Assembly (NCBI GenBank): GCA_947258975.1
Contig: CAMYKK010000049.1
Location: 1 to 64,000 of the forward strand
Source: an uncultured Gammaproteobacteria bacterium
GTDB taxonomy: Bacteria; Pseudomonadota; Gammaproteobacteria; Arenicellales; JAANXG01
Direction of reading: 5' to 3'
Length of the DNA stretch: 64,000 nucleotides
Numbering within the stretch: position 1 is the stretch's first letter; each line of letters opens with the position of its first letter. Position numbers and translations under genes: made by a program. Shown here piece by piece: positions 1 through 64,000 of the stretch. Below the pieces are notes generated by a model, which did no database searches, was not told where the DNA came from, and saw only the letters and a list, made by a program, of their open reading frames with translations.

Positions 1-489
1 ACAGTAGGCGGAAGTGGACGCAGAGGGGGCGGGTATGGATTGCGCAGCAGCGAAGGCTTGCACCTTGCGTACCACTTCCTGACAGCCACCATCCGCATCG
101 AGTACTTGGGAGTCGATGCCAAGGTCTGTCATTGCCGCGATTGCCAGGTGCTGCACGGCGCGCCCATGCAGTGGGCCGCGATTTTCCACAAAGGCGATGT
201 CAGGTTCGCCGCCGGGGTTGAGCATTTGCGGTTCTATAACAGCGTCCTCAACCGCCATGAAAGACTCATGCCCTGCAAGGTGGCCTGCGCATTGTGCGGT
301 ACGCTGATCGCCGATGAAGGCCGACACATGTGGCTGGCCTTTCCCACGCTTTTCGATTTTGGTGTGCCGCCACAGGTGCCGGAAGCGTTCCAACCGAATT
401 GCCACATCTTCTACGGCATGCGGGTGATAGATATCGTCGATGAGTTGCCGAAATGGTCCGGTCACAAGGACAAATCAAGGCTTCTCTGA
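1..489 (+). CDS. GFA/CENP-V (DUF636) family zinc protein, 5' end unclear
   Basis: The frame is open from the window edge to a TGA at 487-489. The protein has the paired-cysteine signature of the glutathione-dependent formaldehyde-activating-like family: CHCRDC followed by a LHGAP(x)QWAAIFHK-type segment, then CALCG about 55 residues later, and a C-terminal CHIFYGMRV segment. These cysteines bind structural zinc in the family; the substrate of this subfamily is unknown. The usual first CxCG pair near the N terminus is not visible, and the only in-frame starts are weak (TTG at 40). The gene may start upstream of the window or may have lost its N terminus. It lies convergent to the pyrophosphatase gene. 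Confidence 0.6.
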   Translation, partial: TVGGSGRRGGGYGLRSSEGLHLAYHFLTATIRIEYLGVDAKVCHCRDCQVLHGAPMQWAAIFHKGDVRFAAGVEHLRFYNSVLNRHERLMPCKVACALCGTLIADEGRHMWLAFPTLFDFGVPPQVPEAFQPNCHIFYGMRVIDIVDELPKWSGHKDKSRLL

Positions 490-637
490 CCTGCGGCGGG
501 TCGGGTAACAATAAGAACAATAGTTGATTTTGCGTTCTCGCAGCGGCTGTGTAGCAGGGGTTTCCGGTTCAAAAGAACCAACAAACGAGGGCGTGATCGA
601 TGTATTGCGCAAGAGACAGTGAAGGCGGTGATCCAGC

Positions 638-1249
638 TCAACTGCCGTACTCCTCCTCGTAATCAGCAATGGATGCGAGGATCACTTGCTGCGCGTGCTC
701 GCGTCCGTAGACGCGATCGATGGACACTCCCGTTTTTTCACCCGGTCGCAGCTTGTAGGTGATAAAATAATGCCGCAGACGTTCGACGATAACCTCCGGC
801 AGATCGTCGATATCGTTGGCGTCGTTCCAGACCGGATCGTTTTCGAGCACCGCGATAATTTTGTCGTCCGCTTCTCCGTGATCGTTCATTGGTAGACCGC
901 CCACGACTCGCGCGTCAAGTATGACCTCGGAATGACTGATTGGTCTTTCGCTGACGACACAGATGTCGAGCGGGTCACCATCTCCCTTCGCCGTACCCTC
1001 CATCAGCGATGCGATTCGGTCCCCGCAGTAGGTGCGCGGGACGATTCCATACAGTGTGGGTGGCAGCGAGGAGGTGCGTTGCGGCCGGTCCACCCGCAGG
1101 TAGCCGGTCGCTTTGTCCAACTCGTATTTCATGGAGTCGCTCGGTGTGATTTCAATATAAGCGTGCACGACCTCCGGCGGGTTAGGTCCCACTTCCAAAC
1201 CATGCCACGGATGCGGTCTCCAGCGATAAAACGGGGGGGGGAAGCTCAT
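638..1249 (-). CDS. ppa: Inorganic pyrophosphatase (family I)
   Basis: Soluble Mg-dependent inorganic pyrophosphatase that hydrolyses PPi to two phosphates and so pulls acyl-CoA ligase and polymerase reactions forward. The signature DGDPLDI lies at residues 90-96, carrying the catalytic aspartates, with [11 protein letters not shown] upstream. About 12 extra residues separate YCGD from DGDPLD, so the 203-residue protein is longer than the ~175-residue E. coli enzyme. I chose ATG 1249 because GGAGA lies 8 nt upstream; an upstream in-frame ATG at 1306 adds 19 unlikely residues. It is divergent from the acyl-CoA operon, whose CoA ligase produces PPi. Confidence 0.93.
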
Positions 1250-1577
1250 TATCCGGTCTCCATTGGGGCTTGCGCTAATTTCATTATTGAGGAAACTCTG
1301 TCTCAATCAGAGGTTTCCTAAGTATATTACCGGTATGGTTGCGCTGGCGAATAAAGTGCTCGACGCGTCATGCGTGCTTAGAAACCGGGCCAGAGAACAC
1401 AAACATTAATATTGCAAGAACTTGTGCTCTGATGCTGTTTGCGGTTTGACATTCGTAGCCGAGCTATTCCTAAGCTGCCGCGAGTTCCGTGGGAAATCGC
1501 GATATGTCGGCGATTTGTGCGACTTGTGAGCTTCAGATACGATCTGACGGGTGTTTCTGGCCATGCTGTGGTCTCTA

Positions 1578-1583
1578 TATAAT
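1578..1583 (+). promoter_or_regulatory. Candidate -10 box for the 4-hydroxyacid-type operon
   Basis: A perfect TATAAT lies 41 nt before the ATG at 1624. At 17 nt spacing the -35 position reads TTCTGG (1555-1560), a poor match, so an activator may be needed. The rest of 1250-1623 holds no convincing gene. Confidence 0.4.
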
Positions 1584-1623
1584 TTACCGTCTACTCCATA
1601 AATTACTCCGAAATCGTTGCACC

Positions 1624-2820
1624 ATGGATTTTCAACTATCGCCGAGACTCGTTGCGCTGCGGGAGCAAATTCAGCGCTTTGTGGCCGAGCACATCCTTCC
1701 GCTGGAAGAAGACTCCGCGACCTTCGACGAGCACGAAAACATCCGTGCCGGTAAACTCGAAGAGTTGCGGAGCGTGGCAAAAGCGGAAGGTCTGTGGGCG
1801 CCGCAGATGCCCGTCGCACGTGGAGGCATGGGCTTGGTGGTTGCGGAGATGGCGGTGTGTTACGAAGAGATGAATCGATCCATCTTCGGTCCCGTGACGT
1901 TCAACTGTGCGGCTCCCGACGATGGGAACATGATCGTCCTCAATAAGGTGGCGACCGACGGGCAGAAGGAACGTTGGCTGCAGCCAATCATCGATGGCAC
2001 GGTGCGCTCCGCCTTTGCAATGACCGAACCGGCTCCCGGATCCGGTTCCGATCCCAGTCTGATGAAAACGACGGCGCAACGACGCGGGGATGTGTGGGTC
2101 GTCCATGGCCGCAAGTGGTTCATCACCGGTGCGGACGCGGCGCAGCATTTTATTCTCATTGCGCGAACGTCGGACGATACGCGCAAGGGCTTGACCGCAT
2201 TTCTCTATGATCGCGATCAACCTGGGTGGGAGATTGTGCGTCGTATTCCGATCATGGGCCCGGAGGAACACGGGGGGCACTGTGAGATGCGCTTTGATGG
2301 ATTGGAGATCTCCGATGAAAATCGCTTGATGAATGTCGGCGACGGCTTGAAGGTAACCCAGATCCGGCTCGGCACCGCCCGGCTCACGCACTGCATGCGT
2401 TGGCTGGGGTTGTCCAAGCGGGCGTTGGAGATCGCCGGCGAATACGTGCGCGAACGTCAGAGCTTCGGCATGTCGCTGGCGGAGCATGAAGGTGTGCAGT
2501 GGCTGCTGGGCGAAGCGGCGATGCGCATTGAGATCGGCCGCCTGCTGACCATGAAGGCTGCCGTGCTGCTGGATCAGAAGGACTTCGCGCGCAGGGAGAT
2601 CTCGATGGCGAAGATTCAGGTGGCGGATACCCTGCATCAGTCCGTCGACACGGCGATCCAGCTGTGTGGTGCGCTGGGTTACTCCAAGGATACGGTATTG
2701 GAGTGGATTTACCGCTACGCGCGACAGGCGCGACTCGTGGACGGGGCCTCGGAAATACACAAGATGGTGCTGTCACGGGCGTTTTTGGAACAGGGCAACG
2801 CCTTCTGGCGGTGGCAGTGA
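1624..2820 (+). CDS. Acyl-CoA dehydrogenase-fold protein, LvaC/ACAD11-like
   Basis: A 398-residue acyl-CoA dehydrogenase-family flavoprotein. An N-terminal helical domain precedes the FAD/substrate segment AMTEPAPGSGSDP near residue 132 and WFITGA near 162; the C-terminal DGASEIHKMVLSR segment is typical of the fold. In the lva pathway the homologue (LvaC) acts on a 4-phosphoacyl-CoA made by the neighbouring kinase, eliminating phosphate on the way to a 3-hydroxyacyl-CoA; animal ACAD10/11 fuse the same two domains. That role is inferred from context, and a plain acyl-CoA dehydrogenase is possible. The start is the ATG at MDFQLSP, and the stop overlaps the kinase start as ATGA. Confidence 0.85.
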   Translation: MDFQLSPRLVALREQIQRFVAEHILPLEEDSATFDEHENIRAGKLEELRSVAKAEGLWAPQMPVARGGMGLVVAEMAVCYEEMNRSIFGPVTFNCAAPDDGNMIVLNKVATDGQKERWLQPIIDGTVRSAFAMTEPAPGSGSDPSLMKTTAQRRGDVWVVHGRKWFITGADAAQHFILIARTSDDTRKGLTAFLYDRDQPGWEIVRRIPIMGPEEHGGHCEMRFDGLEISDENRLMNVGDGLKVTQIRLGTARLTHCMRWLGLSKRALEIAGEYVRERQSFGMSLAEHEGVQWLLGEAAMRIEIGRLLTMKAAVLLDQKDFARREISMAKIQVADTLHQSVDTAIQLCGALGYSKDTVLEWIYRYARQARLVDGASEIHKMVLSRAFLEQGNAFWRWQ

Positions 2821-3857
2821 TGGAGCGTAAGCGGCTGGCGGCGCTGGAGCAGTTTTTGACGCACGCGGCGGAGGCCAATCACGTACAGGTAGAAGCTGCC
2901 GAACCCTTGCGTGGCGGGGCGATACAGGAAAACTACCTCATTACAGCTCGCGTCGACGGCGGCCGTTACCAGGGGCCGTCGCGGATGGCGTTGCGCATGT
3001 CTGCGCCGTCCGGCGTGGCGGCCAGCCATTCCCGGGCGCAGGAGTTCGCATTGCTCAAAGCGGCGCATGCGGAAGGGGTGACGGTGCCCGAACCGTTGTT
3101 TCTGTGCGAAGATTCCACGGTGCTGGGACGGCCTTTCTTCATCATGCGGGCGGTGGCAGGCACTGCACTGGGACCCAGGATCGTGAAGGATCCCAGCGTC
3201 GGCGGCGACCGCGACGCCCTCGCACGGCGCCTGGGTCAGGAGTTGGCACACATACATCGCATCCGGCCGCCACGTGAGGACCTGGAGTTCCTGGTGCCGT
3301 TGCAGACCTCCCCGGCGCGGCACTTGATCGCGCTTTATCGAGATTATCTGGATACGTTGGACGTGCCGCGACCCGTGGTGGAGTGGGGCGTTCGTTGCTT
3401 GGAGTTGCATGCATACGACAGCGAGGACGTGGTCCTGTGCCACCGGGATTACCGCACCGGCAACTACATGGTCGATGAGCACGGACTCACGAGCGTATTG
3501 GATTGGGAGTTCGCCGGTTGGGGCGATCCCATGGAGGATGTCGCGTGGTTCTGTTCCCGAAGCTGGCGCTTCAGTGCGCCGCACAGAGAGGCGGGCGGTA
3601 TCGCCGAGCGTACACCGTTTTACGACGGTTACACACGGGAGTCGGGACGGCCCATCGATCCGCAGCGGGTGCACTACTGGGAAATCATGGCCAGCGTGCG
3701 TTGGGCGATCATCGCACTGCAGCAAAACCAGCGCTATACCTCCGGTGAGCAACGCACCCTGGAGCTGGCACTTATCGGTCGGCGGGTGCCCGAGATGGAA
3801 TACGAGATCTTGAAGTTGGTAGACCAAACGCTTGCAGGCATTCACCATGCAGACTGA
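2820..3857 (+). CDS. APH-family phosphotransferase, LvaA/ACAD10-11 kinase-like
   Basis: A 345-residue aminoglycoside-phosphotransferase-fold kinase. The catalytic loop HRDYRTGN lies near residue 208 and the metal-binding DWEFAGWGDP near 228, both intact. The subfamily is the one fused to acyl-CoA dehydrogenase in animal ACAD10/11 and called LvaA in Pseudomonas putida, where it phosphorylates the 4-hydroxyl of a hydroxyacyl-CoA. Resistance to aminoglycosides is therefore an unlikely role. Its ATG overlaps the stop of the dehydrogenase gene and its 3' end overlaps the DUF6285 gene by 11 nt, so the three are probably translated together. Confidence 0.87.
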   Translation: MERKRLAALEQFLTHAAEANHVQVEAAEPLRGGAIQENYLITARVDGGRYQGPSRMALRMSAPSGVAASHSRAQEFALLKAAHAEGVTVPEPLFLCEDSTVLGRPFFIMRAVAGTALGPRIVKDPSVGGDRDALARRLGQELAHIHRIRPPREDLEFLVPLQTSPARHLIALYRDYLDTLDVPRPVVEWGVRCLELHAYDSEDVVLCHRDYRTGNYMVDEHGLTSVLDWEFAGWGDPMEDVAWFCSRSWRFSAPHREAGGIAERTPFYDGYTRESGRPIDPQRVHYWEIMASVRWAIIALQQNQRYTSGEQRTLELALIGRRVPEMEYEILKLVDQTLAGIHHAD

Positions 3858-4257
3858 ACCGGCGTCGCTTCCGCTCCTGCTCGCGGCGCGCACGTGGCTG
3901 CTGGACGAACTCGTACCGCACCTTGCGCCGGAGAAGCGTTACGATGCACTGTTGATTGCCAGCGCCATGGCCATCGTGGCGCGCGAATTGGAGGCCGGTA
4001 GCGCCGGCCGCGAACAGGAACGGCAACTCGAGGTCGAATTCCTGCGCTGCATCTATCCCGACCTCGCGGAGGAGCAGGGCCGGCGCGGCGAACACTTGCG
4101 CGTATTGAGCGCACGCCTGGCGCGGGACATTCGTGCCGGGCGGTTTGACCATCCCGGGCCGGAGCGCGAGGCGCTGCGGCAATGGCTGTGCGACGACACT
4201 GTCGACAGCTTGAAAAAGTGCAATCCCCGGTATCTCGAGTTGGAGGAATCGATATAG
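3847..4257 (+). CDS. DUF6285-type small protein, LvaB-like kinase partner
   Basis: A 136-residue, mostly helical protein (LPLLLAARTWLLDELVP, then IASAMAIVARELEAG) that resembles the DUF6285 family, whose genes typically sit beside APH-type kinases and acyl-CoA dehydrogenases. In P. putida the small protein LvaB is needed together with LvaA for kinase activity; I infer the same partnership here from size and position. No catalytic motif is visible. The start is ATG 3847, inside the end of the kinase gene. Confidence 0.75.
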   Translation: MQTEPASLPLLLAARTWLLDELVPHLAPEKRYDALLIASAMAIVARELEAGSAGREQERQLEVEFLRCIYPDLAEEQGRRGEHLRVLSARLARDIRAGRFDHPGPEREALRQWLCDDTVDSLKKCNPRYLELEESI

Positions 4258-4268
4258 GCGACACAGCA

Positions 4269-5030
4269 TTGCCATCGTTCGATATCAACGATCGTTGCGC
4301 CCTGGTGTCCGGCGCGTCCAGTGGACTCGGGCGTCACTTCGCACGCACCTTGGCGACGGCGGGCGCGCGCGTAGCCGTTGCCGCCCGGCGCATGGAACAG
4401 TTGATCTCACTGCAGGCCGAAATCGAGGCGGCGGGTGGCCGCGCTATGCCGGTACTATTGGACGTATCCGAGCGCGCGAGTGTGGAGGCCGGTGTCGCCA
4501 AGGTCGAGCAGGAATATGGGCCGATCGAGATCCTCGTCAACAACGCCGGTATCGCGGTCACCAAACCCGTCGGCCAGCAAACGGAGACCGATTGGGATGA
4601 AGTGATGAATATCAATGTCAAAGGTGCGTGGCTGCTCGCACAGGAGGTTGCTCGCCGGAGACTCGAGGATCAGTGCGTGTGCAGTATTATCAACATTGCC
4701 TCCATCCTGGGCCTGGCCGGTGCCGCACAGGTCCCCGCGTATTGCGCCTCCAAGGCCGCGCTGATCAATCTGACGCGAGCGCTGACTGCGGAACTCGCGC
4801 GGCACGGAATCCGCGTCAACGCACTCGCGCCCGGATACATCGAAACGGAACTGAATCGGGAATTTCTCGCCAGCGAAGCCGGTACACGGATCCAGCGGCG
4901 CATCCCGGCGCGGCGGTTCGGTGTTCCGGAAGACCTGGATGGTGCGTTGCTGTTTCTGGCCTCGGACGCGTCACGCTACGTGCACGGTAGCGTGCTCACG
5001 GTGGATGGCGGTCAGACCGGCACAATTTGA
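4269..5030 (+). CDS. Short-chain dehydrogenase/reductase, LvaD-like position
   Basis: A classical NAD(P)-dependent SDR of about 253 residues. The nucleotide-binding SGASSGLG lies near residue 16, NNAG near 91, the catalytic YCASK with Tyr158 and Lys162, and PGYIETELN follows. In the lva operon the SDR (LvaD) reduces 4-ketoacyl-CoA to 4-hydroxyacyl-CoA, but this sequence could equally be a 3-hydroxyacyl dehydrogenase. The start is uncertain: the fold begins near TTG 4269, an ATG at 4182 lies deep inside the previous gene, and GGAGG at 4242-4246 sits closer to a non-standard ATA at 4254. Confidence 0.85.
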   Translation: MPSFDINDRCALVSGASSGLGRHFARTLATAGARVAVAARRMEQLISLQAEIEAAGGRAMPVLLDVSERASVEAGVAKVEQEYGPIEILVNNAGIAVTKPVGQQTETDWDEVMNINVKGAWLLAQEVARRRLEDQCVCSIINIASILGLAGAAQVPAYCASKAALINLTRALTAELARHGIRVNALAPGYIETELNREFLASEAGTRIQRRIPARRFGVPEDLDGALLFLASDASRYVHGSVLTVDGGQTGTI

Positions 5031-5262
5031 CGCAAAATCCAGGCCGTCCGGGCCGCACTGGGACGTCAATAATGCCGCCAATCAGTAGACACCGGGATGG
5101 CGCCGATCGCGAAGCAGCGGATGCGGCGGTAAGACCTGAGGGTGCGGGACCGCCGTTTACGAGGCGTGCCGTGCATCGGAGCAGGGTTCGCCACGCCGCA
5201 TTGGCAGCGTGGACGCGTTTTGAGATATGTTTGACTGACTCGGCACTGGACTAAACACGCGC

Positions 5263-6888
5263 ATGACCGATAACCCGTATACGTCGGGCCTGGAGAAGAA
5301 CGACGCCAATTTCACGGCGCTGTCGCCGCTAAGCTTCCTGCAGCGCACCGCGCGGGTTTACCCGGAGCACACTGCCGTCATCTACGGCGAGCGGCGCTAC
5401 TCCTGGTCCGAAGCCTATGCACGTTGCCGCCGCCTGGCCTGCGCCCTGCATCGGCGCGGCGTCGGGACCGGGGATGCGGTTGCCGTGATGGCGCCCAACA
5501 TCCCGGCCCTGTTCGAGGCGCACTTTGGTGTCGCCATGACCGGGGCGGTGCTCAACGCGGTCAATATCCGCCTGGATGCGAAGACCATCGCGTTTCAACT
5601 GCAACACGCGGGTGCCAAGGTGTTCATCGCCGATCGCGATTTTTCCGATGTCGTCCGTGATGCTGTGGCGCAACTGGATATGGCGCCGCTCGTGATCGAG
5701 ATCGACGATGCCGCCGCCAGCGGGGAGCACTTCGCGGATTGTGACTACGAGTCGCTGCTCGCCGATGCTGACGAGGAGTTCGAGTGGCGCGCGCCGCAGG
5801 ATGAGTGGCAGGCGATCAGCTTGAATTACACGTCGGGCACCACAGGAAATCCCAAGGGCGTCGTCTACCATCATCGCGGCGCATACCTGAACGCGGTGAG
5901 CAACGCGCTGAGCTGGAATATGCCGTTGCATCCTGTGTATCTATGGACGCTGCCGATGTTCCACTGCAACGGCTGGTGCTTCCCCTGGACCGTAACCGCA
6001 GTGGCGGGTACCCACGTGTGCCTGCGTAAAGTGGAGGCCCAACCGGTGTTTGATGCCATCGCCCGGCACGATGTCACCCATTTCTGCGGGGCTCCGGTGG
6101 TGTTGAACATGTTGTTGGCCGAGTCCGGCAAGCAGACGCAAAGACCCGACCGGGTGGTGCATGTGGCAACCGGCGGCGCGCCGCCGCCCGAGGCGGTGAT
6201 CGCGCGTATGGAAGAGCTCGGTATGCACGTGACCCATCTTTACGGGCTCACCGAGACCTACGGTCCTTCGGTGGCGTGCGCCTGGCACCAGGAGTGGGAC
6301 GAGAAACCCCTGCCGGAACGCGCACGCCTGATGGCGCGACAGGGCGTCAACATGTTCATGGTCCACGATTACATGATTGCCGACGCGCGGACCATGGCGC
6401 CCGCGCCCAAAGACGGACGCACCATCGGCGAGATCATGCTGCGCGGCAACACCATGATGAAGGGGTATTTGAAGAATCCCTCGGCCACGGCGGAGGCCTT
6501 TGCCGGCGGCTGGTTTCACACCGGTGATCTTGCGGTGTGGCACGAGGATGGGTACATGCAGGTCAAGGACCGTGCCAAGGACATCATTATCTCGGGTGGG
6601 GAGAATATTTCGACTGTGGAGGTGGAAGACGTGCTCTATAAACACCCCGCAGTGCTGGAAGCCGCGGTGGTGGCCAGGCCCGATGAACGCTGGGGGGAAT
6701 CGCCCTGCGCTTTTGTTACCCTGCATTCCGGTGCCGAGGACACCGAGGTCAAGGATATCGTCGAACACTGCCGCGCCAATATGGCGCACTACAAGGTCCC
6801 CAGGACCGTGGTGTTTGGCCCCCTACCCAAGACCGCGACCGGTAAGATACAGAAATACGTGCTGCGCGATCGGGCCACAAGGCTCTGA
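5263..6888 (+). CDS. Medium-chain acyl-CoA ligase (AMP-forming), LvaE-like position
   Basis: A 541-residue ANL-superfamily ligase that activates a carboxylic acid to its CoA thioester through an acyl-AMP. The P-loop YTSGTTGNPKG lies near residue 188, YGLTETYGP near 326, FHTGDLAVWHEDGY near 417, the hinge DRAKDIIISGGENIS follows, and the catalytic lysine of GKIQKYVLR is near 527. It resembles AlkK/DmdB-type ligases for medium-chain, branched or substituted acids. It follows the SDR after a 232-nt gap in which I find no gene, so it may have an extra promoter, and it ends 3 nt before the ComB-type gene. Confidence 0.9.
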   Translation: MTDNPYTSGLEKNDANFTALSPLSFLQRTARVYPEHTAVIYGERRYSWSEAYARCRRLACALHRRGVGTGDAVAVMAPNIPALFEAHFGVAMTGAVLNAVNIRLDAKTIAFQLQHAGAKVFIADRDFSDVVRDAVAQLDMAPLVIEIDDAAASGEHFADCDYESLLADADEEFEWRAPQDEWQAISLNYTSGTTGNPKGVVYHHRGAYLNAVSNALSWNMPLHPVYLWTLPMFHCNGWCFPWTVTAVAGTHVCLRKVEAQPVFDAIARHDVTHFCGAPVVLNMLLAESGKQTQRPDRVVHVATGGAPPPEAVIARMEELGMHVTHLYGLTETYGPSVACAWHQEWDEKPLPERARLMARQGVNMFMVHDYMIADARTMAPAPKDGRTIGEIMLRGNTMMKGYLKNPSATAEAFAGGWFHTGDLAVWHEDGYMQVKDRAKDIIISGGENISTVEVEDVLYKHPAVLEAAVVARPDERWGESPCAFVTLHSGAEDTEVKDIVEHCRANMAHYKVPRTVVFGPLPKTATGKIQKYVLRDRATRL

Positions 6889-6891
6889 CTC

Positions 6892-7617
6892 ATGCGCAAG
6901 CTGCATGTGCTGTTTCGCAAGGAGGACCTTGACGTCTCGCGGTTGGAAGACAAGATTGTGGTGGTGCTCGACGTGCTGTTTGCAACCACATCGATTGTGA
7001 CCGTGCTCGAACACGGGGCGACCGAAGTCATTCCAGCCATCGACGAGCACGAGGCGCGGGACGTCGCGCAAAACTTTGTCGACGACTCATATCTACTGGC
7101 GGGCGAGAACGCATTCCGCTTCATAGAGGGTTTCGCCCTGCCCACGCCGATTGCGATGTCCAGGGAAGCGCTCGCGGGCAGACGCGTGATCTACTGTACT
7201 ACCAACGGCACAGTGGCGCTGCGCCGGGCGGAAGCCGCGAAACGCGTGTTCATCGGTGCGCTGCTGAACGGTAATGCGGTTGCGCAGGAACTGAACCGAC
7301 AGACCGGTAACGAGACCGTGTTGATTCTGTGTGCGGGTACCAAAGGCGCTTTTAATTTGGAAGATTTTTACGGGGCTGGAAAAATTGTCGATGGCCTCAC
7401 GCGGGAGCGCAAAAATTCCTGGGAACTCACGGACGCGGCGATTTCCGCTGCGGGGTATTTCAGACGTGCCGCCGCCGAGGAATGTCTGTCCGCCTCGGCG
7501 GTGGGCCGATTGATGAAGGAAATGGGGCTGGAGCAAGAGGTCAAGTACGCAGCACAAGAGGATCGCTCACATTTAGTGCCGACGCTTTGTCGCGGTCGAA
7601 TTGCTTCGCCGACGTGA
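6892..7617 (+). CDS. ComB family 2-phosphosulfolactate phosphatase-like protein
   Basis: A 241-residue member of the ComB family, whose founder is a Mg-dependent acid phosphatase that dephosphorylates 2-phosphosulfolactate in coenzyme M synthesis. Visible family features are VVVLDVLFATTS near the N terminus, the LLAGEN...GF stretch and CTTNGTVALRRA near residue 103. Bacteria with this gene usually do not make coenzyme M, so the substrate is open. It starts 3 nt after the acyl-CoA ligase in an operon predicted to make phosphoacyl-CoA intermediates, so a phosphorylated metabolite of that pathway is a reasonable guess. Confidence 0.8.
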   Translation: MRKLHVLFRKEDLDVSRLEDKIVVVLDVLFATTSIVTVLEHGATEVIPAIDEHEARDVAQNFVDDSYLLAGENAFRFIEGFALPTPIAMSREALAGRRVIYCTTNGTVALRRAEAAKRVFIGALLNGNAVAQELNRQTGNETVLILCAGTKGAFNLEDFYGAGKIVDGLTRERKNSWELTDAAISAAGYFRRAAAEECLSASAVGRLMKEMGLEQEVKYAAQEDRSHLVPTLCRGRIASPT

Positions 7618-7639
7618 GCATTCCCAGCACTAATCAAAG

Positions 7640-8782
7640 ATGATGGCCTTGTTGAGCCACGCATTCCGGCCGTTTTTCCTGCTGGCCGCCGCATCGGCAA
7701 TTGCCGGCGTCGGCATGTGGATGCTGGCCCTCAACGGGCAGATCACGTTTCCGACCGGTGTTGATCCGGTGTCCTGGCATGCCCATGAAATGATCGTCGG
7801 CTTCGCCATGGCGGCCATCGCGGGATTTATATTGACGGCAGTCGCCGCTTGGACCGGCCGGCCGGCGGTACGGGATTTACCGCTGCTGTGGCTGGTTGTT
7901 TCCTGGCTACTAGGGCGGGTCGCCATGTTGAACGCCGCGGGCATGAACGTCACGGCAACCGCCGCCCTCGACATGCTCTTTCCCGCGTCCCTGTGTTATC
8001 TGGCGACGCGTGAGATATTCGCCGCCCGCAACAGGCGCAATTACAAGATCGTTGCCATTATCGGCGTCCTGGCAGCAGCAAACCTGGCCTATCACTTGAT
8101 TGATGCCAGGAGCAGCCTGTATGTGCTCATTCACACGGTCCTGTTGCTGGTCGCGCTGATTGGCGGGCGCATCGTGCCAAACTTCACGGCCAACTGGCTG
8201 AGAGGGCAGGGAGTAGTCGATCTCCCCGCGAACAACGTGACCATCGACCGCTTTGCAATTGCCATGACGATCCTTGTCGGTGTCGCATCCGTGTTTTTCC
8301 CCGACCGGATGTGGGCCGCGACCCTGGCGTTCCTGGCAGCAGGCGTGCACCTGGTCAGGGTCATGCAATGGCGCGGATTGCAGACCGTGCGCAATCCTTT
8401 GTTGCTCATCCTGCATGTCGCGTACTGGTGGCTGCCAGTCGGTTATTTCATGACCGGCCTTGCCGGGCTCGGCCTGATTTTTGCTCCAACGACGGCGTTG
8501 CATGTATTGACGATGGGTGCCATCGGCAGTACCGTTTTTGCGATGATCACGCGCGTTCCGCTTGGTCACACCGGGAGACCGCTGCACGCGTCGCGATTGA
8601 CCGTGGCAGCCTATGTTCTGCTTACGGTCGCGGTCTGCGTACGGGTTGCGAGTCCGTCGGCGGACGGTATGTACCTGGCCCTGGTCAATGGGTCGGCTGC
8701 AGGCTGGTGCCTCGCATTCGCCGTCTTTCTCTGGGTTTACTGGCCGGTGATGACGCGTCCGCGCAAAGCTGCGCAGCGGTAA
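7640..8782 (+). CDS. NnrS family integral membrane protein
   Basis: A 380-residue polytopic protein with about ten to twelve hydrophobic segments. NnrS hallmarks are visible: SHAFRPFFLLAA at the N terminus, WHAHEMIVGFAMAAIAGFILTA near residue 52 (histidines that bind haem/copper in characterised NnrS), and GGRIVPNFTANWL near 175. NnrS helps cells cope with nitric oxide and related stress. It starts 22 nt after the ComB-type gene. ATG codons at 7640 and 7643 are both possible starts. The link to acyl-CoA metabolism is not obvious, and it may simply share the transcript. Confidence 0.88.
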   Translation: MMALLSHAFRPFFLLAAASAIAGVGMWMLALNGQITFPTGVDPVSWHAHEMIVGFAMAAIAGFILTAVAAWTGRPAVRDLPLLWLVVSWLLGRVAMLNAAGMNVTATAALDMLFPASLCYLATREIFAARNRRNYKIVAIIGVLAAANLAYHLIDARSSLYVLIHTVLLLVALIGGRIVPNFTANWLRGQGVVDLPANNVTIDRFAIAMTILVGVASVFFPDRMWAATLAFLAAGVHLVRVMQWRGLQTVRNPLLLILHVAYWWLPVGYFMTGLAGLGLIFAPTTALHVLTMGAIGSTVFAMITRVPLGHTGRPLHASRLTVAAYVLLTVAVCVRVASPSADGMYLALVNGSAAGWCLAFAVFLWVYWPVMTRPRKAAQR

Positions 8783-8827
8783 GCGAACACGTTTGCCGAA
8801 CGTGATTCGTGTCCACGGCGTGTTCGC
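8783..8827 (+). terminator. Hairpin after nnrS-like gene
   Basis: A 9-bp perfect inverted repeat (GCGAACACG at 8783-8791, CGTGTTCGC at 8819-8827) with a 27-nt loop is followed by CCCCTTTAT. It starts directly after the stop codon. The T-tract is short, so termination is plausible but unproven. Confidence 0.4.
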
Positions 8828-9058
8828 CCCTTTATGTCCATCGGTGCAACCGCAGCCTTCGTGCGCAGGTGACGCCAGCCCTATATAGATAGCGGAAGTT
8901 TGGAATGATTGAGTGGTTGATGGATCTACAAAGGCACACACTCTCTCCCTCAGTGCGAGTACGGTCTGGATACAGGCGAGTTCGCGAGTATCCAGGACCG
9001 CGCCTTTATTACACAGCGCCCGCCAAGTGCCTTGGGATCAACGAAGTCTTGCGGGGAT

Positions 9059-9571
9059 TCAGCGTGCGGACGTCGCGGCCGCGACTCGATGCGATGTCGA
9101 GCGGTGGCGAAGCTGCACGATTGCGATCACGACATGCGCGACCAATAGTGCGGGCACGAAGAGCGCCGGGATGAAGTAAGTCGCACCCAATTGACCGTCG
9201 ATCGTGTAGCGCAGCCCCTGCAGCACCGCGTTGATGAGATCTAACGCGCCGAAGACATTGAAGATCCCAACCAGCACGCCGGCCGCAGACCAACTCTTGC
9301 GGAGCGCCAGCAGCGCGATAAGGGCCAACACGGCGGCCGCGAAATCGCCCCACGCAGCGGGTGCGGCGAAACGCGGGTCCAGCGCCTCTGCCGTGACACC
9401 TGGGATCAAGAAGGCAAGACCCACGTAGCGCAGTGCGTTCAGAAGCAGCAGCGGCGTCAACGCATCGACGAGCGACTTGTTCCACATCCAGGGCAGGACG
9501 TACCACCTCGCGATCAGCGACCAGGTGAGCAATCCGATTGCGATGCTGCTCGTTAATAGTAGATCGATCAT
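9059..9571 (-). CDS. Small polytopic membrane protein of unknown function
   Basis: A 170-residue protein with four to five hydrophobic helices (segments starting LLLTSSIAIGLLTW, LLLLNALRYVGLAFL, FAAAVLALIALLAL, and FIPALFVPALLVAHVVIAIV) and a basic C-terminal tail. I do not recognise a catalytic motif or named family. Its ATG overlaps the stop of the DoxX-family gene as ATGA, indicating translational coupling, so the two products may work together in the inner membrane. The pair is divergent from a LysR regulator that probably controls it. Confidence 0.75.
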   Translation of the reverse strand: MIDLLLTSSIAIGLLTWSLIARWYVLPWMWNKSLVDALTPLLLLNALRYVGLAFLIPGVTAEALDPRFAAPAAWGDFAAAVLALIALLALRKSWSAAGVLVGIFNVFGALDLINAVLQGLRYTIDGQLGATYFIPALFVPALLVAHVVIAIVQLRHRSTSHRVAAATSAR

Positions 9572-9999
9572 GACGCAGTTCCCCGCGGTTGGGCCACCAG
9601 AGACGATGCCGATGCACCGATAGCGTAGCTACCCGCGCCGAGAAAAACCTGTGCGATGGCTACGGCAGCCAAAAACACGGGATATTCCCAGCCGCCGCCG
9701 TTATTCGTAAACAGCCAGCCGTTCGACCAGTGCGCCCAGACCGCGCCGAGGAGAACGGGCACCACGGCCGCCGCCGCGATGTGGACGCGATAGCCCAGCA
9801 CCAGCGCGACACCGGCCACCGCTTCGATGGCAAAGACTCCATAGGCGCCGGCCCCGGGCAGGCCGAGCGAGGCGAAGAATTGGGCCGTGCCCGGCAGCGA
9901 AAAGACAACGAGTTTCAGATAAAGACTGTGCGCGATCAACACCAGGCCGAGGCTGACCCGGGTCACGAAAGCGCCATGGGCTTGAGAGTAAGTATTCAT
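9568..9999 (-). CDS. DoxX family membrane protein
   Basis: A 143-residue four-helix inner-membrane protein of the DoxX type (SLGLVLIAHSLYLK, FFASLGLPGAGAYGVFAIEAVAGVALVLG, GAVWAHWSNGWLF segments). Family members have been tied to thiosulfate-quinone reduction and redox or peroxide stress, but most are uncharacterised. The start is supported by AGGAGA six nt before ATG 9999. The gene overlaps the downstream membrane gene by 4 nt. Its promoter must lie in the 105-nt gap shared with the divergent LysR gene, where a 16-bp palindrome sits. Confidence 0.82.
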   Translation of the reverse strand: MNTYSQAHGAFVTRVSLGLVLIAHSLYLKLVVFSLPGTAQFFASLGLPGAGAYGVFAIEAVAGVALVLGYRVHIAAAAVVPVLLGAVWAHWSNGWLFTNNGGGWEYPVFLAAVAIAQVFLGAGSYAIGASASSLVAQPRGTAS

Positions 10000-10083
10000 G
10001 AGTTTCTCCTGTCGGGAAATGTGATCGGTGCCCAAAAGGATAGGTCTTGCCAGAAAGCAAGTAAATCGGCAATATATGCAAAA

Positions 10084-10099
10084 CAATATTGCAATATTG
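10084..10099. promoter_or_regulatory. Palindromic candidate LysR operator
   Basis: CAATATTGCAATATTG is a perfect 16-bp palindrome lying 5 nt before the LysR start codon, with a related GCAATATATGC at 10070-10080. Divergent LysR-target gaps commonly carry such sites; here it would support autoregulation and control of the DoxX pair. Confidence 0.5.
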
Positions 10100-10104
10100 C
10101 AAAC

Positions 10105-10995
10105 ATGGATTGGGACGACCTTCGATATTTTCTGGCGGTGGCGGAGGCCCGCTCGCTCCAGGGCGCTGCGCGCAGGCTCGGGGTGAATCATTCGACCGTA
10201 TTCCGGCGCATCAATCGATTCGAGGATAAGGTGGGTGCGCGGCTTTTCGAGCGCTTGGCGGATGGCTATCAACTGACCGCGGCCGGTGACGAGCTGTTGC
10301 AACACGCCAAGCGCGTCGGGGAAGAGATCGACCAATTGCAGCTCAAAGTGCTCGGCAAAGACTACCGCCCGAGCGGTAAGATCCGACTGACGGCGCCCGA
10401 TAACCTGGCATACGAATACCTCCCGCGCTATCTGCTGGCCTTCTCGAAGCGCTATTCTGCGATCACATTGGAGCTCGTGGTCGGCGCAGAAAGTCTCGAC
10501 CTGACGCGCCGCGAGGCAGACATTGCCATCCGCGCCACAACCAACCCTCCGCCGCACCTGGTGGGCCGTAAAGTATTTTCGATACAGTGGTCTTACTACG
10601 CGGCAAAGACCTATTTGCGTCGATACGGCCGCCCAAAGGACCAGCAAGAGCTCGCGGGCCACCGCATCATCAGCGCCGACGCCGCGCTTAGACGCATCCC
10701 TGCGTTTCGGCAACTCGAAGCGGCGCTGGCAAAGGAGATCGTCATGACCTGCTCCACGTTAAATGCAATGTCGGCGATGGCCGTCGCAGGTCACGGAATC
10801 ACGCTGCTTCCCGACGATCAGATCAAATCAAGGCTGGAGCGCTTGTTTCCGTGTAAGCCTTCGTTCGTGTCGGATATCTGGCTGCTGACTCACCCGGAAC
10901 TGCGTCGTACGGAGCGCATACGCCTGCTCATGGACCACCTCGCGGAGTCGTTTCGTGCTGATCGCCGATTACAAGCTATCGCCGCCGTCGCGTAG
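10105..10995 (+). CDS. LysR family transcriptional regulator
   Basis: A 296-residue LysR-type regulator. The N-terminal winged helix-turn-helix (DLRYFLAVAEARSLQGAARRLGVNHSTVFRRI) spans about residues 4-60, followed by a linker helix and a periplasmic-binding-protein-like effector domain. It begins at ATG 10105 (MDWDDLRYF); longer readings would run through the operator gap. It is transcribed away from the DoxX and membrane-protein genes, the usual arrangement for a LysR regulator and its target. The effector cannot be told from the sequence. Confidence 0.9.
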   Translation: MDWDDLRYFLAVAEARSLQGAARRLGVNHSTVFRRINRFEDKVGARLFERLADGYQLTAAGDELLQHAKRVGEEIDQLQLKVLGKDYRPSGKIRLTAPDNLAYEYLPRYLLAFSKRYSAITLELVVGAESLDLTRREADIAIRATTNPPPHLVGRKVFSIQWSYYAAKTYLRRYGRPKDQQELAGHRIISADAALRRIPAFRQLEAALAKEIVMTCSTLNAMSAMAVAGHGITLLPDDQIKSRLERLFPCKPSFVSDIWLLTHPELRRTERIRLLMDHLAESFRADRRLQAIAAVA

Positions 10996-11008
10996 TTGTG
11001 CCAGCGTT

Positions 11009-11145
11009 ATTCCGGGGACAGGATATTTATCTGTGGATATATTGGATAGTTGATTAACCGAGTTGATCTTTGCCGGTGTGGTCGGTGATCGGTGAGTAGC
11101 CCGTCGGTGAATTTACACACAGATAAGTAAATTGTCCCCGGAACT
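11009..11145. repeat. MITE-like element with imperfect terminal inverted repeats
   Basis: The stretch ATTCCGGGGACAGGATATTT at 11009 and TAAATTGTCCCCGGAACT ending at 11145 form imperfect inverted repeats of about 26 nt (roughly 21 matches) around 85 nt of non-coding DNA. Ends of this kind (CCGGGGACA...TTATCTG) are, from memory, associated with REP-type tyrosine transposases; no transposase is present here. It occupies most of the gene-free stretch 10996-11330. Confidence 0.5.
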
Positions 11146-11330
11146 CGGAACTACCCCGGAACTACACTATAGGGCTTAGCGAGAGGAAATCCAGGATTCA
11201 TTTTGCTGACTGGCCGGCCCGTTCCAATAACAAAACTGTCACCCGCATGCTGACTTGTTAGTAGGGATTAATCGGGGGGGAAATGAAAGCCCAAATCTAC
11301 TGATAGTTTCTTGCTAACGGAGGAGCAGTC

Positions 11331-12020
11331 GTGACTAGTGTGTCCCAGTGGTTCGATGAGCTTGGCCTTGGCCTTGGCCGGTATGCAGAGGCGTTCGCTG
11401 AGAATCACATCGATTGGGACCTGATGGCGGACCTCACTGATGAGGATCTCAAGACTTTGGGCATAGCCTCACTCGGTCACCGCAAATGGCTCCTAAAGGC
11501 CATCGCTACTCCACCGGAAAGCGACGCTCAAGCCACCACATCCAGCGCTGAACTCATTGACGGTCGGGACAGACCACCAGACACTGCTGAGCGCCGCCAG
11601 TGGACAGTGATGTTCTGTGATCTGGTGGGTTCAACGGCTCTGTCGGAACGACTGGACCCGGAAGACCTGCGCGAGGTTCTACGACGATATCGGGACACCT
11701 GCGCCAAGGTGATCGATCGCTACTAAGGCCATATTGCGAAGCATATTGGCGACGGGATGCTGGTGTACTTCGGTTATCCACGGGCGCACGAGGAGGATGC
11801 CGAGCGATCGGTAAGGGCGGGCCTTGCGATTGTGCAATCGATGGCAGAACTCAACGCCGGGACCGGCAAACGATACGATGTCGTGTTGGCGATTCGTATT
11901 GGCGTGGCGACAGGATCGGTGGTGATGGGAGATCTTGTTGGAGAAGGCGCCAGCGAGGGAGCGGCAGTGGTCGGACACGCGACCATGCCGACGCGGGCCG
12001 GGTTGAATTCAAAGTACTAG
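11331..12020 (+). pseudogene. Broken SAM-adenylate/guanylate cyclase gene
   Basis: The frame reads a SAM domain ([17 protein letters not shown]..., residues 5-60) and the start of a class III cyclase domain ([23 protein letters not shown], near 88). It is stopped by TAA at 11724-11726, exactly where the intact relative at 27192 reads Phe-Gly-Gly. The same frame then continues with GHIAKHIGDGMLVYFGYPRAHEEDAERSV and GEGAS before losing homology near 11990 and stopping at 12018. The ATPase and TPR regions are absent. It is a decayed copy related to the 27-kb gene, with its own good start (AACGGAGGAGC before the GTG at 11331). Confidence 0.85.
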
Positions 12021-12183
12021 TAACAGGTCAGCACGTACTGTTCCCGTTGGGGGAGACAGGAACGGAATCTGCCTCGTCTGTCCCGATTTACCGTGAATGG
12101 GGGAGTTCGACCCGCAGCGGATATAACGGTTCTATACTTATCGGCATGATATGCAGCACTATTTGAAGACAGGAACTAATTAG

Positions 12184-12585
12184 GTGGCGATACAACTCGA
12201 CAAAGGGATCGAGTTAATCGACGACATTCCTGGCCGAGGAGCTAAGGCTGAAAAGGGATGCAAGATCGTCTACAACGCCAGGTTCTTTCTCCGCCGGGGT
12301 GACGAGGTCACCAATGATCCGCCATCCATAGCCCTTTACAGGGATCAACTCAATATCCGGAACATTGGCAACCTAGAACTCATCGATCACACCACCATAC
12401 TTGGTAAACGCCAGCCTATAGCCTGTGTCGAAAGGTCACTCTATGGCATGCAAGCAGGCGGCTTTCGCGAGATCCTAGCCGGGCCACATTTGTGCTACGG
12501 TGAAAACGGCATCGACGGGCTGATACCACCGAACGCTATGCTTCGTGTTCAACTTTGGGTGCAAGATGTAAGATGCGCCACTTGA
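12184..12585 (+). CDS. Degenerate FKBP-type peptidyl-prolyl isomerase-like protein
   Basis: A 133-residue protein starting at GTG 12184. Its second half matches the FKBP fold: LYGMQAGGFREILAGPHLCYGENGIDGLIPPNAMLRVQLWV aligns, in shorter pieces, with the GM.VGGKR...P..LAYG..G....IPPNA.L.F.VEL pattern. The tyrosine of CYGENG is kept. The Trp at the floor of the active site is replaced (PIACVERS instead of VIPGWEEG) and the FD pair is not visible, so isomerase activity is doubtful. No signal peptide is seen. It lies in a decayed, gene-poor area between the broken cyclase and a small membrane gene. Confidence 0.6.
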   Translation: MAIQLDKGIELIDDIPGRGAKAEKGCKIVYNARFFLRRGDEVTNDPPSIALYRDQLNIRNIGNLELIDHTTILGKRQPIACVERSLYGMQAGGFREILAGPHLCYGENGIDGLIPPNAMLRVQLWVQDVRCAT

Positions 12586-12681
12586 CCCTGCGTGCACTTG
12601 TCGCGGGATTGCGGCGCGTCGCATTCCCAACTTATGGCCGATAGCCGAGCTTGTGAAAGGAATAAAACTGGACTGATTCCG

Positions 12682-12978
12682 ATGTCGGCTCACGACCTAA
12701 ACAGATTGCGCCAACACCACAATGCGACGATCGGGTTGTTTGTCGCCTTTTGGCTTTTCGTATTGATCTCTATTGGAGTAATTGAGTTTTTCGAGGTTTC
12801 CAAGCGCACCCAAGATAACTTGATCGGCACTCTCTTCGGCGCTGGTCTCGTGCTGTCGCTACTCCAATTTACGAAGCGCTGTCCAAAATGCCGGGCTCAT
12901 CTCGGCTGGCAGGTACGGTTGGGCACCCCAAAGAACTGCCACAAGTGCGGCGCAGGTTTGCGACCTAACGCAAACTGA
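12682..12978 (+). CDS. Small membrane protein with C-terminal zinc ribbon
   Basis: A 98-residue protein. Residues about 13-33 (ATIGLFVAFWLFVLISIGVI) and 49-65 (LIGTLFGAGLVLSLLQF) form two hydrophobic helices, followed by a CPKC...CHKC four-cysteine knuckle at about 68-91. This suggests a membrane-anchored cytosolic zinc ribbon. I know no function for this architecture. The start at MSAHDLNRLRQHH is chosen because the 30 codons before it do not look coding; no strong ribosome-binding site is visible. Confidence 0.6.
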   Translation: MSAHDLNRLRQHHNATIGLFVAFWLFVLISIGVIEFFEVSKRTQDNLIGTLFGAGLVLSLLQFTKRCPKCRAHLGWQVRLGTPKNCHKCGAGLRPNAN

Positions 12979-13164
12979 CAGGACCGGTAGCGCGTGCATT
13001 GCCGGCTCTTCCAAGATCAGGTGGTGAGATGTTAATCGCCGAGACGACGCTGAAAATAATCACGTCGCTTCGCGGTGTCATCTGCGTAATTCACAGACAC
13101 TCTGCCTCGTAGACTCTGATGCGAATTCGCCTCCGATGTGAGTGCGCTACCCAAAAAAAGTGGA

Positions 13165-13184
13165 GTCGGAGTTTTCACTCCGAC
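13165..13184. repeat. Palindromic hairpin in gene-free stretch 12979-13323
   Basis: GTCGGAGT and ACTCCGAC pair with a TTTC loop; flanking GGA/CC bases extend it slightly. It resembles, in its GGAGTC/GACTCC core, the longer hairpin at 14010-14054. It could end transcription of one flanking gene. I see nothing else in this 345-nt stretch. Confidence 0.45.
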
Positions 13185-13323
13185 CCCCTATCTTCTCATT
13201 CACCTTTTTCGTTGATCAACCACATACGTAATCGATCAGTGACACTAGCTCTCGCAACGCCACGACGATCTAGGCTAATCAGGGACTAACCGGAATGCTC
13301 TCCTTACTATTCCTCTTGTCGGC

Positions 13324-13785
13324 TTACTTATAGGCGCCGACGCCGCAGAAGAATTCACCTTTCTGGTTGGCCATGATGTAACTGGCCTTTTCATTGACCT
13401 CTTCTGATCCAGGATAAGGCCACTTATAGTTGACCCAGCCTTGCTTATCGTTCTGTGCGACCTTGATCATATCTTTGAACAGTTCGTCACCGTATTTGTT
13501 GAAGTCCATCAGATTCTTTCCCACCAGATTGGGTTTTTTCGCGTGTGAGAGCATGACGCCTTGCATGTCCATGCAGAATACATAGAGATCTTTCTTTTGA
13601 AAGCCGCCATCGGCGCTCGCAAACGTGATGAATGCCTTGTCTTTGCCCATGGAATTGACCGCGGCGATCGCCTTCTCGCTCATTACCTTGGCTTCCTCCG
13701 GGGTGGCCATGCCTCCCGCCAGCGCGTAACCGCAAAGAGCGAGTGAAATTGTCGTTGACAGTAGGTACTTGATTATCGATGACAT
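13324..13785 (-). CDS. Secreted single-Cache-domain protein
   Basis: A 153-residue protein with a Sec signal peptide (MSSIIKYLLSTTISLALCGYALA, cleavage near 23). The rest looks like a stand-alone sCache_2-type sensor domain: a long helix (EEAKVMSEKAIAAVNSMG), then DLYVFCMDMQGVMLSHAKKPNLVGKN and the C-terminal KASYIMANQKGEFFCGVGAYK strand pair. Cache domains normally bind small ligands as the outer part of receptors; free-standing periplasmic ones often sit beside signalling genes. No receptor or kinase is adjacent. A good AAGGAAAC lies before the ATG at 13785. Confidence 0.8.
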   Translation of the reverse strand: MSSIIKYLLSTTISLALCGYALAGGMATPEEAKVMSEKAIAAVNSMGKDKAFITFASADGGFQKKDLYVFCMDMQGVMLSHAKKPNLVGKNLMDFNKYGDELFKDMIKVAQNDKQGWVNYKWPYPGSEEVNEKASYIMANQKGEFFCGVGAYK

Positions 13786-14009
13786 GTAGTTTCCTTTGAT
13801 TCAATCAATGTCTAGTTTAAGTTGGGGGCCGTATTTGTAGTCGCAGTCCGCCTGGCTCGCAACAACGGATGGCTATTCGGCTCAAATTCACGGACCACTG
13901 GTTGCAAGACGCGGCGAGCGGGGCCGGCGGCAATGGTGCGCCCGGTCTGGTTGGTGCGGTAGACGGATTAAAGCTGTCAGCATTCGGTGTCACCACTGCC
14001 GGCGTTGTC

Positions 14010-14054
14010 AGGAATATAGGGGCCGGAGTCACGGACTCCGGCCCCTATATTCCT
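14010..14054. repeat. Perfect 21-bp inverted repeat hairpin
   Basis: Two 21-nt arms (14010-14030 and 14034-14054) are exact reverse complements around the loop ACG; the core is GGGGCCGGAGTC/GACTCCGGCCCC with AT-rich outer ends. It sits in a 432-nt stretch (13786-14217) with no credible gene, between two leftward genes. Too long and symmetric for an ordinary terminator and without a T-tract, it may be a mobile palindromic element. Confidence 0.75.
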
Positions 14055-14217
14055 CTGGCGCGATATGCCACGTATTCCTTAACATGCCATCCCATACGGC
14101 AATCTCGAAGCGCCACGGGGGCTGATTAAAGAACACCCAACCTTACTAGAGAGCTGATCTTTCAGATCGCCTGGCAACTTCGAATCTCGAGTTTTGCCGC
14201 GCTTTGGTTTCGCCCGA

Positions 14218-15021
14218 TCAGCGGCCGCGCCATATCGGGTCGCGTTTTTCCATGAACGCATCGATGCCTTCGACCGCGTCCTGCGCCATCATGTTGCAGG
14301 CCATCACTTCGGCGGCGTATTCGTAGGCGGCTTCGAGTTCCTTGTCGATCTGTTTATAGAACATTCGCTTGCCGGTGCGCACCGCCACCGGTGAACGATC
14401 CCTAATATGCTGCGCCAAGGCCATCACCTGGTCGTCGAGCATGTCGGGGTCCACTGCGCGGTTCACCAGTCCCAGGTCCACGGCAGCTTCGGCGCTGATG
14501 AACTCTCCGGTCAACAGCATCTCCATGGCGTGTTTGCGTAACACGTTGCGACTCAGCGGTACGCCGGGCGTGGCGCAGAACAAACCAAGATTGATCCCCG
14601 AGGTGGCGAAGCTTGCCTCGCTGGACGCCACCGCCAGATCCGCGGTGGCCACGAGCTGGCAGCCGGCGGCGGTGGCGATGCCGTGTACGCGTGCTATCAC
14701 CGGTTGGGGAATGCGATTCATAGTCAACATCATGCGGCTGCATTGATTGAACAGGCGGCGGTAGTAATCCTGATCCGGCTTCGAGCGCATCTCTTTGAGG
14801 TCATGTCCCGCACAGAAGGCCTTGCCGGCGCCTGCCAGCACCACCACGCGCGCTGAGTCATCCGCGGCGATATCATCCAGCGCCTCTTGCAGCGCGGTGA
14901 GCATCGCCTCGGACAGGGCATTGTAGTTTTTGGGCCGATTCAGGGTCAGCGTTACGATGCCGTCGGCTCGGTTGCGCAATAGGATGTCTGATTGGCTGGT
15001 ATTTTCGGCGGGTGTGCTCAC
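14218..15021 (-). CDS. Enoyl-CoA hydratase/isomerase, ECHDC3-like
   Basis: A 267-residue crotonase-fold protein. The oxyanion-hole segments are visible: AFCAGHDLKEM near residue 68 and GIATAAGCQLVATADLAVAS near 115; NLGLFCATPGVPLSRNVL near 143 is typical of the ECHDC3 group. In that group the two catalytic glutamates of classical hydratases are often not both kept, so hydratase activity is not certain. It is divergent from an acyl-CoA ligase gene, and the 150-nt gap must hold both promoters. Likely substrates are short or medium enoyl-CoAs. Confidence 0.88.
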   Translation of the reverse strand: MSTPAENTSQSDILLRNRADGIVTLTLNRPKNYNALSEAMLTALQEALDDIAADDSARVVVLAGAGKAFCAGHDLKEMRSKPDQDYYRRLFNQCSRMMLTMNRIPQPVIARVHGIATAAGCQLVATADLAVASSEASFATSGINLGLFCATPGVPLSRNVLRKHAMEMLLTGEFISAEAAVDLGLVNRAVDPDMLDDQVMALAQHIRDRSPVAVRTGKRMFYKQIDKELEAAYEYAAEVMACNMMAQDAVEGIDAFMEKRDPIWRGR

Positions 15022-15171
15022 GGCGGTCTCGGCATGACTTGCGAAGCGGGAATTCTGCGTGAGCCGGCAGGCCGATGCAAGCGCGCCCCGCTACGTGCCT
15101 GCTGCCGGAGCGGACATTTCTCCCCGTGTCCCGATTGCGCTAAGCTTGATGCTCAGCGGAGCGAGGCACCT

Positions 15172-16815
15172 ATGAAGCTTATCGACCCCAATTATCGGGA
15201 TTTCGACACCATTTGCCGCGAGTTCCGGTGGCGGGTGCCGGAGCACTACAACATCGCCAACCAGGTCTGCGATAAGCACACCGGACTGGCGGGTCACCCG
15301 GCCATGTTTTACGAGAACGAGGCGGGCGAAGAAACGACCTTCAGTTTCGGACAGCTCGGTGCCTTGTCAAACCGGTTTGCCAATGCGCTGCGTGCCCAGG
15401 GTGTTGCGCGCGGTGATCGTGTCGGCATCATTCTGCCACAGCGGATCGAAACCGGAGTCGCGCACCTCGCGGTGTACAAACTGGGTGCGGTCGCCCTACC
15501 GCTGTCGATTCTGTTCGGCCCCGATGCCATCGAATACCGGCTCCGCGATAGCGGTGCCAAGGCAGTCATCACCCTGGGCCGTCACGTCGCCATGATTCAG
15601 GATATGAAGCAGTTGTTGCCGGACTTGCAGACGGTGATCAGCTGCGGCGGATCTGAAGGCGACGCGAGCTTCTGGACGTTGATCGAAGCCGCCACGGAGC
15701 AATTGACGCCGGTTGCCACCAAGGCCGATGATCCGGCGTTGTTGATTTACACCTCGGGCACCACCGGCCCGCCCAAGGGCGCACTGATTGCGCATCGCGC
15801 GTTGCTGGGTAATCTCACCGGATTCGAGCTGTCGCAGAATTTCTTTCCCCAACCGCACGACGTGTTCTGGACCCCGGCTGATTGGGCGTGGACCGGCGGT
15901 CTTCTGGATGGCTTATTACCGACTTGGTATTTCGGAAGACCTATCGTGGCCTTCGAGGGCGGCAAGTTCGATGCCCAGCACGCTTGTCGGTTGATGGAAA
16001 AATATGCGGTGACCAATGCCTTCATCCCGCCCACGGCGTTGAAGATGATCCGCAAAGTCGCTGACATAGATCGCCACAAATTCAAGCTTCGCGCCATCAT
16101 GTCCGCCGGCGAAACCATGGGGGCCGAACTCTACGAGTGGGGTCAGGAGGCGCTTGGTTTCCAGATCAACGAGATGTGGGGTCAGACCGAATTCAATTAC
16201 CTGGTCGGTAACTGCGCCCCGATCATGACGGTGAAACCGGGTTCCATGGGCAAGCCCTACCCCGGTCACACCGTTGCCGTCATCGACGATGACGGCAATG
16301 AGCTGCCGGCCGGCGAAAACGGTGAGCTCGCCGCCCGGCGTCTCAATGATCCGGTCATGTTTTTGGGCTACTGGAACAACGATCAAGCGACCCGCGGCAA
16401 ATTCGCCGGCGACTGGTTTTGTACCGGGGATGTGGGCTGCCGCGATGAGGATGGGTATATCTGGTTCGTGGGGCGCAAAGATGACGTCATCAGCAGTGCC
16501 GGACACCGGGTGGGCCCTGGCGAGATCGAAGACTGCTTGCTCAAACATCCGGCGGTGGTCCAGGCGGCGGTGATCGGCAGCCCGGATGAGCTGCGCGGCA
16601 ATATTATCAAGGCCTACGTCGTATTGGCGACGGGGGTTGCGCCCACTGAAACGTTAAAGGACGAGATCCAAGCCGCGGTGAAGACCCGTCTCGCCGCCCA
16701 CGAGTACCCGCGGGCCGTTGAGTTCATCGCTGAGATGCCGATGACCACTACCGGCAAAGTCCGGCGCGTCGAATTGCGGCGCATGGACCAGGAACAACAC
16801 AGTACAAAGACATGA
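15172..16815 (+). CDS. Acyl-CoA synthetase (AMP-forming)
   Basis: A 547-residue ANL ligase related to acetyl-CoA/medium-chain acyl-CoA synthetases. The P-loop [11 protein letters not shown] is near residue 191, MWGQTEFNY near 335, [13 protein letters not shown] near 417, the hinge [20 protein letters not shown] follows, and the catalytic lysine of [12 protein letters not shown] is near 528. The start is ATG 15172 ([11 protein letters not shown]) with AGCGAGG upstream; the frame is open further but unlike the family. Its stop overlaps the thioesterase ATG as ATGA. An acid is probably activated here and fed to the hydratase opposite. Confidence 0.9.
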
Positions 16816-17249
16816 CAGCTGTAGACGACGCCCCTACCCGCGAGGATTATATACACTTCCTCAATATTCCCACGCGTTGGATGGACAACGACATCTACGG
16901 CCACGTCAACAACGTGGTGTATTACTCATACTTTGACACCGTGATCAACAAATACTTGATCGCGCAGGGCGGTTTGGATATTGCCAACGATACGGTAGTA
17001 GGCATCGCCGTGGAGACCCATTGTCAGTTCATGCGTTCGTTGCAGTTTCCGGATTCCATTGATGCCGGTTTGCGCGTCGGGCGCCTCGGCAACTCCAGCG
17101 TTCGCTATGAGATCGGCTTGTTCAAACAGGGAGACGACGCCATCGCCGCGGCGGGATACTTTGTGCACGTATTCGTTGCGCGTGACTCGCAGACCCCGGT
17201 ACCCATCCCCCACGGCATTCATGCCGCTCTCGAACTGTTAACGGCTTGA
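16812..17249 (+). CDS. 4HBT-type acyl-CoA thioesterase
   Basis: A 145-residue hot-dog-fold thioesterase of the 4-hydroxybenzoyl-CoA/YbgC type. The active-site stretch [27 protein letters not shown] is near residue 22, with the conserved Asp and the GHVNN turn. It hydrolyses acyl-CoA, perhaps returning CoA when the upstream ligase overproduces thioesters; the substrate is unknown. It is translationally coupled to the ligase by a 4-nt overlap, and its 3' end overlaps the convergent liuE gene by 12 nt. Confidence 0.9.
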
Positions 17250-18158
17250 TTTACCGCTTAACAGCGCGCGCGCCACCTTGGACACCGGCGCACGTTTCAA
17301 TACATCGGAGACAAAACGCGACGCGCCCAACAGGGCGTCCATGTCGACGCCGGTGTCGATGCCCAGGCCGTCGAGCATGTAGAGCACGTCTTCCGTGGCG
17401 ACATTACCGGTGGCGCCGTCGGCGTAGGGGCAGCCGCCCAGGCCGGAGATCGCGCAGTCGATGGTGGCGACACCGAGCGGCAATACGGTGATTAGATTCG
17501 CCAGCGCCTGGCCGTAGGTATCGTGAAAGTGGGCGGCAAGAACATCCACCGGCACGCATGCGGCCACGGTCTCGATCAGTGCCTGGGCCTTGGCCGGGGT
17601 GCCGACGCCGATGGTGTCTCCGAGTGAGATTTCATAGCAGCCCATTTCTTGCAGGCGCGCGGCCACCCGCGCGACCGCCGTTGGCGCAATGTCGCCTTCG
17701 TAGGGGCAGCCCAACACACAGGAGATGTAGCCGCGCACCGCGATATTTTGGTCGTGTGCCGCGTCACACACCGCGCCGAAGCGTTCGAGGCTTTGATCGA
17801 TGCCGCAGTTGATGTTTTTGTGACTGAAGGTCTCGGAGGCGGCGCCGAACACCGCGATCTCTTTTACCCCCGCGGCAAGCGCGCGTTCCAAGCCCTGCAT
17901 GTTCGGCACCAGCACCGGATAACGCACATCGGTTCTGCGTTGAATACCGGCGAGGACCGCGGCGGTATCTTGCAACTGCGGGACCCACTTGGGGGAGACG
18001 AAACTCCCGGCCTCGATCACCGGCAGGCCGGCGGCGCTAAGCCGGTCAATCAGTTGTATCTTGATATCAGTGGGGACCGACTGCGTTTCGTTTTGCAGAC
18101 CGTCCCGGGGACCGACCTCCACCAGCTTGACGCGTGGCGGTAGGATCATTTCCGCCAT
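17238..18158 (-). CDS. liuE: Hydroxymethylglutaryl-CoA lyase
   Basis: A 306-residue HMG-CoA lyase that cleaves 3-hydroxy-3-methylglutaryl-CoA to acetoacetate and acetyl-CoA, the last step of leucine breakdown. The TIM-barrel start [11 protein letters not shown] (near residue 11), the metal-binding HFHDTYGQ near 205 and the active-cysteine loop [20 protein letters not shown] near 235 are all present. It starts inside the end of liuC (13-nt overlap), so the two are coupled. The other liu genes lie 20-24 kb away. Confidence 0.94.
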
Positions 18159-18931
18159 GCGGGTTTACGCTTGTCCAGGAATGCGTTGATCCCTTCCTTG
18201 CCTTCTGGACTCTTGCGCATGCGGGCGTTCATGTGCGCCGTGATCTGTATCAGTGCATCGTCAATGCGTGTCCCGTCCACATCTTCAATGAGCCGTTTCG
18301 CCGCCGCTTGTGCGTCCGGACCCGCGGCTTTAAGTTGATCCATCAATCCTGCAACGGATTCGTCCAGTTTGTCCGTCGCCACAACTTCATGAATGAGTCC
18401 GATGTGATGCGCTCGTGCGGCATTGAACCGTTCCGCGCTCTGGAAATAGCGGCGCGCGGCGCGTCCACCGATGGCGCGCACCACATACGGGCTGATCACC
18501 GCCGGAATCAGTCCCAGCTTGGCCTCCGACAGACTGAATATTGCGCGCTCCGACGCGATGGCGACGTCGCAGCAGGCAACCAAGCCGATCGCCCCGCCAT
18601 AGACGGCGCCGTGGATACGGGCAACGGTAGGTTTGGGTAGCCCATCGAGAACTTGCAGTAACCCAGCAAGGTGCATGGCGTCCGCGTAGTTTTCCTGCTC
18701 CGAGGTGTCCGCCATTTTTCGCATCCACGCCAGATCGGCGCCGGCGGAGAAGCTCTTCCCATTGGCGGCGAGCACCATCACCCGTACCTCGTTGTTGTTA
18801 GCCAATGCTTTTAAGGCCGCGCTCAACTCGCCGATGAGTTCGCCATTGAGTGCGTTGTGGACCTCGGGACGATCGAGGGTGACCGTCGTGGTTCCGTTAT
18901 CATCGATATCTACGGTCAGCGTATTCGCCAT
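18146..18931 (-). CDS. liuC: Methylglutaconyl-CoA hydratase
   Basis: A 261-residue crotonase that hydrates 3-methylglutaconyl-CoA to HMG-CoA in leucine catabolism. The call rests on the SFSAGADLAWMRKMA motif near residue 60, typical of LiuC/AUH, on VYGGAIGLVACCDVAIAS near 108, and on coupling to HMG-CoA lyase, which uses the product. It is the first gene of a two-gene leftward operon; upstream is 1 kb of non-coding DNA. A generic enoyl-CoA hydratase is the alternative, but the context makes it less likely. Confidence 0.9.
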   Translation of the reverse strand: MANTLTVDIDDNGTTTVTLDRPEVHNALNGELIGELSAALKALANNNEVRVMVLAANGKSFSAGADLAWMRKMADTSEQENYADAMHLAGLLQVLDGLPKPTVARIHGAVYGGAIGLVACCDVAIASERAIFSLSEAKLGLIPAVISPYVVRAIGGRAARRYFQSAERFNAARAHHIGLIHEVVATDKLDESVAGLMDQLKAAGPDAQAAAKRLIEDVDGTRIDDALIQITAHMNARMRKSPEGKEGINAFLDKRKPAWRK

Positions 18932-19669
18932 AAGTTTAGAGACTCAAAAACATATGGCTCACACGATACAAGATGCAAGCCAGCAGACACAAGGTACACG
19001 AGGTAAGAGGTTGATTGAATGTGATAGTTTAGACTTGACGTTATATGTGCTTTCAGCTCAAGAGCGGCTACTCCTGCTCACGACCCAGGGTAATGTGTAA
19101 AAAGTCGCCGAGATTTCGAACGACTGGGACAACGCTCCACTTTGGTTGTGGTATTGCGTTATGCGCTTCCTTATTTTTTCATAGCCATCGTGTTTGCGAC
19201 GAACATACGTATCGTTTTACCACCGGTTATTTTGATCTCGACTTTTTACACGGCCTGGACCCACAGCAGGCATAGAGATGTTTCAGGGTACTGGTCCGTT
19301 CAGTGCCCAGAGAGTGTGAAAACGCGAAAAATTAAGAGGCTGTTGGGACAGCACTGCACTTCGTTCATCAGCAGACACAACTCTAACCACCGAAGGTCCA
19401 CTTATGAAAAGAAATCACCAATCCCACCAACAATTTTGATTCAACGTTTTCATTAGGCTGTGCCCTTTCCAGACCTTCGTGCTGAAGATCAGAATGAGTT
19501 GCTGCGCTGCAGCACCAATGCTCCGAAACGACCCACAGGAGACGGACGAAATAAAAACGGATGAACGTCCATTCTCATTTATAGCGGACATAACTCGCGG
19601 CGTTGTAAAATCCAAATTCAACTACTCTGTTACATTCAATCGAATGAGTGCAAAATACTCATTAATAGT
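18932..19669. other. Long gene-free, more AT-rich stretch
   Basis: About 740 nt between liuC and the IS110 end relic. Short open frames are present on both strands, but none has a ribosome-binding site with a recognisable protein. The base composition is more AT-rich than the flanking catabolic genes. It is probably eroded accessory DNA. Confidence 0.5.
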
Positions 19670-19800
19670 CCTTCTGTCCTCTCTCAGTGATACTTAGAAC
19701 AGCTGGCAGGTATCTGTCAGTGAGAGTGGGACATGCGCCTGGACACGACCCACTGGAGACTACTTAGCGAGCTCAAGGAATGTCTGTTTTAGGCTATAGA
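19670..19800 (+). mobile_element. Relic of an IS110-group left end
   Basis: By eye, 19681-19733 matches the reverse complement of 25718-25776, the non-coding end upstream of the IS110 transposase. Shared blocks include GTGATACT, AGCTGGCAGGTA, CTGTCAGTGA and GGGACATGC, with scattered substitutions. A further block, GAGCTCAAG near 19768, matches a sequence nearer the transposase start, about 85 nt closer than in the full element, suggesting an internal deletion. No transposase frame follows; nhaA starts at 19944. Confidence 0.6.
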
Positions 19801-19943
19801 GCTGCCGTTCTAATCGTTGTGATTTTCTCGGTAAATTTAAGAATCCGAGTTTGTAATATTCTTCCGTTGATGTATTAAACTCACGTCCGGGACATCTACA
19901 TCACTTAAAATTTGCTTTTAGATACTCACGATTGCTTCCGAAA

Positions 19944-21134
19944 ATGTTAAATGCCTGGCGAAACTTCTTAAAGCTCGAAACCGCGAGCGGTATCCTTCTC
20001 GTTGGTGCGGCGGTCTTTGCGATGATCATCGCCAATTCACCGGTGAGAGGCTTTTACGAGTCACTCATCGATTTGCCCGTTTTAGTCCAAGTCGGTGCAC
20101 TGAACATTTCAAAGCCGTTGTTACTCTGGATCAATGATGGTTTGATGGCGCTATTTTTCTTAGTGATCGGACTGGAGCTTAAGCGTGAGATTATTGAGGG
20201 GCAGCTGTCGGACTTGAGAAGAGTGGTCCTGCCAGCGGTGGGTGCCGTGGGTGGGATGGCCACGCCGGCATTGATTTACATCGCGGTCAATTGGGGCGAC
20301 GATGTGGCTTTGCAAGGCTGGGCGATACCAGCAGCGACGGATATTGCTTTCGCGCTGGCTATTCTAGCTCTACTGGGCAAACGCGTACCCGTGTCCTTAA
20401 GGGTGTTTTTAGTCTCATTGGCCATCTTTGATGATGTCGGCGCGATAGTCATCATTGCATTGTTCTATACCAACGAATTATCGCTTGAGGCATTGGCTGG
20501 GGCTGCGGTCTGTTTACCTGTATTGTATGCCTTGAATCGCCGAGGCGTGGTTGAGAAAGCCCCTTACCTGCTCATGGGATTAGTAATGTGGGTGGCTGTT
20601 CTGAAATCGGGCGTGCACGCGACATTGGCCGGTGTGATACTTGCCTTCTTTATTCCGATACGAAACACTGAAGAAGCGCCGTCCCCACTGCATGAAATGG
20701 AGCACGATCTTCACACGGCCGTGGCGTTCGGTATTTTGCCGCTGTTCGCGTTTATGAATGCGGGCATCTCTTTAGACGGCGTATCGTGGGAATACTTGTT
20801 ACACCCGGTTCCATTCGGTATTGCTGCCGGCCTGTTTATTGGAAACCAGATTGGTATTTTCTCCCTGTGTTGGCTGGCGGTGCGACTTGGTTTAACGCGT
20901 TTGCCCGAGGACATGAACTGGATTCATATGTACGGTACGTCACTCGTCTGTGGGGTCGGATTCACGATGAGTTTATTCATTGGTTCTTTGGCTTTCGAAA
21001 GTACGGGTGTCAATCTTTTGTTTGATGAACGTCTGGGGATTATTGTTGGGTCGCTACTTTCTGCCGTTTGCGGATATTTTGTGCTAAGACTTTCCTTATC
21101 CAACGTCTCCCCAGTGGTTGATCCATCGGACTGA
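19944..21134 (+). CDS. nhaA: Na+/H+ antiporter NhaA
   Basis: A 396-residue, twelve-helix inner-membrane antiporter, close to the 388 residues of E. coli NhaA. The key ion-binding aspartate pair is present in [39 protein letters not shown] precedes it and [14 protein letters not shown] lies near residue 70. It expels Na+ in exchange for protons, giving salt and alkaline tolerance. ATG 19944 is preferred over TTG 19932, which adds only four residues; no clear ribosome-binding site is seen. It lies in an accessory region beside a decayed Na/Ca exchanger gene and IS110 traces. Confidence 0.95.
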
Positions 21135-21239
21135 TGCAAATCGGAACCAGACGGGAGGAATTTGGGGATACCCTGAATAACTGAAAATCTCTTTAAATCG
21201 GACCATAGCAGTCGGGTTTGAAATCGCCGGTTTCCGTAT

Positions 21240-22092
21240 TCACCGTCTGTGCACCACGTACATTAAGTAGGCACCATACAATACGACAAAAAGTAGTCCG
21301 TGCGATCGCAGGAGCGTGTTACTGCGGCTGGTCACGAGCGCTAAAATGATTAATGTGCTGGAAACAATTACCATCACGAGGTCGGTATTGTTAATCACCT
21401 CAAAAGGTAACTCCACGATGCTTGCGGTGATGCCGAGGACCCACAACAAATTGAATATACTCGAACCGATGACTGTACCGACGGCAATGTCGGCGTGTCG
21501 CCGGTAAGCCGCGATTGCCGAAGCAACGATCTCCGGGCTGGACGTGCCTATCGCAACAACCGTCAGCCCAATTAACGCGTCACCGACACCCCATGAACGG
21601 GCGATACCGACTGCGCCATCAACCACCCATTCTCCACCAAAATACAAACCCAGTATTCCCAGGCCAATATAGACGACGGCCAAAAAGATGTTCACCGTTG
21701 GCTTTTCATCGTGATCGGAGTGTTTTGTCGCTCAAGCGACTTTGTACACGTACAACATAAATAAAGAAAAAAAACAGCAGTATCGCCCCGTCCAGACGAC
21801 TGATGCTAAGTTGCGGGTGCGGTGAAAACAAAGCAGCATTCGCTAGGAATCCGACCAGCAAGGCGGCGGTCAGCGAAAAAGGAATCTCCGATACCACTGT
21901 TGATTCGCTTACCGGTAATGGCCTCACCATCACTGCGACACCCAGCACCAATAATATGTTAGCGATATTGCTACCAATAACATTGGCGATAGCTAGATCA
22001 GCGCTTCCGCGCAGCCCAGCGACCACCGACACAATCATTTCCGGCAACGAAGTACCAAACGAAACAATCGTCAGCCCGATGACGAGGGTGAG
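21240..22092 (-). pseudogene. Broken Na+/Ca2+ exchanger (CaCA/YrbG) gene
   Basis: Two pieces of one CaCA-family exchanger lie in different frames. The upstream piece reads LTLVIGLTIVSFGTSLPEMI and NVIGSNIANILLVLG (first alpha repeat) and ends at a TGA near 21706. The downstream piece, one frame over, reads YFGGEWVVDGAVGIA, LIGLTVVAIGTSSPEIVAS and VIGSSIFNLLWVLG (second alpha repeat). A single frameshift lies in the linker near AAAACA (about 21722-21727). The N terminus is also missing: TAG directly precedes the first homologous codon at 22093. The product cannot be a working exchanger. Confidence 0.85.
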
Positions 22093-22259
22093 CTACCGGG
22101 CTTCTCTATTGGGGACGACCTGCGAGAAATGTCATAGCAACCTAGCAAATAACGGAGTAAGGTGGTCAGTAATTAACGGATAGTCTCGTGTGACCATCGA
22201 CAATTTATACCAAATCAAGGCTACTGATGATTCATAGGGTACGCTAGGAGGTACTGACA

Positions 22260-23777
22260 GTGGCTGAACAAACAAACACTCTTGAAGTGACGGAATTGAA
22301 TATTACGGGGGAAGCTCGTAAGCGACTGATTGCTGTGTTTGCAAATGGTAGTGTTTGGATGTACAAGGCATTAAGGAAATCTCGTGTCATTACTGCCTCT
22401 GCTTTGTTGCTAGCAGGTTTCGCAGTACAAGAATCGGCCTCGGGTGAGGAGCTATATCAACTTTATTGTGGACCAGTGGCTTGCGCTGAGATTTATACGG
22501 GAGAGGGAGTATTGCATCCGCAGGTCATCGCCGAACTCTTTAGGAGCGGCGGTGGACTCGGTCAACTCCGCATCATATTCGTTTACGACTTTCCGTGGTA
22601 TGAAGCTCCGAGTTTTAGTCTTTATCTGAATAGCCATCTTGCTGAACGAATCGGTGGTCCATATGGGGTGGAACTTTCTCCGCAAGACTCCCTTACTCTC
22701 TTTCAAAACGCAGACGTTTTCATCGCAGGGGTAGAGAAAGCTTTTAACTCGCCAGAATCGTTTATGTTAGGAGCTTGGCCGTCTCCTCCAAGTCTTGATG
22801 ACATCGTCGATGTTGTTCTTGAGCAGATCCCCAATGATATTTTGCAGTGGGATAATGAGCACGGGAATGGACCTGGTAGCTCTCCAGGTGATCCACCGGC
22901 ACCAGTTGCTGGAGCCACAAACCTAACTCCACCTACTATATGTGAGTCTAACCCGCATCTTTGCGGCATCTTCCCAGGTGGTACTCCTGGTGATCTACCG
23001 ACACCACCTGATGGACCCACAAACATAACTCCAGCTACTATCTGTGAGTCTAACCCGCATCTTTGTGGCATCTTCCCAGGCGGCATTCCAAGTGATCCGC
23101 CGAAAGATTCGCCGAGTTATCAACCGAAAGACCCAACAGAACCTGCTGGATACACAGACATAGCTCTAGCGCGAGGCCCCATTTGTGATTCTCTCGATTG
23201 CTTAAGTCCAAGAGCCCGCAGACGCATCACTAGAACCAGCCGCATGGTCGCCCGCGATTTAGCAGCAGCGACACCGAGAGTTACAATTGACCTTCCGCAA
23301 CAGCCGAGCATATCAATTGGCATGTCGACACGGAGTATAACAATCGGCACAGCCCCAACCGACAGCAACGCCGAGCCGACAGCGACACCTAGCATAACGA
23401 TTGGCATACAGCCATCGCAGAATTCTGAGTCAGAGGGCTTAATGTGTAGTAAGGAACAGCTCCAGGCTGAAGCGAGTGAGGTGCTATGCATCAGCAGATG
23501 TGATTCTTGCGCTGCCTATCAAGAGGCCCGAATAACAGCCGGTGCTGCCAGCATTTGCGGCGCCGCAGCGGCAGCGATCGGTCTGGCTCTTTCGCTTGAA
23601 ACGGGAGGCGGAAGCTTAGCTCTGGTCGCAAAGTTTGGTGCTGCCGGCGCAGGAGGCTGTGGCGTTGCATGGGCTGGAATGAACGCCTCATCGATCATTG
23701 CCAAGCGAGCTCAGTGCATAAGTTATTGCGGTTATATATGGAGTAGTGCTGGGGGAACAGGTGGAGCAGCACCCTAA
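22260..23777 (+). CDS. Unrecognised exported repeat protein with Cys-rich hydrophobic C-terminus
   Basis: A 505-residue protein I cannot assign. GTG 22260 has GGAGG 8-9 nt upstream. Residues 1-34 are polar; a basic stretch (MYKALRKSR) and hydrophobic helix (VITASALLLAGFAV) follow, like a signal peptide with an N-terminal extension; an internal start at Met34 is possible. The middle holds two near-identical 34-residue repeats (about 209-277) ending in TICESNPHLCGIFPGG, then Pro-rich and SITIG-repeat segments. From about 394 on there are eight cysteines around a Gly/Ala-rich hydrophobic core (SICGAAAAAIGLALSLETGGG...AGGCGVAWAG). A cell-surface or bacteriocin-like role is speculation. Confidence 0.65.
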   Translation: MAEQTNTLEVTELNITGEARKRLIAVFANGSVWMYKALRKSRVITASALLLAGFAVQESASGEELYQLYCGPVACAEIYTGEGVLHPQVIAELFRSGGGLGQLRIIFVYDFPWYEAPSFSLYLNSHLAERIGGPYGVELSPQDSLTLFQNADVFIAGVEKAFNSPESFMLGAWPSPPSLDDIVDVVLEQIPNDILQWDNEHGNGPGSSPGDPPAPVAGATNLTPPTICESNPHLCGIFPGGTPGDLPTPPDGPTNITPATICESNPHLCGIFPGGIPSDPPKDSPSYQPKDPTEPAGYTDIALARGPICDSLDCLSPRARRRITRTSRMVARDLAAATPRVTIDLPQQPSISIGMSTRSITIGTAPTDSNAEPTATPSITIGIQPSQNSESEGLMCSKEQLQAEASEVLCISRCDSCAAYQEARITAGAASICGAAAAAIGLALSLETGGGSLALVAKFGAAGAGGCGVAWAGMNASSIIAKRAQCISYCGYIWSSAGGTGGAAP

Positions 23778-24236
23778 GAGTAGCCCCGCTCTTTTTGCTG
23801 ACGGGCAGTTCTTGGACGTTTATGGCACAGTGAAAAATGCCAAAAGTCCCATAGTGCGGCTAAGATGTCGCGGATTCCGCGACCTTCTATCCATCAGTAT
23901 TTCGCATGCGTTCGTTTGAATGCAACAACTGGTTGAATTTAGATGTTGTTACACGGTGCTTTGCGTCCGCTATCGATAAGCGCAGACGTTCACCCTTTCT
24001 TACCACGTTCGTCAGCCTCACGCCCTGAGTTATTCCGTCAAGCATTTAGTCTCTGGTAGCTGATATTTTTTCGTCAGTCTTATTCCAGGGCTCTGAGCGG
24101 TAAGAGTGTAGTTTGCAGGTAATATGTCACACAATGCAAAGCCTGAGATCACGTGTGCTGCACGATCTCGGTCCCAGCCATACACCGGGGTGGGGTCGAA
24201 TGGGTTGGTATCTGCGACGGCGATTCGTTTCCATTG
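23778..24236. other. Gene-free stretch next to the IS110 transposase
   Basis: 459 nt between the unknown exported protein and the IS110 transposase stop. It should contain the right end of the IS element, but IS110-group elements lack long terminal inverted repeats, so I cannot place the border. No credible gene is seen. Confidence 0.4.
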
Positions 24237-25526
24237 TCACGCGCTCGGTTGTTCTGTCAGGTTCTGCTTGGAGTCAATCGCTTGATTAAGGAGTGGTGAT
24301 CCTCTGCGTTTTAGTGCTTTCAGATAGGCAACTTCACTGTACGGGGTTCGTGTCTGCCAACAACGGTAGAGGACACGGATCCATTTGAATGCTAGTGCAC
24401 GAACCGCTGCTTGGTAGGTACAACCTTTGTCTCGCTGTTGGCGATAATACGCGCCCGCCCAGAACGATTTATTGATAGTTTGTGCCGCCCACTCCACGAA
24501 CGTCTGTCGCAGGAAGGTCGGACATTGCCATCGCCAATGTATCCAGTTCTTCTTTCCGCTGCGTTCGGTGACGGGGGCAATGCCGGAGTATTTTTGTAGC
24601 TCCGCTGCATTGTTAAAGCGTTCCCGTTGTTCTCCAAAGGCCACCAATAACCGCGGCGCGAGTGAAGGCCCGGCGCCGGGGAGTGAAGCGAACAACGCAT
24701 AATCGGGGTGCTTAGGTGCCAGTTCAGCGATTGCCTCGTCAAAGCGCGTGATGGCGGCCAACGTCGCTCGAAGTAAGTCCACCAAGACCAGAGCTTGGAG
24801 TCGATGTGGCGTGATCACGGCCTGGTCTAAGGTTAGTGGCAATGCCGCCTTGATGGACTGAAGCCGCGCCTTAAGGACATGGGCAAAGCGCATGTTGTGC
24901 TGGTGGAAAAAGGTTTCCAGTGTTGCTTTACGAGCTCGTTTTACCTGTATGAGCGTCGGCCAACGCTCAATAAAATCACAGAACAGCGGCGTGTCGATGT
25001 GATCGAACCACTCCAGGGTCTGCGGATAGTACTGTTTCAGCGTATTTCGCAGTCTATTGGTCATGCGGACTCTGTCGTTCACCAAGCGCCGTCGCTGTTC
25101 TACTAAAGACACCAGGGTGCGCATCTCCACACTCTGCGGAGTTAACGGTTGGAAACGATGTGGATGGCGTAGGATCAGATCTAAAGCGAGTTCGGCATCG
25201 GTCGGATCATCTTTGGCCCGACTGGGGGCAAATGCTTCACGATACTTGGCCAACGTTGAAGGATTAACCGGAAAGATCACAAAGAAGTCGTACTTCTGCA
25301 GCGCATAGACGACAGGCCCTTTAGACAGCTCCAATGCCACCGCAATCGGTCCACCAAAGCGTCGATACAATGACTGTGCCCAATCGTCGATTTCATCGAC
25401 TTTGTGCGAGATACGGGCAAACTCTCGACGTTCATCACCAGCGGCTTGGATACAGACGTCATGTTTAGCGTCTGCCCAGTCAATGCCAATGAAAGCGGTA
25501 AAAGATTTATTACTCGGTGTATTCAT
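24237..25526 (-). CDS. IS110 family transposase (DEDD recombinase)
   Basis: A 429-residue IS110 recombinase. The N-terminal RuvC-like domain shows FIGIDWADAKHD (Asp near 16), VALELSKGP (Glu near 61) and KDDPTDAELA (Asp pair near 113-118). The C-terminal domain shows LPGAGPSLAPRLLVAFG, and PVTERSGKKNWIHW near residue 322 with the conserved serine. All key residues look intact, so the enzyme could be active. GGAGGT lies 8 nt before ATG 25526; the frame stays open upstream to 25718, but that part is the non-coding end. Confidence 0.93.
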   Translation of the reverse strand: MNTPSNKSFTAFIGIDWADAKHDVCIQAAGDERREFARISHKVDEIDDWAQSLYRRFGGPIAVALELSKGPVVYALQKYDFFVIFPVNPSTLAKYREAFAPSRAKDDPTDAELALDLILRHPHRFQPLTPQSVEMRTLVSLVEQRRRLVNDRVRMTNRLRNTLKQYYPQTLEWFDHIDTPLFCDFIERWPTLIQVKRARKATLETFFHQHNMRFAHVLKARLQSIKAALPLTLDQAVITPHRLQALVLVDLLRATLAAITRFDEAIAELAPKHPDYALFASLPGAGPSLAPRLLVAFGEQRERFNNAAELQKYSGIAPVTERSGKKNWIHWRWQCPTFLRQTFVEWAAQTINKSFWAGAYYRQQRDKGCTYQAAVRALAFKWIRVLYRCWQTRTPYSEVAYLKALKRRGSPLLNQAIDSKQNLTEQPSA

Positions 25527-25589
25527 GAAATACCTCCACAGTGGTAACTTAAGCAATAGGGACATGCTTGCTTGAGCTCTTCGAAGGCA

Positions 25590-25790
25590 ATATAGGTGAG
25601 CCGGTATGTCGGCAAGCCCTGAGTATTCGTTGGCGAACTCAAGCGCACCCGCGGACTCGAAGCCAAAGCCGTAAACATCGCGTGTTTGGGTCGTAATATT
25701 CGTAGTCTGCGGGTGCATGTCCCGCTTTCACTGACAGCTACCTGCCAGCTGTGATCAGTATCACCGAGAGCGGGACGGAGTATCTATAAT
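25590..25790 (-). ncRNA. Candidate bridge RNA in the IS110 left end
   Basis: IS110-group recombinases use a structured RNA encoded in the non-coding end upstream of the gene. Here GTCCCGCT at 25719-25726 can pair with AGCGGGAC at 25769-25776, with further pairing inside (TCACTGA with TCACCGA-region bases, AGCT with AGCT), giving a long imperfect stem-loop. The same stem is kept, with some sequence change, in the relic near 19681-19733. Loop assignment and exact ends need modelling; extents given are approximate. Confidence 0.45.
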
Positions 25791-26152
25791 GGGTCGTTAG
25801 TGCCAGTTCGTCCCGATCCTGCGAAAGTCGGCATGAGTATTCACCGGCCCTTCGTTGAACAAATTTCCGATATGTCCGAATGCCCGGAGCTGGTCGATCT
25901 GATTCGTTCGCAGCTTCTGAGTTGCGACTTAAACCGGCACTGTTCGTTGGAGCAAGTCTGGATTAGTAGAGACAAAACGATATGTAGTCGGGACTCAATT
26001 TGCGGTAACGTGTGAACTTATTAATGTATGCGGCGTAGCGTCGGCGCAACTATAGCGGCGGGATATATTTGCGGATTTTCAGTGAGAGAAATGCATAGCC
26101 AACCGTCGCGCATTCGTTAAAGCCCTATTTTATTAGAAGGTAGGTTACTGAT
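25791..26152. other. Gene-free leader before terC
   Basis: 362 nt between the IS110 border and terC. A 71-codon frame at 25800-26015 has no recognisable features. TerC relatives in other bacteria can follow a manganese riboswitch (yybP-ykoY), but I cannot make out its conserved core here. AAGGTAGG precedes the terC ATG. Confidence 0.35.
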
Positions 26153-26887
26153 ATGGAATGGATTGCATCTCCCGAGGCCTGGGTAGCGCTTGCCACACTC
26201 ACGGTGTTGGAAATCGTGCTCGGCATCGACAATATCATCTTCATCTCCATCCTCGTGGGACGGTTGCCCGAATCGCAGCGGCAAACCGCTCGCATCGTCG
26301 GGCTGAGCATCGCGATGGGGATGCGCATACTGTTGCTGTTGTTGATCACGTGGATCATGAAACTGCAAAGTACCTTGTTCACGGTCCTGGATGTCGAAAT
26401 TTCAGGGCGCGACCTGATTCTCATCGGCGGTGGTTTGTTCCTCATAGCCAAGGCGACCCTGGAGATACACAGCGCGGTCGAGGGCGATGAAGGACACCAG
26501 GCCGGTGGTGCAGTGGCGGGTTTTGCCGCGGTGATGATTCAGATCGGTATTATCGATATTGTTTTTTCACTGGATTCCGTGATCACCGCGGTCGGCATGG
26601 CCGAAGATGTCGAGGTGATGATCATCGCGGTGATCGTTGCGGTCATCGTGATGATGTTCTCCGCCGGTGCCATCGGCCAGTTTGTCGAGGATCATCCGAC
26701 GATCAAGATGTTGGCATTGAGTTTCTTGGTGTTGATCGGTATGGCGTTGATCGCCGAGGGGATCGATTTACACATTCCCAAGGGTTACGTTTACTTTGCG
26801 ATGGCATTTTCGGTGGTGGTTGAGTTACTCAATCTGCGGGTGCGCGGCCGCGGCCGGCCGGTCGCACTACACAAGCGCATGCCGTAA
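26153..26887 (+). CDS. TerC family membrane protein
   Basis: A 244-residue, seven-helix TerC/Alx-type protein. The two conserved acidic motifs, LEIVLGIDNIIFISIL near residue 20 and GIIDIVFSLDSVITAVG near 130, are intact. Members of the family are linked to manganese export or metallation of secreted enzymes and, in some plasmids, tellurite resistance; no other ter genes lie here, so a metal-homeostasis role is more likely. It stands alone, followed by a weak hairpin (GGGT/ACCC near 26910) and a 304-nt gap with nothing else recognised before the cyclase gene. Confidence 0.92.
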   Translation: MEWIASPEAWVALATLTVLEIVLGIDNIIFISILVGRLPESQRQTARIVGLSIAMGMRILLLLLITWIMKLQSTLFTVLDVEISGRDLILIGGGLFLIAKATLEIHSAVEGDEGHQAGGAVAGFAAVMIQIGIIDIVFSLDSVITAVGMAEDVEVMIIAVIVAVIVMMFSAGAIGQFVEDHPTIKMLALSFLVLIGMALIAEGIDLHIPKGYVYFAMAFSVVVELLNLRVRGRGRPVALHKRMP

Positions 26888-27191
26888 GCCCGCTGTAAAC
26901 GGGACCGGGTGAACTTACCCCCGTTTTCGTGGACAATCTATCGAGAAACATTCGCGTTTTGTGCATTCTGTAAAAGTATTTGGTTGGCTAACTGTACGTC
27001 GTAGTGCCATTGTGGTGCGATCAACTACCGATTTGATTTATAGACAGAGTTTGATTCATCACCGATTGCCCACGGCCTGGGAGGACGGTATTCTGACCCC
27101 CATGCAGATCGTTGCAGAAGGCGGAGTGGGTGTTCTGTTCCAACTATAGCATGGCACTCCGATGGCTCCGGGTGGCTCCGGGAAAAGATCC

Positions 27192-30100
27192 ATGCGTGAC
27201 GTAGCAAAATGGCTCGATCAACTCGGCCTCGGCACATATGCCGCAGTGTTTACCGAGAACGACATCGATGCGGAGGTCCTACCGGAACTCACCGATCAGG
27301 ATCTGAAAGAACTCGGGATTTCGCTTGGCCACCGCAAAAAGCTGCGCAAGGCGATTGCCGCACTGCGGGAGGGTTCCGCGCCGAAGGACGCGACGCCCGA
27401 TCCTTCCGTACCGCCAGGTCCCACGCCGGTCACGCAAACGAGCGAAGCCGAACGCCGGCAGTTGACGGTCATGTTTTGTGATCTCGTGGGATCAACAACG
27501 CTCGCTGAGCAGCTTGACCCGGAAGATTTTCGGGACGTCATCCGCGGTTATCAGGACGCGTGCGCGGGTGTGATCTCGCGGTTCGGCGGTTACATTGCCA
27601 AGTACTTGGGTGACGGCATATTGGTTTACTTTGGTTTTCCCCGCGCCCACGAGGATGATGCGGAACGCGCAGTGCGTTCTGCGCTGGGGATTGTTGATTC
27701 AATCAAGACTATCGACTCGCATCACGGACCAGCGCTCGAGATCCGGATCGGCATTGTAACGGGATTGGCTGTGGTGGGGGACATCGTCGGTGAAGGTGCC
27801 TCGCAGGAGCGGGCGGTGGTCGGTGAGACGCCCAACCTTGCCGCTCGATTGCAGGGATTGGCGGATCCCAACTCGGTGGTGATTAGCGCTAGCACCCGGG
27901 ACCTGCTGGGCGAGCAATTCGTCTATAAGGATCTTGGTCCGCAAACGCTCAAGGGAATCTCAGAACGGATAAATGTGTGGCGGGTGACGGGAGAACAGGC
28001 GATCGAGAGCCGTTTTGGGGCGACCCACGCCGGCCGACTCACGAAGTTCGTGGGCCGTGAACAGGAGGTGGAATTGCTGCTGGGGCGGTGGCGTCAGGCG
28101 AAGGCCGGCGAGGGCCAGGTAGTGCTTCTTTCGGGCGAGGCGGGGATTGGTAAGTCGCGGATCACGACAACGCTGCGGGACCGCCTGCGGGATGAGGACC
28201 ATACCCGCATCCAGTACCAGTGCTCTCCGCACCACGTCAATAGCCCGCTGTACCCGGCTATTCAACAACTGGTGTTCGCCGCCGGTTTGGCCGTGAATGA
28301 CGCCGCTGACAGGAGACTCGATAAGCTCGAAGCGTTGTTACAGCAGTCATCGGCCACCCGCGAGGGATGCGCGTTGATCGCATCACTGTTGTCGATACCG
28401 GCGGATTCGCGTTACCCGCGGCTCAACCTGAGCCCCCAAGAACAGAAGCAGAAGACCCTCGACGCGTTGACCGATCTGTTCGCGGCGCTCGCGGCGCAGC
28501 GTCCGGTGCTGTTCGTGTTCGAAGACGCGCATTGGATTGATCCGACCACGCGCGAGGAGATGCACCTGCTGGTGGACCGTATAGCCGGGCTGCGGGGACT
28601 GGCGGTCATCACGCATCGTCCCGAATTCGCGCCTCCGTGGACTGGGTACGCGCATTGCACGGTGCTCGCACTGAACCGCTTGGATCGCAGCGGGTGCACC
28701 GAGCTTATCGACAGCTTGACCGGAGGATGCGGCCTTCCGCAGGCAGTGTCGGAGCAAATTGTCGCGAAGACAGATGGCGTGCCGCTATTCGTAGAGGAGT
28801 TGACAAAGACGGTGTTGGAGTCGGGATTTCTCACCAGAAAGGACGACCGCTATATTCTGACCGGGTCACTGGGGCACTTGGCGATTCCCTCGACCCTGCA
28901 GGACTCGCTCATGGCGCGCCTGGACCGGCTAGAGGAAGTGAAGGAGATCAGCCAAATCGGCGCGGCCATCGGACGGGAGTTTTCCTTTACGCTACTGGAA
29001 GCGGTGTCACCACTGCGCGGGAAAGACCTGGAACATGCGCTGACCCGGCTTAGCGCCTCGGAGATTGTATTTCGACGCGGCATGCCTCCAAACGCAAGTT
29101 ATATTTTTAAACATGCGCTGATACAGGACACGGCTTACGAGACACTGCTCCGTTCCCGCCGGCAGCAGATCCATGCGCAGATCGCGCAGGCTCTGCAGAC
29201 TCGATTCCCCGAGCGCGTGGATAATGAGCCCGAGGTACTTGCGCATCACTTTACGCGTGCCGGGTTGGCGGAGCGGGCTGCGCCTTATTGGCTGCAGGCG
29301 GGCCAACGTGCGGTAGCCCGTTCGGCGAATCACGAAGCCATCGCCCACCTAACCAAGGGTCTAGAAGCGCTGCGTGAATTCCCGGCCGGTGGCGAGGCCA
29401 GCAGTCTGGAACTCGACATGCAGATCAGCCTTGGCTCGGCAAGCATCGCGGTATCGGGTTATTCCTCGGCGGAAACTGAAAAAGCCTGCGTGCGAGGACG
29501 CGAACTGCTGGACACCGTCGGTGAAGACTCACGTCAGTTCGCGGTCCTTCACGGATTGTGCATGTGCTACACCAACCAGGCGAAATTTACGCTCAGTCTT
29601 GACGTCGCCGAAGAGATGCTCAACCGATCAGCACAGCAGAGCGACCCGATGTCGACGCTCGTCTCCCACCGTGTCGTGGCCGTATCCCACAATGTCATGG
29701 GCCGGTTCGCAGTGGCCCGTGAACACGCCGAGCGAGCGGCGGCCCTCTATGATACGGGGCGGGACCGGGATTCGGGTCACCAGTATGGTCACGATCAAGG
29801 CGTGGCTGCGTACTGGCACCTTTCGATGGCGCTGTTGTTTATGGGATATCGGATTGCTTCCCAAGCGGCAGCGAATAGGGCGTCGAATCTGGCGCGAGAG
29901 CTGCAGCACGCCAACACGTCTGCGTATGACGCGTTGTACGCCTCCTTTACCAACCTGGTTAAGAACGAATTCGTAATCGCCCGGGATGTAGCGCAGGTGC
30001 TCATTAATGACGCACTTTCACGATCCATGGCGTTGTGGGTTGTGTTTGGGCGTTATCTCCTCGGTAGCACTTTGGCCGCGCTCGATGAACCCGAGGCTGG

Positions 30101-30596
30101 GTTGGTGGAGATCCACCGCGGACGGACCGAGGCCGAGCAACTCAACCACTCCTGGCTCAAGCCCATGACCCTGCGCTTCGAGGCGCAAGCATTGGCGACG
30201 CTGGGCCATTTCGATGCAGCGATCGCGTGTCTTGATGAAGCCTTGACAGTCGTCGAGGCGACCGAAGAACGCTGGTTGGAGGCGGAGATCCATCGCGTCC
30301 ACGGAGAGATCAATAAACATTGCGACGGTTCAACACACGACAGCGTGGCGAGCTTCCAGCGCGTTATCGAGGTCGCGCGTCGCCAAGAGGCGAAGTTGTT
30401 CGAGCTGCGCGCGGCGGCCAGCCTTGGTCGTCTTTGGTACGGCCAGGGAAAAGCCGAGCAGGCCTATGACCTGATCGCCCCCGTCTACCGCTGGTTTACC
30501 GAGGGCCTGGATACTCCCGATCTGATCGAGACGAAAGCGTTACTGGACGAACTCTCATCACGGGTTTCCGCCACATCACACGAAGGGCGAGTATAA
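27192..30596 (+). CDS. SAM-adenylate/guanylate cyclase-AAA ATPase-TPR protein
   Basis: An intact signalling protein of about 1,134 residues. Order: SAM domain (residues 1-60), class III nucleotide cyclase domain (about 88-270, with metal-binding FCDLVGST and YLGDGILVYFG), an AAA/NACHT-like ATPase with the P-loop SGEAGIGKSR near 325 and FVFEDAHWIDP near 440, and a long TPR-rich C-terminal half. The cyclase substrate and regulated target are unknown. ATG 27192 (MRDVAKWLDQLGLG) fits the domain start; ATG 27162 adds ten residues. It is the only unbroken one of four cyclase genes in the window, and the methyltransferase starts 23 nt downstream. Confidence 0.9.
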   Translation: MRDVAKWLDQLGLGTYAAVFTENDIDAEVLPELTDQDLKELGISLGHRKKLRKAIAALREGSAPKDATPDPSVPPGPTPVTQTSEAERRQLTVMFCDLVGSTTLAEQLDPEDFRDVIRGYQDACAGVISRFGGYIAKYLGDGILVYFGFPRAHEDDAERAVRSALGIVDSIKTIDSHHGPALEIRIGIVTGLAVVGDIVGEGASQERAVVGETPNLAARLQGLADPNSVVISASTRDLLGEQFVYKDLGPQTLKGISERINVWRVTGEQAIESRFGATHAGRLTKFVGREQEVELLLGRWRQAKAGEGQVVLLSGEAGIGKSRITTTLRDRLRDEDHTRIQYQCSPHHVNSPLYPAIQQLVFAAGLAVNDAADRRLDKLEALLQQSSATREGCALIASLLSIPADSRYPRLNLSPQEQKQKTLDALTDLFAALAAQRPVLFVFEDAHWIDPTTREEMHLLVDRIAGLRGLAVITHRPEFAPPWTGYAHCTVLALNRLDRSGCTELIDSLTGGCGLPQAVSEQIVAKTDGVPLFVEELTKTVLESGFLTRKDDRYILTGSLGHLAIPSTLQDSLMARLDRLEEVKEISQIGAAIGREFSFTLLEAVSPLRGKDLEHALTRLSASEIVFRRGMPPNASYIFKHALIQDTAYETLLRSRRQQIHAQIAQALQTRFPERVDNEPEVLAHHFTRAGLAERAAPYWLQAGQRAVARSANHEAIAHLTKGLEALREFPAGGEASSLELDMQISLGSASIAVSGYSSAETEKACVRGRELLDTVGEDSRQFAVLHGLCMCYTNQAKFTLSLDVAEEMLNRSAQQSDPMSTLVSHRVVAVSHNVMGRFAVAREHAERAAALYDTGRDRDSGHQYGHDQGVAAYWHLSMALLFMGYRIASQAAANRASNLARELQHANTSAYDALYASFTNLVKNEFVIARDVAQVLINDALSRSMALWVVFGRYLLGSTLAALDEPEAGLVEIHRGRTEAEQLNHSWLKPMTLRFEAQALATLGHFDAAIACLDEALTVVEATEERWLEAEIHRVHGEINKHCDGSTHDSVASFQRVIEVARRQEAKLFELRAAASLGRLWYGQGKAEQAYDLIAPVYRWFTEGLDTPDLIETKALLDELSSRVSATSHEGRV

Positions 30597-30619
30597 ATTC
30601 ACCGCGTACATCAACCGCC

Positions 30620-31414
30620 GTGAGTGAGAAACTGCATTTCGACGACAAAGCCGCGAAACGAGTCGAGGCGATGTATGCAAGCTCCGATGTCGTCGCCCAG
30701 CGACAACACGTGATGCAAGCCTTGGGGCTCCGTGCCGGGGAGCGGATCCTGGATATCGGATCCGGTCCTGGTTTCCTGTTATTGGAGATGGCCCACGCTG
30801 TGGGGTCAAGCGGCCGCGTTGCAGGCATTGACATCAGCAACAGCATGTTGGCGATGGCGCAGAAACGTTGCGCCGCTCATCCCTGGGTCGAATTGCGGGA
30901 AGCAAACGCGATGAACCTGCCGTTCGATGACCATGAGTTCGATGCGGCTGTGGTCACCCAGGTCTACGAATACATCGCGGACATCGAGTCTTCGTTGGCA
31001 GAGCTATATCGGGTGTTACGTCCAGGGGGACGCGCGTTGATTGTCGACACCGATTGGGAATCCTTGGTGCTGCACACGTCCTATCCGGATCGCTCCCGTC
31101 GTGTGCTCAGCGCTTGGGACCAACATCTGGTGAATCCGACACTGCCAAGGACACTCATTCCCGAGCTGCGACGGGCAGGATTCGCGCTGACCCACAGCAC
31201 GGTGATACCGATGTACAACCCGGACTATGATCCTGACACGTATTCCTACGGATGGATTTCCATAGTAGTGTCGTTCGTAAGCCGCTGGTCTGGGATGATA
31301 AAAGAAGAAGCCAAGGCGTGGGCGGAGGATCTTCGCCAACTGGGTGAACGAGGCGAATATTTTTTCAGTCTCAATCGTTATCTATTCTTGGTTGAAAAGC
31401 CCGACCACGATTAA
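30620..31414 (+). CDS. Class I SAM-dependent methyltransferase
   Basis: A 264-residue UbiE/arsenite-methyltransferase-like enzyme. The SAM-binding motif RILDIGSGPGFLLLEMA is near residue 43, followed by GIDISNSMLAMAQKRC near 72 and the post-I acidic strand; VLRPGGRALIVDTDWESL is near 131. The methyl acceptor is unknown. GTG 30620 is used as start, 23 nt after the cyclase stop, so the two are probably cotranscribed. It is followed by a 331-nt repeat-rich gap. Confidence 0.88.
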   Translation: MSEKLHFDDKAAKRVEAMYASSDVVAQRQHVMQALGLRAGERILDIGSGPGFLLLEMAHAVGSSGRVAGIDISNSMLAMAQKRCAAHPWVELREANAMNLPFDDHEFDAAVVTQVYEYIADIESSLAELYRVLRPGGRALIVDTDWESLVLHTSYPDRSRRVLSAWDQHLVNPTLPRTLIPELRRAGFALTHSTVIPMYNPDYDPDTYSYGWISIVVSFVSRWSGMIKEEAKAWAEDLRQLGERGEYFFSLNRYLFLVEKPDHD

Positions 31415-31467
31415 TGACAGATACAAGGACAGCGATTATTGCCGTCCCAGTCAACGGTGTCATGCTT

Positions 31468-31708
31468 ATCGCGGCAAGATGCCGCTCCCACAGTTACTCA
31501 ATCTTTAAGCCGCTCCCACAGATGTCATCCTGACGCCGCGCGCGGCGTCAGGATCCTGCCGTCTTGGTCGCGATGCGATGATTAACCACGGTGAGATTCT
31601 TTGCTGCGCTCAGAATGACAATTCAGTGTTCGATAGGTGGGAGCGACGGCCGCTCCTGCTTCGCGGGGACAAGTGTCACAAATATCGCGGCACAATGCCG
31701 CTCCCACC
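31468..31708. repeat. REP-like repeat cluster
   Basis: Two direct copies of a TATCGCGGCA(x)GATGCCGCTCCCAC-type unit (about 31468-31491 and 31684-31707, differing at two bases) flank a partial copy (GCCGCTCCCACA at 31509) and an inverted copy (GTGGGAGCG...GCTCCTGCTTCGCGG near 31638-31665). The region also holds GAGATTCTTTGCTGCGCTCAG, a motif often seen as an intergenic repeat. It fills the gene-free stretch between the methyltransferase and the TlpA-like gene. Confidence 0.7.
31527..31554. repeat. Perfect 28-bp palindrome
   Basis: ATCCTGACGCCGCG is followed directly by its exact reverse complement, with no loop. It lies inside the REP-like cluster. Confidence 0.8.
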
Positions 31709-31745
31709 AATGTTTAAGTAAAATTGTGGCTGCCTTATCCCCTTT

Positions 31746-32282
31746 TTATTCATCGATCAACGCGTTGACGACGCTCGAAAATTCCGGGTGATCCCATTCG
31801 CGTCCGCCGACCGCCCGGTACGCAACGCGGCCGCGCTTATCGACAATAAAAGTTGTCGGCAGGCCGAGTACCGGCCACTGCGCGACGATTTTTCCTTCGT
31901 GGTCGAGAAGTAATGGAAACTCGAGGGGTGTATCCAGTGCGACGGTGAAACGGAACACGGTTTCGTCATCCTCGCCAACGTCAATGGCAAGAATAACAAA
32001 GTCCTTCTCTTTCAATTGATCCCACAAACGCTGCATGGACGGCATTTCACGCAGACATGGGGGGCACCAGGTTGCCCAAAAGTTGATGGCGACGACCTTG
32101 CCTCCGTAGTCCGATAGGCGATGCTGCTCGCCGTCGACGTCCTGCAGACTAAACTTGGGCGCTGCGGGCCTGCTAGGAACCGGCACCAGTGTCTGGCGTG
32201 ATTGTTCGCCCCAGGCGCCGGCACATAGCAAAAAAATACAGGCCACGACGCAACGCCATCCTGTTCGGGAACTGAATGTCAT
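31746..32282 (-). CDS. TlpA/ResA-like periplasmic thioredoxin
   Basis: A 178-residue exported thioredoxin-fold protein. An N-terminal signal segment (CVVACIFLLCAGAWG) precedes FSLQDVDGEQHRLSDYGGKVVAINFWATWCPPCLREMP; the CPPC redox centre is near residue 76. It probably reduces disulfides outside the cytoplasm, as in cytochrome c maturation, though no ccm genes are near. GGAG lies 6 nt before ATG 32282, which overlaps the stop of the upstream gene as ATGA, so the two form an operon. Confidence 0.88.
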   Translation of the reverse strand: MTFSSRTGWRCVVACIFLLCAGAWGEQSRQTLVPVPSRPAAPKFSLQDVDGEQHRLSDYGGKVVAINFWATWCPPCLREMPSMQRLWDQLKEKDFVILAIDVGEDDETVFRFTVALDTPLEFPLLLDHEGKIVAQWPVLGLPTTFIVDKRGRVAYRAVGGREWDHPEFSSVVNALIDE

Positions 32283-32917
32283 AAATTCTCCTTCGAAGAC
32301 CTCGCCACGCATTCAACATCACGCACTACAGCTTCGTGGCTTCGCTCGCCCACCTGCCAGTTGACGTGCAAGTCGAACACCGTGGACGGCGGCAGTGCAA
32401 ACATCGTCATCCCCATGTTCCAATCGCCGTTCGCGAACGACTGTACCGTAGGAAACAGTGCCCAGCGGAACGCGAGCCGTGCCGTTTGGGGCACTTCAAG
32501 GCGTTCCCACTGTTGTTGCCATTGCTGCTCGAGCTTGAGCGGTTTCTTATCATCCTCGACTTCCACCCACCATTCGGCAAGATTGACTTCAACCGGATTC
32601 GCCGAGGCTTCGTTTTTCATTACCGTCTGAAACACACAAGCGCGCGCGATTAAGTCTGCCTCCGCGGCGCCAAAACCGCGGGCTTGATAAAAGCCTCGCA
32701 CCTGGTCCGGCAGGAGCTGTGTTAGGCGCAGACTCACGCCGTCGCCGGACCATCGCCAGGTGCGCACGCCTTTAGCGGGGTTGATCGGATCGAGTTCCTC
32801 CGCCGCGAACGACGCAGACGTCATTGCAATTAGACAAATGATAACCCGTGTCCGACGACAGGTAACGTAAGCATGTGTACTGCGTATGAATTCCTGTGTA
32901 TGCGGGGCTTGCCGCAC
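32279..32917 (-). CDS. Exported protein of unknown function, coupled to tlpA-like gene
   Basis: A protein of about 212 residues with a hydrophobic export segment (RVIICLIAMTSASFAAEE). The mature part contains TWRWSGDGVSLRLTQLLPDQVRGFYQARGF, a single cysteine in ARACVFQTVMKNE, and WQQQWERLEVPQTARLAFRWALFP. I know no family name. It overlaps the thioredoxin gene by 4 nt and may be its client or partner. The start is uncertain: GTG 32917 gives a plausible signal peptide, while the frame is open to 33034 through DNA that does not look coding. Confidence 0.6.
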   Translation of the reverse strand: MRQAPHTQEFIRSTHAYVTCRRTRVIICLIAMTSASFAAEELDPINPAKGVRTWRWSGDGVSLRLTQLLPDQVRGFYQARGFGAAEADLIARACVFQTVMKNEASANPVEVNLAEWWVEVEDDKKPLKLEQQWQQQWERLEVPQTARLAFRWALFPTVQSFANGDWNMGMTMFALPPSTVFDLHVNWQVGERSHEAVVRDVECVARSSKENL

Positions 32918-33244
32918 GGTATCGATGACACGGTAATGCAATGTATTGTCCTCATGTCCGGGTGCGGCGGATGCAGTGCCTGATTCAGATTGATAGCCGC
33001 TTGAAGGTTGGCGGTGCGTTCTCATCAATAACATGAATTGGGTTGCGGCGTCTGCTGAATTTTAGCGCGGGTTACAATCCTCGCTTGCGGATGACCCTTT
33101 TGCTTCTTGAATAGTCTACTTTCGTGTAGAGGCGGCGGCGATTGTTTTTGGATACGGCGGACCAAAATCGATGTGGTCACTGCTGACTCCGAGCACAAAC
33201 CAGAGTATTCTCGTGGGCCACTCGTTGCTTGTTGGCGCGTCTCT
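32918..33244. other. Divergent intergenic region
   Basis: About 330 nt between the leftward exported-protein/thioredoxin pair and the rightward broken cyclase gene. It should hold both promoters. TACAAT at 33073-33078 is a possible -10 box. No other feature is seen. Confidence 0.3.
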
Positions 33245-35096
33245 ATGCAGGGGAATGTAAAACGATTGCCAAGAAAGCTCGTGGCGATTCTCTATGCGGA
33301 TGTTGTCGGCTACAGCCGCTTAACCGGTGAGGACGAGGAAGGTACGCATCGGCAATTGAAGTCTCATTTCGAGGCAGCCTCCGAATCCATCAAGACCTAC
33401 GGCGGCACGGTTGTTAACTATGCCGGCGACGCGGTGCTTGCCCAGTTCCCGACGGTCACCGATGCCGTGGCCAGCGCCGTGGACGTTCAACAAACCCTTG
33501 CCGAACGGAATCGACAACTTCCCGACGCTCGCAAAATCCGGTTTCGAATCGGGGTGAATCTGGGTGAGGTCATCGTCGATGGCGATGACATACACGGCGA
33601 CGGGGTCAACGTGGCGGCGCGTCTGGAGGGCCTGGCAGCACCGGGGGGCATCTGCATCTCCGAGTCAGTGAAGTCCGCGGTGGGGAACAAACTACCGATC
33701 GAATATGAATCCGTGGGCGAGCAGCAGGTCAAGAATATCGCGGATCCCGTGCGTGCCTACAATGCGCGACTGCAGCCAGGGGCGGCGCTGCCGGACCCCA
33801 CCAGTGTTGCCCAGCCACAGAAAACATCCAGCGTTCGCGTAACCGTCGGCGCCGTGATCATCGCCGTGGTTTTTAGCAGTGGCCTGCTCTTGTGGCTCAA
33901 GCCCTGGGCGCCGGAAATTGAACCGGCACCGGACGATCGGATGGTCCGCCCGCAGGTAGAGAAACCATCAATCGCGGTCTTGCCCTTCAATAACGTGAGT
34001 GGTGATTCAGCGCAGGAGTATTTCAGCGACGGTATCAGCGAAGACATCATTACCGACCTGTCGCGTGTGTCCGGTCTCAAGGTTATCGATCGGAATTCAT
34101 CATTTACCTATAAGGGCAAAGCGGTAAAGCTTCAGCAGGTTGGCAAAGATCTGGGTGTGCAATACGTTCTCCAAGGCAGTATCCGGAAAGCCGGCGATCG
34201 GGTGCGTATTACCACCCAGCTCGCCGACACCACGGACGGGTATCAACTGTGGGCCGAACGCTACGACCGCGAGCAAGGGGACATCTTCGCGCTACAGGAT
34301 GAGATCACTGAGAAGATCATCTCCGCATTATTAATCAAACTAAGCGGTGACGAGAGAGATCTACTTACCTCCAGACCCACACGCAACTTCGAGGCCTACG
34401 ATCTATTCTTACAAGGCCAGCAGCATTTTAGAGGCAATTGAGCTCGACTCCGGGTTTGGCCGGGCGTATGGCGCCTACGCAGTGACGCTCGCGTTCAGCT
34501 TTGCAAGAGGTTGGTCTGACCGGCCGGAAGAAACTCTTAATCGCGCGCTTGAGCTTGCTCACAAAGCGGTCGAACTGAACGAGTCCCTGCCGCAGACGCA
34601 TTGGGCGCTCGGTTATACGTATATGCAAAGGAAGGAGTGGGATAAGGCCCTTGCTGCCGTCCAGCATGCGGTGACTCTAGTACCCAATTTTGCGGATGGT
34701 TACGGTCTGCTCGCGCTCATTAACAACCGGCTCAGCCGGGCCGACGAAGCAATCGAACTAATCCGCAAGGCCATGCAGTTGAATCCGTATTACACCTGGG
34801 ATTATCCGTACAACCTTGGTCGTGCCCACTATACAAAAGGCCAATACGGCAAGGCAGTCGATTATCTGCATCAGGCATTGGAACGAAACGAGGCTGTGAC
34901 CTACCCGCGTTTATTCCTGGCCGCCAGTTACGTTGAGCTTGGACAGACCGAAGATGCGGCATGGGAGATCACCCAACTGCAGATGACGAATCCCGATATG
35001 CGACTTTTGCACCTGGCTAATGCGCATCAAATCGCAGACGAAGTGTTGATGCAAAGATTCCTCACCGATCTGCGGAAAGCGGGGCTGCCGGAATGA
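33245..35096 (+). pseudogene. Broken cyclase-TolB-like-TPR gene, copy A
   Basis: The first part (33245-34441) reads a class III cyclase domain (ILYADVVGYSRLTGEDEEGT near residue 15, NYAGDAVLAQF near 57), one transmembrane helix (VTVGAVIIAVVFSSGLLLWL), a TolB/FlgO-like segment (IAVLPFNNVSGDSAQEYF) and the start of the TPR region (FEAYDLFLQGQQHF). Near 34425-34435 about 25-30 residues are missing compared with copy B and the frame changes; the product stops at 34441. The TPR part continues in another frame (LEAIELDSGFGRAYG...) to 35096. An out-of-frame internal deletion has split the gene. Confidence 0.85.
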
Positions 35097-35199
35097 CTAT
35101 GGGGCTGGACAGCGGACACATTAGTGGGCGAGCGCCTCTCTGGAGGCCGCGCTGTTCCACGATGGTAATGTGGTGCGAAACTGAGCAGTCGTCCTGAAC

Positions 35200-37043
35200 A
35201 TGGAACGCCGTCTCGCCGCGATCCTCTCCGCCGACGTGGTTGGTTACAGCCGCCTCATGGGTGTGGACGAGTCGGGCACCCTGGCGCGGCTCATGGCGCA
35301 CCGCAACGAGTTCATCGATCCCACGATCGCCGCTCACCGGGGACGCATCGTCAAGCTCATGGGCGACGGCGCGCTGGTCGAGTTTGCCAGTGTGGTGGAT
35401 GCAATGGCGTGTGCCGTCGATATACAGCGCGGCATGCAGCAGCGTAACCAGGACCAGGCCGCGCAGCAGCGCATCGAATTCCGCATCGGCATCAACCTGG
35501 GCGACGTGATCGTCGAGGGTAACGATATCTATGGTGATGGCGTAAACGTTGCGGCGCGCCTGGAAGGACTTGCCGAGACCGGCGGGGTCTGCGTCTCTGA
35601 CTCGGTGCGTACCGCGGTCGGCAGCAAGCTGCCGCTGGATTATGAGTTCTTGGGCGAGCAGCAGGTCAAAAATATCACCGAACCGGTCCACGCCTACCGC
35701 GCTCGACTGCAAACCGGCGCAGTGTTGCCGGCGTTGGCTGAGGCCCAGCCTAAGAAGGCATCCAAAGTTCGTTGGGCAATCGGCGCCGCAGTCGTTGCCG
35801 CGGTTATTGGCGGCGGCCTACTGGCGTGGCTCCAGCCCTGGGCGCCCGAATTCGGGCCGGTATCGGACAATCAGGTAGCGCTCCCGCAACAAGACAAACC
35901 GTCGATCGCGGTCTTGCCCTTCAACAATATGAGCGGCGATCCGGAGCAGGAGTATTTTGCCGACGGCATGACCGATGACCTGATTACCGATCTCTCCAAG
36001 GTCTCCGGTCTTCTTGTCATTGCACGCAACTCAACGTTCGCTTACAAGGGAACGGCGCCGGATGTGCGGCAGGTGTCCCGTGATCTCGGGGTGAAATATG
36101 TGTTGGAGGGCAGCATGCGGTCATCGACGCGACTACCGGCGGGCATATTTGGGCAGAGCGGTTCGACCGCAAGCTGACGGATGTGTTCGCGCTGCAAGAC
36201 GAGGTCAGCCAGAAAATCGTCTCCGCACTCGCGGTAAAGCTGACAACGGAGGAGAAACAGCAGTTCAATCAGGCGGCTCAATCGAACCCCGAAGCTTATG
36301 ACCTGCTTCTGAGGGGCTTGGAACAGTTTCGCCGCTTTACGCGGGAAACGAACGCCGCGGCGCGTGATCTCTTCAAGCGTGCAATCGATTATGATCCCGA
36401 TTTTGCCCGCGCTTACGCCAACGTTGCCTTGACCCACGGCATAGATGTGCAGTTTGGCTGGAGTGAACCGTCGGAAGATCTATTGGACCAATCCTTCGAG
36501 TATGCTGATAAGGCCCTGAAATTGGATTCAAAGCTGCGTCAGGTTTATTTTGCGCTGAGCAATCTTTATCTGATCAGCAAACAACACGATAAGGCCATTG
36601 ATGCATCCCGAAAAGCAGTAACACTGCACCCGAATTATGCAGACGGATATGCGCAGTTCGCCCAATTGCTCATATACGCCGGCCGTCCCCGGGACGGTCT
36701 TGATGCGCTGGGCAAGGCCATGATCTTGAATCCCCGCTACGCGTTCTTCTACACCTGGATCGAGGGCCATGCGTACATGCTGATGGGGCAATACGACAAA
36801 GCGATTTCGGCGTTTGAAAAGGTCATTGAGAAAAATGCGCATTTTCCCGGCGCGCATCTGACCCTCGCGTCCTTATACGGCAACCTGGGCAAACTCGAGG
36901 AAGCGAAGTGGGAAGCGGCGGAGGTGCTTTCCTTGCGTCCCGATTTTTCGCTGGCCGAAGAAACGAGACGTGCTCCGTATAAAAATCCTGATGATCTCGA
37001 ATACTACATCGCAGGACTACGCAAAGCCGGTCTGCCGGATTAG
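35200..37043 (+). pseudogene. Broken cyclase-TolB-like-TPR gene, copy B
   Basis: A tandem paralogue of copy A. Cyclase domain (ILSADVVGYSRLMGVDESGT, residue 8; KLMGDGALVEF near 51), transmembrane helix near 190, TolB-like segment (IAVLPFNNMSGDPEQEYFADGM) and LGVKYVLEGSMR are in frame. At about 36118-36122 the expected AGDRVRITTQL stretch (about 12 residues) is gone and the frame shifts. The correct continuation (VIDATTGGHIWAERFDRKL, then the TPR domain) runs in another frame to 37043, while the first frame stops at 36177. The break differs from that in copy A. Confidence 0.87.
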
Positions 37044-37188
37044 TGAGTATGGGTGCGCAAGTCGAGCAACTGGTCATCATGCGGCAAACTGAAACCCCCT
37101 CGATTCATCCAGCTGCAACTTGGTGACAACCCATACTTTGGTCAATGTCTGGTATGCCACCGTATTGCCAGGTAACCACTGTGTATAA

Positions 37189-38046
37189 ATGGCATTTATA
37201 AAAACCACGTCCGCCTTGGGTACGCTCGTGTACACGTTGCTGGCGATGTTGGCGTTTGCGGCCAACTCGATATTGTGTCGCGCGGCGTTGGGGCAGTCAC
37301 TGATCGACGCCTCCAGCTTTACGGTGATAAGGATCGCATCGGGCGCTTTAACGCTGTGGATCATTTGGAAGATCTCCGGTTCCCAACGGGAAAAGCTGGC
37401 AATTGATTGGCGGTCCGCGTCGATGCTGTTTCTATACGCGGTGACGTTCTCGTTCGCCTATATCACCCTGGAAACCGGCACCGGGGCGCTGATCCTGTTT
37501 GGATTCGTCCAGCTCACCATGATTGGTGTTGGTCTGTGGCAAGGTCAGCGGCCGAACGGATTGGCATGGGTTGGCATGGGCGTGGCGATTACCGGCCTGG
37601 TTTACCTGGTATTCCCGGGATTGAGAGCGCCGTCCCCCTATGGTGCGGCACTCATGGGCAGCGCCGGTATCGCATGGGGCATCTATTCACTGCGCGGTAA
37701 GCGGGTTGACGATCCGATCACCGCAACCACCGGTAACTTTATGGGTGCCGTGCCAATGGCGCTCGTTGTTGGAGCGTTCTTTTTGCAAGACCTCACCATG
37801 AATGCAACGGGTGTGATGCTGGCGATGTTGTCCGGCGCCGTTACCTCGGGCGTGGGTTACGTGATCTGGTATGCGGCGCTGCCTGGACTGACCCCGACCA
37901 AAGCGGCCAATGTGCAGTTGTCGGTGCCGGCTATTGCCGCATCAGGGGGCGTTCTATTGTTGTCTGAGCCGTTGACCATGCGCCTGGTCGCGGCGAGTGC
38001 CGCCATCTTGGGTGGCATCGCCATCGTCCTGTCACAACGTCATTAA
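37189..38046 (+). CDS. EamA-type DMT superfamily transporter
   Basis: A 285-residue inner-membrane protein with ten hydrophobic helices in two EamA repeats. The first starts LVYTLLAMLAFAANSILCRAAL; the second starts around GAALMGSAGIAWGIYSLRGKRV near residue 150. The C-terminal helix pair GVLLLSEPLTMRLVAASAAILGGIAIVLS is typical. Family members export amino acids or other metabolites; the substrate cannot be told. It is convergent with liuB, whose stop lies 30 nt away. Confidence 0.88.
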   Translation: MAFIKTTSALGTLVYTLLAMLAFAANSILCRAALGQSLIDASSFTVIRIASGALTLWIIWKISGSQREKLAIDWRSASMLFLYAVTFSFAYITLETGTGALILFGFVQLTMIGVGLWQGQRPNGLAWVGMGVAITGLVYLVFPGLRAPSPYGAALMGSAGIAWGIYSLRGKRVDDPITATTGNFMGAVPMALVVGAFFLQDLTMNATGVMLAMLSGAVTSGVGYVIWYAALPGLTPTKAANVQLSVPAIAASGGVLLLSEPLTMRLVAASAAILGGIAIVLSQRH

Positions 38047-38076
38047 TCGCGATGATTCGGTATCGTGTGAATTCGT

Positions 38077-39684
38077 TCACATCCTGAATACGCCGTATCG
38101 GGTCTCGGGTATCGGTGCATTCATCGCCGCCGACAACGCCTGGCGCAATACATTGCGCGTTTCCGCCGGGTCGATGATGCCATCGTCCCACAATCGGGCG
38201 GTGGCATAATAAGGATGGCCCTGGGATTCGTACTTTTCCCGAATGGGATTCTTGAATGTTTGTTCCTCCTGATCTGACCAGGTTCCATTATTCGCCTCGA
38301 TTTGATCCCGCTTGATTTGCGCCAGCACCATAGCTGCCTGCTCGCCGCCCATTACCGAGATGCGCGCGTTGGGCCACATCCACAGGAAGCGGGGATCATA
38401 GGCGCGCCCGCACATGCCATAATTGCCGGCGCCGAAGCTGCCGCCGGCGATCACGGTGAATTTGGGCACCTGTGCACAAGATACTGCAGTCACCATCTTT
38501 GCACCGTGTTTGGCGATGCCCTCTGCTTCGTAGCGTGCGCCGACCATGAATCCACTGATGTTCTGCAGAAACAACAGAGGAATACGGCGCTGACAACAAA
38601 GCTGAATAAAGTGTGTGCCCTTGAGCGCCGATTCGGAGAACAACACGCCGTTGTTCGCCAGGATGCCGATAGGGTAACCGTGAATGTGGGCGAACCCGCA
38701 TACCAACGTGGTGCCGTAGCGACGTTTGAACTCGTTGAATTCGCTGCCATCGACGATGCGCGCGATGATCTCGCGCGCATCGCAATGTTGGCGCAGATCG
38801 GTCGGTATCAAACCATACAGTTCGTCTGCCGGATACTTGGGGTCGCGCGCCTCACGCAACGGGATATCGATGTGTTTTTCACGATTTAGATGAGAGATCA
38901 ACTCGCGGGTGATCTCCAGGGCGTGGGCGTCGTCTTCCGCAAAATGATCGGTGACTCCCGACTTGCGAGAGTGCACAAAGGCGCCGCCCAGTTCTTCGGC
39001 GGTCACCACCTCGCCGGTGGCGGCCTTCAACAGCGGGGGACCGGCGAGATAGATGGTGCCTTGCTCTTTGACAATGACCGCCTCATCCGACATCGCGGGC
39101 ACGTAGGCGCCGCCGGCGGTACACTGGCCCATCACCACCGCGATCTGCGGGATGCCTTGTGACGACATTGTTGCCTGGTTAAAAAAGATGCGGCCGAAGT
39201 GATCACGGTCGGGGAACACCTCATCTTGTTTAGGCAGGAACGCACCGCCCGAGTCGACGAGATAGACACACGGCAGGTGATTGGACTGAGCGATCTCCTG
39301 GGCGCGCAGGTGTTTCTTGACCGTCAAGGGATAATACGTTCCTCCTTTGACGGTAGCGTCGTTGGCGATAATCACGCATTCCTGTCCTTGAATGCGTCCG
39401 ATCCCGGTGATGATCCCCGCCGCCGGTACATCATCCTGATATACACCGTACGCGGCGAGCTGCGAAAATTCCAAAAAACCGGAGTCTTTATCGATCAATT
39501 TCAACACCCGGTCTCGCGGCAGCAGCTTGCCGCGATCGAGATGTTTTTTCCTAGCCTGTTTTCCGCCGCCTTGGGCGACGTGCGACAGTTTCTTATGCAG
39601 CTCTGTCACCAACGACTGCATGGCTTGTGAGTGCGCGATGAAGTCGGCGGACTCGCGATCAACACTGGTCTTCAGTAGGCCCAT
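38077..39684 (-). CDS. liuB: Methylcrotonyl-CoA carboxylase carboxyltransferase (beta) subunit
   Basis: A 535-residue biotin-dependent carboxyltransferase that transfers CO2 from biotin to 3-methylcrotonyl-CoA in leucine breakdown. N-terminal signature [14 protein letters not shown] is near residue 45; the acyl-CoA-binding [14 protein letters not shown] and [15 protein letters not shown] follow, then [19 protein letters not shown]; the C-terminal half has [17 protein letters not shown] and [16 protein letters not shown]. The partner biotin-carboxylase subunit LiuD, usually encoded next to it, is not in this window. It is the last gene of a leftward liu operon. Confidence 0.95.
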
Positions 39685-39751
39685 GATTTCCGGTCACTGT
39701 TATTAAATGAAATGTGGTGAAAGGGGGACGAGATAGATGGCTTATTCGCCG

Positions 39752-40939
39752 TTATTGGATTCTCTCTATCGCTATGGCTGTCGCTTCACCGCCGCCGATG
39801 CACAGCGACGCCACACCGCGTGTGAGGTCGTGCTTGTCCAGAGCATTTAACAAGGTCACCAATATACGAGCACCCGATGCGCCGATGGGATGACCCAAGG
39901 CACAGGCGCCGCCGTGCACATTGACCTTATCGTGGGGAATCTTGAGATCATGCATCGCGGCCATGGTCACCACCGCAAACGCTTCATTGATTTCATACAG
40001 ATCGACGTCGCTTTGTGACCAGCCGAGTTTTTCGTGCAGATGCTTTACCGCGAATACCGGTGCGGTGGTGAACCAACCCGGCTCTTGTGCGTGGGTGGTG
40101 TGGCCGAGAATACGGGCGCGCGGTCGCCAGCCACGCTTCTCCGCCACAGACAGGCGTGTCAGCACCAGCGCCGCGGCGCCGTCGGAGATGGAACTGGAAT
40201 TGGCCGGCGTCACTGTGCCGTTTTTACGGAACGCCGGTTTCAGCTGCGGAATCTTTTCGATGTTTGCCTTGTGGGGTTGTTCGTCATGGGAGACGGTGTG
40301 CTCGCCCTTTCGAGTCGAGATCGTTACTGGAACCACCTCACCATCGAAGGTGCCGTCGTCGATCGCCTGTTTGGCGCGGGTCAGAGAGGTTATCGCAAAC
40401 TCGTCCTGAGCTTCGCGGCTGAAGTTGTATTTCTCCGCGCAGTCCTCGGCGTAGGTCCCCATCAAGCGACCTTTGTCATAGGCATCTTCCAAACCGTCGA
40501 GGAACATATGGTCGTAGACTTGGCCATGCCCCATGCGATAGCCGCCGCGCGCCTTGTTCAACAAGTAGGGCGCGTTGGTCATGCTCTCCATTCCGCCGGC
40601 GACCATAATGTCGTTGCTGCCGGCCCGGATCAGGTCGTGGGCCAGCATCGTGGCCTTCATCCCCGAACCGCACATCTTGTTGATGGTGGTGCAGCCTGTC
40701 TGCTGAGGAATGCCGGCGCCCAATGACGCCTGGCGGGCCGGCGCTTGCCCCACGCCGGCCGGCAGCACGCAGCCGATGATGACCTCCTGGATGTCGTCCG
40801 ATGCAGCGCCGGCGCGTTGTATTGCCGACTGGATGGCCGCGGTCCCGAGCTGTGGCGCGGACAACGCTGTGAGATCACCTTGAAAGCCGCCCATGGGGGT
40901 GCGAGCGGCGCCGATGATGACGATCGGGTCCTGTTTCAT
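39752..40939 (-). CDS. Acetyl-CoA C-acyltransferase (thiolase)
   Basis: A 395-residue thiolase. The nucleophilic cysteine is in NKMCGSGMKATMLAH (near residue 90), the second-site motif NVHGGACALGHPIGASGARI near 345, and CIGGGEATA near 380; all are intact. It probably splits or makes acetoacetyl-CoA, matching the acetoacetate released by HMG-CoA lyase, but a 3-ketoacyl-CoA thiolase role is possible. It lies between liuA and liuB with 35-67 nt gaps and is likely cotranscribed with them. Confidence 0.93.
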   Translation of the reverse strand: MKQDPIVIIGAARTPMGGFQGDLTALSAPQLGTAAIQSAIQRAGAASDDIQEVIIGCVLPAGVGQAPARQASLGAGIPQQTGCTTINKMCGSGMKATMLAHDLIRAGSNDIMVAGGMESMTNAPYLLNKARGGYRMGHGQVYDHMFLDGLEDAYDKGRLMGTYAEDCAEKYNFSREAQDEFAITSLTRAKQAIDDGTFDGEVVPVTISTRKGEHTVSHDEQPHKANIEKIPQLKPAFRKNGTVTPANSSSISDGAAALVLTRLSVAEKRGWRPRARILGHTTHAQEPGWFTTAPVFAVKHLHEKLGWSQSDVDLYEINEAFAVVTMAAMHDLKIPHDKVNVHGGACALGHPIGASGARILVTLLNALDKHDLTRGVASLCIGGGEATAIAIERIQ

Positions 40940-40974
40940 GATTGGGTGCTCTTTGTGAAAGCTTAAGGCCGTTG

Positions 40975-42144
40975 TTAGCGCGTCTCGTTGAATAACTCGC
41001 GGCCGATCAGCATGCGGCGGATCTCGCTGGTACCAGCGCCGATTTCATAAAGCTTGGCGTCGCGCAATAGGCGGCCGGTGGGATAATCATTGATGTAACC
41101 GTTGCCACCCAGGGCCTGTATCGCCTGCAAGGTCATCCACGTGGCTTTTTCCGCGGAGTACAAAATCGCCCCGGCGGCGTCCTTGCGGGTCGCGTGATTA
41201 CGATCGCAGGCCTTGGCAACCGTATACACATAAGCGCGGCACGCGTTCAAAGTGGTGTACATGTCGGCCAGCTTGCCTTGCATGAGTTGAAATTCACCGA
41301 TCGGTTGATTGAATTGCTCGCGTTCGTGCACATACGGCACGACCACGTCCATACATGCCTGCATGATACCCAGCGGGCCTCCCGACAGCACGACACGCTC
41401 GTAGTCGAGGCCGCTCATGAGTACGTGGACACCGTTGTTGACTTCACCGAGTACACCCGCCTCGGGTACTTCGCAGTCTTGAAACACCAGCTCGCAGGTA
41501 TTGGATCCGCGCATACCCAATTTGTCCAACTTCTGGGCGGTGGAAAATCCCGCGAAGCCCTTTTCAATAAGAAAAGCGGTGATGCCTTTGGGGCCGGCGT
41601 CGGGATCGGTCTTGGCGTAAACGATCAACACATCGGCGTCCGGACCATTGGTGATCCACATCTTGTTGCCATTCAATATATAGTTGCCGTTTCTCTTATC
41701 GGCGCGCAGGCGCATCCCCACCACATCGGAACCGGAACCCGGTTCACTCATCGCCAATGCCCCGACATGTTCACCGTCGATCAGGCGCGGCAGGTATTGC
41801 CGTTTCTGGTCTGCATTGCCGTTGCGCTGGATCTGATTTACACACAGGTTCGAGTGCGCACCGTAGGACAGGCCTACCGACGCCGATGCGCGGCTGATTT
41901 CTTCCATCGCGACGACATGTTCGAGATATCCCATCCCCGCGCCGCCGAAGTCCTCGTCCGCGGTGATCCCCAGCAAGCCAACATCGCCCATCTTGCGCCA
42001 CATGTCGGCGGGGAACTCGTTGTCACGATCAATCATTTCCGCCCTTGGGGCGATCTCGCTTTGGGCGAAGTCATAGACAGACTCGCGCAGCATCTCCACC
42101 GTCTCACCAAGTTCGAAGTTAAGGCTCGGATAGTGTGTACTCAT
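40975..42144 (-). CDS. liuA: Isovaleryl-CoA dehydrogenase
   Basis: A 389-residue flavin-dependent dehydrogenase oxidising isovaleryl-CoA to 3-methylcrotonyl-CoA. [23 protein letters not shown] (near residue 90) is characteristic of the isovaleryl enzyme; [18 protein letters not shown] near 133 is the flavin/substrate segment; [21 protein letters not shown] near 243 carries the catalytic glutamate; [16 protein letters not shown] closes the protein. It is first after liuR in a leftward operon with thiolase and liuB. Confidence 0.95.
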
Positions 42145-42162
42145 AGTATGTAACGGTGCCGG

Positions 42163-42579
42163 CTAGGAGGCTTGGGACTGGGGTGGTTGTTTGCGCATCA
42201 TCGCCAATCGTTCCCGGCACTGGTCCTCGATGTCGTGCAGTTCCTTGAGTGTCAAATCAATATCTTTTTGTTGGCGATGCAACCTCGCACGGCGTTCGGC
42301 GAGTTTATCCAGCATATAGTCCAACTGACCGATCTCGCCCGGTGAGGAGTCGTACATGTCCATGATTTCGCGCACATCGTCCAGCGAGAATCCAATGCGT
42401 TTGCCACGCAGCACCAGTTTCAAACGCACCCGGTCGCGCGGTGTGTAGACGCGCGTCAAGCCGTTGCGCGCTGGTTTTAACAGACCTTTGTCTTCGTAAA
42501 ATCGAATCGCGCGCGTGGTAACGTCGAACTCCTTGGAGAGTTCGGTAATGGAGTAGGTGGTCGGGTCGTTGGCTTGCAT
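42163..42579 (-). CDS. liuR: MerR family regulator LiuR
   Basis: A 138-residue MerR-type regulator. The winged helix (YSITELSKEFDVTTRAIRFYEDKGLLKPARNG) lies at residues 9-40, followed by RVYTPRDRVRLKLVLRGKRIGFSLDDVREIMDMY and a coiled-coil dimerisation helix. The start is ATG 42579 (MQANDPTTYS). LiuR controls leucine and isovalerate degradation genes in proteobacteria; here it precedes liuA by 18 nt. A matching palindrome lies in the gap shared with icmF, consistent with autoregulation. Confidence 0.92.
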   Translation of the reverse strand: MQANDPTTYSITELSKEFDVTTRAIRFYEDKGLLKPARNGLTRVYTPRDRVRLKLVLRGKRIGFSLDDVREIMDMYDSSPGEIGQLDYMLDKLAERRARLHRQQKDIDLTLKELHDIEDQCRERLAMMRKQPPQSQAS

Positions 42580-42620
42580 CGTCTCAAGAGCCGAATCGGT
42601 GGTGTGCCTGCCGAATATAC

Positions 42621-42650
42621 TTGACGTTAACGTAAACGTCAACTTATAAT
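42621..42650 (+). promoter_or_regulatory. LiuR operator within an icmF promoter
   Basis: TTGACG (42621-42626) and TATAAT (42645-42650) form a near-consensus promoter with an 18-nt spacer directed at icmF. The arms TTGACGTT (42621-42628) and AACGTCAA (42635-42642) form an inverted repeat covering the -35 box and spacer. Operators inside over-long spacers are typical of MerR-family control. The site also lies 42 nt upstream of the liuR start codon. Confidence 0.75.
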
Positions 42651-42706
42651 TGTGAAGATCATGACCAATGGTTGCTACCATTAGGACAACCAGCGGAGGC
42701 AAACAC

Positions 42707-45700
42707 ATGGCTTCAGCGCCAGCCGAGACCCTGATTTCTGTCAAGCGCGCCCGATTCAAGCACCCTATCCGCTTCGTGACCGCTGCCAGCCTGTTCGACG
42801 GACACGATGCATCGATCAACATCATGCGGCGAATCCTGCAGTCGTCTGGCGTTGAAGTGATCCACCTCGGCCACAATCGGTCGGTGCGCGACATTGTAAG
42901 CGCGGCCCTGGAGGAGGATGCGCAGGCGATAGCGGTGAGTTCCTACCAGGGCGGCCACATCGAGTACTTCAAGTACATGGTCGATATGCTGCGTGAGCAC
43001 GGCGCTGCGCATGTGCGGGTGTTTGGCGGTGGCGGCGGTGTGATCGTGCCTTCGGAAATAGCGGAATTGCACGCGTATGGCGTGAGCAAGATCTATTCCC
43101 CAACGGACGGGCAGCATATGGGCCTGGAGGGCATGATTGAGGACATGATCGCGCAATGCGATTTTGACCCCAGCCAGTCAGCGCCTCCTGATATCGACGC
43201 GCTCACCGGAGGTGATTGGTATGCCTTGTCGCGCATGATTACGGCGCTTGAAAACGGGTCGCTGAATGCGGCCCAAAGGGTGCGATTCGACGAGGCCGTC
43301 GCACAATCCGATGAGCGAATCCCGGTGCTGGGAATCACCGGCACCGGCGGTGCCGGTAAGTCATCACTAACCGATGAAGTAATACGGCGATTCCGGCTCG
43401 ATCAGCAAGACAGATTGAGAATCGCCATCCTTGCGATCGATCCCACCCGGCGCAAGACCGGTGGCGCCCTGCTGGGCGACCGTATCCGCATGAATGCCAT
43501 CGACAGCGATGGCATCTATCTGCGCTCGCTGGCGACGCGCGCGGCGCGGACCGAGGTGCCCGCTTATCTCCCGGATATTATAAGCGCCGTCAAGCTTGCG
43601 GGAGTAGATCTGGTGGTGGTGGAGACCCCGGGGATCGGGCAGGGAGACGCGGGGATCGTTCCCTTTGTTGACGTGGCGCTATATGTGATGACCCCGGAAT
43701 TCGGCGCCGCCACGCAACTCGAAAAAATCGACATGCTCGACTTTGCCGATATCGTAGCGATTAACAAATTTGATCGTAAGGGCGGGGCCGATGCACTCCG
43801 CGACGTGGGAAAACAAATGCAGCGCAACCACAAGGCGTTTTCGACGCCGGTCGATGAGATGCCCATCTACGGTACCATCGCCTCGAGATTCAACGATGAC
43901 GGCGTCAGCGCGCTATACCACGGCCTGCGGGCAATTCTCGCTGAAAAGGGGCTGGCCATTGCCAAGGGAATGTTGCCGGATGTTTCCAGCAAGGTGTCCA
44001 GCAGTCAAACCATCATCATACCTGCTAATCGGCAGTCCTATCTCGCGGAGATCGCGGAGACCGTGCATGAGTATCGACGCACCGCCGAAGCGCAAGCGCG
44101 CGTTGCGCGCGAACGGCAACAGCTCACGCAAAGCAAGCGGATGCTGCGAGAGGCGGGTCAGGACGGCCCCGAGTTGGATGAGTTGATTGCCGACCGCCAA
44201 CAGCAGCTCGATCCGCGTGCGGACAAATTGCTCCAGATGTGGCCTAAGATTCAAGACAGTTATGCCGGTGATGAATACGTTGTAAAAATCCGTGATCGCG
44301 AAATTCGCACCCGGCTGACCCACACCACCCTCTCAGGGACGCGGATCCCGAAGGTGGTGCTTCCAAAGTATCAGGATCACGGCGAGTTGTTGCAGTGGTT
44401 GCTGTTGGAAAATGTGCCGGGAAGTTTTCCGTACACCGCCGGGGTGTTCGCATTTAAGCGGGAGGGGGAAGACCCGACGCGTATGTTCGCGGGCGAGGGC
44501 GACGCGGCAAGGACCAACCTGCGATTCAAGAAATTGTCGGAACATGCCACGGCCAAGCGGCTGTCCACTGCCTTCGATTCGGTCACCCTGTACGGCTGGG
44601 ATCCGGACGAGCGACCGGATATCTACGGCAAGGTCGGTAATTCAGGCGTGTCCATTGCCACCTTGGATGATATCAAACTACTGTACGAAGGTTTCAACCT
44701 GTGTGACCCGACGACATCGGTGTCCATGACCATCAACGGGCCGGCGCCGACCATTCTGGCGATGTTTCTCAATGCCGCCATCGATCAGCAGCTCGAGAAA
44801 TTCGAGACAGAGAACAACCGTCCACCGACGGACGGCGAGGTTGCGAAGATCAAGACATGGGCGCTGGAAAATGTTCGCGGCACGGTACAGGCCGATATCT
44901 TAAAGGAAGACCAAGGCCAGAATACTTGTATATTTTCCACCGAGTTCAGCCTGCGCATGATGGCCGATATTCAGGAATACTTCGTGCACAACGCGATACG
45001 CAACTTCTACTCGGTGTCGATTTCCGGTTATCACATCGCTGAGGCAGGTGCCAACCCCATTTCCCAACTGGCGTTTACGCTTGCGAACGGATTCACATAT
45101 GTCGAGTCCTATCTGGCGCGGGGCATGAATATCGATGATTTCGCGCCCAATTTGTCGTTCTTTTTCTCCAATGGCATGGATCCTGAGTATTCGGTGATGG
45201 GTCGGGTCGCGCGGCGCATCTGGTCCACTGCCATGCGTTTTCGATATGGCGCCAACGAGCGTAGTCAGAAACTGAAATATCACGTGCAGACATCGGGCCG
45301 TTCGCTACATGCCCAGGAGATCGCGTTCAACGATATTCGCACGACGTTGCAGGCGTTGATAGCGGTTTATGACAATTGCAACAGCCTGCATACGAATGCC
45401 TTTGATGAGGCGATTACTACACCCTCGGAGGACTCGGTACGACAGGCGCTAGCCATCCAGCTTATAATCAATAACGAGTGGGGCTTGGCGAAGAACGAAA
45501 ACCCGAACCAAGGCGCGTTTATCGTCGAGCAGCTCACCGACCTGGTGGAAGAGGCGGTATTAATCGAATTCGAGCGCCTGTCTGAACGCGGCGGTGTGCT
45601 CGGTGCCATGGAAACCGGCTATCAGCGTGGCAAGATTCAGGATGAGTCCTTAAACTATGAGCACCAGAAGCATGACGGCAGCCTGCCCATCATTGGTGTG

Positions 45701-45973
45701 AACACCTTCGAAAATCCGCATCCGCCTGCAGACGTGACCGTTGAGTTGGCACGCTCTACGGAACAGGAAAAGCGCGGACAAATTTGCAGGCTCAAGGAGT
45801 TTCAGGCGCGCAATGCCGATCGGGCGTCGCGCGCTTTGGAACGGGTAAAACAAGCGGCAGTGAACGACGAGAATGTATTCGCCGCGCTCATGGACGCGGT
45901 GCGCCACTGTTCACTGGGACAGATCACCCAGGCGCTGTTCGCGGTTGGCGGGCAGTACCGCCGGAATATGTAA
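42707..45973 (+). CDS. icmF: Fused isobutyryl-CoA mutase IcmF
   Basis: A 1,088-residue B12 enzyme interconverting isobutyryl-CoA and butyryl-CoA. Order: cobalamin domain (about 20-150, [17 protein letters not shown] with the His ligand), MeaB-like G-protein domain that guards the cofactor (P-loop GTGGAGKSS near 212, NKFDRKGG near 350), linker, and mutase barrel (about 525-1088, [12 protein letters not shown] near 575). Length and order match known IcmF, which joins parts separate in methylmalonyl-CoA mutases. GGAGG lies 9 nt before ATG 42707. It is divergent from liuR, linking it to branched-chain acyl-CoA metabolism; activity on isovaleryl/pivalyl-CoA is a known side reaction of the family. 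Confidence 0.95.
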
Positions 45974-46034
45974 GCTATAGATCCGCGTCATCATGCGGCT
46001 GAATTGAGCACGTATCGTAACTAGGGAGGAGAAA

Positions 46035-46463
46035 GTGAAAACAATCAAGCAACTTTTGGATGAGAAGGGATCGGAAATCTGGACTATCGGCCCCCAGGAC
46101 ACCGTACTGCAGGCGATCAAGGACATGGCGGAAAAAGAGATTGGGGCATTGGTGGTGCTCGATCAAGGAAAGCTCGTCGGGATCATTTCGGAGCGGGATT
46201 ATGCTCGCAAGGTTATCCTCAGAAACAAGGCTTCCCACGACACCACTGTTGGAGATATCATGACCGCACCGGTCGTATGCGGGCGGCGCAGTCAGACCGT
46301 CGATGAATGCATGGCGCTGATAACCGACAAACGCGTCAGACATCTACCGATCATCGAGAACGATCGCGTCATCGGCGTAATCTCAATTGGTGATCTGGTA
46401 AAATCTATCATCGCCGAGCAGCAGTTCGTCATTGCACAACTAGAGCACTACATTTCCGGTTAG
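46035..46463 (+). CDS. CBS-domain pair protein
   Basis: A 142-residue protein made of two CBS repeats (about residues 10-65 and 75-130): ALVVLDQGKLVGIISERDYARKV and HLPIIENDRVIGVISIGDLVKSI. Such stand-alone pairs bind adenine nucleotides or SAM and act as energy sensors; the partner is unknown. GTG 46035 has GGGAGGAG 5 nt upstream. It follows icmF by about 60 nt and its stop overlaps the convergent hydrolase gene by 4 nt. Confidence 0.9.
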   Translation: MKTIKQLLDEKGSEIWTIGPQDTVLQAIKDMAEKEIGALVVLDQGKLVGIISERDYARKVILRNKASHDTTVGDIMTAPVVCGRRSQTVDECMALITDKRVRHLPIIENDRVIGVISIGDLVKSIIAEQQFVIAQLEHYISG

Positions 46464-47245
46464 TTCCGACCGGACGGCGCGCAAATTTCGGACACAAAAG
46501 ACACCATCGCCTCGCTGGCTTCGGCCTTGTGCGAGGCGTGGGGAATGTGGCCGCAACCAGGCACGATTAATGTGCGCACGGGCCCCGAGACCTTGTCAGC
46601 GATCGTGGTGATCTGACGCATACTGCCGTATTCGTCGTCCTCACCTTGTATGATAAGCGTTGGACATTGAATGCCGTGTAGGACGTCTTCGATGTTCCAG
46701 TTGCGGAAATCCGGCCGCAACCAGGTATCGTGCCAGGCGCTCAACACGGCGTCAGTATTTTCCCCATGATAGCGCCGCAGCCTGTCAAGTTGTGCTTTAT
46801 TTGCGAACGCCGCACGGGTTTTGCGAATCCCTTCCAGGGTAATATCTTCGACAAACACATGCGGTGCTTCGAGCACCATCCCGAGCAGGCCGTCCGGCCG
46901 CTGGCTGGCGTAAAGCAGGGCGATGGTGGCGCCGTCGCTGTGTCCGACAAGCACCGTGTCGTGCACACCAATGATGTGCAGCACCTGCGGCAAAACCACC
47001 CATGCCTCATGATGCAGGTAACCCACGTCCCGATTATGCGTCATCGACTCTGAGCGGCCGTGACCCTGGCGGCTGTAGTTGAGAGACCCAAAACCGGTGC
47101 GCGCGGATAGTTCGACAGGTAAGTCCTTCCACATAGCGGCGCAGCCCAGCGCCTCGTGCAGCCACACCAGTGTCGGCGCCCGCTCCGGCGCCGTGCCCGT
47201 GGTTCGGTATTCGAGCTTGCTTTCCGCCGCGTGTAAAAAAGCCAT
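46460..47245 (-). CDS. Alpha/beta hydrolase
   Basis: A 261-residue alpha/beta-hydrolase-fold protein. LVWLHEALGCAAMW forms the oxyanion region near residue 27. The nucleophile elbow reads VLVGHSDGATIALLYA near 98 with Ser in GHSDG; IIQGEDDEYGS near 208 supplies the acid, and GCGHIPH near 238 the catalytic His. The substrate is unknown. ATG 47245 lies 2 nt after the stop of a short upstream reading frame, suggesting cotranscription. Confidence 0.88.
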   Translation of the reverse strand: MAFLHAAESKLEYRTTGTAPERAPTLVWLHEALGCAAMWKDLPVELSARTGFGSLNYSRQGHGRSESMTHNRDVGYLHHEAWVVLPQVLHIIGVHDTVLVGHSDGATIALLYASQRPDGLLGMVLEAPHVFVEDITLEGIRKTRAAFANKAQLDRLRRYHGENTDAVLSAWHDTWLRPDFRNWNIEDVLHGIQCPTLIIQGEDDEYGSMRQITTIADKVSGPVRTLIVPGCGHIPHASHKAEASEAMVSFVSEICAPSGRN

Positions 47246-47247
47246 GG

Positions 47248-47499
47248 TTAGCCCGCATCTTGCACCAAGTCGGCAATGGTCTGCGCGCGGCCGGGCAAGG
47301 TGAACGACGCCGGCGCGAGGTCCCGTTTGCGTACTGCGGCTGTGTGCATACCGATACCGAAATCGGGGCCGACTATGGGTTGCCGCGCGACCATTTCCGC
47401 GGCGGATTCGCAGTGATCGTTGACCCCAACGAGAAAGCCGGCGGTTGCCAGCGCACCGGCCATTCCAGGGCTGGAGCGATTCAAAGTAACAATGCGCAT
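47248..47499 (-). CDS. Short unrecognised coding frame upstream of hydrolase
   Basis: An 83-codon frame (MRIVTLNRSSPGMAG...) with GC-rich third positions like true genes in this window, ending 2 nt before the hydrolase ATG. Segments include GFLVGVNDHCESAAEMVARQP and LPGRAQTIADLVQDAG. I do not recognise the family. It may be the surviving C-terminal end of a longer gene, since the frame upstream of ATG 47499 looks non-coding. Confidence 0.35.
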   Translation of the reverse strand: MRIVTLNRSSPGMAGALATAGFLVGVNDHCESAAEMVARQPIVGPDFGIGMHTAAVRKRDLAPASFTLPGRAQTIADLVQDAG

Positions 47500-47765
47500 C
47501 CGCAGCACTATAAAACAAACCCGGTCAGGTTTCCCCGCGGACGGATTCCCAACCGGCAAGCGTCCCGGATGATGACGAACGGATCGGGCGGCTGGGCACC
47601 ACGCTGAGCGATTCGCGGCTGAGTGGCTAGCGAGCGCTGGTCCGTTGCCGTATGATTCGACGTTCAACGGCAGTGTAGATGAAAACACGAGATGCGTGTG
47701 TGTCGCGGGCTTTTGGGTAAGTATATTGGTCGCGGCAACCCTACGACGACGGACAAGCTTCGACG

Positions 47766-48302
47766 ATGAAAAACTTTGCAATCTTGATAATCGCTGCTCT
47801 GGTGGCCGGATGCGGGGGCGACAGCGTAAGCAGTGGGGGCGGTGGCGCCGGCTCGGGAACCCAGGGGCCCACTGAGAACAGCGGCGAATGGCAACTGGTC
47901 TCTAATGTCGCAATCTCGGTTGATGATGCGGCAAATGATTTCGTTCACACCTCCACTGTCCTCGTCAATGCGGACGGTTCGGCTATTGTCAGATCGACGG
48001 ACTCCAACTGTTCGATCATCGTCAGAGTTTCAGGAAACGTGCTTAGTTATGAGGAACGGTGCTCATTCGGCAGCGGTTGTGTCGTCACGTTCTTTACGCA
48101 AGCGGGTATATTCCAGAACAATCTTTCGGCGCCTATTGGACCGGAACGCTTTGTCTGTTCCGGGCTGGCGACGAGTTACTCGGGTAACCTGATCGGAACC
48201 AAGTGCGACACTGCGACGTGTCTGCCGACGCCAACCACTACGCCCACGTCGACACCGACACCGACCGCTACGCCCACACCGACGCCAACCCCAACACCCT
48301 GA
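47766..48302 (+). CDS. Lipoprotein with Thr-Pro-rich tail
   Basis: A 178-residue predicted lipoprotein. The signal peptide MKNFAILIIAALVAGC has a lipobox-like LVAGC with the acylated cysteine at 16; a Gly/Ser linker follows. The central domain (about 40-150, four to six cysteines including NCSIIVRV and RCSFGSGC) is unrecognised. The last 27 residues are a TPTP-type low-complexity repeat encoded by short ACN-CCN repeats, which may vary in length between strains. It stands alone between the hydrolase group and hsp20. Confidence 0.75.
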   Translation: MKNFAILIIAALVAGCGGDSVSSGGGGAGSGTQGPTENSGEWQLVSNVAISVDDAANDFVHTSTVLVNADGSAIVRSTDSNCSIIVRVSGNVLSYEERCSFGSGCVVTFFTQAGIFQNNLSAPIGPERFVCSGLATSYSGNLIGTKCDTATCLPTPTTTPTSTPTPTATPTPTPTPTP

Positions 48303-48354
48303 CATCGCCCAATCAACAGAACCATGCGAGACACGACGACAACCGAGAGCTGCT

Positions 48355-48762
48355 ATGAGCGATAACGATCATTTTTGGCGTAGTTCCGCGCCGCGCGCCT
48401 GGGCGCCGGCTGACTGGAATGTGGGCACGCTGCATCCCCGTGCCGATATGCATGAAGAGGAAGATAGATTTGAGGTCATCGTGGAATTGCCGGGTGTCGA
48501 CGAACGCAACATCCAGCTGGTCCTGGAAAATGGTATTTTGACGGTTTGGGGCGCAGTGGCCCCGCGCAGGTACGAGAGGGAAGGCAGCTTCCACATTATG
48601 GAGCGTGCGGCGGGTGCATTCCGGCGCTCGATTCCGATCCCGGTAAAGATCGACGAGGACGCGGTTAATGCGTCGTTCAAAAACGGCTTATTGACGATTA
48701 CGTTACCCAAGGCAGAGTCTTCGGAACCTGGTGGTAAACGCATACCGATTAGTTCGTCCTGA
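48355..48762 (+). CDS. Hsp20/alpha-crystallin small heat-shock protein
   Basis: A 135-residue holdase chaperone. The alpha-crystallin domain spans about residues 25-120: PRADMHEEEDRFEVIVELPGVDERNI starts it and NASFKNGLLTITLPKAE closes it with the conserved G-L-L motif; a C-terminal IPI is the oligomerisation I-x-I motif. It binds unfolding proteins without ATP. The gene stands alone 52 nt after the lipoprotein gene. Confidence 0.93.
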   Translation: MSDNDHFWRSSAPRAWAPADWNVGTLHPRADMHEEEDRFEVIVELPGVDERNIQLVLENGILTVWGAVAPRRYEREGSFHIMERAAGAFRRSIPIPVKIDEDAVNASFKNGLLTITLPKAESSEPGGKRIPISSS

Positions 48763-48958
48763 ATATCCACGTGATTGCCAATGGTGTGGTTTGTTGGCGA
48801 TTTCTGTGGACGAGCCGCCGGTAACATCGGCGATCAAGCCGATTGAGTTGAGAAATATGCACGGCGGCGTGGGACGCTTGACGGCCACCGCAAGAGCGAC
48901 CTAAAAATATAACGCTTCATAATCATCCCACTTACGCTACAGCTCGGGAGGTGACACG

Positions 48959-49381
48959 ATGCGCGCGGATCCTGATTGTATATTTTGTAAAATCGTTGCC
49001 GGGGATATCCCGTGTTTCAAGCTCTTCGAGGACAAACATAGCTTGGCCTTTATGGACATCAATCCGGCCAATCCTGGTCACGTGCTCGCGGTTCCGAAGG
49101 AACACTGGGAAGACGTATACGCCGTCCCCGATCCATTAATCGCGGCTACCGTGCAAACCGCCAAGCGGATTGCCGAGGCGGCCAACCGGGCGCTGCACCC
49201 CCATGGCATCAATCTAGTCCAGGCCAATGGTCCGGGCGCCGCACAGTCCGTGTTTCATTTTCATATTCATGTGCTACCGCGCGAGAAAGACGATGAATTG
49301 AAGCTGAACTGGGGACCCAAGCCGGGCGACATCGCCGCCATCGAAGCGAGTTTCGAGAAGATCAAAGCTCAGCTAAGCTAG
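48959..49381 (+). CDS. HIT family protein (HINT-like)
   Basis: A 140-residue histidine-triad nucleotide hydrolase. Zinc-type CIFCKIVAGDIPC is at residues 6-18 and the histidine triad HFHIHVLPR near 99. HINT-type enzymes cleave AMP-lysine-like phosphoramidates and acyl-adenylates. GGGAGG lies 8 nt before ATG 48959. It lies just before an operon rich in acyl-adenylate-forming ligases, though a 170-nt gap separates them. Confidence 0.93.
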   Translation: MRADPDCIFCKIVAGDIPCFKLFEDKHSLAFMDINPANPGHVLAVPKEHWEDVYAVPDPLIAATVQTAKRIAEAANRALHPHGINLVQANGPGAAQSVFHFHIHVLPREKDDELKLNWGPKPGDIAAIEASFEKIKAQLS

Positions 49382-49551
49382 ATTCACCGCAACGATTCAT
49401 CACGCGTACGGCAAAGCAGTGACGAAATCCCACACAGAACAGATAGGGATAGTCAACTTGCCGTGGTAAACTTTTGACCGTTGCGCTGCATGACGTGGTG
49501 CATAAATAGATAAAAATATAATTATTTACCGTTTAAAAGTTACACCAGAGG

Positions 49552-51495
49552 ATGCCTACCGAAGGCTTAGATACCTTCCCTAAGCTGTTGCTAGATCGCG
49601 CGAGGCGGTTTGGCGATCGGCCCGCTATTCGCGAGAAGGACTACGGAATCTGGCAAACCTGGACCTGGCGCCAGGTTGAAGAGGAGGTCCGGATGCTGGC
49701 GTGCGGCTTGGCGGTACGTGGCTTCAAACGCGGTGACAAGCTGGCGATTATTGGCGACAACCGCCCGCGGCTATACTGCGGTATGGCCGCCGCCCAGGCG
49801 CTGGGGGGGGTCCCGGTACCGGCCTATCAAGACGCCGTTGCCGAGGAACTGCAGTACGTGCTGGAACACGCCGAGGCCAGTTTTGTATTGGCCGAGGATC
49901 AAGAGCAGGTGGATAAAGTGATCGAGGTGCACGACCGCTGTCCCCAACTCACTCAAGTGATCTTCGACGATTCCCGCGGGATGCGTAACTACGACCGCAG
50001 TCAACTGCAGGACTTCGATACGGTCCAGAAACAGGGCCGCGACTTCGCCGCGCAAAATCCGGATTTCTATGAGGAACAGGTCAACCAGGGTAAGGGCAGT
50101 GATGTCGCAATCTTTCTGTATACCTCGGGCACGACCGGCCGTCCTAAGGGTGTCGTATTGACCCATGACAATGTGTTGATCACGGCCCGCAATGGCGTTG
50201 AGCTGGAGGGGCTCAATGAACACGATGAAATCCTGGCCTATCTGCCAATGGCGTGGGTCGGTGATCATCTATTCTCCTACGCGCAATCATACGTTTCCGG
50301 GTTTTGTGTGAGTTGTCCCGAGAGCGGTGCGACCGTGATGCAGGATATGCGTGAAATCGGACCTACCTATGTATTTGCGCCGCCGCGCATATTCGAGAAT
50401 TTGTTGACGACGGTGATGATCCGCATGGAGGATGCCGCCAAGATCAAGCAGCGAATGTTCCATTATTTCATGGGCGTGGCGCGGCGAGCGGGCAGCAGCA
50501 TGCTCGATGGTAAGGAAGTGTCGTTGAAAGACCGATTGTTGTATGCCCTGGGCCGGCTATTGGTGTACGGGCCATTGAAGGACACCATGGGCCTGAGCCG
50601 GACGCGGCTGGCATATACCGCCGGGGAGGCGATTGGTCCCGATATCTTTCAGTTTTATCGCTCGTTGGGGATCAACGTTAAACAGCTTTATGGACAGACC
50701 GAGGCGGCGGTTTTCGTGACTATTCAACCTAACGGGGAGGTCTTTCCCGACACCGTGGGGAAACCCGCGACCGACGTTGAGATCAAGATTACCGATAATG
50801 GAGAGGTCGTATATCGCAGCCCAGGCGTGTTCAAGGAGTATTTTAAAGATCCGGATGCTACCGCACAGACCAAGACTGAGGATGGGTGGGTGCACACGGG
50901 CGACGCCGGGTTCTTCGACGAGCGCGGACACATAAAAATTATTGATCGCGCTAAGGACGTTGGCAAACTCAACGACGGTTCCATGTTTGCGCCCAAGTAC
51001 ATCGAGAACAAGCTGAAGTTTTTTGCGTATATCAGAGAGGCGGTGGCCTTCGGGGACGGGCGTGATTTTTGTACGACATTTATTAACATCGACCTGGAGG
51101 CGGTGGGGAACTGGGCTGAGCGCAGCAACATTTCTTACTCGAGCTATCAGGAACTAGCCGCACGGCCTGAGACGTATGATCTGATCCAGGAAAGCGTGGA
51201 GCAGGTTAATCGTGATCTTGCCCAGGATCCCAAGCTCGCAAAGTCACAAATACGCCGCTTTCTGGTCCTGCAAAAGGAATTGGATGCCGACGACGGTGAG
51301 TTGACCCGTACACGCAAGGTTCGCCGCGGTCATATTGCCGAGAAGTATGCTGTCCTGGTGGATGCGCTTTATAGCGATCAGACATCGTGTTACATCGAGA
51401 CACAGGTCAAGTTCGAAGATGGACGCACCGGTAAGATTGCGGGTGAACTGGAAATCCGGGATTTGTCAGGCGTGAAGATGAAAAGAGCCAGCTAA
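49552..51495 (+). CDS. Long-chain-type acyl-CoA ligase of transporter operon
   Basis: A 647-residue ANL ligase of the long-chain group that travels with HAAT transporters. YTSGTTGRPKGVVLTH is near residue 190, YGQTEAAVFVTI near 381, HTGDAGFFDERGHIKIIDRAKDVGKLNDG near 448. The protein carries a longer C-terminal region (TRTRKVRRGHIAEKYAVLVD) than medium-chain ligases. It starts the operon; TATAAT at 49517-49522 is a possible -10 box without a clear -35. Its stop overlaps the next gene's ATG by 1 nt. It likely activates the acid imported by the ABC transporter. Confidence 0.9.
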   Translation: MPTEGLDTFPKLLLDRARRFGDRPAIREKDYGIWQTWTWRQVEEEVRMLACGLAVRGFKRGDKLAIIGDNRPRLYCGMAAAQALGGVPVPAYQDAVAEELQYVLEHAEASFVLAEDQEQVDKVIEVHDRCPQLTQVIFDDSRGMRNYDRSQLQDFDTVQKQGRDFAAQNPDFYEEQVNQGKGSDVAIFLYTSGTTGRPKGVVLTHDNVLITARNGVELEGLNEHDEILAYLPMAWVGDHLFSYAQSYVSGFCVSCPESGATVMQDMREIGPTYVFAPPRIFENLLTTVMIRMEDAAKIKQRMFHYFMGVARRAGSSMLDGKEVSLKDRLLYALGRLLVYGPLKDTMGLSRTRLAYTAGEAIGPDIFQFYRSLGINVKQLYGQTEAAVFVTIQPNGEVFPDTVGKPATDVEIKITDNGEVVYRSPGVFKEYFKDPDATAQTKTEDGWVHTGDAGFFDERGHIKIIDRAKDVGKLNDGSMFAPKYIENKLKFFAYIREAVAFGDGRDFCTTFINIDLEAVGNWAERSNISYSSYQELAARPETYDLIQESVEQVNRDLAQDPKLAKSQIRRFLVLQKELDADDGELTRTRKVRRGHIAEKYAVLVDALYSDQTSCYIETQVKFEDGRTGKIAGELEIRDLSGVKMKRAS

Positions 51496-52286
51496 TGAAT
51501 CCAGAGCGCCCTCCCAACGGTGTGCTGTTGGAGGTACACAACATCAGCTTGGCGTTCGGTGGCGTCAAGGCCATCGAGGACGTCAGCTTTGATATCCGTG
51601 ACGGGGAGATTCGCGCGATCATTGGGCCCAACGGTGCCGGCAAGAGTTCCATGTTGAACGTCATCAACGGATTTTATCATCCGCAACAGGGCAGTATCAC
51701 CTACAAGGGTGAGACCCGATCGCAAATGAAACCGCACCACGCCGCGTCGCGAGGTATCGCCCGCACATTTCAGAACATTGCGCTGTTCAAAGGGATGTCA
51801 ACTCTGGACAACATCATGACCGGGCGCAACACGCTCATGAAGAAGAACGTAATCTGGCAGGCGCTTTACTATGGCCCGGCTCGCAACGAAGAATTGAAGC
51901 ACCGCGAGTTTGCCGAGCACATTATCGACTTCTTGGAAATTCAAGCTATTCGTAAGACTCCGGTGGGCCGCCTGCCTTATGGCATGCAAAAACGGGTCGA
52001 GTTGGGACGCGCGCTGGCTGCGGAGCCCGACTTGTTACTGCTGGATGAGCCCATGGCGGGGATGAATGTGGAGGAGAAGGAAGACATGTGCCGTTTTGTC
52101 CTCGATGTGAACGAGGAGTTCGCGACCACCATCGCTCTGATCGAGCACGATATGGGAGTGGTCATGGATATCTCGGATCGGGTGGTGGTGCTGGACTATG
52201 GGAAGAAGATCGCCGATGGCACGCCCGATGAAGTCCGCGGCAATCAGGGCGTCATCGATGCGTATCTTGGCGTTAGTCATGAGTGA
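51495..52286 (+). CDS. HAAT ABC transporter ATP-binding protein (LivG-like)
   Basis: A 263-residue ABC ATPase. Walker A GPNGAGKSSM near residue 41, a signature region reading LPYGMQKRVELGRALA (the usual LSGGQ is degenerate, as often in LivG), Walker B DLLLLDEPMAGMN near 178, and IEHDMGVVMDISDRVVVLDYG. It pairs with the LivF-like ATPase at 55768 to power the permeases between them. Its ATG overlaps the ligase stop. Confidence 0.93.
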   Translation: MNPERPPNGVLLEVHNISLAFGGVKAIEDVSFDIRDGEIRAIIGPNGAGKSSMLNVINGFYHPQQGSITYKGETRSQMKPHHAASRGIARTFQNIALFKGMSTLDNIMTGRNTLMKKNVIWQALYYGPARNEELKHREFAEHIIDFLEIQAIRKTPVGRLPYGMQKRVELGRALAAEPDLLLLDEPMAGMNVEEKEDMCRFVLDVNEEFATTIALIEHDMGVVMDISDRVVVLDYGKKIADGTPDEVRGNQGVIDAYLGVSHE

Positions 52287-52317
52287 TCTGGAGTTGGACA
52301 ATTGATGGTGACCACCT

Positions 52318-53253
52318 ATGGGAGGTGAGGTGATATTCTTTCTTGAGATCGTCATCAGCGGCGTGATGGCGGGTGTCATGTATGCGCTGGTGGCGCTCGG
52401 ATTTGTGCTCATATTCAAAGCGTCAGGTATTTTCAATTTCGCGCAGGGTGTCATGTGTTTGTTTGCTGCCCTGGCTTTGTATGATTTCATGGCGCCCGGC
52501 GGATGGGTCGATCGTTGGTTTGGATTCACGTTCCCGGTGTGGATGGCAATTGTGCTGACCATCGGCGTCATGGTAGTGGTGGCGTGGCTGATCGAGCGAC
52601 TGGTCTTGCAGCACCTGGTGAAGCAGGAGCCGATCATCTTATTCATGGCGACTCTGGGCTTGGCTTACGTGCTGGAGGGCGTGGGCGACATACTGTTCGG
52701 TTCCGATGTCAAGCCTCTGGATATCGGTATTCCGCAAGGCGCGTCCGATTGGGCGTTGGACAATTACGGGATATACGTTGAGAAGCTCGAGCTGGTCGCG
52801 GCAATCACCGGTGCGGTGTTGGTTACCATCTTGGGTATTTTCTTTCACCGTACCCGCATCGGGCGGGCGCTGCGCGCGGTGGCGGATGATCATCAAGCTG
52901 CGCTGAGTGTCGGAATTTCGTTACGCACCATCTGGGTCATTGTGTGGTCGGTATCGGGGATCGTCGCGCTGGTCGCGGGCATCATGTGGGGCAGCAAGTC
53001 CGGAGTTCAGTTCTCGTTGTCATTAATCGCACTCAAGGCGTTGCCGGTGTTGATATTGGGAGGGTTTACCTCGGTTCCCGGCGCCATCGTCGGTGGACTG
53101 ATCATCGGCGTCGGTGAAAAGCTGGCCGAAGTCTATCTCGGGCCGTTTGTGGGGGGTGCCATTGAGAACTGGTTCGCCTACATGCTCGCCCTGGTTTTCT
53201 TACTGTTCCGTCCGCAGGGACTGTTTGGGGAACGGATTATAGAACGAGTTTAA
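52318..53253 (+). CDS. HAAT ABC transporter permease (LivH-like)
   Basis: A 311-residue polytopic permease with about eight helices. Characteristic LivH stretches are GVMAGVMYALVALGFVLIFKASGIFNFAQG near residue 12 and VGGLIIGVGEKLAEVY near 259. The start is either ATG 52318 or GTG 52330; GGAGGTGAG lies between them and would serve the GTG. It forms the membrane channel with the LivM-like protein. Confidence 0.92.
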   Translation: MGGEVIFFLEIVISGVMAGVMYALVALGFVLIFKASGIFNFAQGVMCLFAALALYDFMAPGGWVDRWFGFTFPVWMAIVLTIGVMVVVAWLIERLVLQHLVKQEPIILFMATLGLAYVLEGVGDILFGSDVKPLDIGIPQGASDWALDNYGIYVEKLELVAAITGAVLVTILGIFFHRTRIGRALRAVADDHQAALSVGISLRTIWVIVWSVSGIVALVAGIMWGSKSGVQFSLSLIALKALPVLILGGFTSVPGAIVGGLIIGVGEKLAEVYLGPFVGGAIENWFAYMLALVFLLFRPQGLFGERIIERV

Positions 53254-53287
53254 ACACTGGCGTCGTCGCTGCGCCGCGGATGCAAAA

Positions 53288-54364
53288 ATGTTTTACAGAG
53301 AAGCGGGTCAATTTAAAACCAGTTATATTGCCGATCAGTCGATTCTGCCTATCGCGCAGGATCGCGTGTTCGTTTTTGGCTTCATGGCGGTGGCATTTTT
53401 AGGTGTACCCTGGTTCATCGACTCCTACTGGGCCAATGCGATCTTCGTGCCGTTTCTGGCGTATGCATTAGCGGCCATCGGGCTGAATTTGTTGACCGGA
53501 TACTGTGGCCAAGTGTCTTTGGGCACCGGCGGTTTCATGGCCGTGGGAGCGTTTGCCACGTTCAAGCTGATCACGCTGTTTCCCGATCTGAATTTGATCA
53601 TTGTGATCTTGTTATCGGGGGCGATAACCGCCGCGGTGGGGGTGTTGTTCGGTATACCCAGTCTGCGTATCAAGGGATTCTACCTGGCGGTGGCCACGTT
53701 GGCGGCGCAGTTTTTCCTGGTCTGGTTGTTCAACAAGGTCGGCTGGTTCTTCAATTACAGTCCCACCGGTCAGATCACCATGCCGTCGGTGGAGATGTTC
53801 GGCGTGTTGGTGACCGGGCCGAGTGCGTCGCCCGCGGCGCGTTACCTGTTTTGTCTGGGTTTCGTGGTGTTGTTTGCGTTGGCCGCGAAAAATATCGTAC
53901 GCGGCCGGGTCGGCCGCTCGTGGATGGCCATTCGGGATATGGATATCGCCGCTGAACTCATCGGTATCAGGCCCTTGGCCGCGAAGTTATCGGCGTTTGC
54001 GGTGAGTTCCTTCTACATCGGTATGGCGGGGGCGCTGTATTTCGGCGTATGGCTGGGATCGGCGGAACCGATAGAGGCATTCGGCGTCGAACAGTCCTTT
54101 CTTGTACTGTTCATGATCATTATCGGGGGTTTGGGAAGTATTCTCGGATCTGTTCTGGGTGCGGCGTTCATGACCTTAATGCCGATCTTCTTGAAAAATT
54201 TCATGGTCGACGGGCTCGCGGTTGAAGTGGTGACCGCTAAGCATGTCGAAATCACGCTGATGGGTGTGCTCATTGTATTTTTCTTGATCGTCGAGCCACA
54301 CGGACTTGCCCGAATGTGGCAGATACTGAAAGAGAAACTGCGCCTGTGGCCGTTTCCATATTGA
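53288..54364 (+). CDS. HAAT ABC transporter permease (LivM-like)
   Basis: A 358-residue polytopic permease. LivM hallmarks: AIGLNLLTGYCGQVSLGTGGFMAVGAFA near residue 63, the helix-loop RGRVGRSWMAIRDMDIAAELIGI near 202 (contact with the ATPases), and IIGGLGSILGSVLGAAFMTLMP near 279. It lies 34 nt after the LivH-like gene in the same operon. Confidence 0.92.
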   Translation: MFYREAGQFKTSYIADQSILPIAQDRVFVFGFMAVAFLGVPWFIDSYWANAIFVPFLAYALAAIGLNLLTGYCGQVSLGTGGFMAVGAFATFKLITLFPDLNLIIVILLSGAITAAVGVLFGIPSLRIKGFYLAVATLAAQFFLVWLFNKVGWFFNYSPTGQITMPSVEMFGVLVTGPSASPAARYLFCLGFVVLFALAAKNIVRGRVGRSWMAIRDMDIAAELIGIRPLAAKLSAFAVSSFYIGMAGALYFGVWLGSAEPIEAFGVEQSFLVLFMIIIGGLGSILGSVLGAAFMTLMPIFLKNFMVDGLAVEVVTAKHVEITLMGVLIVFFLIVEPHGLARMWQILKEKLRLWPFPY

Positions 54365-54427
54365 TGACGCGACAGGCATAGTATTGGATCTACGATTTTC
54401 AACTGCCAATATATGAGGAGGCTGAAG

Positions 54428-55744
54428 ATGATGTTTAAGCGACTAACTGGCGCCTTGATCGGGGCGACACTGGCTCTACCAGCTGTTGTGTCAACGGCGA
54501 GCGCCTACGAACTGGTGATACCGTCCCTCGACTACCGGACTGGACCGTATGCCCCCAACGGTATCCCCTTTGCGAATGGGTACCATGATTACCTGATGAT
54601 GTTGAATGAGCGGGACGGCGGCATCGAGGGAGTGAAAGTCAAACTCGTGCAATGCGAGACCGCCTATAACACCAAGCAGGGTGTGGAGTGTTACGAGAAG
54701 ACCAAGGATACGCCGCCGTCACGCGCCTTGGTGTACCAACCCTTATCCACCGGCATTACCTACCAGATTATCCCCAAGGCGTCGGTGGACAAGATCCCCG
54801 TCCATTCGATGGGTTATGGTCGAACGTCTGCCGCGAACGGCAAGGTGTTTGAGTGGATCTTCAACTTTCCCGCCACTTACTGGGATCAGGCCGCAGTGCT
54901 GGTGAAATACATCGGCGAGAAGGAAGGCGGCATGGACAAGTTGAAGGGCAAGAAGATTGCCCTCGTCTATCACAACTCCGCATATGGCAAGGAACCGATC
55001 CGCACCCTGGAGAAGGCGGCGGAGAAGTTCGGTTTTGAGTTGATGCTCCTGGCCGTGGATCACCCAGGGCAGGAGCAGAAGGCCACCTGGCTGCAGATTC
55101 GCCGCGAGCGACCCGATTGGGTGCTGATGTGGGGTTGGGGTGTGATGAACCAGGTCGCCATTAAGGAGGCGTCGTCGATTCGTTATCCCATGGACCACTT
55201 CATCGGAGTGTGGTGGTCAGGATCCGAGAACGACGTGTTACCCGCCGGTGACGGTGCCCATGGCTACTTGTCGGGTGCTTTTCACGCGCCGGGTGACAAT
55301 TTCCCCGCCCACGACGACATCAAGAAACACGTCTACGACAAGGGTAAAGCGCAAGGTGAACGCGATCGCATCGGAGAAGTTCTCTACAACCGCGGTCTGA
55401 TTGCGGCGGTCTACGCCTCGGAGGCGATCCGGAATGCAATGAAAATCCACAAGACCAAGGAGATAACTCCTGCCATGATGCGCGATGGTATTGAAAGCCT
55501 GGATCTGACCGAAGCCCGGCTCAAAGAGTTGGGTCTGCCGGGCTTTACGATTCCGGTGAAGATCACCTGCGCCAACCATGCCGGACCGAGAAAAGTTGCC
55601 CTTCAGCAGTGGGATGCCAAGGCCAAGAAATGGAGCTTTGTGACCGACTACTACGATACCATGAACGATATCGTGGACCCGCTGATCCAAGAGGATTCGG
55701 CGCAGTACGCGAAGGAAAACAACATTAAGCCGCGTGACTGCTAG
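54428..55744 (+). CDS. HAAT ABC transporter substrate-binding protein
   Basis: A 438-residue periplasmic binding protein with a Sec signal peptide (ending ALPAVVSTASA near residue 26). The mature protein is a type I periplasmic-binding fold: LDYRTGPYAPNGIPFANGYHDYLMMLNERDGGIEGVKVKL is the N-terminal lobe (in pieces), and KKIALVYHNSAYGKEPI opens the second. It is larger than LivJ (~370) and of the group associated with acyl-CoA ligases rather than amino acids. GAGGAGG sits 8 nt before ATG 54428; the earlier ATG 54413 overlaps that site. Confidence 0.9.
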   Translation: MMFKRLTGALIGATLALPAVVSTASAYELVIPSLDYRTGPYAPNGIPFANGYHDYLMMLNERDGGIEGVKVKLVQCETAYNTKQGVECYEKTKDTPPSRALVYQPLSTGITYQIIPKASVDKIPVHSMGYGRTSAANGKVFEWIFNFPATYWDQAAVLVKYIGEKEGGMDKLKGKKIALVYHNSAYGKEPIRTLEKAAEKFGFELMLLAVDHPGQEQKATWLQIRRERPDWVLMWGWGVMNQVAIKEASSIRYPMDHFIGVWWSGSENDVLPAGDGAHGYLSGAFHAPGDNFPAHDDIKKHVYDKGKAQGERDRIGEVLYNRGLIAAVYASEAIRNAMKIHKTKEITPAMMRDGIESLDLTEARLKELGLPGFTIPVKITCANHAGPRKVALQQWDAKAKKWSFVTDYYDTMNDIVDPLIQEDSAQYAKENNIKPRDC

Positions 55745-55767
55745 CCGCACGAATGTGAGTCATCCAC

Positions 55768-56619
55768 ATGACTAGTTCGTCGGTCAGCGTAAAGCAAGGC
55801 GCGCCTGACACGGACGCAGGCGCGCTCCTGTGCGTCAACAACATTGAGGTGATCTATGACCACGTGATCTTGGTGCTGAAGGGCGTGTCCCTCGAGGTTT
55901 CCGAGGGGCGCGTGGTCGCTCTGCTGGGAGGGAATGGTGCCGGGAAATCAACGACTCTGAAGGCGATCTCCAACCTGTTGAGCGCCGAGCGCGGGGTTGT
56001 CACCAAGGGCTCGATCCGGTTTCGAGGTGAGGATGTACACAGTCTCTCTCCCAATGCGCTGGTCGGCCGTGGTGTCGTGCAGGTGATGGAAGGACGCCAT
56101 TGTTTTGAGCATTTGACGGTAGAGGAGAATTTGCTCACCGGTGCCTACACCCGTAAAGACGGACGTGCCGCAATACAGCAACACCTTGAGCTGGTTTATG
56201 GTTATTTTCCGCGGCTCAAAGAAAGACGCAGATCGCAGGCGGGCTATACCTCTGGTGGTGAACAACAGATGTTGGCGCTTGGTCGGGCGTTAATGGCCAA
56301 GCCGTCGGTAATTCTGTTGGATGAACCGTCGATGGGATTGGCGCCGCAGCTCGTTGAAGAGATTTTTGAAATTGTCAAAGCTCTCAATGAGAAAGAACAA
56401 GTGACGTTTTTATTAGCGGAACAAAACACCACTGTGGCACTTCGCTATTCGCATTACGGCTATATCTTGGAGAACGGTAGAGTGGTGATGGACGGTGACG
56501 CGGCGTCGCTGCTGGCAAATGAAGACGTCAAGGAATTTTATCTTGGTATGAGTGGTGATAAGCGAAAAAGTTATCGCGACATCAAACATTACCGTCGACG
56601 CAAGCGATGGTTGGCTTGA
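55768..56619 (+). CDS. HAAT ABC transporter ATP-binding protein (LivF-like)
   Basis: A 283-residue ABC ATPase. Walker A GGNGAGKSTTLKAISNL near residue 54, signature TSGGEQQMLALGRALM near 160, Walker B VILLDEPSMGLAPQLVEEIFEIV near 182, and the switch residue region LAEQNTTVALRYSHYGYILENG. It completes the five-part transporter. The basic tail (KRKSYRDIKHYRRRKRW) extends beyond typical LivF. Confidence 0.93.
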   Translation: MTSSSVSVKQGAPDTDAGALLCVNNIEVIYDHVILVLKGVSLEVSEGRVVALLGGNGAGKSTTLKAISNLLSAERGVVTKGSIRFRGEDVHSLSPNALVGRGVVQVMEGRHCFEHLTVEENLLTGAYTRKDGRAAIQQHLELVYGYFPRLKERRRSQAGYTSGGEQQMLALGRALMAKPSVILLDEPSMGLAPQLVEEIFEIVKALNEKEQVTFLLAEQNTTVALRYSHYGYILENGRVVMDGDAASLLANEDVKEFYLGMSGDKRKSYRDIKHYRRRKRWLA

Positions 56620-56712
56620 TCGCAAGTTTAAGCCATCCAGTTCGACACGGTAGATGTCGCTGATTGAGTGACGCCTTGAGCCTTCCGGGATTCCGCCTTT
56701 AACGATTCTAGA

Positions 56713-57963
56713 ATGTTGCAATTCCGTATGACGCAGTATTACGATCAGTTAGAAACCCGCGATCCCGAAAAACGTGAACGGGAATTGTTTGCGCAGTTGC
56801 CCGACCAGATTGCCAACGCGCAACGACACGCCTCAACGTTTGCGCGGATTTTGGAAGGTGTCGACGCCTCGGAGTGCGCTAACCCCGAGGCGTTGTCACA
56901 GTTGCCGGTCACCCGCAAGTCGAATCTTATTGGATTGCAGGAACAAGATAGACCGTTTGGTGGCCTTGTGGCGACTCCGCTCAGTCACCTGGGAAAGGTG
57001 TTCGCATCACCTGGCCCGATATTTGAACCTGAAGGTAAACGGGTAAATTATTGGCGCTTGGCGCGCGCCTTGCACGCCGCTGGATTTCGCGAGGGGGATC
57101 TGATCCACAACACCTTTTCCTATCACTTCAGTCCAGCCGGCTCGATGTTGGAGAGTGGCGCCCATGCCTTAGGCTGCGTAGTGTTTCCAGCCGGTGTGGG
57201 GCAAACTGAATTACAGGCGCAGACTATCAGTGATCTGCAACCCGCGGGTTATGTGGGGACGCCCTCGTTTTTGAAGATCATTCTCGAAAAAGCGGCCGAG
57301 ATGGGCCTGGATTTGTCCAGCGTCAAAAAAGCGCTGGTCAGCGGTGAAGCATTGCCGCCGCAGCTCCGTGCGGTCATAAACGAGCATGGGATTGATGTTC
57401 TACAGTGCTATGCCACCGCCGATCTGGGTCTCATAGCGTATGAGAGCGAGTCAAAGGAGGGTCTGATTGTTGACGAGGAAGTGATTGTTGAAATCGTGCG
57501 GCCTGGCACCGGTGACCTGGTGGCGGCAGATGAGGTCGGAGAAGTGGTGGTCACCACATTCAACCCCGATTACCCGCTGATCCGATTCGGCACCGGTGAC
57601 CTCTCGGCGGCGCTTCCGGGAATAAGCCCCTGTGGTCGAACCAACACGCGAATCAAGGGCTGGATGGGCCGGGCCGATCAAACCACGAAGGTAAAGGGCA
57701 TGTTTGTTCATCCTTCCCAAGTTAATGAAATTATCAAAAGACACGCAGAAGTGCTCAAGGCCCGTTTGGTTGTGGATAATGACGGCACGAACGACGTCAT
57801 GACATTGAAGAGCGAGGTGCACCGGGGGACCGCCCAGTTAGCGGATGCGATTGCCCGCAGCATCCGTGATGTCTGTAAATTGCGTGGTCAGGCCGCCTTC
57901 GTAGAACCTGGTTCGCTGCCAAATGACGGCAAGGTAATCGACGACGTAAGGACGTATGATTGA
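56713..57963 (+). CDS. PaaK-like phenylacetate-CoA ligase family protein
   Basis: A 416-residue member of the phenylacetate-CoA ligase branch of the ANL superfamily. LPVTRKSNLI near residue 73, YHFSPAGSMLESGAHALGC near 137, ALVSGEALPPQLRA near 212 and CYATADLGLIAYES near 232 are visible; the C-terminal domain has GMFVHPSQVNEII. The adenylation loop is less standard than in true PaaK, so the substrate is open. It ends the transporter operon, giving it two acid-activating enzymes. ATG 56713 or 56728 could be the start. Confidence 0.85.
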   Translation: MLQFRMTQYYDQLETRDPEKRERELFAQLPDQIANAQRHASTFARILEGVDASECANPEALSQLPVTRKSNLIGLQEQDRPFGGLVATPLSHLGKVFASPGPIFEPEGKRVNYWRLARALHAAGFREGDLIHNTFSYHFSPAGSMLESGAHALGCVVFPAGVGQTELQAQTISDLQPAGYVGTPSFLKIILEKAAEMGLDLSSVKKALVSGEALPPQLRAVINEHGIDVLQCYATADLGLIAYESESKEGLIVDEEVIVEIVRPGTGDLVAADEVGEVVVTTFNPDYPLIRFGTGDLSAALPGISPCGRTNTRIKGWMGRADQTTKVKGMFVHPSQVNEIIKRHAEVLKARLVVDNDGTNDVMTLKSEVHRGTAQLADAIARSIRDVCKLRGQAAFVEPGSLPNDGKVIDDVRTYD

Positions 57964-58101
57964 GATCCCCGGCCGCGCCAGAGGCGGAGCGCGATCCCGA
58001 TATCGGTTACATCACCGCTGGTCGCGAATTCCATCCAGGGCTAATTGTTGTGTTTTCACAACATATCCCCACCGCAGTCCATGATATTGCGATATTTATG
58101 G

Positions 58102-58288
58102 TTGTGAAAATGATACAGGCTATGCTATATACCTCTCATACAGATTTTTCTCGGCGCCAAATGGGAGCGAATTGATTTTAGGGTGAGCGTAAGCAACAGG
58201 AAATTGTTGGACCAGAAGTTGACCGGTTAGATAACAACAACACGATGTCTGTGACTTGCAGGGGCCTTCGGGCCCCTTTTTATTTTTT
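58102..58288 (+). ncRNA. Candidate small RNA (promoter plus terminator, no ORF)
   Basis: In the gene-free stretch 57964-58390, TTGTGA (58102-58107) and TATATA (58126-58131) form a promoter-like pair with an 18-nt spacer. About 130 nt on is a strong intrinsic terminator. The transcript would have no coding frame and contains an AACAACAACA stretch near 58232, a type of sequence Hfq binds. Read-through attenuation of the upstream operon is the simpler alternative. Confidence 0.4.
58261..58288 (+). terminator. Rho-independent terminator upstream of argC
   Basis: GGGGCC and GGCCCC pair around a TTCG tetraloop (58261-58276) and are followed by a T-rich run of 12 nt. This is a textbook terminator for rightward transcription. 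Confidence 0.93.
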
Positions 58289-58390
58289 GGCGCGAGGTAA
58301 AAAGTGCGACGTCACGAAGTAATAGTCCAAAATTGGTACACGGGTCTCGAGTTGAGGCTCCGGCTGTTTGCATGTATCGCGACATGAGAG

Positions 58391-59422
58391 ATGATTAAGG
58401 TCGGTATTATTGGCGGTACCGGTTACACCGGTGTCGAACTATTGCGCATCCTGTCACGGCATCCCGGCATCGAGCTCGGGGTCATTACATCGCGCAATGA
58501 AGCGGGGACTGCGGTCGCGGATCATTTCCCGAGCCTGCGCGGTGTCGTCGATCATGACTTTGTGGACCCGGCATCCGCTCACCTGAGCGATTGTGACTTG
58601 GTATTTTCGGCGACACCCAACGGGGTCGCCATGGAGTACGCCCGGGGGCTCATTGAAGCGGGTGTGCGCGTTATCGATATTGCTGCCGACTTTAGAATTA
58701 AAGACAAAATCATCTGGGAACGCTGGTATGGGATGGAGCATGCCTGCCCCGAGCTGCTAGCGGAATCGGTGTATGGGCTTCCGGAACTGAACAGAGAGCG
58801 TATTCGCGACGCTTATTTAGTTGCCAATCCCGGCTGTTATCCGACCGCGGTGATCTTGGGATTGGCACCTTTATTGGAGGACCAGTGTGTTGACCCGGCC
58901 AACTTGATCGCGGACGCGAAATCCGGTGTCAGCGGCGCCGGTCGCAGCGCTAAGCTGGGCAGCCTTTTTACCGAAGCCGGTGATAGTTTGAAGGCCTATG
59001 CGGTGGGGGGACATCGGCACCAACCGGAAATCCACCAGGCCCTGGCAGGACTCACGACGAAGGATGTGGGCCTTACCTTCGTGCCCCACTTGGCGCCTAT
59101 GATCAGGGGGATCCATGCCACAATATATGCTACCGCCACAGGGTCATCGCAAAATTTCCAAGACATATTTGAAAAGAAGTACGGCGCCGAGCCTTTTGTC
59201 GATGTTATGCCGGCGGATCAGCATCCGGATACTCGTTCGGTTAGGGGGTCCAACCTGTGCCGTATTGCGATCCACCAGCCCGGCGGCGGAGACCGACTGG
59301 TTGTATTATCGGTGATCGATAATCTAGTGAAAGGCGCCGCTGGCCAAGCCGTGCAGAATATGAATATCATGTTCGGATTGGACGAGACGATGGGCTTGGA
59401 GATGCCTCCTTTGTTACCTTAG
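58391..59422 (+). CDS. argC: N-acetyl-gamma-glutamyl-phosphate reductase
   Basis: A 343-residue NADPH-dependent reductase of arginine synthesis that makes N-acetylglutamate semialdehyde. The nucleotide loop [17 protein letters not shown] starts at residue 5; the catalytic cysteine is in [14 protein letters not shown] near 148; GGHRHQPEI near 206 and [15 protein letters not shown] near 234 are typical. Length fits the family. It heads a conserved block with the DUF6776-type gene, bactofilin and erpA. Confidence 0.96.
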
Positions 59423-59487
59423 ATTGAGCAATAGGATTGTGAATCCAAAAGTGTTTGTAGAACTTCTTGTGTGGCTGATTGAGATAG

Positions 59488-60210
59488 ATGTTACGGCAGC
59501 AAACTGACCGCATAGTAATCCGTTCCAAGGTATCAACGTCTGCCAAGATCCTATTATCAGTGCTAGCGAGCGCGGCGTTTCTAGGTTTGATCTGGGCAGC
59601 GTATCGGTACGGACATTCAGAGGCCAATTATAGTTGGCAGACTGCGGACCGTACGATCGAGAATCTGCAAAGGGATCTCGAACTGGTGCGCAAGGAAAAC
59701 AAGGATTTGAGGCTGACGGTCAGTCAGGCCCAACGGCAGTTGCAGATCGATAAAGCGGCATACAAAGAATTGGCATCGAATCTAAATGCGTCGAATACAC
59801 AGATCACCGATCTGAATAAGGAACTCAAGTTCTACACAAGCATCATTTCGCCCAAAGACGGACGCAGCGGAGTCCGGATTCAGGACTTGGCGATAAGGTC
59901 TACTGAAAAGTCTGATAAATACCTGTACAAACTTGTGCTGATTCAGGCGCTGCGCCACAGCGAGGAAGTCACAGGTACTGTCGGATTTGAGATCAAAGGG
60001 GCGAAAAATGATCGACAAACGGTAATTAACCGTCCGCGTTCGGCAGATTCAAAGATCCATGTTAACTTTAGGTACTTCCAGAATGTGGAGGGAATCATCG
60101 ACTTGCCCGCCGACTTTGCGCCAGCGGAGATCAAGGTAAGCGTGACGACACTGGGCAAAAAAAAGAAGTCTCATACTACGGAACGCACCTATCAGTGGCC
60201 TAAGGTCTGA
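59488..60210 (+). CDS. DUF6776-type membrane-anchored coiled-coil protein
   Basis: A 240-residue protein with a cytosolic N-terminus, one transmembrane helix (about 19-40, ILLSVLASAAFLGLIWAAY), a coiled coil (about 55-115) and a beta-rich periplasmic domain containing VRIQDLAIRSTEKSDKYLYKLVLIQ and TVGFEIKG. In Pseudomonas the gene between argC and the bactofilin is of this kind. Its function is unknown, perhaps envelope-related through the neighbouring bactofilin. Confidence 0.82.
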   Translation: MLRQQTDRIVIRSKVSTSAKILLSVLASAAFLGLIWAAYRYGHSEANYSWQTADRTIENLQRDLELVRKENKDLRLTVSQAQRQLQIDKAAYKELASNLNASNTQITDLNKELKFYTSIISPKDGRSGVRIQDLAIRSTEKSDKYLYKLVLIQALRHSEEVTGTVGFEIKGAKNDRQTVINRPRSADSKIHVNFRYFQNVEGIIDLPADFAPAEIKVSVTTLGKKKKSHTTERTYQWPKV

Positions 60211-60285
60211 GCGTGCCGACAATTAAATTAGCAATCTGGATGCTAGCGGCTAAAATATACTGACTAACCCTGGGAGGAACATGTC

Positions 60286-60735
60286 ATGTTGAGCAAAAAA
60301 TCTTCACAGCTCCCAACCACCGAGAAACCGGTCGATACGATAGACACCCTGGTCGGGCAAAAGGCCCTGTTGAAGGGTGACCTCGAATTCTCAGGCGGCT
60401 TGCGTGTGGATGGGAAGGTGCTTGGTAGTATTTCGGCGAACGAAAGTAATAGCAGCACCTTGGTGCTGAGTGAGTTGGGCGAGATCGAGGGCAATGTCTC
60501 GGTCCCGCATGTAGTGGTCAACGGTGTTATCAAAGGCAACATCAAGTCAACCGGCCGCGTCGAGCTTCAGTCCAAGGCGCAGGTAATAGGCGATGTGCAC
60601 TACAAAGCGGTAGAAATGGAGCTCGGTGCGACGGTAAACGGTAACCTGGTGTGCGAACCGGACACCGCGCCCGGTACCCTAAAGCCGGTGCCGGGTGGCG
60701 TGGTGGACGCAGATAAATTGCAACAAAACAGCTAG
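60286..60735 (+). CDS. Bactofilin (polymer-forming cytoskeletal protein)
   Basis: A 149-residue bactofilin. After a disordered N terminus, a right-handed beta-helix domain spans about 25-125: TLVGQKALLKGDLEFSGGLRVDGKVLGSI, then IEGNVSVPHVVVNGVIKGNI and VIGDVHYKAVEMELGATVNGNL. Bactofilins polymerise without nucleotide and scaffold cell-wall enzymes. An M23 peptidase gene lies nearby, which fits a cell-wall role. GGGAGG lies before ATG 60286. Confidence 0.92.
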   Translation: MLSKKSSQLPTTEKPVDTIDTLVGQKALLKGDLEFSGGLRVDGKVLGSISANESNSSTLVLSELGEIEGNVSVPHVVVNGVIKGNIKSTGRVELQSKAQVIGDVHYKAVEMELGATVNGNLVCEPDTAPGTLKPVPGGVVDADKLQQNS

Positions 60736-60817
60736 TTATGACCAGCTGCGGGTCAAAGTTGACCGCTCGCCGGACGGCTGCAATAATCGAGCCAATTAAG
60801 TGTGAGGTGTTGTTGTC

Positions 60818-61171
60818 ATGAGTGTTCCTGCGACCGAAATGCCTACCCCGTTGGAGTTTACCGACAGCGCGGCGGCGAAAGTTAAACAATTGATCGACGA
60901 AGAAAACAATCCGGACTTGAAGCTTCGCGTGTACGTTCAGGGCGGTGGGTGCTCCGGTTTCCAATACGGATTTACCTTCGATGAAGACCAGCAAGAAGAC
61001 GATACCGCGGTGGAAAAAGGTGGCGTCAGGCTCTTAATCGACCCCATGAGCTTCCAGTATCTCATGGGCGCGAAAATAGACTACAAGGAAGATCTGGAAG
61101 GTGCGAGGTTTATCATCAATAACCCGAATGCATCGACGACCTGCGGTTGCGGATCATCGTTTTCCGCTTGA
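60818..61171 (+). CDS. erpA: Iron-sulfur cluster insertion protein ErpA
   Basis: A 117-residue A-type Fe-S carrier. The three conserved cysteines are visible: GGGCSGF near residue 45 and TCGCGSSF at 109/111. ErpA delivers clusters to apoproteins such as IspG/IspH. Length and the [15 protein letters not shown] segment match ErpA rather than IscA. A strong terminator follows 26 nt after the stop. Confidence 0.96.
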
Positions 61172-61196
61172 TCTCCGGTCAGCTAGAAGTGAAACT

Positions 61197-61222
61197 GGGG
61201 AAGGCGCCGCCTTCCCTTTTTT
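61197..61222 (+). terminator. Rho-independent terminator after erpA
   Basis: GGGAAGG and CCTTCCC pair around a CGCCG loop (61198-61215), followed by TTTTTT. It lies between convergent genes and may also slow leftward transcription, although the T-tract serves erpA. Confidence 0.92.
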
Positions 61223-61243
61223 GTGCGTACGGGTTGGTGGTGA

Positions 61244-62677
61244 TTATTTTTGCGCTAAGTTTGTTTGTTTGAAGGAAGCAAGCTGATCGAGCAACCGTTG
61301 TGCGCTGAGCAGGAACTCATCGCGATATTGACGCGGAATCTTAGAAGATCGAGGCATGTTGTTAGCCAGGGGATCACGGTGGGTGCCATTGACGCGGAAT
61401 TCGTAATGTAAGTGGCTCCCAGTGGCCATGCCGGTGCTGCCTACATAGCCGATTACTTCTCCCTGTTTTACTGTGCTGCCGGTACGCAACCCACGTTTAA
61501 ATCGCGAGAGGTGACCGTATAATGTGCTGTAAGTCCCGCCATGGCGTATTTCGATGGTTTTGCCGTAGCCTCCTTTCCGTCCGATGAAACCAATACGGCC
61601 GTCGGAGGTGACCAGAACTGGCGTGCCCCGGGGCGCACCGTAATCTATTCCCCTATGGGCGCGCCATTTTTTTAGTGTTGGATGGAATCGTTTGCGGTTA
61701 AAGCGCGACGTAATACGGCTGAACTTTACCGGAGTACGCAAAAAAGTGCCCCGCAAACTGGTCCCCTCGGGGGTGTAGTAATCAACGTTACCGTTTTCAT
61801 CGACATGCCGGATCGCGCGATAAACGATCCCGTAATTCACGAACTCAGCTGCTATGACATCGCCGGTGCCGACTTTGCGGTCACCGATATAATGCTCCTC
61901 ATAGATTAGCGTATAGCGATCACCATCCCGAAGATCAAGCGCAAAATCTATGTCCCACCCGAAAATAGAAACCAACTGCATTACAATTTTCTCGTTAATG
62001 CCTATCCGTCTTGCCGAACCAAATAAAGAGTGTTTGATTCGGCCCGACGCGTATCGATGGCGCGCCGCTATCCGGGGCTTTTCTACGTTGACCGCGAAAT
62101 CATCACCATCAGCTTGCAATGAAAGGGTCATATAATCGCCCAACTCATAATTTAACGCCGTCAACCCGTTGTCCTGCCCTTTGCAGAACCTCATGAACCG
62201 TCCCGGAACCAGGGAACGGAGAACGGATGCATGCTCGTGCTTCACCAGCGACAAGGCTTCGCGAATGGGAATTCCGTTACGTTTGAAAATACCAGAGAGG
62301 GTGTCGCCTCGGCGAACCTTGTGCTTTATCCAACCACATCGAGGAGATGGTGGTATAGGTGTGGCAGGATTACGATCCACCGCGTCTAGGTCGGTGTGGG
62401 GCGGCCTGATGAATTGATACCCTGCGTCTATCGCGGCCGTCATATCGCTCACCGGTGCTAACGAGTAAAACGGCAACGCGCCCGATTCCTGCACCGAGCT
62501 TTCCGTAGTTATTTTCGGTTCAACGGACGCGATAGCAGTGTTGCCGGGTGAAATAGTCAGCACGGTGATCACTACCCCTATCAATGCAGTCTTTGCGGCT
62601 GTAAGCGCCGGCAGACTAGGGTGCGGAGTAGGTGCCAGATCGCGAGAGAAAAGCGTCTTATAAGTATTATTGGACAA
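61244..62677 (-). CDS. M23 family metallopeptidase with LysM/OapA-like region (MepM-like)
   Basis: A 477-residue membrane-anchored endopeptidase likely cutting peptidoglycan cross-links. A hydrophobic anchor (TALIGVVITVLTIS) lies near 33; a LysM/OapA-like module (KHKVRRGDTLSGIFKRNGI) near 117; the zinc-binding lytic domain has HRGIDYGAPRGTPV near 340 and GSHLHYEFRVNG near 420, so all metal ligands are present. The start is a TTG at 62677 with no strong ribosome-binding site. It is divergent from tyrS. In Pseudomonas anmK sits between erpA and this gene; here it is absent. Confidence 0.92.
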   Translation of the reverse strand: MSNNTYKTLFSRDLAPTPHPSLPALTAAKTALIGVVITVLTISPGNTAIASVEPKITTESSVQESGALPFYSLAPVSDMTAAIDAGYQFIRPPHTDLDAVDRNPATPIPPSPRCGWIKHKVRRGDTLSGIFKRNGIPIREALSLVKHEHASVLRSLVPGRFMRFCKGQDNGLTALNYELGDYMTLSLQADGDDFAVNVEKPRIAARHRYASGRIKHSLFGSARRIGINEKIVMQLVSIFGWDIDFALDLRDGDRYTLIYEEHYIGDRKVGTGDVIAAEFVNYGIVYRAIRHVDENGNVDYYTPEGTSLRGTFLRTPVKFSRITSRFNRKRFHPTLKKWRAHRGIDYGAPRGTPVLVTSDGRIGFIGRKGGYGKTIEIRHGGTYSTLYGHLSRFKRGLRTGSTVKQGEVIGYVGSTGMATGSHLHYEFRVNGTHRDPLANNMPRSSKIPRQYRDEFLLSAQRLLDQLASFKQTNLAQK

Positions 62678-62824
62678 TATCGAGCTTAATTGTTTTTATA
62701 GGCGCGGCTAATGTAACGATTCGCATGCCAAACGTCAAAAAGCGTGTGATAAAGTGACAAAAAAGACCAGATAAACGAGCACACTACGCGGCCGCACGGA
62801 TAAATCCACAGGCAAACCCTAGGT

Positions 62825-64000
62825 ATGACCACTGCAATCGACGCATCGATGGCTCTCATTTCCCGTGGAAGCGAAGAGCTTATCCGCGAATCGGAGTTAA
62901 GGGAGCGCCTGGCCTCTGGCAAGGCGCTAAAGATTAAAGCGGGGTTTGACCCGACCGCACCGGATCTACACTTGGGGCACACCGTTTTGATCAACAAGAT
63001 GCGGCATTTCCAGGACTTGGGTCATGAGATCATCTTTTTGATTGGTGATTTCACCGGCATGATCGGCGACCCAACCGGGAAGAGTGCAACGCGGCCGCCC
63101 CTAAGCCGCGAACAGGCGAATGACAATGCGAAAACCTATGAGGCGCAGATTTTCAAGATCCTGGCGCCGGAAAAAACGCGCATCATGTTCAATTCCAGCT
63201 GGATGGGAGACATGCAGGCCGCAGACCTTGTGGCGCTTGCCGCCAGACATACCGTGGCGCGCATGTTGGAACGCGACGATTTCAGCGCGCGTTATAAGAA
63301 CAGGCAACCCATCGCGATTCATGAGTTTCTGTATCCCTTAATTCAAGGATACGATTCGGTGGTGTTGCGGGCGGATGTGGAACTTGGGGGCACCGACCAA
63401 AAATTCAATTTACTGGTGGGGCGCGAATTGCAGAAGCAATTCGGGCAAGCGCCGCAGGTAGTTGTGACGATGCCGTTGTTGGAGGGGCTCGACGGCGTTC
63501 AAAAAATGTCGAAATCGATGGAGAACTATATTGGAATCACCGAGCCATCGAACGAGATGTTCGGCAAGCTAATGTCAATTTCCGACACGCTCATGTGGCG
63601 CTATTTCGAACTGTTGAGTTTTCGTGGAAAGAATGAGATTGAGTCGTTCAAACGGGAAATCGATTCTGGAGCCAACCCCCGCGATGTGAAATTTCAATTG
63701 GCAGAGGAAATCACGGAACGCTTTCACTCCCGCGCAGCCGCGCAACGCGCCAAAGAGGAGTTCATCAATCGGTTTCAGAGAGGGGCAATGCCTTCCGAGA
63801 TTCCGGAAAAAGAAATAATGGCTGCGGACGGCCGCCTGGGGATCGCGCTGGTTTTAAAGCAGGCAGGGCTGACCGCCAGCACGTCAGAGGCACGGCGTAT
63901 GGTGCGACAAGGAGCGGTGCGCATCGACGGTGAGCGCGTTGAGAACTTCGAGATAGAGCTGCTTGCCGGAGCCAGCCAAGTGATCCAGGTTGGCAAGAAA
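62825..64000 (+). CDS. tyrS: Tyrosyl-tRNA synthetase (3' end beyond window)
   Basis: The frame from ATG 62825 stays open to the window edge (392 codons), close to the usual ~400 residues, so only a few residues are missing. Class I motifs: PDLHLGH near residue 46 (HIGH equivalent) and KMSKS near 229; a C-terminal S4 RNA-binding domain ([28 protein letters not shown]) starts near 340. It charges tRNA-Tyr. This is the TyrRS subtype common in Pseudomonas-like bacteria. Confidence 0.96.

What the first reader, a model, noticed from the sequence alone, without database searches (positions are those of the whole stretch)
25527..25790. Candidate bridge RNA region of an apparently intact IS110 element
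The recombinase keeps its DEDD residues and serine. Upstream lies a 260-nt non-coding end with a long stem-loop (arms at 25719-25726 and 25769-25776) also present in the relic copy. In IS110-group elements this end encodes the RNA that selects target and donor DNA, so this element may be a new programmable recombinase system.
Basis: partly seen in the sequence, partly recalled or inferred. Interest (0 to 1): 0.6.

Follow-up and report, generated by a model that had tools for sequence, protein, structure and literature searches.

The report
Bridge RNA of an IS110 element
The stretch before this mobile-DNA gene very probably encodes a guide ("bridge") RNA that tells the element which DNA sequence to jump into; it is a well-supported new member of a system first described in 2024, not a new kind of system.

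Summary
The finding is real and its interpretation holds, with corrections. An IS110-group element lies on the minus strand: recombinase 24237-25526, left end (LE) starting at 25788, right end (RE) ending at 24019, with 2-nt cores outside. Folding z is -4.9; across 21 relatives 96.9% of cells pair and 19 of 49 pairs show compensatory change (0/500 shuffles). The target guide TTACGACCC matches the element's own left flank TAACGACCC at 8 of 9 positions. Over 34 related insertions guide and flank agree at 7.4 of 9 positions, against 4.8 +/- 0.2 with shuffled partners (0/50,000). Donor guides match the element's own ends. The genome holds a vacant homologous site whose two sides abut across AA. 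The recombinase keeps D, E, D, D and S. This is the architecture of IS621 bridge RNA and IS110-type seekRNA: a diverged member of a known kind. Expression and activity were not measured, and the window copy's right-flank pairing is weak (4 of 7), so its present activity is unproven.

The parts
24237..25526 (-). IS110-family recombinase, 429 aa, DEDD and serine residues kept
   Evidence: Pfam PF01548 and PF02371; invariant D16, E66, D107, D110, S323; relatives start at the same Met, so the 493-aa ORF from 25718 is an over-long reading across the RNA
25719..25776 (-).
25645..25716 (-). target-binding stem-loop
   Evidence: closing helix with 8 of 16 pairs changed on both sides
25688..25696 (-). 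left target guide TTACGACCC, followed by AA (core)
   Evidence: matches own left flank 8 of 9
25666..25672 (-). right target guide ACGGCTT
   Evidence: reverse complement AAGCCGT against right flank AGGCTGA, 4 of 7
25570..25644 (-). donor-binding stem-loop
25613..25623 (-). left donor guide CTCAGGGCTTG
   Evidence: 10 of 11 identical to the RE end CTCAGGGCGTG
25589..25595 (-). right donor guide CTATATT
   Evidence: complement of AATATAG, i.e. core AA plus start of LE; the window LE itself reads ATTATAG, one mismatch
25777..25788 (-). start of LE, TATAGATACTCC; TATAGA is a -10-like box
   Evidence: five identical M. luteus copies diverge just before TATAG
25789..25790 (-). core dinucleotide at the LE (AT)
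   Evidence: inferred from aligned ends
25791..25799 (-). left target flank TAACGACCC, end of a dispersed repeat
24019..24041 (-). RE end TTGACGGAATAACTCAGGGCGTG with -35-like TTGACG and subterminal inverted repeat GACGGA
24017..24018 (-). core dinucleotide at the RE (AG)
   Evidence: inferred from aligned ends
23890..24016 (-). right target flank, a repeat also present at the vacant site and beside the relic
19664..19786 (+). relic LE copy, guide loops mostly deleted
   Evidence: covariance model E 4.6e-15

Best explanation
The left end of this IS110-group element encodes a bridge RNA on the minus strand. Inferred cycle: the recombinase excises the element as a circle; joining RE to LE places a -35-like TTGACG before TATAGA and drives the RNA; the second loop pairs with the element's own RE and LE ends, the first loop pairs with a genomic site of the form TTACGACCC-AA-GCCGT, and the DEDD/serine recombinase exchanges strands at the dinucleotide core. 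Shown by sequence: the ends, the three-part covarying structure, guide-flank and guide-donor matching, and a vacant homologous site. Inferred from published IS621 and IS110-type work: transcription, RNA-protein complex, catalysis.
For: Folding z -4.86. 96.9% of cells paired, 19 pairs with change on both sides against 8.8 in shuffles. Left guide against own flank 7.38 of 9 over 34 insertions, shuffled partners 4.79 +/- 0.20, 0/50,000; for the 17 guides without GACCC 7.35 against 4.37, 0/50,000. Unguided scan puts the best diagonal at the same place. Right guide against right flank 5.58 of 6 against 4.88, 0/20,000. Vacant site in the own genome with both sides abutting across AA. Recombinase profile matches IS621, E 8.6e-18.
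Against: No RNA or activity measured. In the window copy the right guide fits only 4 of 7 and the LE core (AT) differs from the RE core (AG). The junction promoter spacer is 19 nt. One donor-guide position mismatches the RE in all members seen. No genome-wide excess of predicted target sites (35 hits against 48 for the reversed control pattern).
Confidence: 0.95

Rival explanations
1. The conserved LE structure is only a cis-acting regulator or a recombinase-binding hairpin, and the guide-flank match merely reflects insertion into one shared sequence.
For: Many targets share GACCC, and small RNAs have been reported to regulate the transposase of another IS110-family member, ISPpu9 (PMC8450116).
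Against: The match persists for the 17 guides without GACCC and tracks element by element; both loops also match the right flank and the element's own ends.
Confidence: 0.03
2. It is an IS1111-group element whose real guide RNA lies downstream of the gene.
For: The window copy has about 217 nt between stop codon and RE end, long for the family.
Against: Relatives have only a few tens of nucleotides there; all guides are found in the LE; the subterminal inverted repeat is 6 bp, below the 7-17 bp given for IS1111 (PMC11208160).
Confidence: 0.01
3. The window copy is a decaying, immobile copy of a functional family: the bridge RNA is real in the family but this one no longer works.
For: Right guide fits its flank 4 of 7, LE reads ATTATAG instead of AATATAG, cores differ, RE region is extended by about 200 nt, relic copies nearby.
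Against: Open 429-aa frame with all catalytic residues, intact RE and LE motifs, stable three-domain fold. Compatible with the best explanation at family level.
Confidence: 0.35

Closest known systems
IS621 bridge RNA system, IS110 group (PMC11208160; PDB 8wt6-8wt9)
   Same: RNA in the LE upstream of the gene; 5' stem-loop plus two guide loops; [quoted passage not shown] conserved donor loop, variable target loop; -35 in RE and -10 in LE; DEDD plus serine recombinase.
   Different: Distant recombinase (429 against 328 aa; profile E 8.6e-18; no direct phmmer hit at 0.01); AA-like rather than CT core; different target; both loops framed by the same ACGAATA and TTCG motifs.
IS110-type seekRNA elements such as ISEc21 (PMC11187229)
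   Same: Non-coding region upstream of tnp; bottom-strand match precedes top-strand complement in the RNA; natural reprogramming among relatives; 429 aa lies within the 315-450 aa reported for IS110 transposases.
   Different: Different target; ISEc21 itself was not compared in sequence here.
ISCro4 recombinase (PDB 9t56)
   Same: Only solved chain found by direct sequence search, E 3.3e-7, C-terminal part aligned best.
   Different: 341 aa; full-length similarity weak.
IS110 transposases on Klebsiella and Yersinia plasmids (e.g. WP_004132572.1)
   Same: About 54% identical recombinase; LE carries the same RNA layout, guide TTGTGCCAG against flank TAGTGCCAG.
   Different: Different target; annotated only as IS110 family transposase; whether ISfinder names them could not be checked.

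Membership tests
IS110-group bridge RNA element | DEDD recombinase with C-terminal serine domain | tested here: met
   Pfam hits; invariant D, E, D, D, S
IS110-group bridge RNA element | Bridge RNA in the LE, 5' stem-loop plus two stem-loops with internal guide loops | tested here: met
IS110-group bridge RNA element | Target guides complementary to the insertion site | tested here: met
   in the window copy left guide 8 of 9, right guide 4 of 7
IS110-group bridge RNA element | Donor guides complementary to the element's own RE and LE | tested here: met
   CTCAGGGC identical to RE; CTATATT complement of AATATAG, one mismatch in the window copy
IS110-group bridge RNA element | Promoter formed at the RE-LE junction | tested here: inconclusive
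   TTGAC hexamer and TATAG hexamer at a constant 19-nt spacing in 18 elements; no transcript data
IS110-group bridge RNA element | Identical core dinucleotide at both ends | tested here: inconclusive
   AA at both ends in L021, L024, L025, L027, L032, L035; differs at the LE in other copies, including the window (AT, AG)
IS110-group bridge RNA element | RNA-guided recombination | not testable with these tools
   needs experiment
IS1111 group | Bridge RNA in the RE and subterminal inverted repeats of 7-17 bp | tested here: not met
   RNA is in the LE; inverted repeat TCNGTC/GACNGA is 6 bp

The most novel reading that the evidence does not exclude
A separate, undescribed subfamily of bridge recombinases (about 420-aa enzyme, AA-type core, target and donor loops framed by the same ACGAATA...UUCG motifs, which suggests that the two loops arose by duplication) that retargets itself often, in this genome into dispersed repeats.
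Probability: 0.3. Interest if true: 0.5.

Novelty: new member of a known kind. Interest (0 to 1): 0.35.

Why it matters
It adds a well-bounded natural set (34 guide-target pairs analysed, mostly from Gammaproteobacteria and one Cupriavidus plasmid) of bridge-RNA recombinases only distantly related to IS621. Orthologues with another core and naturally varied guides help to learn which guide positions are programmable and to choose new recombinases for DNA writing in laboratory strains.

Tried and rejected
Rfam: no match at gathering score or at E up to 1. First guess that the RE ended near 23896: dropped once five M. luteus copies showed the RE ends CTCAGGGCGTG. REP-like palindromic targets: some sites look palindromic (L016, L022), but the own-partner score of 5.16 against 5.08 shuffled is not significant. 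Excess of predicted target sites in the genome: none. The empty site of an M. luteus copy could not be searched. Searches failed through wrong coordinates or relatives with stop codons. Automatic guide reading misplaced L072 (score 3); by eye its guide TCATACTCA fits its flank AATACTCA; it was kept in the statistics as read. L077 was misread and corrected.

Full report
Observation. The stem arms are at the stated positions and close a 58-nt stem-loop. The minus strand of 25559-25788 folds at -88.2 kcal/mol, z -4.86 against dinucleotide shuffles. The recombinase is Pfam DEDD_Tnp_IS110 plus Transposase_20; D16, E66, D107, D110 and S323 are invariant among 12 aligned proteins.

Ends. Relatives were collected with the protein and later with a covariance model of the RNA. 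Five copies in Methylobacter luteus with identical coding sequence diverge just before TATAG and just after GGGCGTGAAC. Transferred to the window, the element starts with TATAG at 25788 and ends with CTCAGGGCGTG at 24019, with dinucleotide cores outside (25789-25790 and 24017-24018).

Structure. Twenty-one LE sequences align into a 5' stem-loop and two large stem-loops whose guide loops are clamped by CGAA:UUCG pairs. For 49 pairs, 96.9% of cells pair, 19 pairs have a change on both sides (8.8 in shuffles), and 61 cells are compensatory (18.5 in shuffles; at most 12 when the partner is slid). The structure counted was adapted from the RNAalifold consensus of the same alignment, so its excess over slid registers is partly expected; the compensatory changes are the stronger evidence.

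Guides. In each first loop the nine bases after ACGAATA repeat the element's own left flank. Examples: AATTGCCC (L014), TTTCGGCCC (L032), CATACTC (L016), ATTTGCTCC (L073), TTGAGCGA (L096), TGCATGCG (L090). Over 34 insertions, allowing a shift of one base equally for real and shuffled pairs, agreement is 7.38 of 9 against 4.79 +/- 0.20 with shuffled partners, 0 of 50,000. For the 17 guides without GACCC it is 7.35 against 4.37, again 0 of 50,000; a control stretch further upstream in the flank gives 3.56. Relatedness among elements is not modelled by these shuffles, but the diversity of the guides argues against an artefact. An unguided scan of RNA and flank positions also put the best diagonal there. 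The right guide matches the right flank beyond shuffles (5.58 against 4.88 of 6), with paired changes such as ATGCGG (L016) and ATCCGG (L037). The second loop carries CTCAGGGC, identical to the RE end, and CTATATT, the complement of AATATAG (core plus start of LE).

Window copy. Left guide TTACGACCC against flank TAACGACCC: 8 of 9. Right guide against right flank: 4 of 7. The left flank is the end of a dispersed repeat with six further places in the genome; four of those six end in TTACGACCC, a perfect match to the guide. One of the two best predicted targets in the genome (C13 near 11838, two mismatches) is a vacant site. There GAACGGGTAAATACGACCC-AA-GCTGTCGG joins, across the core, sequence homologous to the window's right flank that starts exactly after the core (score 50, shuffles at most 24) to a left side resembling the window's left flank up to the core (15 of 20 positions; that part alone is not above shuffles). 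It is a homologous repeat copy, not the same locus in a sister strain. Two other copies in this genome, cut by contig ends, carry different guides (GTGCCC in L002, CGACCC in L003) that match their own flanks.

Comparison. The layout agrees with the IS621 bridge RNA (PMC11208160) and the guide order with IS110-type seekRNAs (PMC11187229). Differences: a larger and distant recombinase (IS621 profile E 8.6e-18), an AA-like core, and a 6-bp subterminal inverted repeat. IS110 transposases of 315-450 aa are already on record (PMC11187229), so size alone is not new. I file it as a new member of the IS110 group; subfamily status is open, because ISfinder was not available and no tree was built.

Limits. 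No transcription, binding or recombination was measured. The junction promoter has a 19-nt spacer and is only suggestive. Core identity varies at the left end. Whether this particular copy is active is uncertain.

Noticed in passing
window 19019-25975: A segment of about 7 kb (relic IS110 end, NhaA-type antiporter, Na/Ca exchanger pieces, a 505-aa orf, the IS110 element) is absent from same-genus genomes; in G005 (L100) the window flanks 17643-19019 and 25975-27143 abut directly. The IS110 element is not at its border.
   Followed up: partly
window 21240-22047 (-): A sodium/calcium exchanger gene appears split into two adjacent open frames, both matching Pfam Na_Ca_ex, perhaps a pseudogene or a frameshift in the assembly.
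   Followed up: no
window 25791-25845; L005-L010, L012; left flank of L036: A dispersed repeat of about 50 bp whose end reads TTACGACCC in most copies; similarity stops there in each copy. It also forms the left flank of a related element in another genus. Its origin is unexplained.
   Followed up: partly
window 23890-24016, 19541-19668; L142: A second dispersed repeat of about 125 bp occurs at the right flank of the element, beside the relic and at the vacant site.
   Followed up: partly
window 22872-23075: A 102-bp tandem duplication, 85% identical, inside the 505-aa orf, which has no Pfam match.
   Followed up: no
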